A DNA stretch of 32,486 bases from a virus. Made by a program: the position numbers and the translations under genes. Below are positions 1-32,486 of the stretch, in pieces. The first letter of the stretch is position 1. Each line of letters opens with the position of its first letter. Location: the IMG/VR virus record IMGVR_UViG_3300042154_001940, positions 1-32,486 of that record; one strand, given 5' to 3'. The notes beneath the pieces are model-generated. The model did not search any database. It was not told the DNA's origin and was given only the letters and a program-made list of their open reading frames with translations.

Positions 1-63
1 CAGCCGTTGACATTTGAAAATTATTTGCGTCATGATATAAATAACCGTTGTAAGTTACCCAAG
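1..63. repeat. 63-bp terminal direct repeat, left copy
   Basis: Bases 1-63 are identical to bases 32424-32486. Joining the two copies keeps the tail-fibre reading frame open across the junction, so the contig represents a circular or circularly permuted molecule of 32423 bp. A short exact overlap of this kind usually comes from assembling a circular or terminally redundant genome. It is less likely to be a biological terminal repeat, because it falls in the middle of a gene. Confidence 0.95.
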
Positions 64-1423
64 TTAATTGAGTATTATTATAAATGTCAATATTATTGTT
101 ATTTCGCACTCTAAATTTACTCAATCCCCCAACCTGCAAATCTAACAAATTATGAGTAATACCATTTAATGCCGTTTCTGTTGCATTTAAGAATATACCT
201 GTTGCATTGCCTGTTTGTGCACCACTATTGTTAATGGTGTATGCTAATGATAATGGTCTAAAATTTCCACTACCAGCACTTGCAGAAAATGTTCCTCCTA
301 ATGAGCCAATTTCTAACAATCCTCCTGTTCCACTTGTATAAGCTAAAATATTATTTGCAACAAGTCTAAAACCAAAACCAGCTAAAGCACTTAAATTTGA
401 GTACCAATTTAATGCTCCTCCCGAAATACTTTGACTACCATTTTGATTTGTAATAAACATTCCAACACTACCATTAGAACCATATTGATGATAAGAACCA
501 TCATTGTTTATACTTAATGAATTTGCCCCTCCACTATTTTCAAATCTTGCAACAGGGTTTGTTCCATCTCCTCTAACATGTAGTCTTGCACTTGGGGTTG
601 TAGTTCCAATTCCAATTGAGCCACTTATTGCCCTTAAAACAGTTGTATATGTATTTGCTGCGGTTGCTATTTTTAAATCTAAATAAGAACCACTATATAA
701 TTGTGTTGTATTCCCAGCTACTAATTGACCAACTGAAAACGTGCTACCTACTCTTGGGTTTAAATCTGATTTTAAATCTATAGTTACAAAAGTATTATTT
801 ATATCTATAGCATTAATATTTTTTGCGGATATATCACAAAATCCGCTATCATCTGCTAATCGGAAATCAATATTTGCACCATTACGTTTTATTGATGGAA
901 AACTTGATGTTGTGCCGCCTAATTGTAATAAACTAAAAGCAGTACTTGCATTATTTTGCAACAATATATTTCCGTCAATTGGCGAAAACATTTGGCTTTT
1001 TGTACCCGCCCAACCAATTGATGTGGCTGAACCTACTTTTAAGTAACCGCTTGACAATAATTCGCCAAATTTTGTTACTCTAAAAGCACTAACCCCACCC
1101 ACTTGCAAGTCCATTAGGCTATGAGTAGTACCTACAATTGCAGTTTCTGTTGCATTTAATTTAAATCCTGTAACAGTATTTGTACCTCCTGTATTATTGA
1201 TGGTATAGGCTAATAAAAAAGGATTGTCTGCATTAGTTCCACTTGCTCTTGCAATTACTGATAAAATCCCTACTTGAGATGTACTTAATTGGAATAGGCT
1301 ATTATTACCCATACCATCAGAAATTAATCTTAATGTACCATCCAAAGGAGTATTGATTGTACCTCCAATGTTTAGTAATCCTTTATAATTTGCACCTATA
1401 TTTTGCCCTAATAAATCTGCCAT
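1..1423 (-). CDS. Tail fibre / adhesin-like protein, N-terminal 474 codons (continues at the other contig end)
   Basis: The ATG at 1423 opens a frame that runs unbroken to base 1 and resumes at 32423, ending at the TAA at 32011. The joined product is 611 aa. It is rich in Gly, Asn, Thr and Ser with many short beta-strand-like stretches and no membrane segment, as expected of a fibre. A segment reading GIGTTTPSARLHV near residue 275 is a common element of Bacteroidetes phage and prophage fibres. Two segments are duplicated inside the protein: LNATETA...DLQVGG...FRV (about residues 85-114 and 408-438) and GGTTSSFPSIKRNGA (about 165-193 and 484-510). It follows the Cys-rich gene after 6 bases in the late operon. 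A role in host-receptor binding is inferred from composition and position, not from a recognised receptor-binding domain. Confidence 0.8.
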   Translation of the reverse strand, partial: MADLLGQNIGANYKGLLNIGGTINTPLDGTLRLISDGMGNNSLFQLSTSQVGILSVIARASGTNADNPFLLAYTINNTGGTNTVTGFKLNATETAIVGTTHSLMDLQVGGVSAFRVTKFGELLSSGYLKVGSATSIGWAGTKSQMFSPIDGNILLQNNASTAFSLLQLGGTTSSFPSIKRNGANIDFRLADDSGFCDISAKNINAIDINNTFVTIDLKSDLNPRVGSTFSVGQLVAGNTTQLYSGSYLDLKIATAANTYTTVLRAISGSIGIGTTTPSARLHVRGDGTNPVARFENSGGANSLSINNDGSYHQYGSNGSVGMFITNQNGSQSISGGALNWYSNLSALAGFGFRLVANNILAYTSGTGGLLEIGSLGGTFSASAGSGNFRPLSLAYTINNSGAQTGNATGIFLNATETALNGITHNLLDLQVGGLSKFRVRNNNNIDIYNNTQLTWVTYNGYLYHDANNFQMSTA

Positions 1424-1429
1424 AATTTT

Positions 1430-1645
1430 TTATCCCCAATTATCTGGAGTTGTTTGTCCCCAATTTTTACTTGTTGTTTCTCCCCAATTGTAACTAATAG
1501 TTGGGGCAATAGAAATACTGCCTATGCCTTGACTCCATAAAAGCCCATCACAACATTTTTTAGAATATGTGTTTGAATCTTTACATAGACAAGCCCTATC
1601 TCCTCGTTTTGGACTACTCCTACTTACATCCTTAAAATATTTCAT
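1430..1645 (-). CDS. Small Cys-rich tail-region protein with NWG repeats
   Basis: 71 aa. A central CLC...KKCC cluster is followed by a Gly/Ile segment and then three NWG units spaced exactly 8 residues apart (NWGETTSK, NWGQTTPD, NWG). At DNA level the plus strand shows TCCCCAATT three times with a 24-base period (about 1432-1490). The start overlaps the preceding stop as ATGA (1642-1645), so it is translationally coupled to the lipoprotein gene. Similar short proteins with a CLCxDxNTYSxxCC-type core occur just before fibre genes in Bacteroidetes phages. I do not know their function. The position suggests a structural or adaptor role near the fibre. Confidence 0.7.
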   Translation of the reverse strand: MKYFKDVSRSSPKRGDRACLCKDSNTYSKKCCDGLLWSQGIGSISIAPTISYNWGETTSKNWGQTTPDNWG

Positions 1646-2049
1646 TTCGTTAGTTTATAAATTGCAAAAAGGGATACTATTAATATAACTATATATAACC
1701 AAAAGTTAGATTTTTCAGCCTCCTTATAAATTATCTGTGGGACTTTAATTTCCTTTACAATTGTAAATGAATCTCCTTTTATAAATTGGTCAACATAAAT
1801 TTTATCATAATGCCTAATAATCTTGGTCCAGCCTTTTTCGTTTTCAATAAATAATGTGTCAATTTTTTTAGTAACAAAGCTATCATGAATACTAACTGAT
1901 TTTGTTACAATTAAAGTATCAAATTTAACAACAATATTTGAGTCCAATAAACTTGGATTTTTCTTTATTGCTTGTTTTAAATGATACTCACTTGAGCAAC
2001 TAATTATTGAAAATCCTAATAATACTAAAATAATTTTAGCAACCATCAT
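1642..2049 (-). CDS. Lipoprotein with C-terminal transmembrane helix; unimolecular-spanin-like
   Basis: 135 aa. The N-terminus is a hydrophobic signal ending in a lipobox (IISC, Cys18), so an outer-membrane lipoprotein is predicted. The middle (about 25-110) is hydrophilic with many Asp-Thr-Leu/Ile repeats. The C-terminus (about 115-133) is one transmembrane helix followed by a short basic tail. A lipidated N-terminus plus a C-terminal inner-membrane anchor is the layout of unimolecular spanins such as T1 gp11, which fuse outer and inner membranes at lysis. That role is inferred from topology alone. The gene sits between head-connector genes and the Cys-rich gene rather than in the endolysin cassette, so a host surface or exclusion role is also possible. 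Two adjacent ATGs (2049 and 2046) could be the start. Confidence 0.65.
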   Translation of the reverse strand: MMVAKIILVLLGFSIISCSSEYHLKQAIKKNPSLLDSNIVVKFDTLIVTKSVSIHDSFVTKKIDTLFIENEKGWTKIIRHYDKIYVDQFIKGDSFTIVKEIKVPQIIYKEAEKSNFWLYIVILIVSLFAIYKLTK

Positions 2050-2347
2050 AAGTCTCCTCTATCTGCTTTTTATTTTTTTTGATAGGTTTATTAGGATAAT
2101 CAATAATAGTTACTGCAAAGCTATCAGAAATCGTTTTTATAACACTAATTGCCTCCTCTGATAATTCCTCAGATGCTTTCTTAGTTACCGAAATTACCAA
2201 TACATCTTTGTCATAATCTGGCATCTCTAAAACGTAGAACATACCAGATGATTTCTCCCCTTTGTTTGTCACATGAAAATGTGCCTTATTTATTTCTTTC
2301 GTTTCTGAAAAAAGCACATGCAGTTTGTTTATTTCTCTGTTCGTCAT
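2036..2347 (-). CDS. Hypothetical late protein
   Basis: 103 aa, unrecognised. It alternates predicted strands and helices (YVLEMPDYDKDVLVISV) and ends in a Lys-rich tail, with no signal peptide or membrane segment. It lies between the connector-like gene and the lipoprotein gene and overlaps the latter by 14 bases. The position after portal and connector suggests a head-tail joining role, but no sequence motif supports that. Confidence 0.6.
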   Translation of the reverse strand: MTNREINKLHVLFSETKEINKAHFHVTNKGEKSSGMFYVLEMPDYDKDVLVISVTKKASEELSEEAISVIKTISDSFAVTIIDYPNKPIKKNKKQIEETYDGC

Positions 2348-2426
2348 TTTGAATTTTGTTATAAAATGCCTTTAATTTAATTAATTTGTCTTCTTTTGGT
2401 TTATATGTCTTCTTTACATTCCCCAT
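2286..2426 (-). CDS. Possible 46-aa Lys-rich ORF bridging two late genes
   Basis: An ATG at 2426, inside the last codons of the connector gene, opens 46 codons rich in Lys and Asn. They fill the otherwise empty 66-base gap at 2348-2413 and then overlap the next gene by 62 bases. Gap filling and overlap with the upstream gene are typical of real genes here. The long overlap downstream is not. No family recognised. Confidence 0.3.
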   Translation of the reverse strand: MGNVKKTYKPKEDKLIKLKAFYNKIQNDEQRNKQTACAFFRNERNK

Positions 2427-2926
2427 GATACATAATTATTACTGTTAGATGATGGATACTCCCCACTCGCTTGGTTACTTGTGTATTCTGGAAAATACTG
2501 CGGATAGTATGTTAAATAAGAAACTATTCTATGTCTGTAAGTCTCTGCAATTTTTCTTTGTCTACCAACTATTGTGTCAATTTCTCCCTTATCTGGTACT
2601 TGAGTATTTTCTGGTGCATTTCTTAATATTCCAGCATTGCTAATCTCATATCCATGAAACTGCAAAAAATCTGCCATTGCATAATGTATTAGCATTGGTT
2701 GTATATACTGATTTAAAAGTACCAAATAGTTTCCAGATAAATTATTATCTATTACTCCTTGTAATATTTTTTGATATAAATTAGTACCCAGCACATCTTG
2801 TATTTCTATGTCTTGGGCTACCTTAACAAAAGGACTAATCTTGTCAACATCTACATTTCCATTCAATTGGGAATATTTATAAATGTCATCTTTTGTAACT
2901 AATAATACATTGTCTGTTGCTATCAT
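2414..2926 (-). CDS. Head-tail connector / adaptor-like protein
   Basis: 170 aa, mostly helical. The central part (VDKISPFVKVAQDIEIQDVL, then LLNQYIQPMLIHYAMADFL) resembles the adaptor-like proteins (DUF6712 type) that follow portal genes in Bacteroidetes phages. They share an early V/I-x-x-A-Q-x-x-x-I-x-x-x-L-G segment and a C-terminal Tyr-rich YLTYYPQYFPEY. Its start overlaps the portal stop as ATGA (2923-2926). The likely role is the ring between portal and tail. The family match is from memory, not from a search. Confidence 0.65.
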   Translation of the reverse strand: MIATDNVLLVTKDDIYKYSQLNGNVDVDKISPFVKVAQDIEIQDVLGTNLYQKILQGVIDNNLSGNYLVLLNQYIQPMLIHYAMADFLQFHGYEISNAGILRNAPENTQVPDKGEIDTIVGRQRKIAETYRHRIVSYLTYYPQYFPEYTSNQASGEYPSSNSNNYVSWGM

Positions 2927-4719
2927 TTCTTTAACCCTCCTTTGTTTGGCATATCAATTGGTCGCACTTTTGCTTTATTCCATGCTGGTGGACTAAATGG
3001 TACCCCATCTTTATTAGCCTCTGAATTTTCTACTTCATTGTAATTTTTTAAATCTCTAAAACCTCCAATCTCGTTTGGTTGGATAGGCATAATTTTACCT
3101 TTAATTTGTTTTCGCCTAAATGTTAACCTCTCCCAATAATGGTGGCAATTAACTCCTCCTTTGAATTTCCAGATTGAATAACTTGATTTGCCAGATGGTG
3201 CAAAGTTTCCGTTTATACCATCATCTCCCATTTCAACAATGTCCTCTCTCCGATAGATAGTTCCAGCCTTTCTGGTTTCTACCATGTCTTTACAAAACAT
3301 TCTGCTTTTACTTTTAAACGAATCTGGGGCATACCTATATCGTATTTTGTAAATACCCTTGTCATCCTCACTCTTGTTCTCTGGGTCTGAATAGGCTTTA
3401 ATTAATTCATGTTTACTCAAGTCCATTTCCGCTACTGAATCAGTAACCGCATGGACATCTATCAATTCCCATTCCTCATCATCATTAATTTCTCCTTTGC
3501 TACTTAAATGTTCTTTCCACGAATTCTCATCATGCTCACACATTTCTATATGGTCATCTGAAAATTGTCTACGAGAATAACTCATAGTCTGGCTTATTGG
3601 TTCTGTAGCAATTGTTGTATCTGCAAGAGGATTTAATGGTTTAAAATACAATTCTAATGCAACATTTTGGTATGCTAATATTTCCTCCATTGCAACAATT
3701 AATAGTTCTTGAAATGGCTTTATAACCATATTTTCAAAAAGAACCATAGATGTTTTTAACTCATCTGCGTTACTTGAAAATCCATTTGCTACATTTTTAA
3801 TACCAAAAATTAATGGACTTGTAATTCCATGAGCAACTAAAACCTTATCTTGAGATTCTGTTGACATAAATTGATATTGGTTATGTGCATCTGATAATGG
3901 CACAGGAGTAATATCTGCCTTTGATTCTGCGTTCTCGTTCCAACTAATAATTGCCTTTCCAGAATTTGAACTACCACTCCATTTGTTTAGTATTGCATTT
4001 TCTATTAATGTTTTAGTTTCCTCTGGCGGTTCTCCATTGTTAAAATTAATTAACATGCTTGGTGCCAGACCATTTTTTATATTGTTAATATGATAGTTTC
4101 CTATCTCACATTCAAGTTCCGCATATTGCAGTCCACCTTGATAATCTACAGGGCTAAAATAAAACGAACCTGTTGAATATGGATGTACTACCAAAACACT
4201 CTCTTGTGCCTCTGGGGAATATTCAAAATTTAATATTCTTTTTGGAACATCTGTTCTTTTTAATTTACTCCAATCATAAAAATAATAATATGCCTCAATC
4301 TCTCCATTCTCGTTACATTTTTCTGGTCTTAAAGTTTGCATTGGAAAATGATACACTTTTGCAATCCTTGTTTTGTCTTTTGATTTAACAATTTGAAAAG
4401 CACATTGTCCTAACATCTTTAAATCCATTGCAGTATTGCGTAGACAATCTGGGCTGAATAGCTTTTTTAATTCTACATAGCCACTTAAATTTTTATTTGA
4501 TTGAATAGCATCAATACCCTTTCCGTAGATTAAATCTGCTATCCCTTTAATACATCTATTATTTGTAGGGCTACCTTGATACATATCAATTAAATGACCA
4601 TAGTAATTATTGTCTTCTCCATATTCAACCCAATTTTTATTAGGTTTTTCAATTATTAAAGGAGATGTATATGTAGAAAGACTTACTACCCCTACTTTGT
4701 TATTTATATTGTTAGCCAT
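2923..4719 (-). CDS. Portal protein with C-terminal extension
   Basis: 598 aa. Residues about 25-370 look like a portal: an early NRCIKGIADLIYGKG helix, a long stem region, DKVLVAHGITSPLIFGI near 291-307, and the stretch GFSSNADELKTSMVLFENMVIKPFQ (about 313-336), where portals of this type contact neighbouring subunits. The portal forms the 12-mer vertex for DNA entry. About 220 residues follow, with a distinct block at 455-540 (IRYRYAP...FCKDM...IYRREDI...IWKFKGGVNCHHYW) that is seen in other Bacteroidetes phage head proteins but has no function known to me. Portals are usually 400-500 aa, so this is a long, possibly fused form. It sits after the capsid and tail-tube genes, not beside terminase. 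Confidence 0.8.
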   Translation of the reverse strand: MANNINNKVGVVSLSTYTSPLIIEKPNKNWVEYGEDNNYYGHLIDMYQGSPTNNRCIKGIADLIYGKGIDAIQSNKNLSGYVELKKLFSPDCLRNTAMDLKMLGQCAFQIVKSKDKTRIAKVYHFPMQTLRPEKCNENGEIEAYYYFYDWSKLKRTDVPKRILNFEYSPEAQESVLVVHPYSTGSFYFSPVDYQGGLQYAELECEIGNYHINNIKNGLAPSMLINFNNGEPPEETKTLIENAILNKWSGSSNSGKAIISWNENAESKADITPVPLSDAHNQYQFMSTESQDKVLVAHGITSPLIFGIKNVANGFSSNADELKTSMVLFENMVIKPFQELLIVAMEEILAYQNVALELYFKPLNPLADTTIATEPISQTMSYSRRQFSDDHIEMCEHDENSWKEHLSSKGEINDDEEWELIDVHAVTDSVAEMDLSKHELIKAYSDPENKSEDDKGIYKIRYRYAPDSFKSKSRMFCKDMVETRKAGTIYRREDIVEMGDDGINGNFAPSGKSSYSIWKFKGGVNCHHYWERLTFRRKQIKGKIMPIQPNEIGGFRDLKNYNEVENSEANKDGVPFSPPAWNKAKVRPIDMPNKGGLKK

Positions 4720-5051
4720 TCTTTTGTATTGTTATTAGTTGTAATAAATGTTTTTTGAGATGCCAATATATTTGGTGTTGTTATTATCCAGATATACATA
4801 TATTCGTAAAGCATGGCACCTGTTAAATTATAAACTCTAATTACTATCTCATCCAGATTATTTGCTTTAACTGTTATTGGTGTCAAAGATGGTAGTGTCA
4901 TTGTAGCATTGCTGCCTGTACTTGTATATGCTACATTTGTACTAATTGTTGTTTTAGTTTCTTTATGGATTATCTGCAAATTTACATTGCCAGATGGAAA
5001 TGTAATATATGGATAAATCGTAAGTGTTGACTGTGCTGGTACAATATACAT
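4704..5051 (-). CDS. Hypothetical beta-rich late protein
   Basis: 115 aa from the ATG at 5051. A start at 5099 is possible in frame but would put the N-terminus on the U-tract of the terminator at 5082-5115. The chosen ATG has the GTTATATTATT leader also found before 7455 and 8733. The protein is Thr/Ile/Asn-rich with predicted beta strands and no membrane segment. It is the first gene after a terminator and overlaps the portal start by 16 bases. I do not recognise a family. A small virion protein is plausible. Confidence 0.65.
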   Translation of the reverse strand: MYIVPAQSTLTIYPYITFPSGNVNLQIIHKETKTTISTNVAYTSTGSNATMTLPSLTPITVKANNLDEIVIRVYNLTGAMLYEYMYIWIITTPNILASQKTFITTNNNTKEWLTI

Positions 5052-5054
5052 AAT

Positions 5055-5062
5055 AATATAAC
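5055..5062 (-). promoter_or_regulatory. Late-gene leader motif (GTTATATT)
   Basis: Read on the minus strand this is GTTATATT, starting four bases before the ATG at 5051, directly downstream of a terminator. It matches the 13-base element at 7459 and 8737 over 8 bases, at the same distance from the start codon. It may be part of a late promoter or a translation signal. Confidence 0.4.
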
Positions 5063-5081
5063 CCAAAACTATTGTTTTGTT

Positions 5082-5115
5082 AAAAAAAAAGCCTCTCATT
5101 TCTGAAAGGCTTTTT
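5082..5115 (-). terminator. Intrinsic terminator after the tail-tube gene
   Basis: In minus-strand RNA this reads GCCUUUC, loop AGAAAU, GAGAGGC (7-bp stem with one G-U pair), followed by nine U. It lies 20 bases after the stop at 5135 and before the start at 5051. It would reduce transcription from the capsid and tail-tube genes into portal and connector, a common way to keep capsid and tube mRNA in excess. Confidence 0.85.
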
Positions 5116-5134
5116 AAATTATAAGTTATTTTTA

Positions 5135-5710
5135 TTAAACTGCTGGAGTAGAATCTACTGTAAAGATTGTACTTAATCCAGCAAAAGTTAACGCATTTAA
5201 TGGTCTTGGAGGATTAGCCTCTTCAGAACTAAAAGTAATTGCATAAGTTCTTGGGTCTCCTAATCCTGTACCCCATGAACCAGCACCTGTTGTTCCATCA
5301 CAACCAAATTTTTCTCCCATTAACCAGAAATTGTCGTTTCTATCCCATACTACAATTCTCCATCTACCTTTTAATAAAGTATTGATGTCAGCAAAGTCTT
5401 TCATTGGAGTAGCAGCATTATTGCTTGGTTTAAAATTCAAATTTAGATTTGCAGCATACATAGTAGTACCGCCATTTCTATCACTTGTTGGTGTATAATC
5501 AAAGCTACTTGCTCCTTTTAATTCCCAATAATACCCTGTTTTTAAAACTGCCGCAGAATCCTTAATGGTTTCTACCGCACCAATATTAGTTCCTGTTGTA
5601 GAAAGGGCAATTACATCATTCCAAGCAAAGTTAATTAAAAATATACCTTGTATACCGCCAATGTACTCTTTACATGGTTCTAATCTCGCATCTATTACAT
5701 TACAAGCCAT
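5135..5710 (-). CDS. Major tail (tube) protein
   Basis: 191 aa. The N-terminus CKEYIGGIQGIFL, the middle GRWRIVVWDRNDNFWLMGE and the C-terminal block GTGLGDPRTYAITFSSEEANP have the look of the tail-tube subunit of Bacteroidetes siphoviruses: a beta sandwich in which a strand pair carries a strongly charged 'D-N-x-x-W-L-G' turn. Tube subunits stack into hexameric rings around the tape measure. The gene follows the capsid gene after 13 bases and is followed by a strong terminator, as expected for an abundantly made protein. The assignment comes from pattern and context. A capsid decoration protein is the main alternative. Confidence 0.65.
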   Translation of the reverse strand: MACNVIDARLEPCKEYIGGIQGIFLINFAWNDVIALSTTGTNIGAVETIKDSAAVLKTGYYWELKGASSFDYTPTSDRNGGTTMYAANLNLNFKPSNNAATPMKDFADINTLLKGRWRIVVWDRNDNFWLMGEKFGCDGTTGAGSWGTGLGDPRTYAITFSSEEANPPRPLNALTFAGLSTIFTVDSTPAV

Positions 5711-5723
5711 ATTCTATATTTAA

Positions 5724-6659
5724 TTAAGCAATGTTTAAAACTACTTGTTGAGTTGGATTTGTAGCCAATAAGCCACCTGTAAATCTCATGATGATTCTTA
5801 CATTTTGTGAACCATCAATATCTGCCATATCTAACAATTTAACTTCATTGAAATTATCCAATAAACCTGTTCCGAAATGCAAGTCAGATTTCAATCCTAA
5901 TACACAGTCTGAATCAGAAAGACCAGGACACATTGTAACAGGTATACCTTGAAAATTCATTGGTTTTTCGCCAACATAGAATTGGAAATTATAGTTACCA
6001 GCAGATAACGCAGCTTGGTACGCTTTCATGGTTAATGGACCAACATAATATTGGTATCCCTCTTTACCGTATAATGCGGCTGGAGAACCATCTAACATTG
6101 ATTGTAAACGTGCTACAACATTTGAACCACTATTTGCTCCTGTACCAGCAACAACAATTGCTGAATTGTCAACTAAATATCCAACCATACCATCTTGACC
6201 AGCTACAATTGCTGAATCATACCAAAGGTTAGATTTCCATAATCCTAATTCAACTTGTTGGGCAACTTGTGCTGCAGTTTGGGCTAAAACGAATTCTTGA
6301 AAAGTTGGTGGTAAATTATCAAACGCAGAGAATCCCATTTGCATAGCCTCCCAAGTTTGATGTAAATTTTTCTTACACAAAGTTAAGTTAACTTGTTTCT
6401 CCAACATAGTTAATACATACTCTGTTAAAGTAACTGAAGAGCCATCTACGAAATCACAAGTAGCATCTGCAATAACTACAGAACTTGCATAATTTCTTAA
6501 TACCTCTTTGTACTTAACATTTGGATGTAAAGTAATTAATTCTTTTGACAAAGTATCGCCACTCAATAAAGATGCTGCAATATATTTGTTTGCGAACTCT
6601 CCAGCATAAGTATTTGTACTTAATGTAGGTCCAGAAAGATTGATGTTTCTATTTTTCAT
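5724..6659 (-). CDS. Major capsid protein (HK97-fold likely)
   Basis: 311 aa, a usual size for a protease-matured HK97-fold capsid. Features: a polar N-terminal arm, then a long helix-rich middle (ALAQ/AAQVAQQVELGLWKSNLWYDS around 130-150), a YYVGPLTMKAYQAAL segment, and a C-terminal GLKSDLHFGTGLL...VRIIMRFTGG typical of the P-domain end. It directly follows a scaffold-like gene (6679-7455) and an XkdF-type protease, the usual maturation set. No other protein here fits the capsid role. I did not identify a cleavage site. Confidence 0.8.
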   Translation of the reverse strand: MKNRNINLSGPTLSTNTYAGEFANKYIAASLLSGDTLSKELITLHPNVKYKEVLRNYASSVVIADATCDFVDGSSVTLTEYVLTMLEKQVNLTLCKKNLHQTWEAMQMGFSAFDNLPPTFQEFVLAQTAAQVAQQVELGLWKSNLWYDSAIVAGQDGMVGYLVDNSAIVVAGTGANSGSNVVARLQSMLDGSPAALYGKEGYQYYVGPLTMKAYQAALSAGNYNFQFYVGEKPMNFQGIPVTMCPGLSDSDCVLGLKSDLHFGTGLLDNFNEVKLLDMADIDGSQNVRIIMRFTGGLLATNPTQQVVLNIA

Positions 6660-6678
6660 TTTTATTGTTTATTTTTTT

Positions 6679-7455
6679 TTAGTTAAATAATGAATTCATA
6701 ACCCTATCAGAAATAGTCTCTTCTCTTCTTGCTCCTAATTTGAACAATTGTTTTTGAGTACCTTTTGCCTCTGGATTTATTACTGTACGACTGCCCTCTT
6801 CACTTGCAAGTCTATCTTTTAAAGAGTTATTTTCAGCCTCTAATTGTGCTAATTTAATAGTTAAATCTGAACTCATCTTTGTTTTGTCTTTGTTTTTATA
6901 TGATGCTATCATGCCCATACCCTCTTCAGTATCTGTCATGGTAACAATTTTATCTGCTATTACACTTGCAATTGCTTGTGCAATCTCTGGTGTTACTGCC
7001 TCTGGAGTTTTCTCTTCTATAATTGATGCAATACTATCTACTAATCCACTCTCATCTGCAAATTCATGTTTTGCATAATGTGTTTCTTTAGTCATAGTCT
7101 CAATGATTGTTTTTGCTGCTACAGGTTTTCCTGTCTCTTCTTTCATTGGTGCATTTTGCATTGCTGCTGGTTCCATATCACTTGCCTCTTCTCCAGCCGT
7201 AGATACTTCTATAATTATTCCTGTAGCATCTACATTAATTGTAGTACCATCTTCTAATGCGTATTCGCCCTCTGGAACAGGAATATTACCATCTTGTGTA
7301 ACTATAAATACAGGTTCTCCTATTGCAAATGTTTCCGAGTCAAAGATGGTTTCCCCATCTGAAGTTTTCTTTTGGATTAAGTCAATTTTTACTTCGGATT
7401 TTTTGTATCCTAATAATTCCATGACTCTACCGATTGTGTTTTTTTCGCTTGACAT
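6679..7455 (-). CDS. Scaffold-like head assembly protein
   Basis: 258 aa and acidic. The N-terminal 85 residues form a small beta-rich domain (EPVFIVTQDGNIPVPEGEY, ALEDGTTINVDATG). The middle is low complexity. Residues about 200-220 (IKLAQLEAENNSLKDRLASE) form a coiled coil, and the C-terminus is basic (KLGARREETISDRVMNSLF), as in scaffolds whose end binds the capsid subunit. It lies between the protease and the capsid gene, the usual scaffold slot. The scaffold would fill the procapsid and be degraded by the neighbouring protease. The role is inferred from layout and neighbours. Confidence 0.65.
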   Translation of the reverse strand: MSSEKNTIGRVMELLGYKKSEVKIDLIQKKTSDGETIFDSETFAIGEPVFIVTQDGNIPVPEGEYALEDGTTINVDATGIIIEVSTAGEEASDMEPAAMQNAPMKEETGKPVAAKTIIETMTKETHYAKHEFADESGLVDSIASIIEEKTPEAVTPEIAQAIASVIADKIVTMTDTEEGMGMIASYKNKDKTKMSSDLTIKLAQLEAENNSLKDRLASEEGSRTVINPEAKGTQKQLFKLGARREETISDRVMNSLFN

Positions 7456-7458
7456 AAT

Positions 7459-7471
7459 AATATAACGTGTT
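7459..7471 (-). promoter_or_regulatory. 13-base late leader motif AACACGTTATATT
   Basis: Minus-strand AACACGTTATATT ends four bases before the ATG of the scaffold gene (7455). The identical 13 bases occur at the identical position before the gene at 8733. Partial copies precede 5051 and 16261. It could be a late promoter element or a translation signal. Confidence 0.45.
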
Positions 7472-7483
7472 AATTATTTTCTG

Positions 7484-8071
7484 TTAGATTTTTTCGTAGC
7501 CTAATGATTTGATTAATTCCTCAAGTTCATTTATTGGTTCTACTTTACTTGCTTTAATTTGAGAATGCTCCGCAAAAAAACCCTCAATTGAGAATCCTTT
7601 TACAATTCCTGTTTTAACATACTCATCCCAAACTTGTTTATTTTCAACTTTCATGGATATCATCCAAGTACCTATAGGGTCATTTAAGCCATATCTCGCA
7701 CTTTTATCGTTTACCATATCTTCTTTTATCCATGACTCAACTAAACACAAGCCATTGATATCAAATTGGTGTTCTAAAGTAGCATTGCTTTGGTTTCCTC
7801 TCTGCAAATATAGTTCACTTGCTCTCCTTACAGTACCTTGAGAAAAGTAGCAATAAAACTCCTCTCCATCTTGGTTCCTATAAATTGGCTTGTCTGGAAT
7901 TAAAGCAGCACCTAATAACAATTGCTTGTCAATATCTACTGTTGCAAATTTAACTTTTTGGTCTTTTAAAGCTATAAAGTTGGACTCAATAGCTGGTGCG
8001 GATACAATAGAAATTGCATCTATACCATGAACAATATGTTCCTCATCTAATATAAGTTCAACTATTTTCAT
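7484..8071 (-). CDS. XkdF-type prohead serine protease
   Basis: 195 aa from the ATG at 8071; a TTG three codons earlier is less likely. It matches the XkdF-like phage serine protease family (Peptidase_S78_2): ALIPDKPIYR near 56-65, FYCYFSQGTVRRASELYL at 72-89, LEHQ with the presumed catalytic His101, LVESWIKED at 110-118, GTWMISMKV at 134-142, and KGFSIEGFF with the presumed nucleophile Ser161. This protease would cleave scaffold and capsid precursors before DNA packaging. It lies just upstream of the scaffold-like and capsid genes, as in other phages. The C-terminus is helical. Confidence 0.85.
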   Translation of the reverse strand: MKIVELILDEEHIVHGIDAISIVSAPAIESNFIALKDQKVKFATVDIDKQLLLGAALIPDKPIYRNQDGEEFYCYFSQGTVRRASELYLQRGNQSNATLEHQFDINGLCLVESWIKEDMVNDKSARYGLNDPIGTWMISMKVENKQVWDEYVKTGIVKGFSIEGFFAEHSQIKASKVEPINELEELIKSLGYEKI

Positions 8072-8072
8072 T

Positions 8073-8405
8073 TTAAGCAAATAAATTTTTAAATGAAGAT
8101 GGATTCAATTTACCCTGTTCCATGTTAATTGCATCAATATCTTGCAATATTTCTTTTGGGTAATCCACTCCAATTTCTTTTGCCATTTGACTATTTTTTA
8201 AATATTCAAGCATTAATATTTTATAATTTGAAGTTAGAGTTGCTTTTTCTTTTGCAATCTTATCATTCAATTTTACGTAATTATCCTCAAATGTTTTAAC
8301 TTCTTGAATTAAAGTACGCATAATCATTTCCGCACTTTTACGATAATCTTTTGCTTTTTGTGGCAAATCAGCACCCAATTCTATTTTTTTTCCTGTCTTT
8401 TGCAT
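8073..8405 (-). CDS. Hypothetical helical late protein
   Basis: 110 aa, Lys-rich, almost entirely predicted helix (long coiled-coil-like stretch about 15-75) with no signal or membrane segment. It is one base from both neighbours, between another small helical gene and the protease. The family is not recognised. The place between tape measure and protease suggests a head-tail assembly factor, but this is only a guess from context. Confidence 0.6.
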   Translation of the reverse strand: MQKTGKKIELGADLPQKAKDYRKSAEMIMRTLIQEVKTFEDNYVKLNDKIAKEKATLTSNYKILMLEYLKNSQMAKEIGVDYPKEILQDIDAINMEQGKLNPSSFKNLFA

Positions 8406-8406
8406 C

Positions 8407-8733
8407 TTATAATGATTTAAGTTTTGTTATTGAATTGTTACATATTTTTACCATTTCTAAAGCATTCTTTGATACTTTAGTTAAATTAGCTAACATAGAA
8501 TCATTACCTAATGCTTTTGCCATTGGAATATATTGGTTACATTTAGCTATAATATCATTATAACCATCTAATCCTTTTTGTAATGTAACAATATTGCTGG
8601 GAATAAATTTCCTAAACTCCGCAACGTAGAAATCTGATTCTCCTAATTGTTGCATTAATAAAGTATCTATTTGAGCAAGTTCTACTCTTCTGGAATCTGA
8701 ATTGTCAGAGAATTTTTGAAATGATGTTTTCAT
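8407..8733 (-). CDS. Hypothetical helical late protein
   Basis: 108 aa from the ATG at 8733. The upstream in-frame ATG at 8766 would overlap the end of the tape measure and lies above the AACACGTTATATT leader, so 8733 is preferred. Predominantly helical (LAQIDTLLMQQLGESD, ANLTKVSKNALEMVKICNN). No family recognised. It directly follows the tape-measure gene and could be the start of a separately expressed head block. Confidence 0.6.
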   Translation of the reverse strand: MKTSFQKFSDNSDSRRVELAQIDTLLMQQLGESDFYVAEFRKFIPSNIVTLQKGLDGYNDIIAKCNQYIPMAKALGNDSMLANLTKVSKNALEMVKICNNSITKLKSL

Positions 8734-8736
8734 ATT

Positions 8737-8749
8737 AATATAACGTGTT
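8737..8749 (-). promoter_or_regulatory. 13-base late leader motif AACACGTTATATT
   Basis: Exact 13-base match to the element at 7459-7471, four bases above the ATG at 8733. It lies between the tape-measure stop (8750) and the next gene, so it is non-coding apart from the start region. This second exact copy makes a functional element more likely than chance. Confidence 0.45.
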
Positions 8750-10597
8750 TTATCCGAATGTTGCATTTTGTAATATTTTTCTATCTAAACTTTCCGCACT
8801 TCTTATATCGGAACTTACAACATAGGCTTTTGGTGGCTTAATCTCCTTATTTAAACTTTGGCTTAATTGAGTGCTTGAGTCTACATTTGATTTAGCAATA
8901 CTTATTGATGGTCCAGCACTTGGTATACTCGCAGATGGTGGTGTTCCTCCAACTTCTGTTGCAAGGTTTTGGGCTTGGCTTTGTATTTCCATTACATTTG
9001 CTATTCCTGTAGCTATTACTCCAGCCATTGCTATAAAGTTATATGGTGGCGGTGCCGAGGCAAGTGCAGTATTTGCAGCTACATAAGTATCCATAATTGC
9101 TTGTGCAATTGCTATAGCACTTTGTACTTCTGCATTGTCTTTAAACAAAGCTTTCGCACCATTCAATGCACCATTTAAAGCAGTTTGTTTTACTCCTAAT
9201 GCTGCTAATTCAACTTGTACTTGCTCTTTCTTATAGTCCTTTAATGATTGTGTATACTCTGCCTCTCCCTGTATTCTGGCTACATTAAATTCTCCCTCCT
9301 TTGCAATCTGTTCTGCTAAAATCTCATTGTATTTAACACTCCCCTCTGTTTCCGCAGCTAATCTATCCGCATACAATTGAGTATATGCCTCTTTCTGAAG
9401 TGCAATTGCGTCTAATGTATTTCTTAACTTCTCATGCTCTAATGTTGCAGTTTGGGCGGTAGCCTCTGCAATACCCCTACTTGCTTCTTGAGTAGCATCT
9501 ACAATAGCTTTAGTGCTTTCTTTTTGCTGGTCTTCAATTGACCTTGTTGTTTCATTTACTGTTCTTTGGGTTTCGTTAATTGTAATATCCAAACCTTTCA
9601 TTTGAACTTGTAATGCTGCAATTTGTCCACTTCTTTCTGCGGATACTCCTTTAGCTTGGTTTTCTAATGCAAGTAAATTAATTTGATTCTGGATTAATTG
9701 TTTCTCTTGTTTTATCTGTTCTTTTTTAAGTTCAATATTTCCAAGTATTGCTTTCTTTCTATCCTCAAATGTTAACCTCTCGTTATTTGCAGTAGCCTCG
9801 TTTTGGGCTTGTTGGTTTTCAAGTCCTTTTATATTCTCTTCAATTTTGGCATTTAATAAAATGTAGGCATTAGTAGTTTGTCTTAATGCTTGGTTACCTT
9901 TAAATGTTTTCTCAATATTATCTGTAATTGTTCCACCCCAATCTTTTAAAGTCTCAACTGCCCCTTTAACTGCTCCCTTAATATTGTCTACTCTTTCCGC
10001 TTGTTTTTTTGATATCTCAATATTCTCATTTTGTAACTCATTAATATGTTTTTGAATTTCTCCAGCCTCGTCCAAATCTCCTGTAAATGAGTTCCATTTT
10101 TCTTGAAGTGTTAATACTCCAATAGTCATATCATTTAATGTACTTGTAAATAAAGCAAGTACCCCATCAATTAAATTAGTTTGAATCCATTTAGCACCAT
10201 TTTGAAATGATAACACAACACTATCCCATGCCTCTTTTGGTTTTTTTATGGCATCTGCTATAAACTTAAATGCTGGTTCTAATATTTCAACAAGACCTTG
10301 AGCAGTTCCAGAAATTACAGATAATGCATCATTAAATAAATTAGCTACTTTTTCATTTTCAACTAAAGAACCAAATACTTTATCAAGTACTCCTTTACCA
10401 GCAGCAAGTCCAGCACCGAATTTAAGTCCACCCATTATGCTACCAAATCTACTTCCAGATTTAGAACCCTCTTTAAGTGACTTATTCATGCCACTTGCCT
10501 CTTTCTCTGCTTTACCAAAAGACTTGGCTATATTTTCTGCACCTTTCTCCGCCTTGCTGGTGTCAGCATCTACTTTAAATACTATTGGTTCTGCCAT
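8750..10597 (-). CDS. Tail tape measure protein
   Basis: 615 aa. A Lys/Gly-rich N-terminus precedes a hydrophobic Gly/Ala segment (MGGLKFGAGLAAGKGVLDKV, about 55-75), then about 300 residues of heptad-type Gln/Glu/Ala coiled coil, and then a C-terminal hydrophobic block (AIAIAQAIMDTYVAANTALA...MAGVIATGIANV, about 490-540) typical of tape measures in Bacteroidetes phages. It would set tail length and line the tube lumen. By the usual 1.5 angstrom per helical residue this is a fairly short tail, under 100 nm. It follows the 883-aa tail gene and a small ORF that overlaps its start by 23 bases. Confidence 0.85.
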   Translation of the reverse strand: MAEPIVFKVDADTSKAEKGAENIAKSFGKAEKEASGMNKSLKEGSKSGSRFGSIMGGLKFGAGLAAGKGVLDKVFGSLVENEKVANLFNDALSVISGTAQGLVEILEPAFKFIADAIKKPKEAWDSVVLSFQNGAKWIQTNLIDGVLALFTSTLNDMTIGVLTLQEKWNSFTGDLDEAGEIQKHINELQNENIEISKKQAERVDNIKGAVKGAVETLKDWGGTITDNIEKTFKGNQALRQTTNAYILLNAKIEENIKGLENQQAQNEATANNERLTFEDRKKAILGNIELKKEQIKQEKQLIQNQINLLALENQAKGVSAERSGQIAALQVQMKGLDITINETQRTVNETTRSIEDQQKESTKAIVDATQEASRGIAEATAQTATLEHEKLRNTLDAIALQKEAYTQLYADRLAAETEGSVKYNEILAEQIAKEGEFNVARIQGEAEYTQSLKDYKKEQVQVELAALGVKQTALNGALNGAKALFKDNAEVQSAIAIAQAIMDTYVAANTALASAPPPYNFIAMAGVIATGIANVMEIQSQAQNLATEVGGTPPSASIPSAGPSISIAKSNVDSSTQLSQSLNKEIKPPKAYVVSSDIRSAESLDRKILQNATFG

Positions 10598-10733
10598 GAT
10601 AACTTCTCTTTACTTGTTTTTTAAATTCTTTAAATGTATGGATAGCCTCTTTATGACCTTTAGCTATATCTACTTTTTTTGATACTCCCATAAATTCATG
10701 GGCTTGTAATAACTTAATAATTTTTGTATACAT
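10575..10733 (-). CDS. Small basic 52-aa protein before the tape measure
   Basis: The ATG at 10733 shares a base with the stop of the 883-aa tail gene (TAATG). The frame runs 52 codons to 10577, ending 23 bases inside the tape-measure gene, and fills the 135-base gap exactly. The product is basic and helical (KKVDIAKGHKEAIHTFKEFKKQVK). Many siphoviruses place small tail-assembly chaperones directly before the tape measure, but this one is very short and I recognise no family. The start overlap is the main support. Confidence 0.6.
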   Translation of the reverse strand: MYTKIIKLLQAHEFMGVSKKVDIAKGHKEAIHTFKEFKKQVKRSYHGRTNSI

Positions 10734-13384
10734 TATAATATTTTTTCTACTGTTAAGCTAACTCTATTGAAATCAATGTTATGGCTACCCCCATCTAATG
10801 TTTGAATGCCTATCTCTATAATTGATGTTTCCCCTATTGACATACTACAATTTAAATTTAATGTGACAATATTATTTGCCTCAATTTCACTATATGCATC
10901 TGTGCTTAATCCATTGACTAATACCGATACTGCAAAATCATGACTACTTGTTGGATGCATAATTATTACCGCACTAATTTTATATTGCCCTGTTTGATTT
11001 ATAATAATACTGCCTGTAGATAATGTTGCAGAATATAAAGACTCTTGTCCAACATTGCTTTGTGTATCTAAATCAAAGGCAGAAAATGACGGTGTAACAT
11101 TTTTTGTAAATGAGGTATATTTACCAATTATAATTTGATTTAAAGAAATAGTACCTATATAATTTTGGTAGACATCCTCATATCTTAAATTTGAACTTTG
11201 GTTATAATTAGAATAATTTAATGGATTAGTAACCATTGAACCATTATATTCTGTTGCATTAAATAAATTCTTTAAAATAGCATTACCATTTATAAATGTA
11301 TTGCCCTCTTGAGTACCAACAGGATTAGTCCATATTGGCAATTTTCCTGTAGAACCAGATACCGCTATTGTTGTTACTTTTGGATATGTAGTTAATTCAA
11401 GGGTTGCAATTTCTTTTAAAATGTCATAGGATATCTTTTGTATTTTGTAATAATTCCCAGATACTGCAATAGTATCATTTAATTGCATGTCCAACCATTC
11501 ACGAATTGGGATGTATGCTTTAAAAATTACAATACGAGATTTACTTGAGTAAAGTCTTGAAATAAATTCGTTCCAAAAATTAAAATAAATAGTTTTAGTT
11601 GGCAAACTCCCACTTGCAGAATCCTCAAGCCCAAAAGACAATGAGTAATTAGCAGCAATAGATGGAGTATTTGAATAGGGTGCGGAAATTGGAAAACTTG
11701 TATATGTTGTTCCACCAAATCTTATTGCATGTATATGGCTAACAGGTGCTTGGAAATAAAACAATAACAAATCTTGTTTAATACCTTTATTGTCATTGTC
11801 ATAAATGCATGGCATATCAATATCAGTTTCAAAATTAATTGTACCGATTTGATTTATATCATTTAATCTTGTAGGTGGATTTATACTAAAAAGAGTTTCA
11901 ATAGAAATTGGTGCGGAACTAAAATCTACATTTGGGCTATATTTGATTGACCCATATTCCCTTGCATAAATACGTTTAAAAAATAATTGCGAAATACTTT
12001 CTCCCTCCTTATGTGTCATTGAAACACTTGTCGGAATATCTTGTTTTTTATGAGTTATAGTTTCAAAGTCAACATATTTAGTATACTCTTTATTGACACC
12101 AGCAGTATACCAATCTTGTACATTGTTTAATAAAAATCCGTTTTCTCCATTAGGAATCAAAACCGCATTATATGTTTTTAAAACAGTATTGATAAAATCA
12201 GATACTTTTACAGATGGCATAGCATCTTTTAACAAAACATTTGGATTTACCCTTGTCTGTTGCCCATAACCTGTAATTGTAGTTTCAATAATTGCACTCT
12301 GGTCAATGAAATAAATATATTTTACAATATCCCCCTTTGATAATTTATATAGATTGTAGTATGTTATTTGACTGAATGATGGATTCCAGAATGTGCCTTG
12401 TAAACTTGAAATGGATTTTGTAATTCCATTTACTTGTATGTGTAAAGTTAATTTTGGTTGAATAGCAGTTGTAATTTGCCATGTAATTTCAAAATGATAA
12501 TCTCCATTTTTAGGTACAATATACTCATGGTTTCCAGCATTCCACGCACCATCTGGATTACTAATAATTTGACTTCCAATTGGCAATGTAGCAAATGTAC
12601 TAAAAGGTGTAGTTGTTAATGACATAGGATATAATCCAACATCATCCGCACTAAAATTTCCATAGCTTGGTAAACTAAAATCAAAAAATGGACCAGCACT
12701 ATTCATAGGAGTCATATACAAATTATTAAACTCCGCCCTTGCTAATAATGTACCCCCTAATGTATAGCCAATAGCAGTAAAACAATATTCAATTGCATCC
12801 TTCAGTCTAATGCTTGGTCTTAAATCTTCAAATGTTATACCATCACCAATTTTAATATTTCTGGTTGTCGCAGTATTGGAATAAGTAAAGCCTACCCCAT
12901 AATCTTTTAAATCCCATACTATTTTGCCAGAAAGAAGACCTCCTGTCCATGATGACACAACAGTAGCATTATTTATCGTATGCGTAAAAGGAGACCATGA
13001 TAAGTCACTTAAAAGGCTTTCTCCCCATACAGTCATGATATTTTTACCATTGCCATAAAATACAATATTGTAATCTTTGGGTAATCCATTGGCAAAAGTA
13101 ACATCTAACAATTCTATTACTCCATAAAAAATTGGTATAGTACCAATCTCAATTCTTGCCTCAAGTTTAAATGCTGGACTCCATGTATCAAGTTTAATGT
13201 TCTCCTCAAAATAATTGTAGAAAATATTATTGTTTACATCGGTAGCTGGAAGTTGAAAATTCTGGGTATAATCAGTAAATGTAGTTGAAACATCTGTATA
13301 ATCTTTGATTTGCCTAACTAAAGTAATTGACTCATCATCATACAAATCTGCGTTAATGCCTCGTATAGATATGCTAAACCTCAT
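10733..13384 (-). CDS. Large tail protein (distal tail / baseplate-like)
   Basis: 883 aa. The N-terminus (IRGINADLYDDESITLVRQI...FTDYTQNFQLPATDVNNNIF) is a recurring start of large tail proteins in Bacteroidetes phages: a beta domain with the pattern D-x-T-x-N-F-x-x-P-A-T-x-x-N-N. The middle contains jelly-roll-like strands, and LNDTIAVSGNYYKIQKISYDILKEIATLEL near 650-680 resembles the end of a tail-hub domain. The C-terminal 200 residues look like a separate beta domain (INQTGQYKISAVIIMHPTS), as in C1q/TNF-like receptor-binding tips. It is coupled to the upstream gene by ATGA. The function as tail tip or baseplate protein is inferred from size, neighbours and N-terminal pattern. Confidence 0.65.
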   Translation of the reverse strand: MRFSISIRGINADLYDDESITLVRQIKDYTDVSTTFTDYTQNFQLPATDVNNNIFYNYFEENIKLDTWSPAFKLEARIEIGTIPIFYGVIELLDVTFANGLPKDYNIVFYGNGKNIMTVWGESLLSDLSWSPFTHTINNATVVSSWTGGLLSGKIVWDLKDYGVGFTYSNTATTRNIKIGDGITFEDLRPSIRLKDAIEYCFTAIGYTLGGTLLARAEFNNLYMTPMNSAGPFFDFSLPSYGNFSADDVGLYPMSLTTTPFSTFATLPIGSQIISNPDGAWNAGNHEYIVPKNGDYHFEITWQITTAIQPKLTLHIQVNGITKSISSLQGTFWNPSFSQITYYNLYKLSKGDIVKYIYFIDQSAIIETTITGYGQQTRVNPNVLLKDAMPSVKVSDFINTVLKTYNAVLIPNGENGFLLNNVQDWYTAGVNKEYTKYVDFETITHKKQDIPTSVSMTHKEGESISQLFFKRIYAREYGSIKYSPNVDFSSAPISIETLFSINPPTRLNDINQIGTINFETDIDMPCIYDNDNKGIKQDLLLFYFQAPVSHIHAIRFGGTTYTSFPISAPYSNTPSIAANYSLSFGLEDSASGSLPTKTIYFNFWNEFISRLYSSKSRIVIFKAYIPIREWLDMQLNDTIAVSGNYYKIQKISYDILKEIATLELTTYPKVTTIAVSGSTGKLPIWTNPVGTQEGNTFINGNAILKNLFNATEYNGSMVTNPLNYSNYNQSSNLRYEDVYQNYIGTISLNQIIIGKYTSFTKNVTPSFSAFDLDTQSNVGQESLYSATLSTGSIIINQTGQYKISAVIIMHPTSSHDFAVSVLVNGLSTDAYSEIEANNIVTLNLNCSMSIGETSIIEIGIQTLDGGSHNIDFNRVSLTVEKIL

Positions 13385-14505
13385 CTAACTATTTTGTTTA
13401 TTAATGGTTGTGCATACTCAAGATTCATGGTATACATGATAAGTTTTACATTGGTAGCCTTTTTAATTTCCATACTCATATCTGTTGGATTAGCCGCATA
13501 ATAATTGGTGCCATCAATAATTAAAATTCCCTCACTTGATATAAATTGAGTAATTAACTCAACCATTGATTCTGGAATCCAATTACTGTTTATCTGCAAT
13601 ACTTTTTTACTTTGAATGTTAAGCAATCTTTGTTGCCTCATTCCATATAACCAAGCATTTGTCATAGATGCTGAAGTAAACAATGCAGTTTGATAATTAT
13701 CTTTTGATATATTTACAGTTGGAACAGATACTCCATTCCATGACAAGCCCTCCCATACTCCATATCTATTCATATACAAAGTTGTAGTAGTACCATATTT
13801 ATTAGGGCATTCAAATGTAACAGGAATTACAACATCTGCCCCAGAAGTTTTAATAACAATATTACAATCTGTTCCCCATAATCCAGCATTAGTAATTGCG
13901 TAAACAATATTTAATCCCTGTATTTTTTTATCAGATGTACTCCCAGAAGTTGGGAAATATGAAATTGCACCTATATTAATTTTTACTACTTGAGTAGCAT
14001 CATACCAAATATAATCTAATGTACAATCTGTATTTATAAGGATAGAACTCCTGTTAGATAGATAAATATTAGTCCAATTTTTATTAATGCTTTCAATGGA
14101 ATAAGAATACCCTCTGGTAGCCAATGCTATATTACTTCCTAATACAGTTTGAGGAATAGTTGGATTTGCAGTATTAAAAGTTTCTACATATACATAAATC
14201 CAATATGCTCCATTACCAATTGTTGGTTGGTTTGCTCCAATTGAAAATTGATTCATGGATATGTACTCCGATGCAATTCTGTGGATATCTATATAACTAC
14301 TCATTCCAGCATATACATCTGGAAACTTTGTTATAGTCGCAATTGGAGTTGCTGGAATAGTATTAGTCCCTGTCCATACATAAATTTTATATGAATAATA
14401 AAAACCAGCAGAATTGTAAAGAGTAGAATTACCCTCTTGTGCTTGGTATATCAATGGGCTATTAGCACCTATGTTTCCGCTTGGTTGTTGAGGAAAAGTT
14501 ATCAT
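13381..14505 (-). CDS. Structural tail-associated protein
   Basis: 374 aa, strand-rich, with many Tyr, Asn, Ile and Thr. It starts PQQPSGNIGANSPLIYQAQ and contains SYKIYVWTGTNTIPATPIATI. Proteins with this opening appear next to the large tail protein in Bacteroidetes phages. No enzymatic motif or membrane segment seen. It is joined to both neighbours by ATGA overlaps (14502-14505 and 13381-13384), so it is probably made in fixed ratio with them. I infer a tail-tip or baseplate component. Confidence 0.6.
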   Translation of the reverse strand: MITFPQQPSGNIGANSPLIYQAQEGNSTLYNSAGFYYSYKIYVWTGTNTIPATPIATITKFPDVYAGMSSYIDIHRIASEYISMNQFSIGANQPTIGNGAYWIYVYVETFNTANPTIPQTVLGSNIALATRGYSYSIESINKNWTNIYLSNRSSILINTDCTLDYIWYDATQVVKINIGAISYFPTSGSTSDKKIQGLNIVYAITNAGLWGTDCNIVIKTSGADVVIPVTFECPNKYGTTTTLYMNRYGVWEGLSWNGVSVPTVNISKDNYQTALFTSASMTNAWLYGMRQQRLLNIQSKKVLQINSNWIPESMVELITQFISSEGILIIDGTNYYAANPTDMSMEIKKATNVKLIMYTMNLEYAQPLINKIVR

Positions 14506-15053
14506 GGTCTCATTAAATTAATTAAATCTGTATTCATAGCTTTGGTTAGGCTACCCTTAAATCGTTTTAGTACATCCTTTCTCGCTGGTTCTACAAAATC
14601 ATAGCCATCAATTCCAAAATACTTTATTTTTCTGTTCATCATAAAAGCCATATTTTTATATGAGTCTTTAGTAACTTTAGCAAATTTGCCATTTACTCTT
14701 GGTCTTAATTTTTTGTCCTTAATCCATTTTAACATAATATTTGGAGGTAGACCTTTGCCTTTTTTTCTCCCAGATATTACATATTTTGCATAGTCTTCCA
14801 TTTCAACTTTGTATTCCATATCTGACCCTGTTACTACAATTGAGTCTAATAAATTTCCTGTTGCAATAGAATTCCCTACAAATGTTTTTTTAGTTACACC
14901 AATAGGTTTCCAATTATTACCATCCTTTGTCCATTTTATATTTAAGCCTACTCTTTTGCGTTTACGAGCAAGTTCAATTTGCATACCCTTTGCGAATGCA
15001 TCTGCCATACGATGGAGTTGAGCATCAGTCTTTGGAAATTTAACACCAGCCAT
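14502..15053 (-). CDS. HK97 gp10-like neck / tail-completion protein
   Basis: 183 aa from the ATG at 15053. A TTG at 15062 gives three more residues. It is very basic. The pattern (long N-terminal helix MADAFAKGMQIELARKR, GNLLDSIVV...YAKYVISGRKKGKGLP, then a C-terminal EPARKDVLKRF helix) is that of the gp10-like family, which joins head and tail. The gene overlaps the previous one by 14 bases and the next by an ATGA. Confidence comes from the motif and its place in the tail module. Confidence 0.65.
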   Translation of the reverse strand: MAGVKFPKTDAQLHRMADAFAKGMQIELARKRKRVGLNIKWTKDGNNWKPIGVTKKTFVGNSIATGNLLDSIVVTGSDMEYKVEMEDYAKYVISGRKKGKGLPPNIMLKWIKDKKLRPRVNGKFAKVTKDSYKNMAFMMNRKIKYFGIDGYDFVEPARKDVLKRFKGSLTKAMNTDLINLMRP

Positions 15054-15534
15054 CTGTAACAATTGGATTAATAATAGTCAAACTGATATCTAAAGTAAAT
15101 CCTGTTAATACTGCATCCATTGACTCGGCAAAAGGATTCATAGTAAATGGTCTATTGATATTTAAATTTGTGTACATAGCCATCTCCTGTGATTTAATAG
15201 CCCTTACCAATCTTATATATAACTCTTGTAATATAAAAGCATAGTTGTTATTTTCAGTATATCCAATCTGGCTATTTACATTTGTTAAGTCTTGACCTTG
15301 ATAATCATTTGAGTATTTTATATTTTGGTCTCCAAAAAATATTTGGTATGATAAAACAGAAGTTGAATCATTAACATCTACCCTTGTTAAAGTTATATGC
15401 AATAATGGAAATACAGTTACTGATTTAAAATCAAACTCTGTTAATGAGCCATGAGAATATTGTGCATTTAAACTCGCTGCAATGGTTTTCCAGAAATAAT
15501 TTCCTGTGCCTATATGGTTTTTATTTATGTTCAT
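15040..15534 (-). CDS. Hypothetical tail-module protein (tail completion slot)
   Basis: 164 aa, mixed alpha/beta, with no signal or membrane segment. Features: NYFWKTIAASLNAQ start, a central VLSYQIFFGDQNI strand, a long helix NNYAFILQELYIRLVRAIK, and a hydrophobic LTGFTLDISLTIINPI end. That order (helix, strands, helix, LTG-x-T-L-D-I/V strand) resembles tail-terminator type proteins. The start overlaps as ATGA the stop of the minus-one frame of the upstream gene (15531-15534). Tail terminator is a tentative reading. Confidence 0.55.
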   Translation of the reverse strand: MNINKNHIGTGNYFWKTIAASLNAQYSHGSLTEFDFKSVTVFPLLHITLTRVDVNDSTSVLSYQIFFGDQNIKYSNDYQGQDLTNVNSQIGYTENNNYAFILQELYIRLVRAIKSQEMAMYTNLNINRPFTMNPFAESMDAVLTGFTLDISLTIINPIVTDGWC

Positions 15535-16261
15535 TTTCTTGGTTTTTTGATAAGTTTTTCTTGAATACTCTGCCAGTCAATTTTGTATGATGCAAACATA
15601 AAAGCGGTATGAACAGGGATTTTTGAAACTGCGTCAACATGAAGGATGTCGCCATTACATAGTCCGAAAAGGAATCCAGCCCATCCCCACTTTTTAGTAA
15701 AGCCTGTAAATGTGGTGTCAATGTTGTTGTCATCTTCGGTTCCAAAGATTTCTGGATATAGTTCACCAAGTCTTTCCCGATGTCGCAAAAAAAAACATGT
15801 GCACCTAACGCAATATCTACAGGCATTTCTTTCATAGCCTCATTCATTGTTGCAGTATACTCCTCAATTGCGTAATGACCAAATGGTTGTTCCTCAATTA
15901 TTGGTCTGTATAATATTGACATTATTTTCCAAAGGTCTTTCTTGTCTTTTTGGTAAGTATCTAAATCTACAAATTCGCCAATGGATAATTTATCAATGTT
16001 TGGAATAAATCCGTACTTAATATCATTAATAGTCAACCTTGCCTCAAATCGTGGCTTTTGCGAGATTGCATTGTTAACTTGAGAGATTATATTGTCCATT
16101 TCTTTTTCTTTCATGCTGCGTACTTTCTCTGTGCTTATTTCACAGAATAAAGATATTGCAGTAATGGAGATTTGATTTGGTTCTGGCTTTGTATCCAGAT
16201 ACTCAATGAAGTCTACCCATTGGTATAATTTTATGTCATTTAAAGTTTTAGGTACTTGCAT
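15531..16261 (-). CDS. Tail-assembly-like protein, expressed by a -1 frameshift (or broken by an indel) at a T9 run
   Basis: From the ATG at 16261 the zero frame runs to 15521 (246 aa). At 15787-15795 the minus strand has nine T (codons GTT TTT TTT TGC), a T_TTT_TTT slippery site. After it, the -1 frame is open to a TGA at 15531 (85 aa, including KKWGWAGFLFGLCNGDI and VHTAFMFASYKIDW). It has AT-biased third positions like its neighbours, and its stop forms the ATGA overlap with the next gene. The zero frame after the run has many G/C third positions and ends within the next gene. So the functional product is probably the 243-aa fusion. Lambda G/GT-like chaperones use such a shift. A one-base homopolymer error (T9 for T10) would also explain it. 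Confidence 0.7.
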
Positions 16262-16276
16262 CTTAATAATAGAACT

Positions 16277-16286
16277 TAATTTAACG
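16277..16286 (-). promoter_or_regulatory. Candidate late promoter element upstream of the structural operon
   Basis: Minus-strand CGTTAAATTA lies between the terminator at 16304 and the first late gene (16261). It differs by one base from CGTTATATTA of the leaders at 7459 and 8737. No Bacteroidetes -33/-7 pair is visible here, so a different sigma specificity is possible. Support is weak for a single site. Confidence 0.3.
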
Positions 16287-16303
16287 ATGGTGTTGGAAAT
16301 ACG

Positions 16304-16326
16304 AAAAGGGGGTTATGCCCCCCTTT
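16304..16326 (-). terminator. Intrinsic terminator between accessory and late regions
   Basis: AAAAGGGGG-TTATG-CCCCCCTTT on the plus strand gives a G/C stem of five to six pairs flanked by A and T runs, so it can work in both directions. In the minus direction it follows the stop at 16332 by six bases and ends with UUUU. It separates the accessory genes from the structural operon starting at 16261. Confidence 0.85.
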
Positions 16327-16331
16327 AAGTT

Positions 16332-16601
16332 TTAAATAAAATATTCTTTCTTTTTTAGTTGGTCTATGACATATTCAAATTTAGTGCTAAACAATTCCTC
16401 TGAAATAATATCGTAGCCATTCATTAGTGCTGCTTTAGTTGGAATCATGCTAATAGCTACCCCTGTATATTTGGCGTCGCATACATGGATTGTTTCCTCC
16501 TCGCTAATTATCTTGTAATAATGGATGTCTCCATAGCATAAAAACATTGGAAGAGTTATCTCGTGCTCTTCTGAAATTTCCTTTTTTAGTGTAATAATCA
16601 T
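16332..16601 (-). CDS. Small hypothetical accessory protein
   Basis: 89 aa, not recognised. Acidic N-terminus (KKEISEEHEITLP), then CYGDIHYYKII and ISMIPTKAALMNGYDIISEELFSTKF, mixed alpha/beta, with no membrane segment. It has its own consensus promoter (16626-16655) and is followed by a terminator, so it is a one-gene transcription unit. A short, separately promoted early gene in a phage often encodes a host-takeover or anti-defence protein; nothing in the sequence says which. Confidence 0.65.
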   Translation of the reverse strand: MIITLKKEISEEHEITLPMFLCYGDIHYYKIISEEETIHVCDAKYTGVAISMIPTKAALMNGYDIISEELFSTKFEYVIDQLKKKEYFI

Positions 16602-16625
16602 TTTTGTTATGTTTTAAATTGTTAT

Positions 16626-16655
16626 CAAATATAATTTAATTTTTTGAATTTGCAA
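16626..16655 (-). promoter_or_regulatory. Bacteroidetes-type promoter for the gene at 16601
   Basis: On the minus strand: TTG (16655-16653, within TTTTGCAAATTC), 19-bp spacer, TATATTTG (16633-16626). This is the Bacteroidetes primary-sigma consensus. The -33 part lies in the end of the upstream gene. Predicted leader about 20 nt. Confidence 0.8.
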
Positions 16656-16971
16656 AATTAATTTCACATTCTGTAATCCAATCCTCAATCTCTATAAGTG
16701 TTGAGTTTCCTAAAGTCATTTCCTCCTCATCTCCGTTCTCCATATTTGTCCATAGGGCATTTATGTGCCATTTTGAAAGTTCGCAATTGATAGGCATGTA
16801 TAGAGTAAAGTTATAGTCCTCCAGCCATAAATAGGTATAGCCAGAATTATTGTTGACTCCTATTTCTCCGTAGCTATCAAGGTTCATTCCTATTTTTTCT
16901 GCTACCCCAATAATATAGAGTGCTTTCTCTCGTTCCCAGCTACATAATTTGCTTAATCCATTAAATTCCAT
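16636..16971 (-). CDS. Small hypothetical accessory protein
   Basis: 111 aa, acidic, mixed alpha/beta (NNSGYTYLWLEDYNFTLYMPINCEL). No known motif. Its start overlaps the end of the preceding gene by 11 bases, so the two are one unit from the promoter at 17301. The end contains the -33 box of the next promoter. Confidence 0.6.
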   Translation of the reverse strand: MEFNGLSKLCSWEREKALYIIGVAEKIGMNLDSYGEIGVNNNSGYTYLWLEDYNFTLYMPINCELSKWHINALWTNMENGDEEEMTLGNSTLIEIEDWITECEINFANSKN

Positions 16972-17278
16972 TTTGTTTGTTTTTTTTTAAAAGTTGGTTT
17001 AATTCATAAAATCCCTCGTAACAATCCATCTTGAAGTAACCCCCAATATTAAATGTTACAATCTCATCCATTAATAATGGTCCACCCTCTTTCCAATCGT
17101 AAAGGGTAAATACTATTCCATCATTTGTCTCAAGTATCCATTCCATGTTTACTTTATCGGTTCCATCGTTTTCAAAGAATTGAGGGTCTCCGAGTAAATC
17201 AAAGAGGTCTTGTACTTTTGCATCAATGGTAATTCCAAAGTGGCTGGTTCCATTGCTATCTTTTTTTGTCTGTTTCAT
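16961..17278 (-). CDS. Small hypothetical accessory protein
   Basis: 105 aa from the ATG at 17278; an upstream TTG (17287) is close to the promoter and less likely. Contents: FGITIDAKVQDLFDLLGDPQ, then MEWILETNDGIVFTLYDWKEG and Asp/Glu-rich strands. This small acidic alpha/beta fold is common among Bacteroidetes phage accessory genes, function unknown to me. First gene under the promoter at 17301-17331. Confidence 0.65.
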   Translation of the reverse strand: MKQTKKDSNGTSHFGITIDAKVQDLFDLLGDPQFFENDGTDKVNMEWILETNDGIVFTLYDWKEGGPLLMDEIVTFNIGGYFKMDCYEGFYELNQLLKKNKQNGI

Positions 17279-17300
17279 TTTTATCAATTATTAAGTAAGG

Positions 17301-17331
17301 CAAATATATATTTCATTTTGGCAATATGCAA
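17301..17331 (-). promoter_or_regulatory. Bacteroidetes-type promoter for the gene at 17278
   Basis: Minus strand: TTG (17331-17329, in CATATTGCATATTGCC), 20-bp spacer, TATATTTG (17308-17301). Leader about 17-20 nt to the ATG at 17278. The TTGCATATTGC sequence around the -33 box is a partial inverted repeat. Confidence 0.8.
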
Positions 17332-17347
17332 TATGAGAGATGTCATA

Positions 17348-17485
17348 TTATCGTGATTCATTATGCCACTCCTCATCGGTCAAAGGAAAGAAGTAAATAT
17401 CTCTGTACTCCTCTTCTGGTGTTTCTGGTTCTGGAGTTCTGTAATCCTCATTGTCCTCCTCTTCGCCCTCGTATCTGTTTCTCAT
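17348..17485 (-). CDS. 45-aa very acidic protein
   Basis: The ATG at 17485 overlaps the previous stop as ATGA. 45 codons to 17350 give a Glu/Asp-rich peptide (YEGEEEDNEDYRTPEPETPE) ending in an aromatic segment (DIYFFPLTDEEWHN). The ORF fills an otherwise empty 135-base gap. The acidic, Pro-Glu repeats are reminiscent of DNA-mimic type inhibitors, but that is speculation. No family recognised. Confidence 0.6.
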   Translation of the reverse strand: MRNRYEGEEEDNEDYRTPEPETPEEEYRDIYFFPLTDEEWHNESR

Positions 17486-17694
17486 AATGGATATAAGTCC
17501 TCCCAGCCATCTATTGCGTTATTGTTATAATGTTGAGGTTTTTTATTTTCCTCACGATATTGTTCAATCCAATAATCAATGTCTGGAAAATAATCCTGTA
17601 AACGATTTAATAATTCATGTGCCTCTTCAAATGTTAAATTTGTAGTATGCTCTTGTCCAAACCTTTCGGAGTTTTCCATTATTTTGTATTTCAT
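17482..17694 (-). CDS. Small hypothetical accessory protein
   Basis: 70 aa. Acidic helix FEEAHELLNRLQDYFPDIDYWIEQYREE in the middle and a short tail with GWEDLYPL. Coupled by ATGA to both neighbours (17691-17694 and 17482-17485). Unknown function. Part of the accessory operon from the promoter at 18389. Confidence 0.6.
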   Translation of the reverse strand: MKYKIMENSERFGQEHTTNLTFEEAHELLNRLQDYFPDIDYWIEQYREENKKPQHYNNNAIDGWEDLYPL

Positions 17695-17891
17695 ATAATA
17701 CCTAATTTATGATGTTCGCAATGTTCTAATAATAAATCAGTAAGCCATTCAATATCTGATTGTTCGCTTATTGTATTATTGTCAATAGATTTAATTAAAT
17801 TCTTTGTCCAGATATTTAAATCAAGTTTTGTTTCAATTGCTGGGATGTCCAGCATAGCATCTCTGCGGTTTTCAAATATTCGTAATATCAT
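17691..17891 (-). CDS. Small hypothetical accessory protein
   Basis: 66 aa from the ATG at 17891, which overlaps the upstream stop as ATGA; a start at 17912 would give seven more residues and longer overlap. Contains LDLNIWTKNLIKSIDN and DIEWLTDLLLEHCEHHK. The HCEHH cluster could bind a metal, but there is no recognised family. Confidence 0.6.
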   Translation of the reverse strand: MILRIFENRRDAMLDIPAIETKLDLNIWTKNLIKSIDNNTISEQSDIEWLTDLLLEHCEHHKLGII

Positions 17892-18166
17892 ATTAAGCCC
17901 TCCTGTTTCCAATTATTTCCTTGTTTAATTTGATGGCTAATGTCAGCCCACCTTTCTGTTGGGATATTTACCCCTCTATGTTTTGAAATTCCAATCATGT
18001 CATCTAATTCAAAGATGTCTAATGTTTCCCAAGGGGTCTCTTGTATTTTACCCTCTTCTCTTGTAATTTCTCTTTTGTCAATTGATGCTAATTTTCCATC
18101 AGTTGCAATTCTGAATGCAGTTTTGGTGCTCCCCCATGCTCTGCTAAAAATTATCTCTGTTCCCAT
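17888..18166 (-). CDS. Small hypothetical accessory protein
   Basis: 92 aa from the ATG at 18166, one base after the previous stop at 18168. The upstream in-frame Met at 18202 would overlap that gene by 35 bases. Begins MGTEIIFSRAWGSTKTAF, then a charged middle (KREITREEGKIQETPWETLD) and a C-terminal basic segment. Unrecognised. Second gene of the unit from the promoter at 18389. Confidence 0.6.
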   Translation of the reverse strand: MGTEIIFSRAWGSTKTAFRIATDGKLASIDKREITREEGKIQETPWETLDIFELDDMIGISKHRGVNIPTERWADISHQIKQGNNWKQEGLI

Positions 18167-18167
18167 T

Positions 18168-18362
18168 TTAGTTATCCTCCTCCTCGTTTTGAATCTCATC
18201 AAAATTGTAATTTGAATACTCTTCAGATATAGAGTTGCAAAGTTCTAATAATTGCAATCTGTATTCATGCTCTTTATTTGAAAGATTAGAGTCCATATTG
18301 TTGTAGCAGTCTCTTAAATCTTTAAGAGTTAATTCAAATCTGCAATATCCCATGTTAGCCAT
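18168..18362 (-). CDS. Small hypothetical accessory protein
   Basis: 64 aa from the ATG at 18362. The longer frame back to 18410 runs through the -7 and part of the -33 of its own promoter, so that start is impossible for this transcript. The helical core is FELTLKDLRDCYNNMDSNLS, with an acidic tail ending in EEEDN. Function unknown. First gene of a five-gene accessory unit (18362 to 17348). Confidence 0.65.
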   Translation of the reverse strand: MANMGYCRFELTLKDLRDCYNNMDSNLSNKEHEYRLQLLELCNSISEEYSNYNFDEIQNEEEDN

Positions 18363-18388
18363 ATTTTTTTTATTATTTAATTGTTTAG

Positions 18389-18418
18389 CAAATATATACA
18401 CATTTTGCATATTTGCAA
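18389..18418 (-). promoter_or_regulatory. Bacteroidetes-type promoter with palindromic -33 region
   Basis: Minus strand: TTG (18418-18416), 19-bp spacer, TATATTTG (18396-18389). The -33 box lies in the inverted repeat TTTTGCATATTTGCAAAA (18403-18420), which could be an operator. Leader about 20 nt to the ATG at 18362. The remaining space to 18483 is AT-rich with no other signal. Confidence 0.85.
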
Positions 18419-18483
18419 AATAAAAAACATAAATAAATAAAAATAATTTTAATTACTTGATTTATAGGTTAATAAAATTTTGC

Positions 18484-19641
18484 TTATCTTATTGAATACT
18501 GACCAATATTAGGTCTACTGAATGTCATCATGCACGCATATCTTGTGGCATCTACTCCATGATTAAACGCGTCAATGGGCTTATTTAATACCTTGCCATT
18601 CTTGTCTTCAATGTATTTATAATTCCTAAACTCTTTGATTAGGTTAATACTTCTGCTTGTAATTATCAATTGATATCTACGCATTATATCTATACCCATA
18701 TTAATTGAATCAGTTCCTTTTACTACAGGTCTGCAATTGAAACCCATTCTATGTAACTCCTCTATGCTTTTAGGTTCTGCAGAATCACACCAAATTATGT
18801 TTCTCCTATCTACATCCATAGATTTTAAATGGTTTCCTATATCCGCATTAGTCATTCCTGTTTTGTATAATAACTCATCTATATATAATGCTCCATTATA
18901 TTCGTAAATAGCAACTAATGAGGTTGGGTCATTAACATATCCAAAATCCATTCCGTATGCTTTAAACTTGGCACCCTCTGGAATATTGTCAACTTGATTA
19001 TGACTAAAGATTAAACTGCGTGACTGCCCTCTTTCTCCTAACCCATATACCCTCCAATAGTTTGCATCAATATCTTTTAATCGTTCAATCTCTGATATTA
19101 TACTCTCATCTAAAAAAGGATTATCTCTATAAGTTGTTACATAAAAATCACAATCATCTCTGGGAAGTATATGGTCATAAATCCAATGGAACTCCTCCGA
19201 TGGATTGTAATCTACAATAATCCTATCATTTGTTCTTAAAATTAATTGTCTCCAATCCTCAAGGGTTAACTCATTTGCCTCGTTACAATAAAGTAAATCT
19301 CTCTTTCTACCTCTTATCTTTTGTGGCTGGTCCATACCAATAAATTCCACAAGATTTCCTTTTACTATAAGTTCCGCATTTGTTTTATTATGTTTTCCCT
19401 CATCGTACCATCCAAGTTGCATGGCAATATCCAGAAAATCCCTCATAGCACTTGCTCGTAATGCTGGATAAGTCTTTCTGCAAATGGTTATTGTCTTTCC
19501 TGTATTGTTGGCTATATAATACAAAAGAATCCAGATAAGAATATTATATGTTTTGCCAGAACGAGTACCCCCTTGCTCAACTACAATTCTCCTGTCTGAA
19601 TTTATTAAATGTTCAAAAACTATATTAGTCTTTATTTCCAT
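18484..19641 (-). CDS. terL: Terminase large subunit
   Basis: 385 aa. The DNA-packaging motor of the phage, acting at the portal. Walker A GGTRSGKT is at 24-31, the Walker B-like strand LLYCNEAN at 116-123 with catalytic Glu121, and the coupling motif around VDYNPS at 143-148. The RNase H-like nuclease has acidic residues at Asp232 (GMDFGYVNDP), Asp286 (CDSAEP) and Asp364 (HGVDATRYA). This is the Terminase_3 (PBSX/TerL) type. The Walker B has Asn-Glu instead of Asp-Glu. It overlaps the small-subunit gene by 17 bases. The portal is about 14 kb away, in an unusual order. Confidence 0.95.
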   Translation of the reverse strand: MEIKTNIVFEHLINSDRRIVVEQGGTRSGKTYNILIWILLYYIANNTGKTITICRKTYPALRASAMRDFLDIAMQLGWYDEGKHNKTNAELIVKGNLVEFIGMDQPQKIRGRKRDLLYCNEANELTLEDWRQLILRTNDRIIVDYNPSEEFHWIYDHILPRDDCDFYVTTYRDNPFLDESIISEIERLKDIDANYWRVYGLGERGQSRSLIFSHNQVDNIPEGAKFKAYGMDFGYVNDPTSLVAIYEYNGALYIDELLYKTGMTNADIGNHLKSMDVDRRNIIWCDSAEPKSIEELHRMGFNCRPVVKGTDSINMGIDIMRRYQLIITSRSINLIKEFRNYKYIEDKNGKVLNKPIDAFNHGVDATRYACMMTFSRPNIGQYSIR

Positions 19642-19975
19642 GTATTATTTTTACAATGATTGGTTCGTTATCCGCTCCTGTTATTTCATGCCTTTCAACA
19701 TATCCTCTATTTCTACCTTTGGTTTTTAAATAAAAAATAGTAGCCGAAGTATTCTTGTCCTTAATTTGATTTAATAAACTTGTCTCTGCAAAATCCAATG
19801 AAATATCTTGTAATTCATTTACTGCTTTTTTATACTCGGCATCCTCATTTAACCAAAAATAATGTTGTGCACGAGATAGGTTTGCTCTTTTACATGCGGA
19901 AGTTACAACTCCTAAACTTTGCTCCAATTCCTCCAGCATTTTTTTTTTGTTCTTTATAGTTGTTTCATTAGCCAT
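19625..19975 (-). CDS. terS: Terminase small subunit
   Basis: 116 aa. N-terminal helix-turn-helix (EELEQSLGVVTSACKRANLS, then RAQHYFWLNEDAEYKKAV) that recognises viral DNA, followed by an oligomerisation helix (DISLDFAETSLLNQIKDKN) and a short C-terminal strand likely to touch the large subunit. It is upstream of and overlaps the large-subunit gene. The GYVERHEITGADN tail is a common ending in phage small terminases. Confidence 0.85.
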   Translation of the reverse strand: MANETTIKNKKKMLEELEQSLGVVTSACKRANLSRAQHYFWLNEDAEYKKAVNELQDISLDFAETSLLNQIKDKNTSATIFYLKTKGRNRGYVERHEITGADNEPIIVKIIHGNKD

Positions 19976-20543
19976 CTAATTTGTCCTCCAATTCTCCTCT
20001 GTCTAAATAAATTGGTTCACCGCAATGTGGACATGGAATCTCAACTATGGTTCTATTATTATTACCAGCCTCATCAAACTGCCCTTTTAGTTTTCCCTCT
20101 TGCTTATGCACCTCTATTGAATCAATAGGGGTAATTTTTTGCCCTACTGATTCATTGAAAAACGAATTTAAGTCCAAATCTGGAAAGAAATCTTGCATAC
20201 CATCTATGTCTTTAATCTCTCTCAATTCCTGTTCTAACAATTCGGTATCCCAATTTGCAAGTTCTGATAATTTATTGTCAGCTATCCTATACTCTTTTAC
20301 TTTCTGTTCATTTAAATCAGTTATGATGCAAGTTACCTTTTCGTATTTAAGTTGTAATAAAGCTTTGTATCTGGCATGACCTGTTATTAATACATAATTT
20401 TTGTCTACAACTAATGGTACATTAAATCCATATTGAGTAATTGATTTTTTTAAGGCATCAATTGTTGCACTATTATCTCGTGCATTCCTCCAATAAGGTT
20501 TTATTTTAACTAATGCTACTTCCTCTATTTTATTTGCTTTCAT
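19968..20543 (-). CDS. ParB-like nuclease-fold protein with C-terminal CxxC
   Basis: 191 aa from the ATG at 20543; the longer frame to 20606 overlaps the upstream gene heavily. ParB/Srx-like N-domain: IKPYWRNARDN, DALKKSITQYGFNVPLVVD, then VLITGHARYKALLQL (the G-H-x-R signature), and YRIADNKLSELANWD. The C-terminus has CPHCGEPIYLDRGE, a half zinc ribbon. Such proteins sit just upstream of phage terminases and are sometimes fused to DNA methylases; here there is no methylase. Possible roles are DNA binding, nuclease or NTP-dependent clamp. It overlaps terS by 8 bases. Confidence 0.75.
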   Translation of the reverse strand: MKANKIEEVALVKIKPYWRNARDNSATIDALKKSITQYGFNVPLVVDKNYVLITGHARYKALLQLKYEKVTCIITDLNEQKVKEYRIADNKLSELANWDTELLEQELREIKDIDGMQDFFPDLDLNSFFNESVGQKITPIDSIEVHKQEGKLKGQFDEAGNNNRTIVEIPCPHCGEPIYLDRGELEDKLDG

Positions 20544-21171
20544 AGTTTTGTCTAATTTTAACTTGCTTGTGGGTTTCCCATGATTTTTTATACTCTGCAT
20601 TTTCAAATAATTTACTAAATCCTGTTATATGTTTTAATCTTAATAACTCATCTGGTTCCATTCCGAGTTCATTACAAATGTTCTCATCCTCCCAGCCATT
20701 GTCTAACATTGCAAATACCATGCTTGACATTCCAGATACTGAATGTTTTCCCCTTGCTCTATTATGCCTTACTGTACTTGCCATTCGGTCATTAATATCT
20801 TTTTGGATAACTACTATGGGTACATTGCCATTGTTCCTATCTAAAATATCCTTATTGGTTTTAGTAGTAAAATATCTGTGAAATCCATCTACAATAATAT
20901 ATTTGTCTAACTCCTCATCATAGATAGTTACTATTGGTTGTGTAAAGCCATCATGCAAAATACTTGTATACAATAGCCTCATTTCATTTTTGGCTACTGA
21001 ATTAGGATTATAGTCATTGGCTTGTACTTTCTCTATTGGCACCCATCGTACAAAATCAATTGGCTGGGTATTAAGTTGGCTTAATTCTTTATGTAACCAT
21101 TCTCTTAATTGGTATACAAATGCATCTTTGTTTTCTGCTTTGGAAAACTCCTTTTTAATTATATCAAACAT
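20530..21171 (-). CDS. IbrB-like ParB/sulfiredoxin-fold protein
   Basis: 213 aa. ParB/Srx domain: FVRWVPIEKVQANDYNPN, LLYTSILHDGFTQPIV, IIVDGFHRY (G-F-H-R signature), then the family-specific RHNRARGKHSVSGMSSMV, GMEPDELLRLKHITG and a Lys-rich end. This matches IbrB, the partner of IbrA, in my recollection. IbrA/IbrB activate immunoglobulin-binding protein genes in some E. coli; their biochemistry is unclear. Here it overlaps the IbrA-like gene by 8 bases, so the pair is kept together. DNA sulfur modification or gene regulation are the possible roles. Confidence 0.8.
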   Translation of the reverse strand: MFDIIKKEFSKAENKDAFVYQLREWLHKELSQLNTQPIDFVRWVPIEKVQANDYNPNSVAKNEMRLLYTSILHDGFTQPIVTIYDEELDKYIIVDGFHRYFTTKTNKDILDRNNGNVPIVVIQKDINDRMASTVRHNRARGKHSVSGMSSMVFAMLDNGWEDENICNELGMEPDELLRLKHITGFSKLFENAEYKKSWETHKQVKIRQNYESK

Positions 21172-22273
21172 TTTCTTTAAGTTTTAATTTCTTTCGTACT
21201 TCATAGCATTCCTTACTTCTATCAAAATTGGATAGTTTTGTGTGCCATGTGTCATTTGCTATTAATGTTTGACAATGAACTTTAAACATCTTGTTTCCCA
21301 TATCGGTTTCATATATTGCCTCCTGTTGCAGAAATGCTTTACGAAACTCCTCTCGGTCTTTATCGTTCTGGATTAATTTGTCTAACAGATAATCTCGGTA
21401 CTCTTTCCAGTCTGCAAACATATATGGTAATTCATATACAAAGAAGTTTTTTGCTCCAGCCTTAACCGCACTATCTATTCCTGTAATCCTAATACATAAT
21501 TTATTATATGTATCTGGTTCTATTTCTGCCATATAAAACAATTGATGTATTGCAGTTTCATGATGCAAATTTGATATACGCATCTTGTTTACTGTTATGC
21601 CATGCTGGTATTGGTAGTCATATATTTTATTGTAAACTAATTTATTCTCATGTATATATTTCCATACATCTGTATAGGACCAATCATAGATAGGGTAGAA
21701 ATTATAATGCTCATTTCCGCTTTTTAGTTTCTTTCCCCAAGTTACCCATTTATATGTTGCAGCATTTGTTAACCCTAATAATCGTGCTGGGCTTTCCTCT
21801 CCTCGTACTCCAGCTATGTGACAAGCCTTTTGATTTGGGTAATAATGTTTCATGAAATCTGGAAAGAAGTCGTAGAAAATATCTGTTGCAAATGGCACCG
21901 AATGAATTGTATTAGGTTCTTTCTCTCGTAGCCACTCTTCTCCCTCTCCCCAACAATGTACATATCCCTCAAATTGACTTGTAGCATTTTCAATTTTAAT
22001 AGGAACTTGAAACCACAATGGTTCTACCTCTGGCATTTTCATAATTGTCCTAACATAAGAAATAGTATTTTCCCATTCTGCCTCTTGGTCAAGAAATAAT
22101 ACTTTTAATGGAAGTCTATTTCTTTCTTTGGCTACATGCAATGCAAGTTGAAATACAATAGTTGAATCTTTGCCTCCAGATATGTTTACAATAATATTAT
22201 CAAACTCATCAAATAGGAAACGCATTCTATCTAATCCAGCCTCAAGTACATTTTTTTTAGAGTATAATTTCAT
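21164..22273 (-). CDS. IbrA-like PAPS-reductase-family protein
   Basis: 369 aa. PP-loop ATP-pyrophosphatase motif SGGKDST at 32-38, then LKVLFLDQEAEWENT (family strand and Asp/Glu cluster), HCWGEGEEWL, AGVRGEESPAR and IYDWSYTDVWKYI, which is the layout of the phosphoadenosine phosphosulfate reductase family with a DUF3440-type C-terminal half (IbrA). True PAPS reductases have a C-terminal ECGxHx2 motif with a catalytic Cys; it is absent, so sulfate reduction is unlikely. The enzyme probably adenylates and/or transfers a sulfur- or nucleotide-containing group. Coupled to a 44-aa gene by ATGA and to the IbrB-like gene. Confidence 0.85.
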   Translation of the reverse strand: MKLYSKKNVLEAGLDRMRFLFDEFDNIIVNISGGKDSTIVFQLALHVAKERNRLPLKVLFLDQEAEWENTISYVRTIMKMPEVEPLWFQVPIKIENATSQFEGYVHCWGEGEEWLREKEPNTIHSVPFATDIFYDFFPDFMKHYYPNQKACHIAGVRGEESPARLLGLTNAATYKWVTWGKKLKSGNEHYNFYPIYDWSYTDVWKYIHENKLVYNKIYDYQYQHGITVNKMRISNLHHETAIHQLFYMAEIEPDTYNKLCIRITGIDSAVKAGAKNFFVYELPYMFADWKEYRDYLLDKLIQNDKDREEFRKAFLQQEAIYETDMGNKMFKVHCQTLIANDTWHTKLSNFDRSKECYEVRKKLKLKENV

Positions 22274-22404
22274 TTCCTTTTTATTTTTAGTTTATCTGCA
22301 ATGGCTTGTTTTAATTCCTCTTGTTTCTTTTGATGCTTTTGTATTATTATTTTAACAATTCTTGCTCTCTCTATATCTACAGAATCTGTTTTATGCTCTG
22401 TCAT
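22270..22404 (-). CDS. 44-aa basic coiled-coil protein
   Basis: The ATG at 22404 overlaps the previous stop as ATGA (22401-22404), and the stop at 22272 overlaps the IbrA-like start as ATGA (22270-22273). So the ORF is joined perfectly on both sides. The 44 residues are helical and Lys-rich (IQKHQKKQEELKQAIADKLK). Unknown function. Perfect coupling on both ends makes it likely to be real. Confidence 0.7.
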   Translation of the reverse strand: MTEHKTDSVDIERARIVKIIIQKHQKKQEELKQAIADKLKIKRK

Positions 22405-22616
22405 AATTTATCAATTTCGTTTTTTACTTCTTTCCAATATTCTCTCGCTTGCATAATGCTATCTGTTATATTTTCATTAAGTATTGGCGAGGGAATACAA
22501 GGAATTGAATTTATTAATTCATTAACTGCTACTAATGCACATTGTTTAGCATTAAATTTACCTATTTCCGTAGTCATTTTATCTATTAATTCTTTTGCTT
22601 TTTCTTTTGGTGTCAT
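22401..22616 (-). CDS. Small hypothetical protein
   Basis: 71 aa. Opens TPKEKAKELIDKMTTEIG, contains QCALVAVNELINSI, and closes with a basic helix (REYWKEVKNEIDKL). This is a widespread Bacteroidetes phage small protein pattern ('P-K-E-K-A-x-E-L-x-x-K'), function unknown. Part of the operon between the paralogue pair and the IbrA-like gene. Confidence 0.65.
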   Translation of the reverse strand: MTPKEKAKELIDKMTTEIGKFNAKQCALVAVNELINSIPCIPSPILNENITDSIMQAREYWKEVKNEIDKL

Positions 22617-22619
22617 AAT

Positions 22620-22841
22620 TTATTTGTTAAAAGTGTCATTATACCATACTTCAGAACTTCTATTATAGAATCTTGATTGTCTATCTGACTGTTGGTCTGT
22701 TCTGCCATCTCTATATGCTTCAATCTTTTGTTCTTTATCCATTTCTTTTGCTTTTAAAAATAATCCAAGTTCATGCACTCCATAATTTTGCAGGGCAATA
22801 AATTCTTGTTCTAACCATTCAACTGCTGTTTGTTTGCTCAT
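22620..22841 (-). CDS. MSKQTAV-family small protein, copy 2
   Basis: 73 aa. Starts MSKQTAVEWLEQEFIALQ, has LFLKAKEMDKEQKIEAYRDG and ends YNDTFNK. The N-terminus, the KAKEME/DKEQ centre and the Y-N-x-T-F end match the neighbour at 22845-23060. The family is common in flavobacterial phages and prophages, with unknown function. A 3-base gap separates it from its paralogue, suggesting tandem duplication. Confidence 0.7.
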   Translation of the reverse strand: MSKQTAVEWLEQEFIALQNYGVHELGLFLKAKEMDKEQKIEAYRDGRTDQQSDRQSRFYNRSSEVWYNDTFNK

Positions 22842-22844
22842 AAT

Positions 22845-23060
22845 TTAATCTTTAAATGTTTCGTTGTAGTATTGTTCAAGATTATAAATATTAGCTGCAT
22901 CCATACCATTTTCAAAAGCATTTTCTATCTGTTGCTTTTCCATTTCTTTGGCTTGTTGAATAAATTTAAACAATGTTGGGCAATTCTCTTTAGTAAAAGG
23001 TATTTTACTATGTTTAAATATTTTGTCAACTATAAAGTCTACTGCTGTTTGTTTGCTCAT
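22845..23060 (-). CDS. MSKQTAV-family small protein, copy 1
   Basis: 71 aa. MSKQTAVDFIVDKIF start, QQAKEMEKQQIENAFENG centre, YYNETF end. It is a paralogue of the next gene with about half the residues in common at the conserved ends. ATGA overlap with the HNH gene stop (23057-23060). Function unknown. Confidence 0.7.
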   Translation of the reverse strand: MSKQTAVDFIVDKIFKHSKIPFTKENCPTLFKFIQQAKEMEKQQIENAFENGMDAANIYNLEQYYNETFKD

Positions 23061-23329
23061 ATTCTTTTTATTGTGTCTGTTATGTCAATTTTATTTGCAT
23101 GGATTCTTTTGATGTAATCCAGATGTTGTTTCTTGTCTCCATATTCCATGTGACATTTTCTACATAGAGCCATTAGGTTTTCTATGCTATCTAATTTTTT
23201 AGTGCCACCCATTCCTCTGGATTCTATATGATGGATGTCTACTGCCCCAGCCCCACATATTTCACATCCTATGTAATCTGATATGTCATAATTAAAAAAG
23301 GTAAAATATATTTTAGTATGAAATTTCAT
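23057..23329 (-). CDS. HNH endonuclease
   Basis: 90 aa. His-Me finger nuclease of HNH type: CEIC (Cys22, Cys25), then VDIHHIESRGMGG with the catalytic His33/His34, Asn51 (ENLMALC), and CRKCH (Cys56, Cys59, His60). The Cys pairs hold a zinc and the His activates the nucleophile. Single-domain HNHs of this kind often assist terminase in phage packaging, but this one is about 4 kb upstream and placed among accessory genes, so it may act in DNA processing or as a homing-type nuclease. Confidence 0.85.
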   Translation of the reverse strand: MKFHTKIYFTFFNYDISDYIGCEICGAGAVDIHHIESRGMGGTKKLDSIENLMALCRKCHMEYGDKKQHLDYIKRIHANKIDITDTIKRI

Positions 23330-23953
23330 TTATGGTATTCTATCTGCGTATGATAATAATGCTGCGTTTTCGCAATTGTGTTTTATTACTGATGGTATAT
23401 CCCTTGTATTAAATAAAGATGGAGTAGCAATTGTTACATCTATCTTATGATGGTTTAAATAATATTGTATACAAAAATCAAAATGCTTTAAATATTTCTT
23501 TGGTATTATGTCCGCATATATTATTTGGTTATCTATCCATTGAATCATATCGGTTAATAATGCTCTGTCATTTCTAAATATTGTAGCTACATCGTAAAAT
23601 CCAGAATTAACTAATCCTTTATAATACCCTTGTTTAATATTGCTTTCTGTTAATACGTTTGATTTGCGAGTAAATAAAACATAAGCTATTGTTTTTGACT
23701 CTGCCTCAATCTTTGTAAACCTATCTATCCAATCTGTGCATGGCTTGGCATCATCACAACATATTAAAAATAGTTCATTTTCTGGTGTTGACCATATCAT
23801 GTCTATTAATGTTCTTCTCAAATTCCACCAATGCCCTTGTAATTTTAAATCAAAGTATACAAATTGATGATGTTCTTTGCTCTGTCCAATTTCTTTTAAG
23901 AGTTTAGTTACATATTGCTTTCTGCTTTCTACTGCTATAATTCCAAAATGCAT
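23330..23953 (-). CDS. Glycosyltransferase-like (GT-A) protein
   Basis: 207 aa. Starts with an FGIIAVESRKQYV strand/helix, then HHQFVYFDL, LRRTLIDMIW, ELFLICCDDAKPC near 80-95 and WIDRFTKIEAES, then a second half with GYYKGLVNSGFYDVATIFR. The order of a Rossmann-like strand, an S-R-x-x-Y helix and a hydrophobic strand ending in DDA resembles GT-A sugar transferases, where an Asp pair binds a metal-nucleotide sugar. It could glycosylate phage DNA bases or a virion protein. The family call is from layout alone. One base separates its stop (23955 side) from the upstream gene. Confidence 0.45.
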   Translation of the reverse strand: MHFGIIAVESRKQYVTKLLKEIGQSKEHHQFVYFDLKLQGHWWNLRRTLIDMIWSTPENELFLICCDDAKPCTDWIDRFTKIEAESKTIAYVLFTRKSNVLTESNIKQGYYKGLVNSGFYDVATIFRNDRALLTDMIQWIDNQIIYADIIPKKYLKHFDFCIQYYLNHHKIDVTIATPSLFNTRDIPSVIKHNCENAALLSYADRIP

Positions 23954-23954
23954 A

Positions 23955-24266
23955 CTAAATATGATGTTCAGCCCTATTTAAAATGTTTTCTATTTCTATT
24001 GGTTCCTCTGCCATTGTCCAATATTTCCAATTATCAATAAACCAATATGGTTTGGGTTTCTTTTTTCCCCATGCCATCATTTTACCATATTGTGGGAGTT
24101 GGCTTATAAACCAAATAAATTCCTGTTTATCCTCCTCTGATAAATAATCCTTTACAACATAAAAATGAGGTACCCATGGCATTGTTTTTGCAAACTTCCA
24201 TGAGTGTTTTGCTATAAATTGCCTTGCTCTTTCCTCTGCTATGTTCTGTTCTTCGCTTATTTCCAT
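23955..24266 (-). CDS. Small hypothetical protein
   Basis: 103 aa, Trp/Lys-rich. EERARQFIAKHSWKFAKTMPW, VPHFYVVKDYLSEEDKQEFIWFI and KPKPYWFIDNWKYW. Proteins with this W-VPH-x-Y pattern are frequent in phages and plasmids of Bacteroidetes and neighbouring phyla, with no known function. Own promoter at 24271-24301 and a nearly leaderless start. Confidence 0.65.
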   Translation of the reverse strand: MEISEEQNIAEERARQFIAKHSWKFAKTMPWVPHFYVVKDYLSEEDKQEFIWFISQLPQYGKMMAWGKKKPKPYWFIDNWKYWTMAEEPIEIENILNRAEHHI

Positions 24267-24270
24267 TTTT

Positions 24271-24301
24271 CAAATATAAAATATAAATACCAATAAAGCA
24301 A
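24271..24301 (-). promoter_or_regulatory. Bacteroidetes-type promoter for the gene at 24266
   Basis: Minus strand: TTG (24301-24299, in AATTTGCTTTATTGG), 20-bp spacer, TATATTTG (24278-24271). The -7 ends 5 bases before the ATG at 24266, leaving almost no leader. It may start the operon that runs down to terL. Confidence 0.75.
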
Positions 24302-24302
24302 A

Positions 24303-24686
24303 TTAATTTTCCAGACTTAATGTATCTAATTTGTTTTTAAAATGTTGTACTATTATTTCCATTTTCTGATTGTAAAATGTATCAAAGGTTGGATGCCCAG
24401 CATTGTCATTGGTCCATAAAACATATAGTATTGCTCTCAATCTTTGGCTTGGAGTCTTTTGTTTTATATCATTAGAATCTACTACGAGTTGCTCTATGGC
24501 ATCTATCTCTGATTGATTAAATGTTTCCTCCTTAATTACTATGTATGCTAATTTTCTGTTTAAAGAAAATAGTCTACCAGCATCCTCTGGGGATAACTCT
24601 TGTGTTCCTATTGTTACCTTTAAGGTATGGTCAGCACGAGTTGATACTCCCTCTATCTGACTCGCTAAAAAAATCGGTTTTGCCAT
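24303..24686 (-). CDS. Hypothetical conserved phage protein
   Basis: 127 aa. Starts MAKPIFLASQIEGVSTRADH and continues LKVTIGTQELSPEDAGRLFSLN, then PSQRLRAILYVLW. This is a recognisable small protein of Bacteroidetes phages (the KPIFLASQIEGVSTRxDxTLK opening), mixed alpha/beta, function unknown. The preceding gene overlaps its start by 56 bases. It is the last gene before the promoter at 24271. Confidence 0.7.
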   Translation of the reverse strand: MAKPIFLASQIEGVSTRADHTLKVTIGTQELSPEDAGRLFSLNRKLAYIVIKEETFNQSEIDAIEQLVVDSNDIKQKTPSQRLRAILYVLWTNDNAGHPTFDTFYNQKMEIIVQHFKNKLDTLSLEN

Positions 24687-24825
24687 TTATATTTATTAAT
24701 TGTATGTATTGTAATCCAGCATGAATATTTTTAAACTCGCATAATATAAGAGTACCATCATATATCCTGTATATAACTTCTCCGTTTACATTTGCAAGTG
24801 TACCTTGATATTTAACTTTGTCCAT
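24631..24825 (-). CDS. Small hypothetical protein
   Basis: 64 aa from the ATG at 24825. The frame extends up to 24855 but that would lie in the upstream gene. Content: KYQGTLANVNGEVIYRIYDG...LILCEFKNIHAGLQYIQLIN, strand-rich. It overlaps its neighbours by 14 and 56 bases. Unrecognised. Probably expressed by coupling. Confidence 0.55.
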   Translation of the reverse strand: MDKVKYQGTLANVNGEVIYRIYDGTLILCEFKNIHAGLQYIQLININGKTDFFSESDRGSINSC

Positions 24826-25204
24826 AGGTATTATAAACAATAAGTAACTCATCAATTAATGTCCTCCATGCTTTTGGGGAACAAGAACAAGGCTTGTATA
24901 ATCTTGTACTTTGAAATATCCTTGTCCAAATATGTGCTAATTGATTTGCATCTAACCCATTTAAGTCATCAGTCATCCTTGCTTTGTATTCTGTTAGCCA
25001 CTCATATTCATTTTGAGTAAGGCATAATGGTGTTACTCTCGGAAATAGCTTGTTTAATTTATCCTTTCTCTCATTACAACCACAATCCTCTCCAGCAATA
25101 AATTTGACTATTTTCTCAATCCCACTCGCTTTCGTTATTTTCTGAATCACATCCCCCAATCCAATACTCGGTTTCTCTGTCGTTTCTTGAATCTCGGAAC
25201 TCAT
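24812..25204 (-). CDS. Hypothetical conserved protein overlapping the sigma-like gene
   Basis: 130 aa from the ATG at 25204 (a start at 25246 would add 14 residues and increase the overlap). Opening GLGDVIQKITKASGIEKIVKFIAGEDCGCNERKDKL is a conserved pattern in Bacteroidetes phages, next to CSCSPKAWR near the C-terminus; the two Cys pairs could bind a metal. It overlaps the sigma-like gene by 89 bases in another frame, an unusually long overlap. Function unknown. Confidence 0.65.
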   Translation of the reverse strand: MSSEIQETTEKPSIGLGDVIQKITKASGIEKIVKFIAGEDCGCNERKDKLNKLFPRVTPLCLTQNEYEWLTEYKARMTDDLNGLDANQLAHIWTRIFQSTRLYKPCSCSPKAWRTLIDELLIVYNTYGQS

Positions 25205-25709
25205 TGTATTTCTGATTTGTCTCCTGTTTGATTTTTTGTTTTGCATTTTTTAAAGTGTTAAATATTGAATGTGTTGGTATTCCTGTTTTGGTTTCTATTT
25301 TACGCATTGATAAATTATGTATGAAATGGAGTTCAATTAATATCTTATCGTATTCATGCATTGAATTGATGCAGTCACTTATTGCCCCCATAAAGTCATT
25401 ATAAGCTATCTCTGACATATTAGCCTCTGTAATGGATATTTCTATCTGTTCTGGTAATTGCGTTGTTTTAGCACTTTTCTTTACGCATTTTATTGTTTCA
25501 TTAGTTAAGAGTTTAAATATGTATACTGTATTTATATCTCCAGCATGATTTGTTATTCGGTTTAAATTTCCCTCTCGTTCATTTATCTCTGCCAATTTTA
25601 GATACATATCTTGTACAATATCATTTATTGTTTCAATTGGAGCACCTACATATTTTGCTATGCGTAACCATTCATTGTGTCGTTTGGCAATTTTCTCAAG
25701 GGTTAACAT
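25116..25709 (-). CDS. Sigma-70-family-like transcription factor
   Basis: 197 aa. The N-terminal part (WLRIAKYVGAPIETINDIVQ, then DMYLKLAEI, about 14-42) resembles sigma region 2 of small phage sigmas. The C-terminal part (DKILIELHFIHNLSMRKIET, then KTGIPTHSIFNTLKNAKQKIK, 121-161) is a region-4-type helix-turn-helix at about 134-156. Small sigmas of this kind are common in Bacteroidetes phages and probably direct RNA polymerase to middle or late phage promoters. The late genes here lack host-type promoters, which fits. The tail after residue 165 is charged and is the part overlapping the next gene. Confidence 0.7.
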   Translation of the reverse strand: MLTLEKIAKRHNEWLRIAKYVGAPIETINDIVQDMYLKLAEINEREGNLNRITNHAGDINTVYIFKLLTNETIKCVKKSAKTTQLPEQIEISITEANMSEIAYNDFMGAISDCINSMHEYDKILIELHFIHNLSMRKIETKTGIPTHSIFNTLKNAKQKIKQETNQKYNEFRDSRNDRETEYWIGGCDSENNESEWD

Positions 25710-26055
25710 CTTTGATGTATTGGTTTATTTCATTTTGGAAATCATCAAACGAATATATAACTTTATAACTTATTCCATATTTAAGTATATTATCTCCCCA
25801 AAGTTTTTGATTGGTGCTTTGCTTGTTTGGTCTTATTTTTAACTCAAGGCATAATGCATGATGATTTTTATTAGGTAATAACAAAATTAAATCCGATACT
25901 CCAGACAATGCTCCCTCACTTTGCATAGTTACTGCAGTAGTTATTTTTCTGAATCCACCATTAGGTACAGAAAACAAATTTAGTTTTAAATTAGGATACG
26001 CATATCTAAACCATGTTACGCATGATATTTGCAGTTTACTTTCCAGATTTCTCAA
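25696..26055 (-). CDS. VRR-NUC domain nuclease with a TTG start
   Basis: 119 aa. PD-(D/E)xK-type VRR-NUC layout: Glu5 in ESKLQ, SVPNGGFR at 29-36, EGALSGVSDLILL with Asp55, LELK with Glu71 and Lys73, then Gln83 (STNQKLW). These small nucleases are found alone in phages and probably resolve branched DNA or degrade host DNA. The start is TTG at 26055, which shares bases with the upstream stop (TTGA), because no in-frame ATG precedes the conserved Glu. Confidence 0.85.
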   Translation of the reverse strand: MRNLESKLQISCVTWFRYAYPNLKLNLFSVPNGGFRKITTAVTMQSEGALSGVSDLILLLPNKNHHALCLELKIRPNKQSTNQKLWGDNILKYGISYKVIYSFDDFQNEINQYIKDVNP

Positions 26056-26276
26056 AACGGATATATTTTTGTTTGCTTAATTAATTTTTCTAAAGTTTCC
26101 TCATCTGTAACTCTTTTACAGAATCTGCAGTCAATTTCTTTCATTTTGTTATTTGTCATTCTAAACATATATTTTTCTCTATACTTTGATGTAAGGAGTC
26201 CATATTGAATATAACCAAAGAATGGGTCATTAATTTGAAACCAATCGTTTTCTTTTATGTAAATCTCATCCTCCAT
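26052..26276 (-). CDS. Small hypothetical protein
   Basis: 74 aa, charged, aromatic-rich (NDWFQINDPFFGYIQYGLL), C-terminal Cys-x-x-Cys (CRFC, about 50-53). A single Cys pair hints at a metal site, without a full motif. It is joined to both neighbours by overlaps (11 and 4 bases). Not recognised. Confidence 0.6.
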   Translation of the reverse strand: MEDEIYIKENDWFQINDPFFGYIQYGLLTSKYREKYMFRMTNNKMKEIDCRFCKRVTDEETLEKLIKQTKIYPF

Positions 26277-26565
26277 ACCCTAAAACCTGTTTAATATGTT
26301 TTTGGTTGTTATGTCTTTTTATGTAATTATTTCCTCTTGTCTCTGGGAAATCCTCTTGTATTTTTCTCCTTGCTCTGCCTATTGATTCTATACTTGATAT
26401 TTGTCTTTTATCTAACATTTCAAGTAATTTTGTTGCCATGATTTCATTTGTATTGGTATTTTCAAAATCCCTCCAGATATAATAACATAGTCTCATATCA
26501 GAATCTCTACTATTTGGTGTTTTTAATAGTATTATTTTTACGTTATCAAGTAAATTGTTAGTCAT
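26266..26565 (-). CDS. Small hypothetical protein (RARRKIQE type)
   Basis: 99 aa from the ATG at 26565, overlapping the previous stop by 8 bases; the TTG at 26577 is not needed. Contains NSRDSDMRLCYYIWRDF and then ISSIESIGRARRKIQEDFPETRG, a signature seen in many Bacteroidetes phage proteins near replication genes. Probably a DNA-binding helical protein by charge. No function known to me. Confidence 0.65.
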   Translation of the reverse strand: MTNNLLDNVKIILLKTPNSRDSDMRLCYYIWRDFENTNTNEIMATKLLEMLDKRQISSIESIGRARRKIQEDFPETRGNNYIKRHNNQKHIKQVLGYGG

Positions 26566-26857
26566 ATATGTCTTCAATTTTATTGTTAAACTTCCATTGA
26601 AAATAGTCTTTTGAGTCTTTTATAAAGAATTCTGTAATTTGCTCAAAATTAATATGCTCCTTGTATTTTACTTTTTGTTGCAATTTAGGGCTATTTATAA
26701 TTACATCTTTTATGTAATTCATTTGTCTTTCATTGTCATAATTTACAAGTAAAGCATTATTGTTTATCCGTTTTCTCAATTCCGAATTTATTAGTATTTC
26801 CAGCAATACATCATGGGTAGATTGATTTTCCCATGAACTTTTAAATATTTTTTCCAT
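26558..26857 (-). CDS. Small hypothetical protein
   Basis: 99 aa from the ATG at 26857. The frame can be extended to a TTG at 26863, but that lies inside the -7 box of its promoter. Helical and Lys/Asn-rich (ELRKRINNNALLVNYDNERQ). The start is 4 bases below the -7 box, so the mRNA may be leaderless. Unrecognised. Confidence 0.6.
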   Translation of the reverse strand: MEKIFKSSWENQSTHDVLLEILINSELRKRINNNALLVNYDNERQMNYIKDVIINSPKLQQKVKYKEHINFEQITEFFIKDSKDYFQWKFNNKIEDIYD

Positions 26858-26860
26858 TGT

Positions 26861-26890
26861 CAAATATAATTAATTTTTTCTTTTTTGCAA
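26861..26890 (-). promoter_or_regulatory. Bacteroidetes-type promoter for the gene at 26857
   Basis: Minus strand: TTG (26890-26888, in TTTTGCAAAAAAG), 19-bp spacer, TATATTTG (26868-26861). The -7 box ends four bases from the ATG at 26857, so the transcript probably begins at or next to the start codon. Confidence 0.8.
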
Positions 26891-26898
26891 AATAAAAT

Positions 26899-27549
26899 TT
26901 ATTTATTGTCTAATAATTTTCTAAAATGAATATAACAAGCAGTAAAATTTATCTCGTGTACATCTGGGTATTTAATGGGCATTATCATTTTACCTTTAGG
27001 TTTTTGATTTTCTATGTTATCTCTCCTCCTCCTATAACCAAGTAGCCATTGCATAGCATTGTTGCAATCTTTTTTTGTAATATTTATGTCTTTTGATTTT
27101 AATAATTGCTCACCATGTATTTCCATGAGTCTGGGAATTAATTTGGTTCCTCCATGATGTGCCTCAACAAAATGAGTATAGGTAAGGTCAAATGATTCTA
27201 AATTCAATTTATGCTTTTGTTCCTCTGTCATTGGAGGTGCAATATTCTGAATTAATTTGGGTGTCTTATATTCAATCTTATGACCAAATATGGATATATA
27301 GTTACGCATCAATTGTGAAAGGAAATGCGAGTTTATCTTTATTGGTTTACGAAAATCTGTTTGCCCAGATAAAAATAAGTCAAAGGCTTTAGTCATGCAT
27401 TCAATTGGTAATCTCCTAAATGTAAGCCTAAAAAATTCTACTGTTTGCTTGGTTAATTCTGGAGGTTGAATATCCGCCATTACGCATAATCTTTGAATCT
27501 CGTTACCAATTTCTTGGTTATCTGTATCCTCTATGTATTGTGTTTCCAT
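26899..27549 (-). CDS. Candidate helicase loader / replication partner protein
   Basis: 216 aa from the ATG at 27549, which overlaps the initiator stop (TAATG). A helical N-domain (LTKQTVEFFRLTFRRLPIEC, MTKAFDLFLSG) and a C-terminal part (CNNAMQWLLGYRRRRDN, KGKMIMPIKYPDVHEIN). Placed straight after an initiator that contains the origin, it takes the position of lambda P-like or DnaC-like helicase loaders; no Walker A is present, as in lambda P. The function is inferred from synteny. No helicase gene is seen, so the host DnaB is probably recruited. Confidence 0.5.
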   Translation of the reverse strand: METQYIEDTDNQEIGNEIQRLCVMADIQPPELTKQTVEFFRLTFRRLPIECMTKAFDLFLSGQTDFRKPIKINSHFLSQLMRNYISIFGHKIEYKTPKLIQNIAPPMTEEQKHKLNLESFDLTYTHFVEAHHGGTKLIPRLMEIHGEQLLKSKDINITKKDCNNAMQWLLGYRRRRDNIENQKPKGKMIMPIKYPDVHEINFTACYIHFRKLLDNK

Positions 27550-28250
27550 TAGTTCCAATCTATTAATGTTTTGGTTAAATCCTTTTTAGTATTTAAATAT
27601 GGCAAATCATCTTCGTATCTCCTTTGTCTAATATAGGTAGTTAGATGCGGCAAGAATTCCAATTTATTGTTTTGCTTGTGATTCTCTATATAAGTTGGCA
27701 AATGCGTTCTAATAGCCTCTAAATCGTTTTTATTTAATTTATGAAATAAAGCATGGCTTGTTTTTTTATTACCCCTCTTTCCGTAAAATTCCCAGATTTC
27801 ATTAAATATATTATCTACTTTATCTATATCTTTATTATTACTATATATATTTATATCTATATCTCCGCAAATTTGCGGATAGGGTATCTGCAAATCTGCG
27901 GATAGGGGTATATCATTGTTTGCGGATAGGGTATCCGCATCCTTGCGGATAGGTATACTCATCAATGCGGATAGGGGATAAATTTTTCTGGATACAATTT
28001 GGTTATTAGAATCTCGTACAATCTCTCGTTTGATATATCCTCCTGTTTCAAGATTATTAAGTACTCTGCCTATCTTGTCAGTTGAGCAATTAAAGAACTC
28101 CTCCAGCATCTTGTTGCTTGGGTATGCGTAGCCATCTCTCTTCGCTAAACTAATAAGTAATCCCATCATTATGCAGTCTGTCGGATTAAGTGTTTCCATG
28201 AGATGACTTGGAAACATAATAAAATAATTTGGTTTATCGGATTTTTCCAT
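27549..28250 (-). CDS. Replication initiator (O-like, winged-helix) containing the origin
   Basis: 233 aa. N-terminal winged-helix HTH (NPTDCIMMGLLISLAKRDGY, then SNKMLEEFFNCSTDKIGRVL, NNLETGGYIKREIVRD) as in lambda O and phage replisome organisers. The middle (about 90-130) is a Ser/Pro/Ile linker encoded by the five iterons. The C-terminal part (LPTYIENHKQNNKLEFLPHLTTYIRQRRYEDDLPY) is the conserved partner-binding end. The protein should bind the iterons in its own gene and load the downstream partner (27549). It is 68 bases below a terminator, with a weaker promoter at 28274-28302. Confidence 0.8.
   Translation of the reverse strand: MEKSDKPNYFIMFPSHLMETLNPTDCIMMGLLISLAKRDGYAYPSNKMLEEFFNCSTDKIGRVLNNLETGGYIKREIVRDSNNQIVSRKIYPLSALMSIPIRKDADTLSANNDIPLSADLQIPYPQICGDIDINIYSNNKDIDKVDNIFNEIWEFYGKRGNKKTSHALFHKLNKNDLEAIRTHLPTYIENHKQNNKLEFLPHLTTYIRQRRYEDDLPYLNTKKDLTKTLIDWN
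27800..27980. other. Candidate replication origin (iterons plus AT-rich unwinding element)
   Basis: Inside the initiator gene, as in lambda ori within O. The iteron block (27865-27980) borders an almost pure A/T tract at 27800-27863 with repeated TTATCTATATC/TTATATCTATATC, which suits duplex opening. The initiator and its presumed loader are encoded around it. Evidence is structural only. Confidence 0.75.
27874..27980. repeat. Five iterons TGCGGATAGGGTAT spaced 22-24 bp
   Basis: On the plus strand: 27874-27887 (TGCGGATAGGGTAT), 27897-27911 (one extra G), 27921-27934 (exact), 27944-27956 (one G fewer), 27966-27980 (TGCGGATAGGGGATA). Start-to-start distances are 23, 24, 23 and 22, about two helical turns, so all copies face the same side of the DNA. 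As these spacings are not multiples of three, the copies are read in different frames and encode different residues, so the DNA sequence itself is under selection. Two exact palindromes overlap them: CCGCAAATTTGCGG (27865-27878) and ATCCGCA-TCCT-TGCGGAT (27933-27950). Confidence 0.9.
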
Positions 28251-28273
28251 ATCTTTGTGCCTGTTATGTTTTG

Positions 28274-28302
28274 CAATTTATAAAATTTTTCCATTTTAGC
28301 AA
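28274..28302 (-). promoter_or_regulatory. Weaker Bacteroidetes-type promoter for the replication genes
   Basis: Minus strand: TTG (28302-28300, in TTTTGCTAAAATGG), 19-bp spacer, TAAATTG (28280-28274), one T short of the TAnnTTTG consensus. It lies directly below the terminator at 28318 and starts about 20 nt above the ATG at 28250. Confidence 0.5.
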
Positions 28303-28317
28303 AATTGTGTGTAATTA

Positions 28318-28345
28318 AAAGGGGGTCTCTCACCCCCTTTTTTTA
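28318..28345 (-). terminator. Intrinsic terminator after the SSB operon
   Basis: GGGGG (28321-28325), loop TCTCTCA, CCCCC (28333-28337), flanked by AAAA and TTTTTTT. In minus-strand RNA it reads GGGGGUGAGAGACCCCCUUUU, and the seven A before it come from the stop region of the gene at 28343. It is the clearest terminator here and can act in both directions. Confidence 0.9.
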
Positions 28346-28774
28346 TGCTTTTGGCTTTCCTAATTTTACATAAGCAGCGGTTCCAATGAATCTGGCTGGT
28401 TCTATAAGTTCCCCATCATTGCTTACAACATTCTGGTTTATCTTTTGTGCCTTTGCAGATGCTTGTGCACCTAATTCAAGTGCTTTGAGTTCCGCTTTTT
28501 TATTTACCCATTCTGGAATATGGTCATAAGAATATCTCCCACCTCCCTCTATTATGTCTACATGGTAGCCATCAAAATCTTGTTTATTCCATTTAGCTGA
28601 CTCCTCCAGAATAGATTGTTTATATGTCTCATCAAATCCATCTATCATAGTAGTAATGTCTTTAAAGGCAATTTTAACAGATAATGGATTATATGTTGCA
28701 TCCTCTGTTAAATCGTAAATATCAATTAACTCCCTAATGATATTGTTTACTTTATCTTTTAATTGTATACTCAT
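28343..28774 (-). CDS. Hypothetical protein paired with SSB
   Basis: 143 aa. Helical N-terminus (DKVNNIIRELIDIYDLTEDATY), middle SILEESAKWNKQDFDGYHVDIIE, and an Ala/Lys/Gln-rich linker (AQASAKAQKINQN) before a short C-terminal segment. Its start shares a base with the SSB stop (TAATG), so it is made with SSB. No family recognised. A replication or recombination accessory role follows only from the neighbour. Confidence 0.6.
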   Translation of the reverse strand: MSIQLKDKVNNIIRELIDIYDLTEDATYNPLSVKIAFKDITTMIDGFDETYKQSILEESAKWNKQDFDGYHVDIIEGGGRYSYDHIPEWVNKKAELKALELGAQASAKAQKINQNVVSNDGELIEPARFIGTAAYVKLGKPKA

Positions 28775-29214
28775 TAGAAAGGTAAATCATCCTCGCTTTT
28801 AGTCTTGTTAATTAAATCCTTCCCCTCCATTACATAAGCCTCAAAATGTTTTGAGTATTCAATAATTTTGTCCATAGGAATTTTTCCAGCTACAACCAAA
28901 TCAGTAGATGCCTTAAGTACACTCATTCGTGTTATCTTAAGTTCTTTCTCTGGGTCAGCTACTCTCGGAGTAAATGATGGCTTTGTTTCTACAGGCTTAA
29001 TTCTGTAAAATGTTTTGCCATTGTAATCCTTACCCTCAATTGTGTAAGTAGCATCTTGTCCAAGTTTAAATTTGCTTTGGTCTTGGGTTTTGCTCATGTA
29101 CTCTCCAATGTCATTGTTTTCCATGCCTACCTCAAATTTGTAGAATGTTCCGTACTGTGGGGATTCCCATGTTCCGTTCCCAGCTATGTGGGTTACTTTG
29201 CTTGTCTTTTCCAT
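28774..29214 (-). CDS. ssb: Single-stranded DNA-binding protein (phage SSB)
   Basis: 146 aa. The beta-rich N-terminal half (GTWESPQYGTFYKFEVGMEN, then GQDATYTIEGKDYNGKTFYRI) fits an OB-type fold, and the C-terminus ends in an acidic linker plus DDLPF, the SSB tail that recruits replication proteins. It would coat single-stranded DNA during phage replication. The internal helix (residues about 90-130) makes it longer than a minimal OB fold. Overlaps the small HTH gene by 22 bases. Confidence 0.75.
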   Translation of the reverse strand: MEKTSKVTHIAGNGTWESPQYGTFYKFEVGMENNDIGEYMSKTQDQSKFKLGQDATYTIEGKDYNGKTFYRIKPVETKPSFTPRVADPEKELKITRMSVLKASTDLVVAGKIPMDKIIEYSKHFEAYVMEGKDLINKTKSEDDLPF

Positions 29215-29399
29215 TTTATTGTGTTTTGTAATTTAAAGTTCATTTTGCTAATAATCTCTATTTCTTTTTCAAGTGAAAGGTCACCCCTATGGTGCTTAAA
29301 TCTCCATGAGGCTACTGTGTTATATGGTGCAGTTAATGCCTGTGAGAGTGTTCCGTTGTCTAACGAGAATATCTCGTTTAATGCGTCTTTGTTTGTCAT
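29193..29399 (-). CDS. Small putative HTH regulator
   Basis: 68 aa. The middle (GTLSQALTAPYNTVASWRFKH, followed by RGDLSLEKEIEIISKMN) reads as a Cro-like helix-turn-helix: a positioning helix, A-P-Y-N-T-V-A-S-W recognition helix, then a dimer helix. It has its own consensus promoter (29405-29434) and an almost absent leader. A phage repressor of early promoters would suit, with the TTTTGCA palindromes in those promoters as candidate targets. No lysogeny gene is seen, so it is more likely a Cro-type switch. Confidence 0.6.
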   Translation of the reverse strand: MTNKDALNEIFSLDNGTLSQALTAPYNTVASWRFKHHRGDLSLEKEIEIISKMNFKLQNTIKWKRQAK

Positions 29400-29404
29400 G
29401 AGTG

Positions 29405-29434
29405 CAAATATAATTGATTTTTTGGAATATGCAA
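29405..29434 (-). promoter_or_regulatory. Bacteroidetes-type promoter for the HTH/SSB operon
   Basis: Minus strand: TTG (29434-29432, in AATTTTGCATATTCC), 19-bp spacer, TATATTTG (29412-29405). The -7 box ends 6 bases from the ATG at 29399, so the transcript has little or no leader. Confidence 0.85.
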
Positions 29435-29436
29435 AA

Positions 29437-29742
29437 TTATTCCGTTAATGTTTCTTGTTCAAATAAAGATTGGTATGCAGCCTGTATCTCAATTATTTGT
29501 TCTACAAGTGCCTTTCCAGAGCCTGTAAGCCCATAATATTGTTTTAAGGGAGTTACTTTCCACCCTCTATGTGGAATGATGCCAGATGCATTTAAGTTTA
29601 ATTGCATCTTGTGTACTGCTATCTGGTAGCCAAAGTAATTAATTTCCTTTCCAGCATAGGATACGTTTGGAGTTTTAAGTTCTCCATTAAATGATTGTTG
29701 TACTGCTTTCCAAAAAGCAGTATTTTGATTTAAATGTTTCAT
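29437..29742 (-). CDS. Hypothetical early protein
   Basis: 101 aa from the ATG at 29742; the frame extends to 29805 but would overlap the gene above by 59 bases. Sequence: FWKAVQQSFNGELKTPNVSY, AGKEINYFGYQIAVHKMQLNLN, then GWKVTPLKQYYGLTGSGKALVEQ. Compact alpha/beta, no recognised family. The GLTGSGKAL stretch resembles a P-loop by letters but lacks a surrounding NTPase fold, so I do not call it one. Second gene of the first early unit. Confidence 0.6.
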   Translation of the reverse strand: MKHLNQNTAFWKAVQQSFNGELKTPNVSYAGKEINYFGYQIAVHKMQLNLNASGIIPHRGWKVTPLKQYYGLTGSGKALVEQIIEIQAAYQSLFEQETLTE

Positions 29743-29746
29743 AATT

Positions 29747-29950
29747 TTATATTGTTGTTTTAAACATTTCTTTTCCCATTTGAATAAAATTAGTATAGGC
29801 ATCAAATCCCATAGACTCTATAAGTTTAGCTTGTAATCTGTAGCTTTCTCTCCTTAATTCTTTGCTATCATCATAATCTAATTCCTCCGTTGCTAATTCG
29901 TAATTTAAATCTAAAATTTTGCTAAAAATTGCTGATTGTTCGTTTGTCAT
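29747..29950 (-). CDS. Small hypothetical early protein
   Basis: 67 aa, acidic and helical (ILDLNYELATEELDYDD, SKELRRESYRLQAKLIESMG). First gene under the promoter at 29979 and thus probably among the first expressed. Not recognised. A host-takeover role is possible but unsupported. Confidence 0.6.
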   Translation of the reverse strand: MTNEQSAIFSKILDLNYELATEELDYDDSKELRRESYRLQAKLIESMGFDAYTNFIQMGKEMFKTTI

Positions 29951-29978
29951 GATTTTATTTATTTATCTAATTGTTTGG

Positions 29979-30008
29979 CAAAGATAATTATATATTTCAT
30001 ATTTGCAA
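29979..30008 (-). promoter_or_regulatory. Bacteroidetes-type promoter at the head of the early region
   Basis: Minus strand: TTG (30008-30006), 19-bp spacer, TATCTTTG (29986-29979). The inverted repeat TTGCATATTGCAA overlaps the -33 box and could be an operator. It lies in the 118-base gap between the endolysin (30069) and the first early gene (29950). The rest of the gap is AT-rich without another signal. Confidence 0.85.
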
Positions 30009-30068
30009 TATGCAAAATAATAAATCACATAATATTTTACAATAATCTGATAATGAATCCAATAAAAT

Positions 30069-30476
30069 TTATTTGATAACGATGATTTGCTTTCTATTCC
30101 CTACTTTCTTTAAGGAAATATGTATCCATGTATAATCGTACTCATTGATTATCTGGTCGTAATTTAATCCACTTTGTTTAATAAAATCAAAGATTTTTTT
30201 GTTTTCTGCTTTTGGACCAGCAGTTATATCAATTGAATTACCAAGCACATGACCGCTGGTTTTACTCCCATTGACCGCCTTGTTAAGTTCTGGGCATCGG
30301 TAAAACGAGCTTACAGTTATAGGCTTACTATACCATTCTCTGATTGGTTCAAATAATTCCTCTGCAACGTGTTTCATTGCATCTAATACATTATCTGTAG
30401 GAGTATTATTAATACCATGCCTTAATGCAGTTAGGCTTATTGTAGCCTCTTCTAAACTAATATGTTTACTTATCAT
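30069..30476 (-). CDS. Endolysin, peptidase M15 family
   Basis: 135 aa. VSSFYRCPELNKAVNG near 55-70, then SGHVLGNSIDI with zinc ligands His76 and Asp83, and WIHIS with His119 near the C-terminus: the M15 D-Ala-D-Ala carboxypeptidase/endopeptidase layout that cuts peptidoglycan peptides. No signal peptide, so it would need the neighbouring holin-like protein to cross the inner membrane. It overlaps that gene by 11 bases. Last gene of the lysis cassette. Confidence 0.9.
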   Translation of the reverse strand: MISKHISLEEATISLTALRHGINNTPTDNVLDAMKHVAEELFEPIREWYSKPITVSSFYRCPELNKAVNGSKTSGHVLGNSIDITAGPKAENKKIFDFIKQSGLNYDQIINEYDYTWIHISLKKVGNRKQIIVIK

Positions 30477-30699
30477 CTGACTTATCCTCTTTCTTAAATT
30501 TTTCTACACTACTCAATCCCAAGCATCCAAATGCTAACAATGATACTGACTCTACTAATATCGTAGATGGTGCAATCTCAACTGCGGAAAATGAGTTATG
30601 ATACATGGTTATGCATAACATGATTGTGCAAAGTAATCCAGCTACTCTTTTGCTTGACAATTGTCCTTTGTCATCTTTTATTATTTCAAGTATTTTCAT
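30466..30699 (-). CDS. Holin-like membrane protein
   Basis: 77 aa with two transmembrane helices (about 21-38 VAGLLCTIMLCITMY and 45-64 STILVESVSLLAFGCLGL) and charged ends; the C-terminus is rich in Lys, Asp and Glu. Such short two-helix proteins next to the endolysin serve as class II holins, making the lesion through which the endolysin escapes. ATGA overlap with the gene above (30696-30699). Confidence 0.75.
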   Translation of the reverse strand: MKILEIIKDDKGQLSSKRVAGLLCTIMLCITMYHNSFSAVEIAPSTILVESVSLLAFGCLGLSSVEKFKKEDKSDDK

Positions 30700-31004
30700 T
30701 TTAAAAATATTAATGGGAACATAATAATTCCCTGTACTACCATGAATACAATTCCCTCAATTGTAAATAATTGCTCTGTTTTTACTTCAACTATTTGTAC
30801 TACTTGGACTGTATCAATTCTAACTATTGGCTTTATATTCTTTAGTCTTTCAATTTCTGCCCTTTGAAAAACAAATGTGTCATTTACTTGCTTTGCCTGT
30901 TGCATAGTAAACACAACTACTTTCTCCCCATCTACTTTTTTAATTATTTGGGAATAGGCTAAATGGCTCAACAGAGTCAATAGGAGCAATAATAGAATCC
31001 TCAT
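30696..31004 (-). CDS. Secreted or membrane-anchored lysis-cassette protein
   Basis: 102 aa from the ATG at 31004 (TTG at 31013 possible). N-terminal signal peptide (ILLLLLLTLLSHLAYSQ, no lipobox Cys), a periplasmic helix (MQQAKQVNDTFVFQRAEIERL), and a C-terminal membrane helix (GIVFMVVQGIIMFPLIFL). It starts inside the previous gene with a 65-base overlap, a nested arrangement reminiscent of Rz/Rz1 spanins. The C-terminal anchor and the coiled helix could join the inner membrane to a partner. The role is inferred. Confidence 0.6.
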   Translation of the reverse strand: MRILLLLLLTLLSHLAYSQIIKKVDGEKVVVFTMQQAKQVNDTFVFQRAEIERLKNIKPIVRIDTVQVVQIVEVKTEQLFTIEGIVFMVVQGIIMFPLIFLK

Positions 31005-31254
31005 AGTTTTCAATTTTTTGTATTAATGTTTTATTCTCTGCCTCAAGTTCTGTAATCTTATTTTTAATAGTCTCAAAGTTTTCCTTTTGGACTTTCTCCG
31101 CTACCTTAATTGATGAGTTTGCTTTTGTAAAATTTACTTTACTTTTAGCTAACAATGAGTCTATAGAATCTGGACCATCATTTTGCTGGGTATCTCTTTT
31201 TATAGTAGATACTGCAATGACTAATGTTGTAGCTATAAATAAGACTGTTTTCAT
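30940..31254 (-). CDS. Secreted coiled-coil lysis-cassette protein
   Basis: 104 aa. N-terminal membrane or signal segment (VLFIATTLVIAVSTI), then a long charged coiled coil (SSIKVAEKVQKENFETIKNK, ITELEAENKTLIQKIENYE), as in inner-membrane spanins (Rz type). The next gene starts within its end. ATGA coupling with the gene above (31251-31254). A spanin role is likely from layout but there is no conserved motif. Confidence 0.6.
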   Translation of the reverse strand: MKTVLFIATTLVIAVSTIKRDTQQNDGPDSIDSLLAKSKVNFTKANSSIKVAEKVQKENFETIKNKITELEAENKTLIQKIENYEDSIIAPIDSVEPFSLFPNN

Positions 31255-31508
31255 TTCATTTGAGTTAGGATGTCCAATTTAGTTACTGCCACCGCTAATG
31301 CAGAATCTGACCTTTTTAAAGCAATAGATAATTGGTCTATCTTATAATCCATTAGTTCAATTTTAGCATCTGATTTTGTAATCTGGGCTTGGTACATAAG
31401 TTTGTTGTCTATATACAAGTATCCAACAGATACAATGATAAGAAACATAGTAGCTTTAAAAGGGTCTTTAAGAAAATCTGCAAATGAAATTGGGAGTCCT
31501 ACTGCCAT
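31251..31508 (-). CDS. Membrane-anchored coiled-coil lysis-cassette protein
   Basis: 85 aa. N-terminal FADFLKDPFKATMFLIIVSVGYLYIDN with one membrane helix (about 18-35), then a coiled coil (KIELMDYKIDQLSIALKRSD). First gene after the terminator at 31520. This Bacteroidetes phage family (membrane helix followed by a D-x-K-I-x-x-L coiled coil) is found with endolysins. It may be a holin-associated or spanin-like protein. Exact function not known to me. Confidence 0.65.
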   Translation of the reverse strand: MAVGLPISFADFLKDPFKATMFLIIVSVGYLYIDNKLMYQAQITKSDAKIELMDYKIDQLSIALKRSDSALAVAVTKLDILTQMK

Positions 31509-31519
31509 AGTTAAAAATT

Positions 31520-31545
31520 AATAAATGGGGTATTACCCCCATTAA
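31520..31545 (-). terminator. Probable intrinsic terminator before the lysis cassette
   Basis: AATGGGG-TATTAC-CCCCATT (31524-31543), extended by further A/T pairing with one mismatch, followed in minus-strand RNA by an interrupted U-rich run. It starts one base below the stop of the 48-aa gene (31546). Moderate strength. Confidence 0.6.
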
Positions 31546-31692
31546 TTAAACTGTAATTCCCTCTTCTTTTTTTGGAGTTTGCTCTTCTACTAATTTACCA
31601 AAAAACTGCATCAATGGTAAACCATACTTGGTAGGCATTTCTTGAAAAAATGCATCCAATTCTTTTACTTTCTCTTCGCTAATTGTTATCAT
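31546..31692 (-). CDS. 48-aa hypothetical protein
   Basis: The ATG at 31692 lies 5 bases below the stop of the gene at 31698 and reads 48 codons (ISEEKVKELDAFFQEMPTKY, then GLPLMQFFGKLVEEQTPKKEEG). The composition matches neighbouring genes. The next thing downstream is a terminator. Similar short helical proteins follow fibre genes in Bacteroidetes phages. No function known. Confidence 0.65.
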   Translation of the reverse strand: MITISEEKVKELDAFFQEMPTKYGLPLMQFFGKLVEEQTPKKEEGITV

Positions 31693-31697
31693 AATTT

Positions 31698-31997
31698 TTA
31701 TAATGTAGAGGTAAAAGTAATATTTGGATTTAACAATTGCAATTTTGCAATGTACATGTCTGTTAATTCACTCAAAATGTTGCCACTAAAGTTTGTATCC
31801 TCAGTAGTATCATTTAAAATACTGTTCATAGTTTCATTGTAAACAAAACTTTGGATGTACCCTTGAGGAATATTCTCCCCATCCACTAATTTAGTTCCTA
31901 AAAAAGAATTATAGTTTACTGTTAGTAAACCTACTTTTGTACTTGTTTGAGTCTCTTCGCTTGTAGCTATGAAACTTGGTTCTGTTACTTTTATCAT
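31698..31997 (-). CDS. Small hypothetical late protein after the fibre gene
   Basis: 99 aa. Strand-rich start (VTEPSFIATSEETQTSTKVG, then LLTVNYNSFLGTKLVDGENI), then a helical/acidic stretch and NPNITFTSTL. It follows the fibre gene by 13 bases and could be a fibre chaperone or accessory, but no motif shows it. Unrecognised. Confidence 0.6.
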   Translation of the reverse strand: MIKVTEPSFIATSEETQTSTKVGLLTVNYNSFLGTKLVDGENIPQGYIQSFVYNETMNSILNDTTEDTNFSGNILSELTDMYIAKLQLLNPNITFTSTL

Positions 31998-32010
31998 TTT
32001 ATTTTTTATT

Positions 32011-32486
32011 TTATAAACTTGTTACTGTTTGCCATGTTGTTGAAAACACACATAATTTTCCCAATGTTGTGTCAAATACCATTAGACCTGTTGCTGGGGT
32101 TACTATTGCATTCTTTTGTGCCGTTGTCATTCGTGGCATTAAAAAGCCTTTTGTTGTGCTGTTTACTTGAAATATTGCGCTTGCATCTTTTGTTAAATCA
32201 CTACTTAAGCCTACAATTGCGGCGTCTTGTAATCTATTATATCCAAAGTTATTATTTATTAAATTTCCAGTATAAATAACACTTAAAGAATTTATTGTAC
32301 ACGGTCCACTATCATCCGCCAACCTAAAATCAATTGCCGCCCCGTTTCTTTTTATACTTGGAAAACTTGACGTTGTGCCGCCTATTTTTAATAAACCCGT
32401 TACAGGAGTAAACAATATAGAACCAGCCGTTGACATTTGAAAATTATTTGCGTCATGATATAAATAACCGTTGTAAGTTACCCAAG
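32011..32486 (-). CDS. Tail fibre / adhesin-like protein, C-terminal part (same gene as 1-1423)
   Basis: C-terminal 137 codons plus the duplicated overlap of the fibre gene that starts at 1423. The ATG at 32436 is an internal Met, not the start. The C-terminus carries a motif I recognise from many Bacteroidetes phage fibres: TTKGFLMPRMTTAQ, then PATGLMVFDT and a last aromatic strand. The GGTTSSFPS...RLADDSG block repeats one found about 320 residues earlier, which suggests growth by internal duplication. The next gene (31997) starts 13 bases downstream in the same direction. Confidence 0.8.
   Translation of the reverse strand, partial: WVTYNGYLYHDANNFQMSTAGSILFTPVTGLLKIGGTTSSFPSIKRNGAAIDFRLADDSGPCTINSLSVIYTGNLINNNFGYNRLQDAAIVGLSSDLTKDASAIFQVNSTTKGFLMPRMTTAQKNAIVTPATGLMVFDTTLGKLCVFSTTWQTVTSL
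32424..32486. repeat. 63-bp terminal direct repeat, right copy
   Basis: Exact copy of bases 1-63. It begins inside the tail-fibre gene, and the same codons are read in both copies. When the genome is made circular one copy should be dropped. Confidence 0.95.

Follow-up and report, generated by a model that had tools for sequence, protein, structure and literature searches.

The locus considered here, a replication initiator gene in a phage genome, carries within its coding sequence five near-identical copies of a short DNA sequence and thereby raises the question of whether these copies serve as the replication origin of the phage, as binding sites with a regulatory role, as a repeat of the encoded protein, or have no function at all. 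In the window, by which we mean the complete stretch of 32,486 nucleotides that was analysed, the repeats very probably represent the phage replication origin, located in the linker-coding part of the phage's own initiator gene and bound by the initiator. The features on which this reading draws are given below, with positions in the window and with iterons numbered in gene order.

26899..27558, reverse strand: gene directly downstream of the initiator gene, 219 aa, overlapping the initiator end
27549..28250, reverse strand: replication initiator gene, 233 aa (PF13730, PHROG 270, AlphaFold model)
27803..27862, no strand assigned: A/T-rich stretch adjoining iteron 5 (90% A+T over 60 bp), proposed DNA unwinding element
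27862..27881, reverse strand: iteron 5, TATCCGCAAATTTGCGGAGA; holds the palindrome CCGCAAATTTGCGG of the original prediction at 27865-27878
27885..27904, reverse strand: iteron 4, TATCCGCAGATTTGCAGATA
27909..27928, reverse strand: iteron 3, TATCCGCAAACAATGATATA, right arm mostly lost
27932..27951, reverse strand: iteron 2, TATCCGCAAGGATGCGGATA, perfect 8-bp arms, the second palindrome of the original prediction
27954..27973, reverse strand: iteron 1, TATCCGCATTGATGAGTATA
28044..28082, reverse strand: codons for residues 57-69, the predicted recognition helix (helix of the AlphaFold model)
28774..29214, reverse strand: small early gene upstream of the initiator gene; order kept in the relatives L004 and L016

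Inside the initiator gene, the 10-mer TGCGGATAGG, which reads CCTATCCGCA on the coding strand, occurs five times at 27862-27973, with start-to-start steps of 22, 23, 24, and 23 bp in gene order. Five near-identical copies with steps of 23, 24, 23, and 22 bp had been predicted, and this was borne out by the repeat count and by shuffling, with the near-match count of the iteron reached by 0 of 100 dinucleotide shuffles; the 14-mer unit proposed at the same time, TGCGGATAGGGTAT, is exact in only two of the five copies, and it is the 10-mer that is invariant. When the entire window (32.5 kb) was scanned for spaced arrays, this site ranked first, with a score of 45 versus 27 for the runner-up. The iteron unit is a 20-bp imperfect dyad, TATCCGCA-N4-TGCGGATA, in which 6, 8, 3, 7, and 7 of 8 arm positions are paired in iterons 1 through 5, respectively; the two palindromes that had been described as overlapping the repeats are real, but they are two of the best-preserved 20-bp dyads rather than separate elements. 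Likewise, the adjoining tract, described earlier as A/T-only, contains Cs (in TATC). Its A/T-richness is matched by only 23 of 32,426 60-bp segments; 40- and 50-bp segments richer in A/T occur elsewhere in the phage.

With regard to other signals, GC skew shows just a dip toward zero at the array, with no change of sign, no DnaA-box-like 9-mers were found in the window, and literature word searches for the iteron octamer returned unrelated papers only. Single TGCGGATA/TATCCGCA octamers are present at 824, 2499, 7997, 9364, 9638, and 18840; their number is high relative to composition-matched octamers, yet equal to Markov expectation, and additional origin sites elsewhere in the window were rejected on this basis. 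At 1430-1480, within an ORF at 1430-1645, three TCCCCAATT copies 24 bp apart encode NWGxTT peptide repeats and hence represent, unlike the origin array, an in-frame protein repeat.

The protein encoded by the repeat-bearing gene matches PF13730 (HTH_36) in Pfam with E=3e-10 and 40 bits (cut-off 25), which places it in this family, and matches PHROG 270, replication initiation protein, with E=5e-22. Its AlphaFold model has a winged helix at the N-terminus (residues 17-92, pLDDT about 80-90), then a disordered linker (residues 98-139), which for the most part matches the iteron-coding part, and a helical domain at the C-terminus (residues 145-209). The best fold matches of the modelled winged helix were the RepA_N plasmid initiators 4pql, 4pt7, and 5kbj, which include a Rep-DNA complex (Z 10.2 and 9.1); the top match (Z 10.2, 99 residues, 4.7 Å) is to be read against the many generic winged helices that score mostly 8-9 and are thus only slightly behind. 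Sequence searches found no match to PF06970 (RepA_N) or to PF04492 (lambda O) at E up to 0.1, and weak matches to O-like families in PHROGs (E about 1e-4).

Origins located inside initiator genes are already known from lambda O, SPP1 gp38, TP901-1, pSK41, and pPR9. In lambda, the gene O iterons are annotated and footprinted and lie inside the initiator gene (PMC7466680); our array algorithm, when applied to lambda gene O, identified a significant array at the annotated iterons, with steps of 20, 24, and 23 bp as compared to 22, 23, 24, and 23 bp by the same method in the window. Both arrays are located just past the DNA-binding domain and consist of dyads around an A-tract (ATCCCTCAAAACGAGGGA in lambda), with A/T-rich DNA on the 3' side. 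Lambda differs in having four iterons of other sequence rather than five, and in that the loader gene P adjoins O, whereas the neighbouring gene in the window is without a family match. The lambda ori-in-O layout that had been proposed for this locus thus applies to the geometry (i.e., spacing, A-tract dyads, and A/T-rich side), but not to the protein, which is not PF04492 by Pfam. SPP1 gp38/oriL combines direct repeats in the initiator gene with an A/T-rich unwinding element (PMC6316719), as does the window with its in-gene repeats and A/T-rich stretch; SPP1 differs in having a second origin as well as known loader and helicase genes. TP901-1 ORF13 binds direct repeats in its own gene, which act as origin (PMC8965321), and the replisome organizer ORF16 of Tuc2009 has an in-gene direct-repeat origin according to its record annotation; both phages have an experimentally assigned origin inside the initiator gene, the location predicted for that of the window. 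The TP901-1 initiator gene showed no clear 22-24-bp array (score 15, 54/200 permutations), and the array in that of Tuc2009 was not clearly above chance (score 18, 5/200 permutations); the 22-24-bp dyad array is therefore a trait of lambda-like and HTH_36 initiators rather than of every in-gene origin.

Among plasmids, the RepA_N plasmid pSK41 has its origin in a dispensable, linker-coding part of rep (PMC5703833), and the hybrid Rep of pPR9, which carries a phage-like pfam13730 N-terminal domain, supports autonomous replication (PMC5703833). These systems share with the window a winged-helix N-terminal domain, an origin, in the window a probable one, located in the central linker-coding part, and a separate C-terminal domain; RepA_N differs in that the window protein is without a PF06970 match and belongs to a phage rather than a plasmid. 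Among phages, the PHROG 270 proteins of Erysipelothrix phage SE-1, Staphylococcus phage 77, and Cellulophaga phage phi39:1 have the same domain order as the window protein, and their genes, like that of the window, carry in-gene arrays, with 21-24-bp spacing. SE-1 shares the CCTATCCGCA core, while iteron spelling otherwise differs in most HTH_36 phages, whose initiators are about 30% or less identical to the window protein.

Three close relatives were found in IMG/VR, including L003 (97% identical) and L004 (71% protein identity), and these allowed the comparison of repeat number and spacing that the original prediction had proposed. L004 keeps both and also all of the core bases, with changes in the spacers and in the linker peptide: 0 of 50 core bases changed between the window and L004, as compared to 157 of 594 in the gene outside the array. 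At codons with a conserved amino acid, synonymous third positions changed at 0 of 18 sites in cores and at 45 of 131 elsewhere (Fisher p=0.0017). In the comparison with L003, 10 of 52 positions changed in the spacers between cores, versus 10 of 600 in the rest of the gene; because the L003 spacers change while the rest of the gene hardly does, the linker appears nearly free to vary while the cores are frozen. The earlier claim that the DNA rather than the peptide is conserved was thus right, given cores without synonymous change and a variable linker peptide. We also observed a roughly tenfold faster rate of change in the iteron spacers (L003 3717-3830 versus window 27862-27975) than in the rest of the gene, which suggests repeat turnover or recombination inside the origin. 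A more distant relative, L016 (41% identical, with shared neighbouring genes), has at the same place an array of other spelling, CACCTCAAA, with steps of 22, 24, and 22 bp.

A DNA-only scan of IMG/VR, blind to protein, for two CCTATCCGCA copies 21-25 bp apart identified eight loci, i.e., the three known close relatives, three distant HTH initiators (L006, L009, and L010) with an array at the same gene position as in the window, and two unrelated tandem repeats (L005 and L008). A longer single-copy pattern recovered more array-bearing initiators (L078, L079, and that of Erysipelothrix phage SE-1, L076) as well as unrelated single matches. As a specificity control, the iteron-pair pattern was searched for in 85,000 bacterial and archaeal genomes; essentially all of the 40 loci found were Pro/Gln-coding or intergenic tandem repeats. 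The pattern by itself is unspecific, and its occurrence in phage initiator genes is specific. Around position 4116 (reverse strand) of L037, a Bacteroides MAG, three 23-bp-spaced CCTATCCGCAAGTGTTGAGGAT copies are intergenic and lie outside an initiator gene.

For the family as a whole, a set of 68 initiators was drawn from IMG/VR and from GenBank phages, with N-terminal parts sharing less than 85% identity, and the 240 nt that follow the winged-helix codons were searched for arrays, with 60 codon permutations of the same stretch as control. An array of at least three copies that scored above all 60 permutations was found in 47 of these 68 non-redundant initiators, about a third being without a significant array by this measure. 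A score of 24 was reached by 49 linkers and by no N-terminal or equal-sized C-terminal control part. Steps of 22, 23, or 24 bp accounted for 136 of the 150 steps in 51 arrays. Iteron sequences vary widely among HTH_36 phages, yet in 43 of 51 genes the iterons are dyads whose arms flank a short centre, frequently an A-tract. The 60-bp segment that follows an array exceeds the mean A/T content of its gene in 49 of the 51 relatives with an array (p=2e-9).

Spelling of the iteron half-sites varies together with the recognition helix, in which D58 and R62 of the window protein correspond to positions 4 and 8, one helical turn apart. Genes with the same residue at position 4 have more similar half-sites both among 50 genes and among 30 genes with a divergence of at least 40% outside the helix (p=0.00025 in each case, the floor of the covariation test); for position 8, the corresponding values are p=0.00025 and p=0.019. 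In a replication set of 48 further non-redundant genes, fetched afterwards, 39 of which have an array, covariation with the half-site was seen again for both position 4 and position 8 (p=0.0003 each), and half-site similarity between new and earlier genes is 0.47 with the same position-4 residue and 0.34 otherwise (p=3e-8). An aspartate at position 4 goes with CCGC in most genes, including the window with its D58, an arginine with GAC or GAA, and a valine with TTAA; helix positions 2, 5, 7, 10, 11, and 12 were significant in one or both sets, mostly with smaller effects. Because shared ancestry was reduced rather than removed, this covariation is a strong lead and not a proof; it suggests that two protein positions go along with the spelling of the signal across about 80 related genes. 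We consider the chances about even that, in HTH_36 phage initiators, a short code, mainly at helix positions 4 and 8, sets half-site spelling. With the protein and its DNA site both contained in one gene, origin specificity of a phage could then be readable from the initiator gene alone, and, if the code is true, a residue swap at positions 4 and 8 should swap the origin.

Binding sites alone would account for both the DNA-level conservation and the covariation with the recognition helix, and SPP1 gp38 is known to bind two separate regions (PMC6316719); the repeats might hence be initiator sites mainly for control of transcription, copy number, or incompatibility, with replication starting elsewhere (cf. 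the second origin of SPP1). We regard this reading as unlikely, as the sites occupy a mid-gene position and not the promoter, an A/T-rich stretch follows them across the family, and the window has no second array of comparable score, its single TGCGGATA octamers being at Markov expectation. Conservation for the sake of the peptide, with the repeats being protein repeats or a low-complexity linker, could be suggested by their location in a repetitive-looking linker but is highly improbable: 118 of the 150 array steps in the family are not multiples of 3, the linker is predicted to be disordered, and the peptide between the synonymously unchanged cores varies. In the window, the copies encode, in gene order, LSA, IRK, LSA, LSA, and YPQ, such that the same DNA is read in all three frames; the frame change at each step that had been claimed does not hold, with three copies sharing one frame. 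There is similarly next to no probability that the repeats are a recently expanded tandem repeat without function, the chance repeats L005 and L008 and the coding or intergenic repeats among the genome matches of the iteron pair being outweighed by identical repeat number and spacing at 71% protein identity, by spacers that diverged around unchanged cores, and by the presence of equally placed arrays in distant initiators.

For the repeats as a replication origin, we infer from known systems how initiator binding, unwinding, helicase recruitment, and origin activity would proceed. The winged-helix N-terminal domain, probably as a dimer, would bind each 20-bp dyad; five bound units, spaced by about two helical turns (22-24 bp), would wrap the DNA into a nucleoprotein complex as in lambda, and the strain of wrapping would open the A/T-rich stretch (90% A+T) adjoining iteron 5. 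The replicative helicase may then be brought in by the C-terminal domain, either alone or together with the product of the next gene. This downstream gene is a natural candidate for a helicase loader; it adjoins the initiator gene in L004 and L016 as well, is kept in relatives down to 31% identity, and lies where several other phages have a gene for a helicase loader or helicase. Searches of Pfam, PHROGs, NCBIfam, and PDB sequences with the 219-aa protein, aimed at an SPP1 G39P-like helicase loader, gave no match, and its model (pLDDT 59) yielded no usable fold match; no gene of the phage could be assigned as helicase or loader.

With regard to the host, the best named terminase matches are to Flavobacterium and Bacteroides phages, at about 38%, and one tail protein matches Nonlabens phages only, which makes the earlier assignment to a Bacteroidetes phage plausible. 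Near the terminase genes, two genes with ParB_N domains lie beside a PAPS-reductase/DUF3440 gene (19968-22273), possibly a DNA-modification or nucleotide-metabolism cassette.

Beyond the arrangement already known, these results add the regularity of the layout across the family and the covariation between recognition helix and iterons. For an uncultured phage, probably of Bacteroidota, they provide a specific candidate origin, and within one large phage initiator family, they indicate that origins are commonly embedded in the linker-coding part. Since every such gene encodes a DNA-binding protein and also contains the site for it, the HTH_36 family represents a ready-made data set for studying DNA reading by winged helices and the divergence of phage origins into compatibility groups.
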